A DNA stretch of 10,376 nt from an uncultured Ruminococcus sp. GTDB lineage: Bacteria > Bacillota > Clostridia > Oscillospirales > Ruminococcaceae. The notes under the pieces were generated by a model. It did no database searches and was not told the DNA's origin. It worked only from the letters and a program-made list of their open reading frames with translations. The position numbers were made by a program, and so were the translations under genes. Positions within the stretch are counted from its first letter, which is position 1; each line of letters starts with the position of its first letter. This document shows positions 1-10,376 of this stretch, piece by piece. The DNA is taken from contig USEH01000063.1 of the NCBI GenBank assembly GCA_900553675.1, positions 1 to 10,376 of the forward strand, in the 5' to 3' direction.

Positions 1-17
1 ATACCACAGATTGTTGG

Positions 18-44
18 AAAAAGCCAGCGAGTTGCTGGCTTTTT
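18..44. terminator. Bidirectional intrinsic terminator
   Basis: An 11-bp perfect stem (AAAAAGCCAGC, 18-28, pairing with GCTGGCTTTTT, 34-44) closes a 5-nt loop. It carries a T-run at the 3' side on either strand. It lies downstream of the minus-strand redox operon and is its most likely end. It could equally stop plus-strand transcription entering from the left of the window. Confidence 0.8.
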
Positions 45-54
45 CGACGGGCTG

Positions 55-76
55 AGGGGTTGCTATGGCAACCCCT
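55..76. terminator. Second hairpin downstream of the redox operon
   Basis: A 9-bp perfect stem (AGGGGTTGC, 55-63, with GCAACCCCT, 68-76) closes a TATG loop. On the plus strand it is followed by TTT and, after a short gap, a T5 run. On the minus strand it precedes hairpin 18-44 by about 10 nt, so the two form a tandem terminator after the 4Fe-4S gene. On its own it has only a weak T-tract in either direction. Confidence 0.6.
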
Positions 77-131
77 TTACACTTTTTAACGGAAAATAAG
101 TATAAAACCAGCTTCGCCGCCTTGTTATATT

Positions 132-977
132 CTATTCCTTATCCGCCTTATCAAGCTTTATACTATCGTATGTATTCGCCTTAAGTCCGAACGCTATCGC
201 CTTAGTGGGGCATTTCTCCATGCATTCCCCGCAGTTTATGCACTCGTTGTCGCCGACGTTTTTGACGTCCATTTTGCACTCGCGGACGCATTTGCTGCAG
301 CCGACGCACTTATTCTTATCAAGCTTGATTCCGAAAAGTGAAACCTTGTTGAAAAAACCGTATATCGCGCCAAGCGGACAGATAAACCGGCAGAATCCGC
401 GATAGACAAACACCACGCCCACTATCACCGCCGCTAAAACAAGTGTCTTCCACGAAAACAGCCAGCCTATCATTTTGCGCAGGCTTTCGTTCATGATAAC
501 AAGCGGGATTCCGCCTTCCAGCGTTCCGGCAGGACATATAAACTTGCAGAACCCGGGCATTGCAAGCGACAGCGGGATTATAACAACGAACACCGCTAAA
601 ATCACGTATTTAAGATATGACAGCCTGCGGGTGACAGAGCTCTTTTTAAGCTTCGGCGTGGGGATCTTATACAAAAGCTCCTGCAAAAGTCCGAACGGAC
701 ACAAAAATCCACAGATCACCCTGCCCAAAAGCAGCCCGAAGATTATAAGAATCCCCAGAACGTAATACGGCAGCTTGTACTTTGATGAGACAAGCGCGGA
801 TTGCAGGCTTCCTAATGGACACGCACCCACCGCTCCCGGGCAGGAGTAGCAGTTAAGCCCGGGGACGCATATGCCCTTTGTGTCTCCCTTGTAGATAGTG
901 CCCTTTGCAAAGCCGGTGATATTGCAGTTATAAAGCACCGCGCATATCACCTGAACCAATTTTCTTCTTTTCATCAT
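132..977 (-). CDS. Polytopic membrane 4Fe-4S protein (Fer4_5 / NapH-like), third gene of redox operon
   Basis: This 281-residue protein is a probable membrane electron-transfer subunit. The N-terminal part carries a Cys-rich stretch (CYSCPG then ACPLGSLQ, residues about 43-59). Three hydrophobic segments (about 71-90, 121-142 and 175-195) each lie beside a CxxxCP loop: CGFLCPFG, CKFICPAG and CRFICPLG. This is the pattern of the NapH/CcoG-type Fer4_5 family. The C-terminal cytoplasmic part has two classical ferredoxin motifs, CVGCSKCVREC and CINCGECMEKCP, for two [4Fe-4S] clusters. The ATG at 977 is preferred: AGG sits 7 nt upstream and the protein then starts MMKRRK, as relatives do. The ATG at 992 lacks a Shine-Dalgarno. 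The gene lies last in the operon, after the thioredoxin-like and CXXC genes. I infer that it supplies electrons from cytoplasmic donors to the extracytoplasmic thiol protein; the true partner is not shown by sequence. Confidence 0.88.
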   Translation of the reverse strand: MMKRRKLVQVICAVLYNCNITGFAKGTIYKGDTKGICVPGLNCYSCPGAVGACPLGSLQSALVSSKYKLPYYVLGILIIFGLLLGRVICGFLCPFGLLQELLYKIPTPKLKKSSVTRRLSYLKYVILAVFVVIIPLSLAMPGFCKFICPAGTLEGGIPLVIMNESLRKMIGWLFSWKTLVLAAVIVGVVFVYRGFCRFICPLGAIYGFFNKVSLFGIKLDKNKCVGCSKCVRECKMDVKNVGDNECINCGECMEKCPTKAIAFGLKANTYDSIKLDKADKE

Positions 978-1007
978 CCGATACCTACACATACCAAGTC
1001 TGAATAA

Positions 1008-1160
1008 TCATCCGATTCCTATACATTCATAGCAGATTCTGGCGGCTTTATTTTTCACGTCCTTAAAGCCGTTCTGAGATGCTCCCGCAGCTATCAGCGC
1101 GCAGGCTGTTATAAGGATAAGTATGCGCGCTGTCAGCCTTAATGCTGCCGTTTTTTTCAT
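1008..1160 (-). CDS. CD1871A-family small CXXC membrane peptide
   Basis: This is a 50-residue protein that gene callers easily miss. Its ATG (1160-1158) overlaps the stop of the thioredoxin-like gene in an ATGA junction, and a strong GGGGGAG ribosome binding site lies 5 nt upstream. Residues 1-12 are basic and residues 13-27 are hydrophobic, so it is probably a single membrane anchor with the tail outside. The C-terminus reads NKAARICYECIGIG, with the CXXC at residues 43-46 and almost nothing after it. From memory this ending is diagnostic of the clostridial 'CD1871A family CXXC motif-containing protein', which typically sits between a TlpA-like gene and a 4Fe-4S membrane gene, exactly as here. 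The function is unestablished. I infer a small dithiol or cluster ligand that relays electrons between its two neighbours. Confidence 0.85.
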   Translation of the reverse strand: MKKTAALRLTARILILITACALIAAGASQNGFKDVKNKAARICYECIGIG

Positions 1161-1720
1161 GAGTTCTCCCCCATTACGGCGTCTATTGCCGATTTGTACT
1201 CTTGGTACTGCGTTTCGGCGTCGTACGCCCCGACATATATTTTTGCAACCTTGCCGTCGGTGCCGATGATGACGGTATACGGGATTCCGTCGGACGGATA
1301 TTTTTTGCAGATGTCGCCCTCAACATCATATGCTATCGGGAAGGTGTAGCCGTTGTCGGACGCAAATTTGTCCACCGATTCCTTGTCCTCCATGCAGTTA
1401 ACCGCAAGCACGGCAAGCTTTTCGCCGTATTCGTCATAGAGCCGCTGGAAGGCGGGCATTTCGCCAACGCAGGGTGAGCACCACGTTGCCCAGAAGTTAA
1501 GGATCACGACCTTGTCCGACTGATCGGAGAGCTTAAATTCCCCGCCGCCGATGGTTTCGGCAGTGAAGTCGGGTGCAGAGTCGCCCTCGCTGAGAGCTTC
1601 GTAGACCTCCTGCTCGCCCGATTCGGAATCATCAGACGGATTTTTTGCGCAGCCCGCCGCCACAACCGCAAACAAAGCTAATATCAACGCGAATATCGCC
1701 GCTTTTTTAAATGCTTTCAT
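1157..1720 (-). CDS. TlpA/ResA-like thiol-disulfide oxidoreductase lipoprotein
   Basis: This 187-residue protein has a lipoprotein signal: basic KAFKK, a hydrophobic core and the lipobox VAAGC with Cys24. It should be tethered outside the membrane. An acidic Ser/Glu linker (about 29-45) leads into an AhpC/TSA-Redoxin-type thioredoxin fold starting at APDF (49-52). The active site is WCSPC (Cys81, Cys84) and the conserved cis-proline loop is GIPYT (Pro147). Cys109 and Cys138 are additional cysteines. The family reduces disulfides on exported proteins or cytochromes and is recharged by a membrane donor. The two downstream operon genes are plausible donors. The ATG at 1720 is chosen because GGAG lies 8 nt upstream; the in-frame TTG at 1726 is only about 2 nt from the SD. 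It is the first gene after the promoter at 1759-1787. Confidence 0.9.
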   Translation of the reverse strand: MKAFKKAAIFALILALFAVVAAGCAKNPSDDSESGEQEVYEALSEGDSAPDFTAETIGGGEFKLSDQSDKVVILNFWATWCSPCVGEMPAFQRLYDEYGEKLAVLAVNCMEDKESVDKFASDNGYTFPIAYDVEGDICKKYPSDGIPYTVIIGTDGKVAKIYVGAYDAETQYQEYKSAIDAVMGENS

Positions 1721-1758
1721 ATTCAAATCTCCTTTTTTGTTAAAAACTTATTGATGCT

Positions 1759-1787
1759 ATTATATCCGTTCCGCGGCGAAATGTCAA
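1759..1787 (-). promoter_or_regulatory. Sigma-A promoter of the redox operon
   Basis: On the minus strand, TTGACA (1787-1782) is followed by a 17-nt spacer and TATAAT (1764-1759). Both hexamers are perfect consensus matches at optimal spacing. The -10 lies about 39 nt upstream of the lipoprotein ATG. This implies strong, probably constitutive expression of the three-gene cassette; I see no obvious operator. Confidence 0.9.
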
Positions 1788-1848
1788 TCGAAAAGAATAA
1801 TATCCTGCTCAGTGGGAAAGCTACTAAAAAAGAAAGGACGCTGATAAA

Positions 1849-2283
1849 ATGATTGAAAGCGATACAATAAAGCTCCTGCGCGAGTGCGACGCGGGTGTTA
1901 AGATGGGAGTTTCTTCGATAACAGAGGTTGTTGACCACGTTAAAAACGAGGATTTCAGGCAGTCTCTGACCAAGTGCAAGGCTGAGCACGACAAGCTCTC
2001 GGACGAGATACAAAGCCTTTTGGACGACTACAACGACGACGGCAAGTCGCCCAACCCGATAGCTAAGGGGATGTCGTGGATGAAAACAAATATGACTCTT
2101 ATAGCCGACGATTCCGATTCCTCTATTGCCGACATCATGACCGACGGCTGCAATATGGGAGTTAAGTCGCTGGCAAGATATCTCAACCAATACGAAGCGG
2201 CGGACGAGTTTTCCAAGGACATCGCAAAGCGGCTTATCAGCCTTGAAGAGCAGCTTGGGGCGGATATAAGAAGGTATCTGTAA
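1849..2283 (+). CDS. Small helical protein, ferritin-like/DUF2383-type four-helix bundle (tentative)
   Basis: This 144-residue cytoplasmic protein has no signal peptide or membrane segment. The sequence suggests four long amphipathic helices (about 2-29, 33-60, 66-86 with WMKTNM, and 90-140), with a Gly/Pro-rich turn DDGKSPNP (63-70) in the middle. This layout resembles the DUF2383/PA2169-type and other ferritin-like bundles, but I cannot place a full set of iron ligands; the AEH at 45-47 is the only suggestive piece. An AGAAAGGA ribosome binding site lies about 10 nt before the ATG. The gene is monocistronic, divergent from the redox operon, and ends in a shared hairpin. Proteins of this sort are often stress-related in the Firmicutes, but no function can be claimed here. 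Confidence 0.75.
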   Translation: MIESDTIKLLRECDAGVKMGVSSITEVVDHVKNEDFRQSLTKCKAEHDKLSDEIQSLLDDYNDDGKSPNPIAKGMSWMKTNMTLIADDSDSSIADIMTDGCNMGVKSLARYLNQYEAADEFSKDIAKRLISLEEQLGADIRRYL

Positions 2284-2322
2284 ACAGCTGACTGCATTTT
2301 CAACAACGCCCTTCATAATTAC

Positions 2323-2359
2323 GAAAGTCCGACCCCGATATACTCGGAGTCGGACTTTC
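2323..2359. terminator. Long bidirectional hairpin between convergent genes
   Basis: An 11-bp perfect stem (GAAAGTCCGAC, 2323-2333, with GTCGGACTTTC, 2349-2359) is followed inwards by one C-A mismatch, four more base pairs and a TATAC loop. It lies between the ends of the convergent genes at 2283 and 2400. It lacks a long T-tract beyond the stem on either side, so it is a less canonical terminator, but its location and stability support that role. Confidence 0.65.
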
Positions 2360-2399
2360 AGCGTTATATTGTATGAGAGGGAAATTAGTATAACAAATA

Positions 2400-5300
2400 T
2401 TATTTGGACTGTATACCCATTTCCATTATCTTTTTGGCGCGCTCGACTGCTTCCTTATACCTTGGCTCTTCCCTTACGGAATCGAACCATTCCCAGCCGC
2501 TCTTGGCAATAAGGGGCTGATATATGACGTCCGCGTGCATAACAAGCCAGTTGTACTGAAGCTTCCGCCTTGTGCCGTCCTTAAGCTCAATAACATCATT
2601 CCAGCAGCCATAGCCTGAGTTCTTGATATAGCGTATATCGCTGAAAACAAACGGATTGCCTACAGAAAGCTTTTCGCCCTCGGGTATCTTCAACCATTTT
2701 TCGAGATAATCCAGCGCCTTGTCGAGATACTCATAGCCCTCTTCCTTTCTGCCGCCGCCGAAAAGCGCAGCACTTGCCTTAAGACAGATTCTGGAATAGT
2801 AGCCGATAAGTCCTTCGGGGACGCCCGAATCGCCGCCGGCGGCTTCACAGAGACGAAGCTTGTGCTTTCTCCACTCCGCAACAAGGAGCGGGTCGTAATT
2901 GCCGTGGCTGAATCGTGTAAGCTCGTGATACAAAATCATAAAGTTGTTGTAGCCGCCGAGGTCGTTGGCTTCGTTGGGCTTGTTGTTTTCCACCAGTATC
3001 TGCTCCCTGATTTCGCTGTAAACGCCGCCGTAGGTGGTTGTTCTGGGAGAGATATCCCGAACGCCTGTCTTGTCCTCGAAGACGATTATATCCCCGCTTG
3101 CGTCGTCCTTGACATAGGTATACTCAGCCGCCGCGATGTAGCCGTCGGTGAGGTTGGTGGCGTCATACCGCCTTACCATGCCGTCCTCAAAGGGCATATA
3201 GCCTTCGCCGCCACCTTTGCAGACGGTAAGCTCGTAGGCAGCAGGGCTTGTGTCGAAAGCGCCGTAGACCTCGAATCTTACAAGACCCACATTCGGCGCG
3301 AAGTAATACGCCTTTTTGCCGTTGCAGTATGACATACCTTCGCTGTAGCCGGTGCAGTCAACCGTCAGCTTAATGCAGTTTTTAAAGCTTCCGGCAGGAC
3401 ATATAATCTCGCCCACTTCTTCACAGACAATGCTTGATTCAATAGCGTCGCCGTAGAATTTCAGCTTTTTAACCTCGCTGTAGCCGGGCTTCCATTCATC
3501 CGACCACACTGCGCCGGTTATCTCAAACAGAATCTCGTAAATATCGTTGCATAAAACAGGCATTTCGGCGGCGGCACCGGTATTGACCTTACATTCAAAG
3601 CTCCAGCGGAAGCCGGAATCTATATAGCTTAAAGCTCCGCCGTTTCTTCTTACGGCTTGTTTTGAAAAGAAGTTCCAAACACCCCTGACCTTGGTTTCGG
3701 GGTTGAAGACCTCATCTGTCTCCATGATTCTTCTTACAACCGAAGCCGCAGCCTTGGCATGAGCCTTTTCCATAGGGGTTTTTGCCAGAAGCATGGCGCG
3801 ATCCGCTGTGTCGCGCATATCAACAACCTTGTCGTTTTCGTCAAGGTATTCACTGCGTATCTTCAAGACCATATCAAGCCACGAGTTTTCGTCGTACTTC
3901 TGCCGCTTCATATAGGTGTGCTGAGTGAGAATAGCTTTCTCCGAGTCGGCATATGCCACCTCTAACCTTGTTGTATGCTCGATAAATTCGGGGCTTACAT
4001 TCAGGCTGTACTCCCAGAAGTTTCCGCGCCTCATCGGGATAAGGCTGTCTGCGCCGCCGTCGACCTTATATGCGCAAAGGCTTCTTGCCTCGGTGATGCC
4101 GTCGTCGGTTATTTCCTGTCTGACTATTCCTGTTCCACGCTTGTAATAGGTCTTTATCAGCTTGTGCCCCGATATATTTTCAGCCTGCCAAAGCTCGCAG
4201 CCGGTAAAGTCTCCTGCAAGTGCCTTGACAGTCTCACGATCCGAGACAAAGCTAAGAACAGAGCCGTCCGAGGCGGTAAGGCTTTCGCCCGGCTTGATGT
4301 ATGCGCAGAGCCTGCGGTCGCAGTAAAAGGCGTTTTTTATTATTTCTATCGCGTCGTAGTTAATGGAATACAGATCGCCGTTTGCGAAAGCATAGCTGTC
4401 GGTCAGACGAAGCTCTCCGCCCGCCGAGCGTATCTCATAGGCGTTAGTTTCGTCATTGCGGCACCTTGCGTCCGAAACAAACTCCTTTGAGCAGACCATA
4501 TCAACATTGTCCTTTGCGCGGGCGGCAAAGTGATAGTACATATTGTCGGTGCCAAGAAGCGAGATTGCATTGTCGTATGCCTTGCGCGCTTCGTCGGCAT
4601 TAGCTGTCCATTCATAACAGCCGGAAACATTTATCCATTCCTTTGCGGCGGCGATTTTTAAGCCAAGCTCTAAAAGCTTGGGTATCTGAACATCGCGGAT
4701 AAGCTCTGCACGCTGCTCGCCCCAGTACTTCGAGTTTTCCTTTTCCATGACAAAGAACATAACGTCCTCGTTTTTGCCAAGCTCCGCCGCTTCCTTGATT
4801 CTTGCAAACAGGTTGTCGTTGACCTCGCCGGGGAGCCACCAGTAGCCGCGCATTAGAACATCTGCCAGTGCGTGATACTTTCCGCTCGATTCGGACAGCT
4901 CGTCGATATCCTTTAGTATACTGCGATAATCCGCTTCAAAGCCCGCTTTGGAGTTTTTCAAATCCCAAAGTTTAAGCTCTGCAACCTTTTTCATGACCTT
5001 TTGCAATAAGGTGTCGTTTAAGTTTTCATCCATAGCACTAAGCTCCTTCCTCATTCTCTTTCTGCCGTCGTGAAGCTGCCATTTTACCGTTCCCTCGGAT
5101 ATGCCGAGCGCGAAGGAAATCTCGCGGGCGTCCATATCCTTATAATAGTGCAGGTAAACCACCTGCTTGGCGCGGTCGGGCAGTCTTTCAAGACTCTTTT
5201 GCACTAAATCCGATTCTTCCTTAGACAAAAGCATTTCCTCGGGGTCGAAAGACGTATCCCTTCTTTCGGGAAGATATTCGATATCCTCTAAGCTCAGATA

Positions 5301-5579
5301 GTTGCGAAAACGCCCTGCCATATTCGCCGCGCAGTTTCGCGCAATGCGTCCTACCCACGCGCCGAATTTTTCCGGCTCGCGGAGCATATTAAGCCGTATC
5401 CAGGCTGCGCAGAAGGCGTCCTGAGTGGCGTCCTCGGCGATATGCGGGTTGCGTATTACCGCATAAGCAGCTGCTCGGACGGACTTTTCGTGCCTCCTGA
5501 CAAGTGCTTCGTAAGCCGAGTCGTTTCCGGCAAGCGTTAAGAGCACCAGGGTTTCGTCCGACATATCCATGTATGCCAT
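2400..5579 (-). CDS. ECF sigma factor fused to ~870-residue uncharacterised C-terminal region
   Basis: This 1059-residue protein begins with a complete ECF sigma factor. Region 2 is at about 20-95 (FDALVRRHE-like start, EDATQDAF, then FGAWVGRIARN). Region 4 is at about 120-182 (LERLPDRAKQVVYLHYYKDM, then the helix-turn-helix ISFALGISEGTVKWQLHDGRKR). Ordinary ECF sigmas stop near residue 190. Here a helical stretch follows (about 190-360, with a TPR-like DEARKAYDNAISLLG), then beta-rich modules (about 370-850), then a helical C-terminal part (about 880-1055). The beta region contains an AG-[DS]-F...YY...G-[IL]-V-R motif twice (about 454-488 and 729-769) and a 'P-G-W-Y' style module opening twice (LIPMRRGNFWEYS near 513, YMPFEDGMVRRYD near 794). 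No membrane segment or signal peptide is visible, so the whole protein should be cytoplasmic. The ATG at 5579 has AAAGGA about 8 nt upstream; the ATG at 5588 abuts the SD. I infer a self-contained sensor/sigma protein, since no separate anti-sigma gene is adjacent. Confidence 0.85.
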   Translation of the reverse strand: MAYMDMSDETLVLLTLAGNDSAYEALVRRHEKSVRAAAYAVIRNPHIAEDATQDAFCAAWIRLNMLREPEKFGAWVGRIARNCAANMAGRFRNYLSLEDIEYLPERRDTSFDPEEMLLSKEESDLVQKSLERLPDRAKQVVYLHYYKDMDAREISFALGISEGTVKWQLHDGRKRMRKELSAMDENLNDTLLQKVMKKVAELKLWDLKNSKAGFEADYRSILKDIDELSESSGKYHALADVLMRGYWWLPGEVNDNLFARIKEAAELGKNEDVMFFVMEKENSKYWGEQRAELIRDVQIPKLLELGLKIAAAKEWINVSGCYEWTANADEARKAYDNAISLLGTDNMYYHFAARAKDNVDMVCSKEFVSDARCRNDETNAYEIRSAGGELRLTDSYAFANGDLYSINYDAIEIIKNAFYCDRRLCAYIKPGESLTASDGSVLSFVSDRETVKALAGDFTGCELWQAENISGHKLIKTYYKRGTGIVRQEITDDGITEARSLCAYKVDGGADSLIPMRRGNFWEYSLNVSPEFIEHTTRLEVAYADSEKAILTQHTYMKRQKYDENSWLDMVLKIRSEYLDENDKVVDMRDTADRAMLLAKTPMEKAHAKAAASVVRRIMETDEVFNPETKVRGVWNFFSKQAVRRNGGALSYIDSGFRWSFECKVNTGAAAEMPVLCNDIYEILFEITGAVWSDEWKPGYSEVKKLKFYGDAIESSIVCEEVGEIICPAGSFKNCIKLTVDCTGYSEGMSYCNGKKAYYFAPNVGLVRFEVYGAFDTSPAAYELTVCKGGGEGYMPFEDGMVRRYDATNLTDGYIAAAEYTYVKDDASGDIIVFEDKTGVRDISPRTTTYGGVYSEIREQILVENNKPNEANDLGGYNNFMILYHELTRFSHGNYDPLLVAEWRKHKLRLCEAAGGDSGVPEGLIGYYSRICLKASAALFGGGRKEEGYEYLDKALDYLEKWLKIPEGEKLSVGNPFVFSDIRYIKNSGYGCWNDVIELKDGTRRKLQYNWLVMHADVIYQPLIAKSGWEWFDSVREEPRYKEAVERAKKIMEMGIQSK

Positions 5580-5598
5580 TGTCGTCATCCTTTCTGTT

Positions 5599-5610
5599 TG
5601 AAAGCTTTCA
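5599..5610. promoter_or_regulatory. 12-bp palindrome at the sigma-fusion start site
   Basis: TGAAAGCTTTCA is a perfect 12-bp inverted repeat. It lies immediately downstream of the candidate -10 of the sigma-fusion gene and upstream of its ribosome binding site, roughly where transcription should begin. The position suits an operator for the neighbouring XRE regulator or another repressor. A short AT-rich palindrome can also arise by chance. Confidence 0.35.
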
Positions 5611-5641
5611 CTTATATGACAGTCTGAGAGGGAAAAAGGTT
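5611..5641 (-). promoter_or_regulatory. Candidate ECF-type (autoregulated?) promoter of the sigma-fusion gene
   Basis: On the minus strand an AACCTTTTT element (from 5641) resembles the 'AAC' -35 element of ECF promoters. After 17 nt it is followed by TGTCATATAAG (5621-5611), close to the CGTC-like ECF -10. No good TTGACA is present at sigma-A spacing from TATAAG. The element ends about 32 nt before the ATG. Autoregulation by the encoded sigma factor is typical of ECF genes and is inferred here. Confidence 0.45.
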
Positions 5642-5690
5642 GGGTGATTTTTAAAATTTTTTTGGATTATTTAAAAAAGTTTTCGGGCTA

Positions 5691-6020
5691 TCAATCAAAT
5701 AATTCAAGACACTCGTCAATGATTTTTTCAATGATATTCCTTTGCTCAGGAGTAAGCCTGCGCAGCTTGTCCGACATCAGAAGCATATCCTTATCGATAA
5801 TATCTCCGCTCAAAAGAAAATCCGCGCTGACGCCCAGCGTCGACGAAAGCTTGAGCAGGTTTTCGGGACGCATAGCTCTTTTACCTGATTCGGCATAGGA
5901 GACAAACTGAGGTGTAAGGTCGCCTCTGTCCGCAAGCTCCTCCTGAGTCCAGCCGAGGCTTTTTCTTCTGTCGGTTATTCTTTTACCGATTTCTAATAGT
6001 CTTTTGTCGTTTTCATTCAT
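5691..6020 (-). CDS. XRE-family helix-turn-helix transcriptional regulator
   Basis: This 109-residue DNA-binding protein has a Cro/CI-type HTH at about residues 11-67: IGKRITDRRKSLGWTQEELA, then LTPQFVSYAESGKR as the recognition region, and LSSTLGVSADFLLSGD closing the five-helix fold. The remaining 40 residues are helical (LRRLTPEQRNIIEKIIDECL) and probably mediate dimerisation. There is no sensor or peptidase domain. The ATG at 6020 has AAAGGAG 8 nt upstream. The gene is divergent from the secreted MBL-fold gene and lies 111 nt upstream of the sigma-fusion gene in the same orientation. The sequence between them is A/T-rich with no hairpin, so read-through into the sigma gene is possible. 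Likely targets are its own promoter, the divergent gene or the sigma-fusion gene; none can be shown from sequence alone. Confidence 0.88.
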   Translation of the reverse strand: MNENDKRLLEIGKRITDRRKSLGWTQEELADRGDLTPQFVSYAESGKRAMRPENLLKLSSTLGVSADFLLSGDIIDKDMLLMSDKLRRLTPEQRNIIEKIIDECLELFD

Positions 6021-6041
6021 AATAACATCTCCTTTTGTTAA

Positions 6042-6070
6042 ATTATATCCACAAAAGAAGATAATTTTAA
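6042..6070 (-). promoter_or_regulatory. Promoter of the XRE regulator gene
   Basis: On the minus strand TATAAT (6047-6042) is a perfect -10. A TTAAAA hexamer (6070-6065) sits 17 nt upstream and matches the -35 consensus at 4 of 6 positions. The leader to the ribosome binding site is very short. The -10 overlaps one copy of a repeated TATCCACAA sequence, so a protein binding there would affect this promoter. Confidence 0.6.
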
Positions 6071-6097
6071 TCGCTTATTGCTGACTTTTATCCACAA
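6046..6097. repeat. Direct repeats TATCCACAA (DnaA-box-like) upstream of the XRE gene
   Basis: TATCCACAA occurs at 6046-6054 and again at 6089-6097, 43 bp apart in the same orientation. The second copy, with its upstream T, contains a perfect TTATCCACA DnaA box (6088-6096). The first differs from that box at one base. They lie in the AT-rich intergenic region between the divergent XRE and MBL-fold genes. They could be DnaA sites or operators for the XRE protein. Confidence 0.5.
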
Positions 6098-6193
6098 TAT
6101 ATGATAAAATGAGCTTGCAGCAAAGTTTTATTTATGTCTGAAGCGATTCAAAAAAACATACCAATACACTAACGAAAATTCGAGCTTTTAGTA

Positions 6194-6223
6194 CAGACAT
6201 TCGGACAAACAATGCTGTATAAT
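6194..6223 (+). promoter_or_regulatory. Probable promoter of the secreted MBL-fold gene
   Basis: TATAAT (6218-6223) is a perfect -10, 33 nt upstream of the ATG at 6256. The best -35 is CAGACA (6194-6199), matching consensus at 4 of 6 positions with an 18-nt spacer, so the -35 is weak. Confidence 0.55.
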
Positions 6224-6255
6224 TCAGTCATCAAATATGCAAGGAGGTGAAATCT

Positions 6256-7350
6256 ATGAAAAGGGTTATTTGTTTTGTTCTGACGCTTATAATGATATTT
6301 TCGCTGACTGCGGTTTCAAGCTTCACAGTGCTTGCAGTTGAGGATATCGAGGTGCAGGAAGACGAAAGCAGCTTTGCTATCCACTTTATAGACGTCGGGC
6401 AGGCTGACGCTGCTCTTGTGCTTTGCGACGGCAGTGCTATGCTCATTGACGGCGGAAACGCTGCCGATTCCGACCTGATTTATTCCTATTTGAAAAAGCA
6501 TGAGGTTGACCGGCTTGATTACGTCGTCTGCACTCATGCGCACGAGGATCACGTCGGAGGTCTTGCGGGTGCATTGAACTATGCTTCGGTAAACACTGCT
6601 CTCTGTCCGGTCACAAGCTACGACAGCAAGGCTTTTAAAAGCTTTGTCAAGTATCTGAAAAAGCAAAAGGTTGATATAACCGTCCCAGAAGCCGGTGATA
6701 CATATTCGCTTGGAAGTGCTAAGTTTGAGATTCTCGGACCGATCAGCGGCGATGTCGACGGTGAAAACAACAGCTCCATCGTTCTGAGGATAGTTTACAA
6801 AAATACCTCCTTCCTGTTCACTGGCGACGCCGAACTGGAGGAGGAAAAGGAGATTATCGACGAGGGATATACGCTTGAAAGCACGCTTCTCAAGGTAGGT
6901 CATCACGGCAGTGAAACCTCTACATCCTACGGATTTTTGAAAGAGGTTCTTCCGCAGTACGCAGTTATCTCGGTCGGAAAGAACAACTCCTACGGGCATC
7001 CTACAGAGGATGTTTTGAGCCGTCTGAGAGACGCTGACGTTACTGTTTTCAGAACCGATATTCAGGGCGACATCATCTGCACAAGCGACGGCGAAAGCCT
7101 TTCCTTCACAGTCGAAAAGAACGCCGACGCGGATACTCTCGAAGGCTTGAAGGAGACCGAGGAGGATAAAAAGGAGACAAAGGCGTCAGGCGGAGCATCA
7201 TATGTATTGAATACTAACACTAAAAAATTCCACAAGCCAAGCTGCTCAAGTGTTAAAACTATCAAGGACAAAAACAGGGAAGACTATGCCGGAACACGGC
7301 AGGAAATCATTGATATGGGATATGTCCCATGCAAAAAGTGTAATCCTTAA
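6256..7350 (+). CDS. Secreted ComEC-type metallo-beta-lactamase-fold hydrolase with Cys/His zinc-like tail
   Basis: This 364-residue protein starts with a Sec signal peptide (residues 1-27, hydrophobic core, VLA before the likely cleavage). The MBL domain covers about 40-285. FIDVGQADAALV (44-55) and LIDGG (63-67) are typical of the ComEC/Rec2 C-terminal family. The metal motif is THAHEDHVGG (His94, His96, Asp98, His99). NNSS (171-174), TGDA (189-192), GHHGS (215-219) and SYGHP (245-249) are the other family signatures. An acidic/Lys linker (about 290-312) leads to a 50-residue tail with His326, Cys330 and CKKC (359-362), an Ada-like zinc-site arrangement found on many clostridial secreted proteins. 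The substrate is unknown; a nucleic-acid or phosphodiester role is only a family-based guess. The ATG at 6256 follows a perfect AAGGAGGTGA; the GTG at 6247 overlaps that SD and is rejected. The gene is monocistronic, divergent from the XRE gene. Confidence 0.88.
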   Translation: MKRVICFVLTLIMIFSLTAVSSFTVLAVEDIEVQEDESSFAIHFIDVGQADAALVLCDGSAMLIDGGNAADSDLIYSYLKKHEVDRLDYVVCTHAHEDHVGGLAGALNYASVNTALCPVTSYDSKAFKSFVKYLKKQKVDITVPEAGDTYSLGSAKFEILGPISGDVDGENNSSIVLRIVYKNTSFLFTGDAELEEEKEIIDEGYTLESTLLKVGHHGSETSTSYGFLKEVLPQYAVISVGKNNSYGHPTEDVLSRLRDADVTVFRTDIQGDIICTSDGESLSFTVEKNADADTLEGLKETEEDKKETKASGGASYVLNTNTKKFHKPSCSSVKTIKDKNREDYAGTRQEIIDMGYVPCKKCNP

Positions 7351-7367
7351 CGCATAAAAAAGCCAAA

Positions 7368-7402
7368 CCGCCCCGCAGAACACTCTGCGAGGCGGCATTT
7401 TT
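7368..7402. terminator. Bidirectional terminator between MBL-fold and aldolase genes
   Basis: A 12-bp stem with one mismatch (CCGCCCCGCAGA, 7368-7379, with TCTGCGAGGCGG, 7384-7395) closes an ACAC loop. On the plus strand it is followed by CATTTTT. On the minus strand a T6 run follows after a few bases (the A6 at about 7356-7361). It can end both convergent transcripts. Confidence 0.85.
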
Positions 7403-7424
7403 AATACTATTACAAAGCGGGAAA

Positions 7425-8288
7425 TCAAGCCTTTCCGATGCAGCCGAAGATCTCCATCTTCTCTCTTACGGTTGCCTTGATTGCCTCTACGCCGGGAGCC
7501 AGAACCTTTCTGGGGTCGAAGCCCTTGCCTACAAGGTCCTTGCCCTGCTCGATGTATTCTCTTACCTTCTCGGTGAAAGCGATCTGGCATTCGGTGTTAA
7601 CGTTAATCTTTGCAACGCCGAGAGAAATTGCCTTTTTGATCATATCCTCAGGGATTCCGGTGCCGCCGTGAAGAACCAGGGGCATATCGCCGACAGTCTT
7701 CTTGATGGCTTCAAGAGTCTCGAACGAAAGACCCGGCCAGTTTTCGGGGTACTTGCCGTGGATGTTGCCGATACCTGCAGCCAGCATGGTAACGCCCAGA
7801 TCCGCAATCTGCTTGCACTCTGCGGGGTCGGCGCACTCGCCCATTGCTACAACGCCGTCTTCCTCGCCGCCGATAGCACCTACCTCAGCCTCTAAAGAAA
7901 GACCTAAGATGTTGCAGGTGTTAACCAAAGCGGTGGTGAGCTTGATATTTTCGTCGATAGGATAATGAGAACCGTCGAACATGATGGAGCTGAAGCCTGC
8001 GTTGATGCAAGCCTTTGCGCCCTCAAATGTACCGTGGTCGAGGTGAAGAGCTACAGGAACGGTGATTCCCAGATTTTCGATCATACCCTTAACCATTCCT
8101 ACGATGGTGGTGTAGCCGCACATATACTTTCCTGCACCCTCGGACACACCAAGAATTACGGGAGCCTGAAGCTCCTGCGCGGTCTGAAGGATCGCCTTTG
8201 TCCATTCGAGGTTGTTGATGTTGAACTGACCGACGGCATAATGACCGTCTCTCGCCTTGTTAAGCATTTCCTTTGCTGATACGAGCAT
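7425..8288 (-). CDS. fba: Class II fructose-1,6-bisphosphate aldolase
   Basis: This 287-residue enzyme is the usual length for the Bacillus FbaA-type branch. It catalyses reversible cleavage of fructose-1,6-bisphosphate to glyceraldehyde-3-phosphate and dihydroxyacetone phosphate, with a divalent zinc cofactor, in the cytoplasm. The catalytic Asp84 and zinc ligand His85 are in HLDHG. FDGSHYP (104-110) and the glutamate-rich EAEVGAIGGEEDG (133-145) follow. His177 (IHGKYP) and His207 (LHGGTGI) are the other zinc/substrate loops, and KINVNTE (227-233) binds phosphate. All key residues are intact. The ATG at 8288 has GGAGG 8 nt upstream. The gene is monocistronic with its own promoter and terminator. 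The related tagatose-bisphosphate aldolases share these motifs, but the length and sequence fit the glycolytic enzyme better. Confidence 0.95.
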   Translation of the reverse strand: MLVSAKEMLNKARDGHYAVGQFNINNLEWTKAILQTAQELQAPVILGVSEGAGKYMCGYTTIVGMVKGMIENLGITVPVALHLDHGTFEGAKACINAGFSSIMFDGSHYPIDENIKLTTALVNTCNILGLSLEAEVGAIGGEEDGVVAMGECADPAECKQIADLGVTMLAAGIGNIHGKYPENWPGLSFETLEAIKKTVGDMPLVLHGGTGIPEDMIKKAISLGVAKINVNTECQIAFTEKVREYIEQGKDLVGKGFDPRKVLAPGVEAIKATVREKMEIFGCIGKA

Positions 8289-8317
8289 TGTTGTTACCTC
8301 CGATATGTAAATTTACC

Positions 8318-8330
8318 GCTAATCATTAGC
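8318..8330. promoter_or_regulatory. Palindrome in the aldolase leader (possible operator)
   Basis: GCTAAT-C-ATTAGC is a perfect inverted repeat with a single central base. It lies about 10 nt downstream of the aldolase -10, next to the predicted start of transcription. That location fits a repressor site or a small leader hairpin. The repeat is short, so chance is not excluded. Confidence 0.35.
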
Positions 8331-8340
8331 TTGTAAGCAT

Positions 8341-8369
8341 ATTATACACTATTTTTTCGCAAAATGCAA
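8341..8369 (-). promoter_or_regulatory. Promoter of the aldolase gene
   Basis: On the minus strand TTGCAT (8369-8364), a 17-nt spacer and a perfect TATAAT (8346-8341) lie about 53 nt before the ATG. The -35 matches consensus only in TTG, so activity may rely on the AGTG just upstream of the -10. The whole element is nearly the mirror image of the promoter at 8414-8442. Confidence 0.7.
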
Positions 8370-8413
8370 GTATGTGCGGATAAGTTGGGGCGATAAATTG
8401 ACAATTAATACTA

Positions 8414-8442
8414 TTGCATTTTCATCTGCTTTAGTGTATACT
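8414..8442 (+). promoter_or_regulatory. Promoter of the two-gene GNAT module
   Basis: TTGCAT (8414-8419), a 17-nt spacer and TATACT (8437-8442) lie 64 nt upstream of the first ATG (8507). The sequence closely copies the aldolase promoter on the opposite strand: both read TTGCATTTT, eight unrelated bases, then TAGTGTATA. Confidence 0.6.
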
Positions 8443-8506
8443 ATAAATGGAGTGGTATATCGATGTAATATTGAATGAGCCGAAAAGACTGTCAGGAGGT
8501 GTGACT

Positions 8507-8692
8507 ATGGCTACTTCGAGCATATTTGATAATGTTAAAATCACAGACCCAAAAGAAGTGGAGCGTTTCGTTGCCGCTTTGGAGGAATCAGAAAAAGCGC
8601 AGATTAACAAGCCGATTGCTAAGTCATATCCTGTATTAAAGGATTTAGATGAAATACGCAGATTAATGGCAAAGAGGAAGTCGACAAAATGA
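8507..8692 (+). CDS. Small protein upstream of GNAT gene, candidate antitoxin
   Basis: This 61-residue soluble protein reads MATSSIFDNVKITDP, then an acidic helix (VERFVAALEESEKAQ), a proline-containing link and a basic end (DEIRRLMAKRKSTK). From memory this type of short protein, with its MATSSIF-ITDP start, is common in clostridial genomes, though I know of no named function. The ATG at 8507 has AGGAGG about 7 nt upstream. An in-frame ATG at 8447 would add 20 residues but has no Shine-Dalgarno and starts within 5 nt of the -10, so it is rejected. The gene overlaps the following GNAT-like gene in an ATGA junction, which implies translational coupling. Small partner first and coupled, acidic then basic, is the typical order of a type II toxin-antitoxin pair. 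No DNA-binding fold is evident, so the antitoxin assignment is inferred from context only. Confidence 0.75.
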   Translation: MATSSIFDNVKITDPKEVERFVAALEESEKAQINKPIAKSYPVLKDLDEIRRLMAKRKSTK

Positions 8693-9273
8693 GCGAATAC
8701 AGAACAATAAACATTCTTGACTTAATAGATGCCATCGGAGAGGATGAGGTCAACCGAGTGCTCTCCGACTTTTCTTGTCCAAAGAATCCCGAAATTGAAA
8801 ACTTTATAAAGAATAATGCTGTTAATTTTGCAAAGCAAAAAATATCTGTTACGCATATTGCGTTAAGTGACGATGGTGAGCTTATAGGTATATTTACTTT
8901 AACGCACAAAGCCCTTGAATTAAACGATGAGAATATTTCCGAATCGGTTCGGAGAAAGATAAGACGATATGCCAAGCTTAACGAAGCTACAAACACTTAC
9001 ACCGTATCTGCTTTTTTAATTGCACAGTTCGGAAAGAATTATGCTGACGGCAATAATACTCTAATCAACGGCGATTCTTTGATGGAAAGTGCAATGGAGA
9101 TTTTGGTCTCTGTGCAGCATGACGTTGGAGGCGGTATTGTATATCTTGAATGTGAGGACAAGCCGCAGCTGCTTTCGTTTTATCAGAATCCTCATAATAC
9201 TTTTCGCATATTTCGCGAACGCTATTCAGAATCGGATAAGACAAAATACATACAGTTGCTGAGATTCTTTTGA
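8689..9273 (+). CDS. GNAT-like N-acetyltransferase, candidate toxin of a two-gene module
   Basis: This 194-residue soluble protein belongs to the GNAT fold by its overall pattern. An N-terminal helical segment contains FSCPKNPEIENFI (28-40). Beta strands follow (ISVTHIALSDDGELIGIFTLTHKALEL, 52-78). A VSAFLIAQFGKNYADG segment (106-121) corresponds to the strand before the acetyl-CoA loop. VYLECEDKPQLLSFYQNP (151-168) matches the closing strand with the usual FY motif. The C-terminus is YIQLLRFF. The acetyl-CoA pyrophosphate loop, normally R/Q-x-x-G-x-G/A, is not recognisable (NNTLINGDSLM takes its place), so activity is uncertain. TacT/AtaT-type toxins of this fold acetylate charged tRNAs; whether this one does is unknown. 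The sampled first half is only about one-third GC, against about 57 percent in one acetate kinase stretch, which suggests transfer. The start is set by the ATGA overlap with the 61-residue gene. Confidence 0.75.
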   Translation: MSEYRTINILDLIDAIGEDEVNRVLSDFSCPKNPEIENFIKNNAVNFAKQKISVTHIALSDDGELIGIFTLTHKALELNDENISESVRRKIRRYAKLNEATNTYTVSAFLIAQFGKNYADGNNTLINGDSLMESAMEILVSVQHDVGGGIVYLECEDKPQLLSFYQNPHNTFRIFRERYSESDKTKYIQLLRFF

Positions 9274-9298
9274 TTATATAATTTTATTTCCGCACAAG

Positions 9299-9341
9299 CG
9301 GAGAATCACCGTAAAACCATGCGGTCATTCTCCGGTTTTTT
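9299..9341 (+). terminator. Terminator of the GNAT module
   Basis: A 13-bp stem with one mismatch (CGGAGAATCACCG, 9299-9311, with CGGTCATTCTCCG, 9322-9334) closes a 10-nt loop. It is followed by GTTTTTT, a classical plus-strand intrinsic terminator 25 nt after the stop codon. Confidence 0.88.
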
Positions 9342-9369
9342 ATTGCCATATGGATTTTCGGAAGGAATC

Positions 9370-9395
9370 GCGCGGGAACGTGCGCTTTCTCGCGC
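9370..9395. repeat. GC-rich inverted repeat upstream of acetate kinase
   Basis: GCGCGGGAA (9370-9378) and TTCTCGCGC (9387-9395) form a 9-bp stem with one G-T wobble and an 8-nt loop. No T-run follows on either strand, so it is not an ordinary terminator. It lies 20 nt upstream of the acetate kinase -35, where it could be a regulator site or a dispersed repeat element. Confidence 0.4.
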
Positions 9396-9414
9396 AAAAA
9401 TAGCAATTTGCCTA

Positions 9415-9443
9415 TTGATTTTTACCGAAAAATATAGTATAAT
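9415..9443 (+). promoter_or_regulatory. Promoter of acetate kinase gene
   Basis: TTGATT (9415-9420), a 17-nt spacer and a perfect TATAAT (9438-9443) lie 43 nt before the ATG. It lies downstream of the GNAT terminator, so acetate kinase is an independent unit here. Confidence 0.75.
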
Positions 9444-9486
9444 CTTTTGGTAATTATATCATTTTCAATATGAAAGGATTTTGAAT

Positions 9487-10376
9487 ATGAATTTGGTTTT
9501 AGTTGTTAACGCCGGAAGCTCCTCCTTGAAGTATCAGCTTCTGAACATGGACGACGAATCTGTCATCGCAAAGGGCAACTGCGACAGAATCGGTATCGAC
9601 GGCAACGTTACCCACAAGGTTCCTGCCACCGGATACGAATACAAGGCTTCCTGCCCCTTCCCCACCCACACTGAGGCTTTTGAAAAGCTGGTTGAGGTTC
9701 TTACCACCGGTGAGGGCAAGGTTATCGACTCCATGAGCGAGATTTCCGCAGTAGGTCACCGCATAGTTCAGGGCGCAGAGGTGTTCGACAAGGCTTGCAT
9801 GGTAACCGAAGAGGTCATCGACAAGATCGACGGTCTTTCCGAGCTTGCTCCCGTTCACAACCACCCCCATGCTTTGGCTCTTCGTGCCTGCACAAAGGTT
9901 CTGCCCAAGGGCACTCCTCAGGTAGTTGTTTTCGACACCGCCTTCCACCAGACAATGCCGCCCAAGGCTTATCTTTTCGGACTCCCCTATGAGGATTACA
10001 AGAATTACCATGTAAGACGGTACGGCTTCCACGGCACCTCCCACCGCTTTGTTTCGGGCTGCTTAGCTGAGGCTATGGGCAAGGACATCAAGGACTTAAA
10101 GATAGTTTCCTGCCACTTAGGAAACGGCTCCTCTATAACCGCTGTAAACGGCGGAAAGTCGGTTGACACCTCCATGGGCTTCACCCCGCTCGACGGTATC
10201 ATTATGGGTACCCGCTGCGGTGCCGTTGACCCCTCGGCTGTAACATTTGTTATGGACAAGCACGGCTTCAACGCCCACGAGATGAGCGAGTATATGAACA
10301 AGAAGTCCGGATTTTTGGGTCTTTCGGGCGTAGGCTCCGACAACAGAGATATCTGCGCAGCCGCCGAAGAGGGCAA
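9487..10376 (+). CDS. ackA: Acetate kinase (3' end beyond window)
   Basis: The visible 296 residues cover about three quarters of the usual ~400-residue enzyme. It catalyses the ATP-yielding step acetyl phosphate + ADP = acetate + ATP, in the cytoplasm, with phosphotransacetylase as pathway partner. Signature regions are intact: VLVVNAGSSSLKY (phosphate/ATP signature, Asn8), GHRIVQG with the substrate-binding Arg, VFDTAFHQTMP with the catalytic Asp, RRYGFHGTSHR (the catalytic His), CHLGNGSSI, DTSMGFTPLDGIIMGTRCGAVDP with the transition-state Arg, and SGVGSDNRDI. The conserved C-terminal Glu lies beyond the window. The ATG at 9487 has AAAGGA about 8 nt upstream. Codons end predominantly in C or G, as in a highly expressed gene. 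Phosphotransacetylase is not upstream; it may follow downstream or be elsewhere. Confidence 0.97.
   Translation, partial: MNLVLVVNAGSSSLKYQLLNMDDESVIAKGNCDRIGIDGNVTHKVPATGYEYKASCPFPTHTEAFEKLVEVLTTGEGKVIDSMSEISAVGHRIVQGAEVFDKACMVTEEVIDKIDGLSELAPVHNHPHALALRACTKVLPKGTPQVVVFDTAFHQTMPPKAYLFGLPYEDYKNYHVRRYGFHGTSHRFVSGCLAEAMGKDIKDLKIVSCHLGNGSSITAVNGGKSVDTSMGFTPLDGIIMGTRCGAVDPSAVTFVMDKHGFNAHEMSEYMNKKSGFLGLSGVGSDNRDICAAAEEG

Follow-up and report, generated by a model that had tools for sequence, protein, structure and literature searches.

How is an ECF sigma factor controlled when it carries a soluble C-terminal region of about 870 residues and has no gene for an anti-sigma factor at its side? Extended ECF sigma factors without an anti-sigma partner are an acknowledged gap, according to the accessible part of PMC8999054, and one of them is encoded in the window, that is, the whole stretch of 10,376 nucleotides analysed here. 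On balance, we favour the reading that a second translation start lies where the sigma unit meets its extension, and that a free copy of the extension, likely the sigma factor's own regulator, would be made from it.

The gene is a single ORF of 1059 codons plus stop at 2400-5579 on the minus strand, the strand of all features given below unless stated otherwise. An alternative in-frame ATG is present at 5588; we favour the start at 5579 because the Shine-Dalgarno-like AGAAAGGA at 5595-5588 suits this position. In a Pfam scan of the protein, Sigma70_r2 (1.8e-10) and Sigma70_r4_2 (1.7e-12) both exceeded the cut-off, and together with a structure model they place sigma region 2 at residues 8-101 (5277-5558) and sigma region 4 at residues 113-177 (5049-5243). 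These are the sole promoter- and core-binding parts of the sigma protein, which is a hallmark of ECF factors. The preliminary description had reported a full sigma2/sigma4 unit followed by a long, uninterrupted extension, and the 1059-aa frame with both Pfam regions agrees with it; the helix-turn-helix of region 4, for which it had considered a break, is intact and conserved.

The same description had also considered an assembly artefact or an isolated fusion. In a search with residues 190-1059, for which 7996 candidates of 0.55-1.75 times the query length were scored, 110 of the 117 listed relatives of the extension also contained sigma domains, and the many relatives, some with as little as about 24% identity, that combine a sigma unit with a long extension rule out both possibilities. 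Most listed relatives are 1040-1100 aa long, more distant members share 24-26% identity, and the family occurs in two size forms, one of about 1050 aa and one of about 850 aa that lacks the last ~200 residues. Three named relatives come from MAGs of Clostridia, two of them from ruminants. Matches at E <=1e-40 were found in 25 of 197 genomes from the order of one relative (with at most four candidates scored per genome in most rows), and 49 of 118 genomes of one family had a match. One member, at G134:C13:52974-55492, is divided between two overlapping pieces, the first of which contains stops, and is apparently either broken or affected by a sequencing error.

A profile search of the extension had been suggested beforehand. 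For the roughly 875 residues in question, Pfam returned nothing over the cut-off, and sub-threshold matches to DUF3108_like and TPR_2 alone; DUF3108_like (PF21347) reached 26.1 bits in the window protein, against a cut-off of 27, and is a precomputed annotation on many relatives. Three parts can be told apart: a helical TPR-like region (residues 191-369; 4473-5009), a set of DUF3108-like beta domains with helical inserts (residues 374-842; 3054-4460), modelled at a pLDDT of 93.9 and with profile matches to the PDB entries 4fvs (1.8e-5) and 3fzx (1.1e-3), and a C-terminal helical module (residues 854-1058; 2406-3020) that is common to HTH_3 regulators. Among the matches listed in sequence and fold searches, the extension matched no anti-sigma chain. 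The claim that the protein has no membrane segment holds, given that the highest 19-residue Kyte-Doolittle mean is 1.08; values above 1.6 occur in just two of 118 family proteins. In the structure model, pLDDT falls below 50 at residues 179-188, where the sigma unit joins the extension, which is more in keeping with a loose tether than with a rigid lock.

The surroundings of the gene provide no obvious partner. A Pfam scan of the nine other window ORFs gave no match to an anti-sigma family, in agreement with the preliminary description, and the co-transcribed anti-sigma gene that was a classical ECF hallmark (and is no longer required) is thus absent here. An HTH_3 gene of 109 aa (5691-6020) lies directly upstream on the same strand and was not seen as a common neighbour of the relatives in 18 loci; downstream are genes for a redoxin and an iron-sulphur protein. 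No family recurred within 6 kb in more than three of the 18 loci, the window included. Because its neighbours vary in this way, the sigma gene is an orphan in position, and regulation could plausibly reside inside the gene itself. The plus strand of the window encodes, at 6247-7350, a protein with a metallo-beta-lactamase fold and a C-terminus weakly resembling an Ada zinc-binding domain.

The first regulatory element of the gene is its promoter. A predicted -35 element of the ECF type, CCAACCTTTT, is located at 5634-5643 and a predicted -10 element, TGTCATAT, at 5614-5621, 20 nt after the AACC; the site at 5643-5618 is an exact match to the family motif, for which 0.06 matches with up to two mismatches are expected by chance. 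To describe this motif, 86 loci of family genes were reduced to 67 distinct regions by removing duplicates and those with less than 60 nt of upstream sequence. CCAACCTTTT-N12-TGTCT, with an AACC-to-TGTC offset of 20, precedes 58 of the 67 genes at a score of at least 12 out of 15, whereas the top score among 20 shuffles of each region is about 9 on average. The offset is 20 in 55 of the 58 scoring promoters and 19 in three, and AACCTT is invariant in the 55, which is partly circular as these rows were chosen by their likeness to the motif. Nine regions scored below 12, two of which (L077 and L085) have a site farther upstream. ECF sigma factors are characterized by AAC at -35, CGT at -10 and autoregulation (PMC8103513, in its accessible part). 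The combination of AACCTTTT and (T)GTC found here corresponds to this promoter type, with a -10 that is mostly TGTC rather than CGTC.

Genome-wide, strict sites of this kind fall mostly before family genes. In 15 carriers of the 27 then known, 14 of 19 sites with at most one mismatch lie before family genes (reversed control: 2), as do all eight exact sites. A different strict pattern, applied to 40 carriers, hit 29 sites spread over 24 genomes; family genes follow 22 of them and seven lie elsewhere, and the reversed control had five. The 15 genomes without a long match had three sites, each with one mismatch, and six in the reversed control. With this strict family consensus, no second comparable group of promoter sites appears in the genome-wide scans, and a few promoter-like sites are found upstream of other genes; since the consensus was derived from family promoters, weaker targets would escape it. 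In three of the 15 carriers of the first scan, G002, G044 and G090, the promoter of the full-length gene itself is too deviant to be detected genome-wide. Given that 22 of the 29 strict sites precede family genes, the prediction is that the sigma factor chiefly drives its own gene, and positive autoregulation of the gene appears, from the placement of these sites, highly probable.

Just past the -10 element, at the predicted transcription start, the window carries the perfect palindrome GAAAGCTTTC (5600-5609). Its position is kept in the family while its sequence varies, with AAGCGCTT, GAAAGCTTTC, CAGCGCTG, GATGCATC, GAGTACTC, GAACGTTC and others as variants in the window, L003, L007, L024-L034 and further loci. 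Of the 37 full-length genes that have a promoter, 31 show a half-length of at least three (mean 2.8 and maximum 8 in 1000 shuffles) and 25 of at least four (mean 0.6, maximum 4); of the 21 short or divergent genes, six reached a half-length of at least three and six of at least four (shuffle means 1.2 and 0.2). The range of centres, 13-19, was picked after the sequences had been viewed, and the most frequent centres, 16-18, rise above the rest of that table. AAGCGCTT is common to 14 of the 37 full-length genes, so that the palindromes are not all independent. Two copies within one genome, L003 and L007, differ (AAGCGCTT and CAGCGCTG). One may guess that the palindrome serves a dimer as its operator.

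The second element lies within the coding sequence. At the end of sigma region 4, the window gene contains the Shine-Dalgarno-like AGGAAGGAG (5043-5051; duplex energy -12.2), followed by an ATG at residue 183 (5031-5033), from which a free C-terminal protein of 877 aa (2400-5033) is predicted. The arrangement is conserved: family genes have the Shine-Dalgarno-like AGAAAGGAG at the joint of sigma4 and extension and then ATG or GTG at residue 183, and the DNA of residues 177-183 typically reads (A/C)GA AAG GA(G/A) ... ATG. Of 76 distinct genes, 64 have ATG as codon 183, seven have GTG and five another codon. Two close relatives with ACA and one gene with AAA at this position have an in-frame ATG two codons earlier; the remaining two (ATC, CTC) have no start at 183 and no shifted one in the stretch printed.

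We compared the genes with versions in which synonymous codons were redrawn from each gene's own usage. All 71 genes compared have a duplex stronger than the mean of their shuffles, and in 49 of the 71 it is the strongest among about 41 in-frame starts. For any one gene taken alone, an average of 12.5% of the shuffled versions reach the strength of the natural duplex; the argument therefore depends on the genes taken together, which are related by descent. The mean deviation from the shuffles is -4.5 kcal/mol at the 64 sites with ATG at 183 compared to +0.1 at 1457 other in-frame ATGs, and among the other ATG columns shared by 15 genes or more, the lowest value is -0.50. Codon choice is skewed accordingly: K178 is AAG in 55 and AAA in nine of 69 genes (AAG gene-wide: 51%), and R177 is AGA or CGA in 61 of 76 genes, codons that account for about 25% of arginines gene-wide. 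The synonymous-codon shuffles show that selection acts on the DNA of the putative internal Shine-Dalgarno sequence itself.

The predicted strength of the internal site is similar to that of the primary starts, for which the best start within ten codons was used, a choice that favours the latter. Full-length genes average -11.4 at both the internal (41 genes) and the primary starts (40 genes), and short genes -10.3 (28) versus -10.6 (27), whereas divergent genes have a weaker internal site, -9.8 (7), than primary start, -13.6 (5). Four database proteins (P0020, P0026, P0036 and P0106) begin at residue 183. The gene displays the hallmark of a dual start, a selected in-frame Shine-Dalgarno sequence with a start codon inside an ORF. 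Ribosomes very likely initiate at residue 183, and the gene probably produces both the fusion and the free 877-aa extension. In the literature covered by our search, outside of which most subscription papers fall, we found neither this family nor an internal start in any ECF gene described.

An internal Shine-Dalgarno-like sequence could instead slow ribosomes. The preliminary description had proposed a one-protein switch with a ligand-sensing extension that gates the sigma unit; in this reading the fusion alone would be made, gating would act in cis and the Shine-Dalgarno-like stretch would be a pause site that helps the sigma unit to fold ahead of the extension. Several ECF groups indeed use a fused regulatory extension (PMC8999054, in its accessible part), and the stretch is situated at a domain boundary where pLDDT is below 50. 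However, pausing requires no start codon, yet 71 of the 76 genes use ATG or GTG as codon 183, and of the five exceptions three have their ATG two codons earlier. We therefore regard this explanation as unlikely, albeit as the strongest competitor. The earlier proposal is supported in part: the extension is conserved, soluble and unusually long, and a sensor-like role would suit its end module, while a single product is hard to reconcile with the selected internal start.

What the free extension might do is suggested by its end module. A profile of the last ~190 residues detected 14 places in 11 of 117 genomes of the order, eight in open frames of more than 1000 aa and six in open frames of 375-465 aa. 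All eight short end-module proteins scanned (L039, L040, L041, two in L042, L043, L162 and L164; 374-437 aa) contain HTH_3. For the beta region, these 117 genomes gave 21 places, which lie in open frames of 649-1141 aa; a short, free-standing form did not appear. Occurrence of the end module on both a sigma factor and HTH_3 regulators fits a role in sensing or interaction. At L141:406-1599, an HTH_3 protein of 397 aa has a CCCAACCTTTT...TGTC site upstream and is a possible non-self target.

Taken together, the elements suggest the following scheme. The sigma unit would bind CCAACCTTTT-N12-TGTCT before its own gene and thereby activate it; each mRNA would yield the fusion from the first start and, as the conservation of the second start implies, the free extension from there. 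Acting in cis and in trans, the extension might prevent the sigma unit from joining core RNA polymerase as long as its sensor of TPR, beta and end-module parts receives no cytoplasmic signal. The second start could ensure a surplus of regulator, the part played in ordinary ECF operons by a separate anti-sigma gene. That the extension regulates the sigma factor seems to us somewhat more probable than not. The full combination, a collapsed sigma/anti-sigma operon with a second start, a near-private promoter, switch and brake on one mRNA and a gene-specific palindrome, is a more tentative proposal with a little less than an even chance. An alternative that we consider rather improbable takes the extension as output and not as brake, the sigma factor merely switching on its own gene to amplify an effector or scaffold protein. 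Strict promoter sites almost restricted to family genes (14/19; 22/29) and a second start yielding free extension would suit it, but the extension matches no enzyme family in Pfam or PDB sequence searches, its end module is otherwise found on HTH_3 regulators, and some promoter-like sites precede other genes.

Other ECF loci suggest a possible history of the gene. Of 14 such loci in the genomes G001-G003, three, namely L014, L017 and L020 of the related genome G001, have at their end a Shine-Dalgarno-like sequence and an ATGA overlap with a second gene, the product of which has a hydrophobic segment, as judged by eye; the remaining loci have long ORFs, or the next gene is absent or differently spaced. 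The internal start of the fused family occupies the place that corresponds to the start of the second gene in the three operons, and we infer by analogy that the fusion may have arisen by merging the frames of a sigma/regulator operon. The shared layout might also mean that the conserved start is a relic of that operon with no present role, but this is very unlikely, as the Shine-Dalgarno-like sequence is kept beyond what codon usage gives in genes whose products are 24-48% identical to that of the window gene.

RRNPP proteins are a family of peptide sensors, of which NprR is an example, with a TPR superhelix and a signal peptide bound by the TPR region as hallmarks; the window protein has a sigma factor in place of their DNA-binding head, and fold-comparison Z scores in the range obtained are widespread among helical repeats. 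ECF52 proteins have a membrane part. For the remaining comparisons we refer to PMC8999054, in its accessible sections, which lists at least 26 ECF groups with N- or C-terminal extensions, 15 of them unstudied, and, where it names lengths, gives ~70 to 200 residues, in line with the earlier statement that known extensions are much shorter. ECF42 is similar in combining an ECF sigma unit and a TPR-bearing extension with the lack of an anti-sigma gene (PMC8999054, same sections), but its hallmarks are a TPR extension of about 200 residues and a nearby gene with a YCII domain. The window protein does not belong there: its extension spans ~875 residues with beta domains, an end module and a second start, TPR_2 is sub-threshold, none of the nine window ORFs matches YCII, and the family has no recurrent neighbour gene. 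ECF41/ECF56-type factors carry a SnoaL-like extension, of 120-150 residues for ECF56 and others, that is proposed to regulate sigma in cis (PMC8999054, same sections); the window protein, for which Pfam gave no SnoaL hit at E values up to 1, is far longer, with a second product predicted, and is not one of them. Sigma and anti-sigma parts are paired in one protein in ECF52/SCO4117 and some ECF36 members, yet the ECF36 fusions have 3-4 transmembrane helices (PMC8999054, same sections) whereas the window protein is soluble and has a second translation start. The extension of ECF57 is likewise thought to work by protein interaction, with WD40-like C-terminal repeats in some members (PMC8999054, same sections) that have no match here. 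One gene giving a full-length protein and its free C-terminal part is known from Salmonella SpaO (PMC13059759, accessible part); SpaO is not a sigma factor, and for the window gene the second product is a prediction.

For extended ECF factors without a partner, the family offers a compact answer, as the regulator may come from the same gene through a second start. If true, this would constitute a portable switch that needs no partner gene, and a warning that ORF-based annotation can conceal a second product in a family of gut Clostridia. The near-private promoter further raises the question of what purpose is served by a sigma factor that chiefly transcribes itself. Long ORFs of 516-562 aa are also present in other ECF genes (L011, L013, L019, L022 (genome G002), L021 and L023); since L011 and L021 have a Shine-Dalgarno-like stretch and an ATG right after sigma4, dual starts may be commoner than this family.
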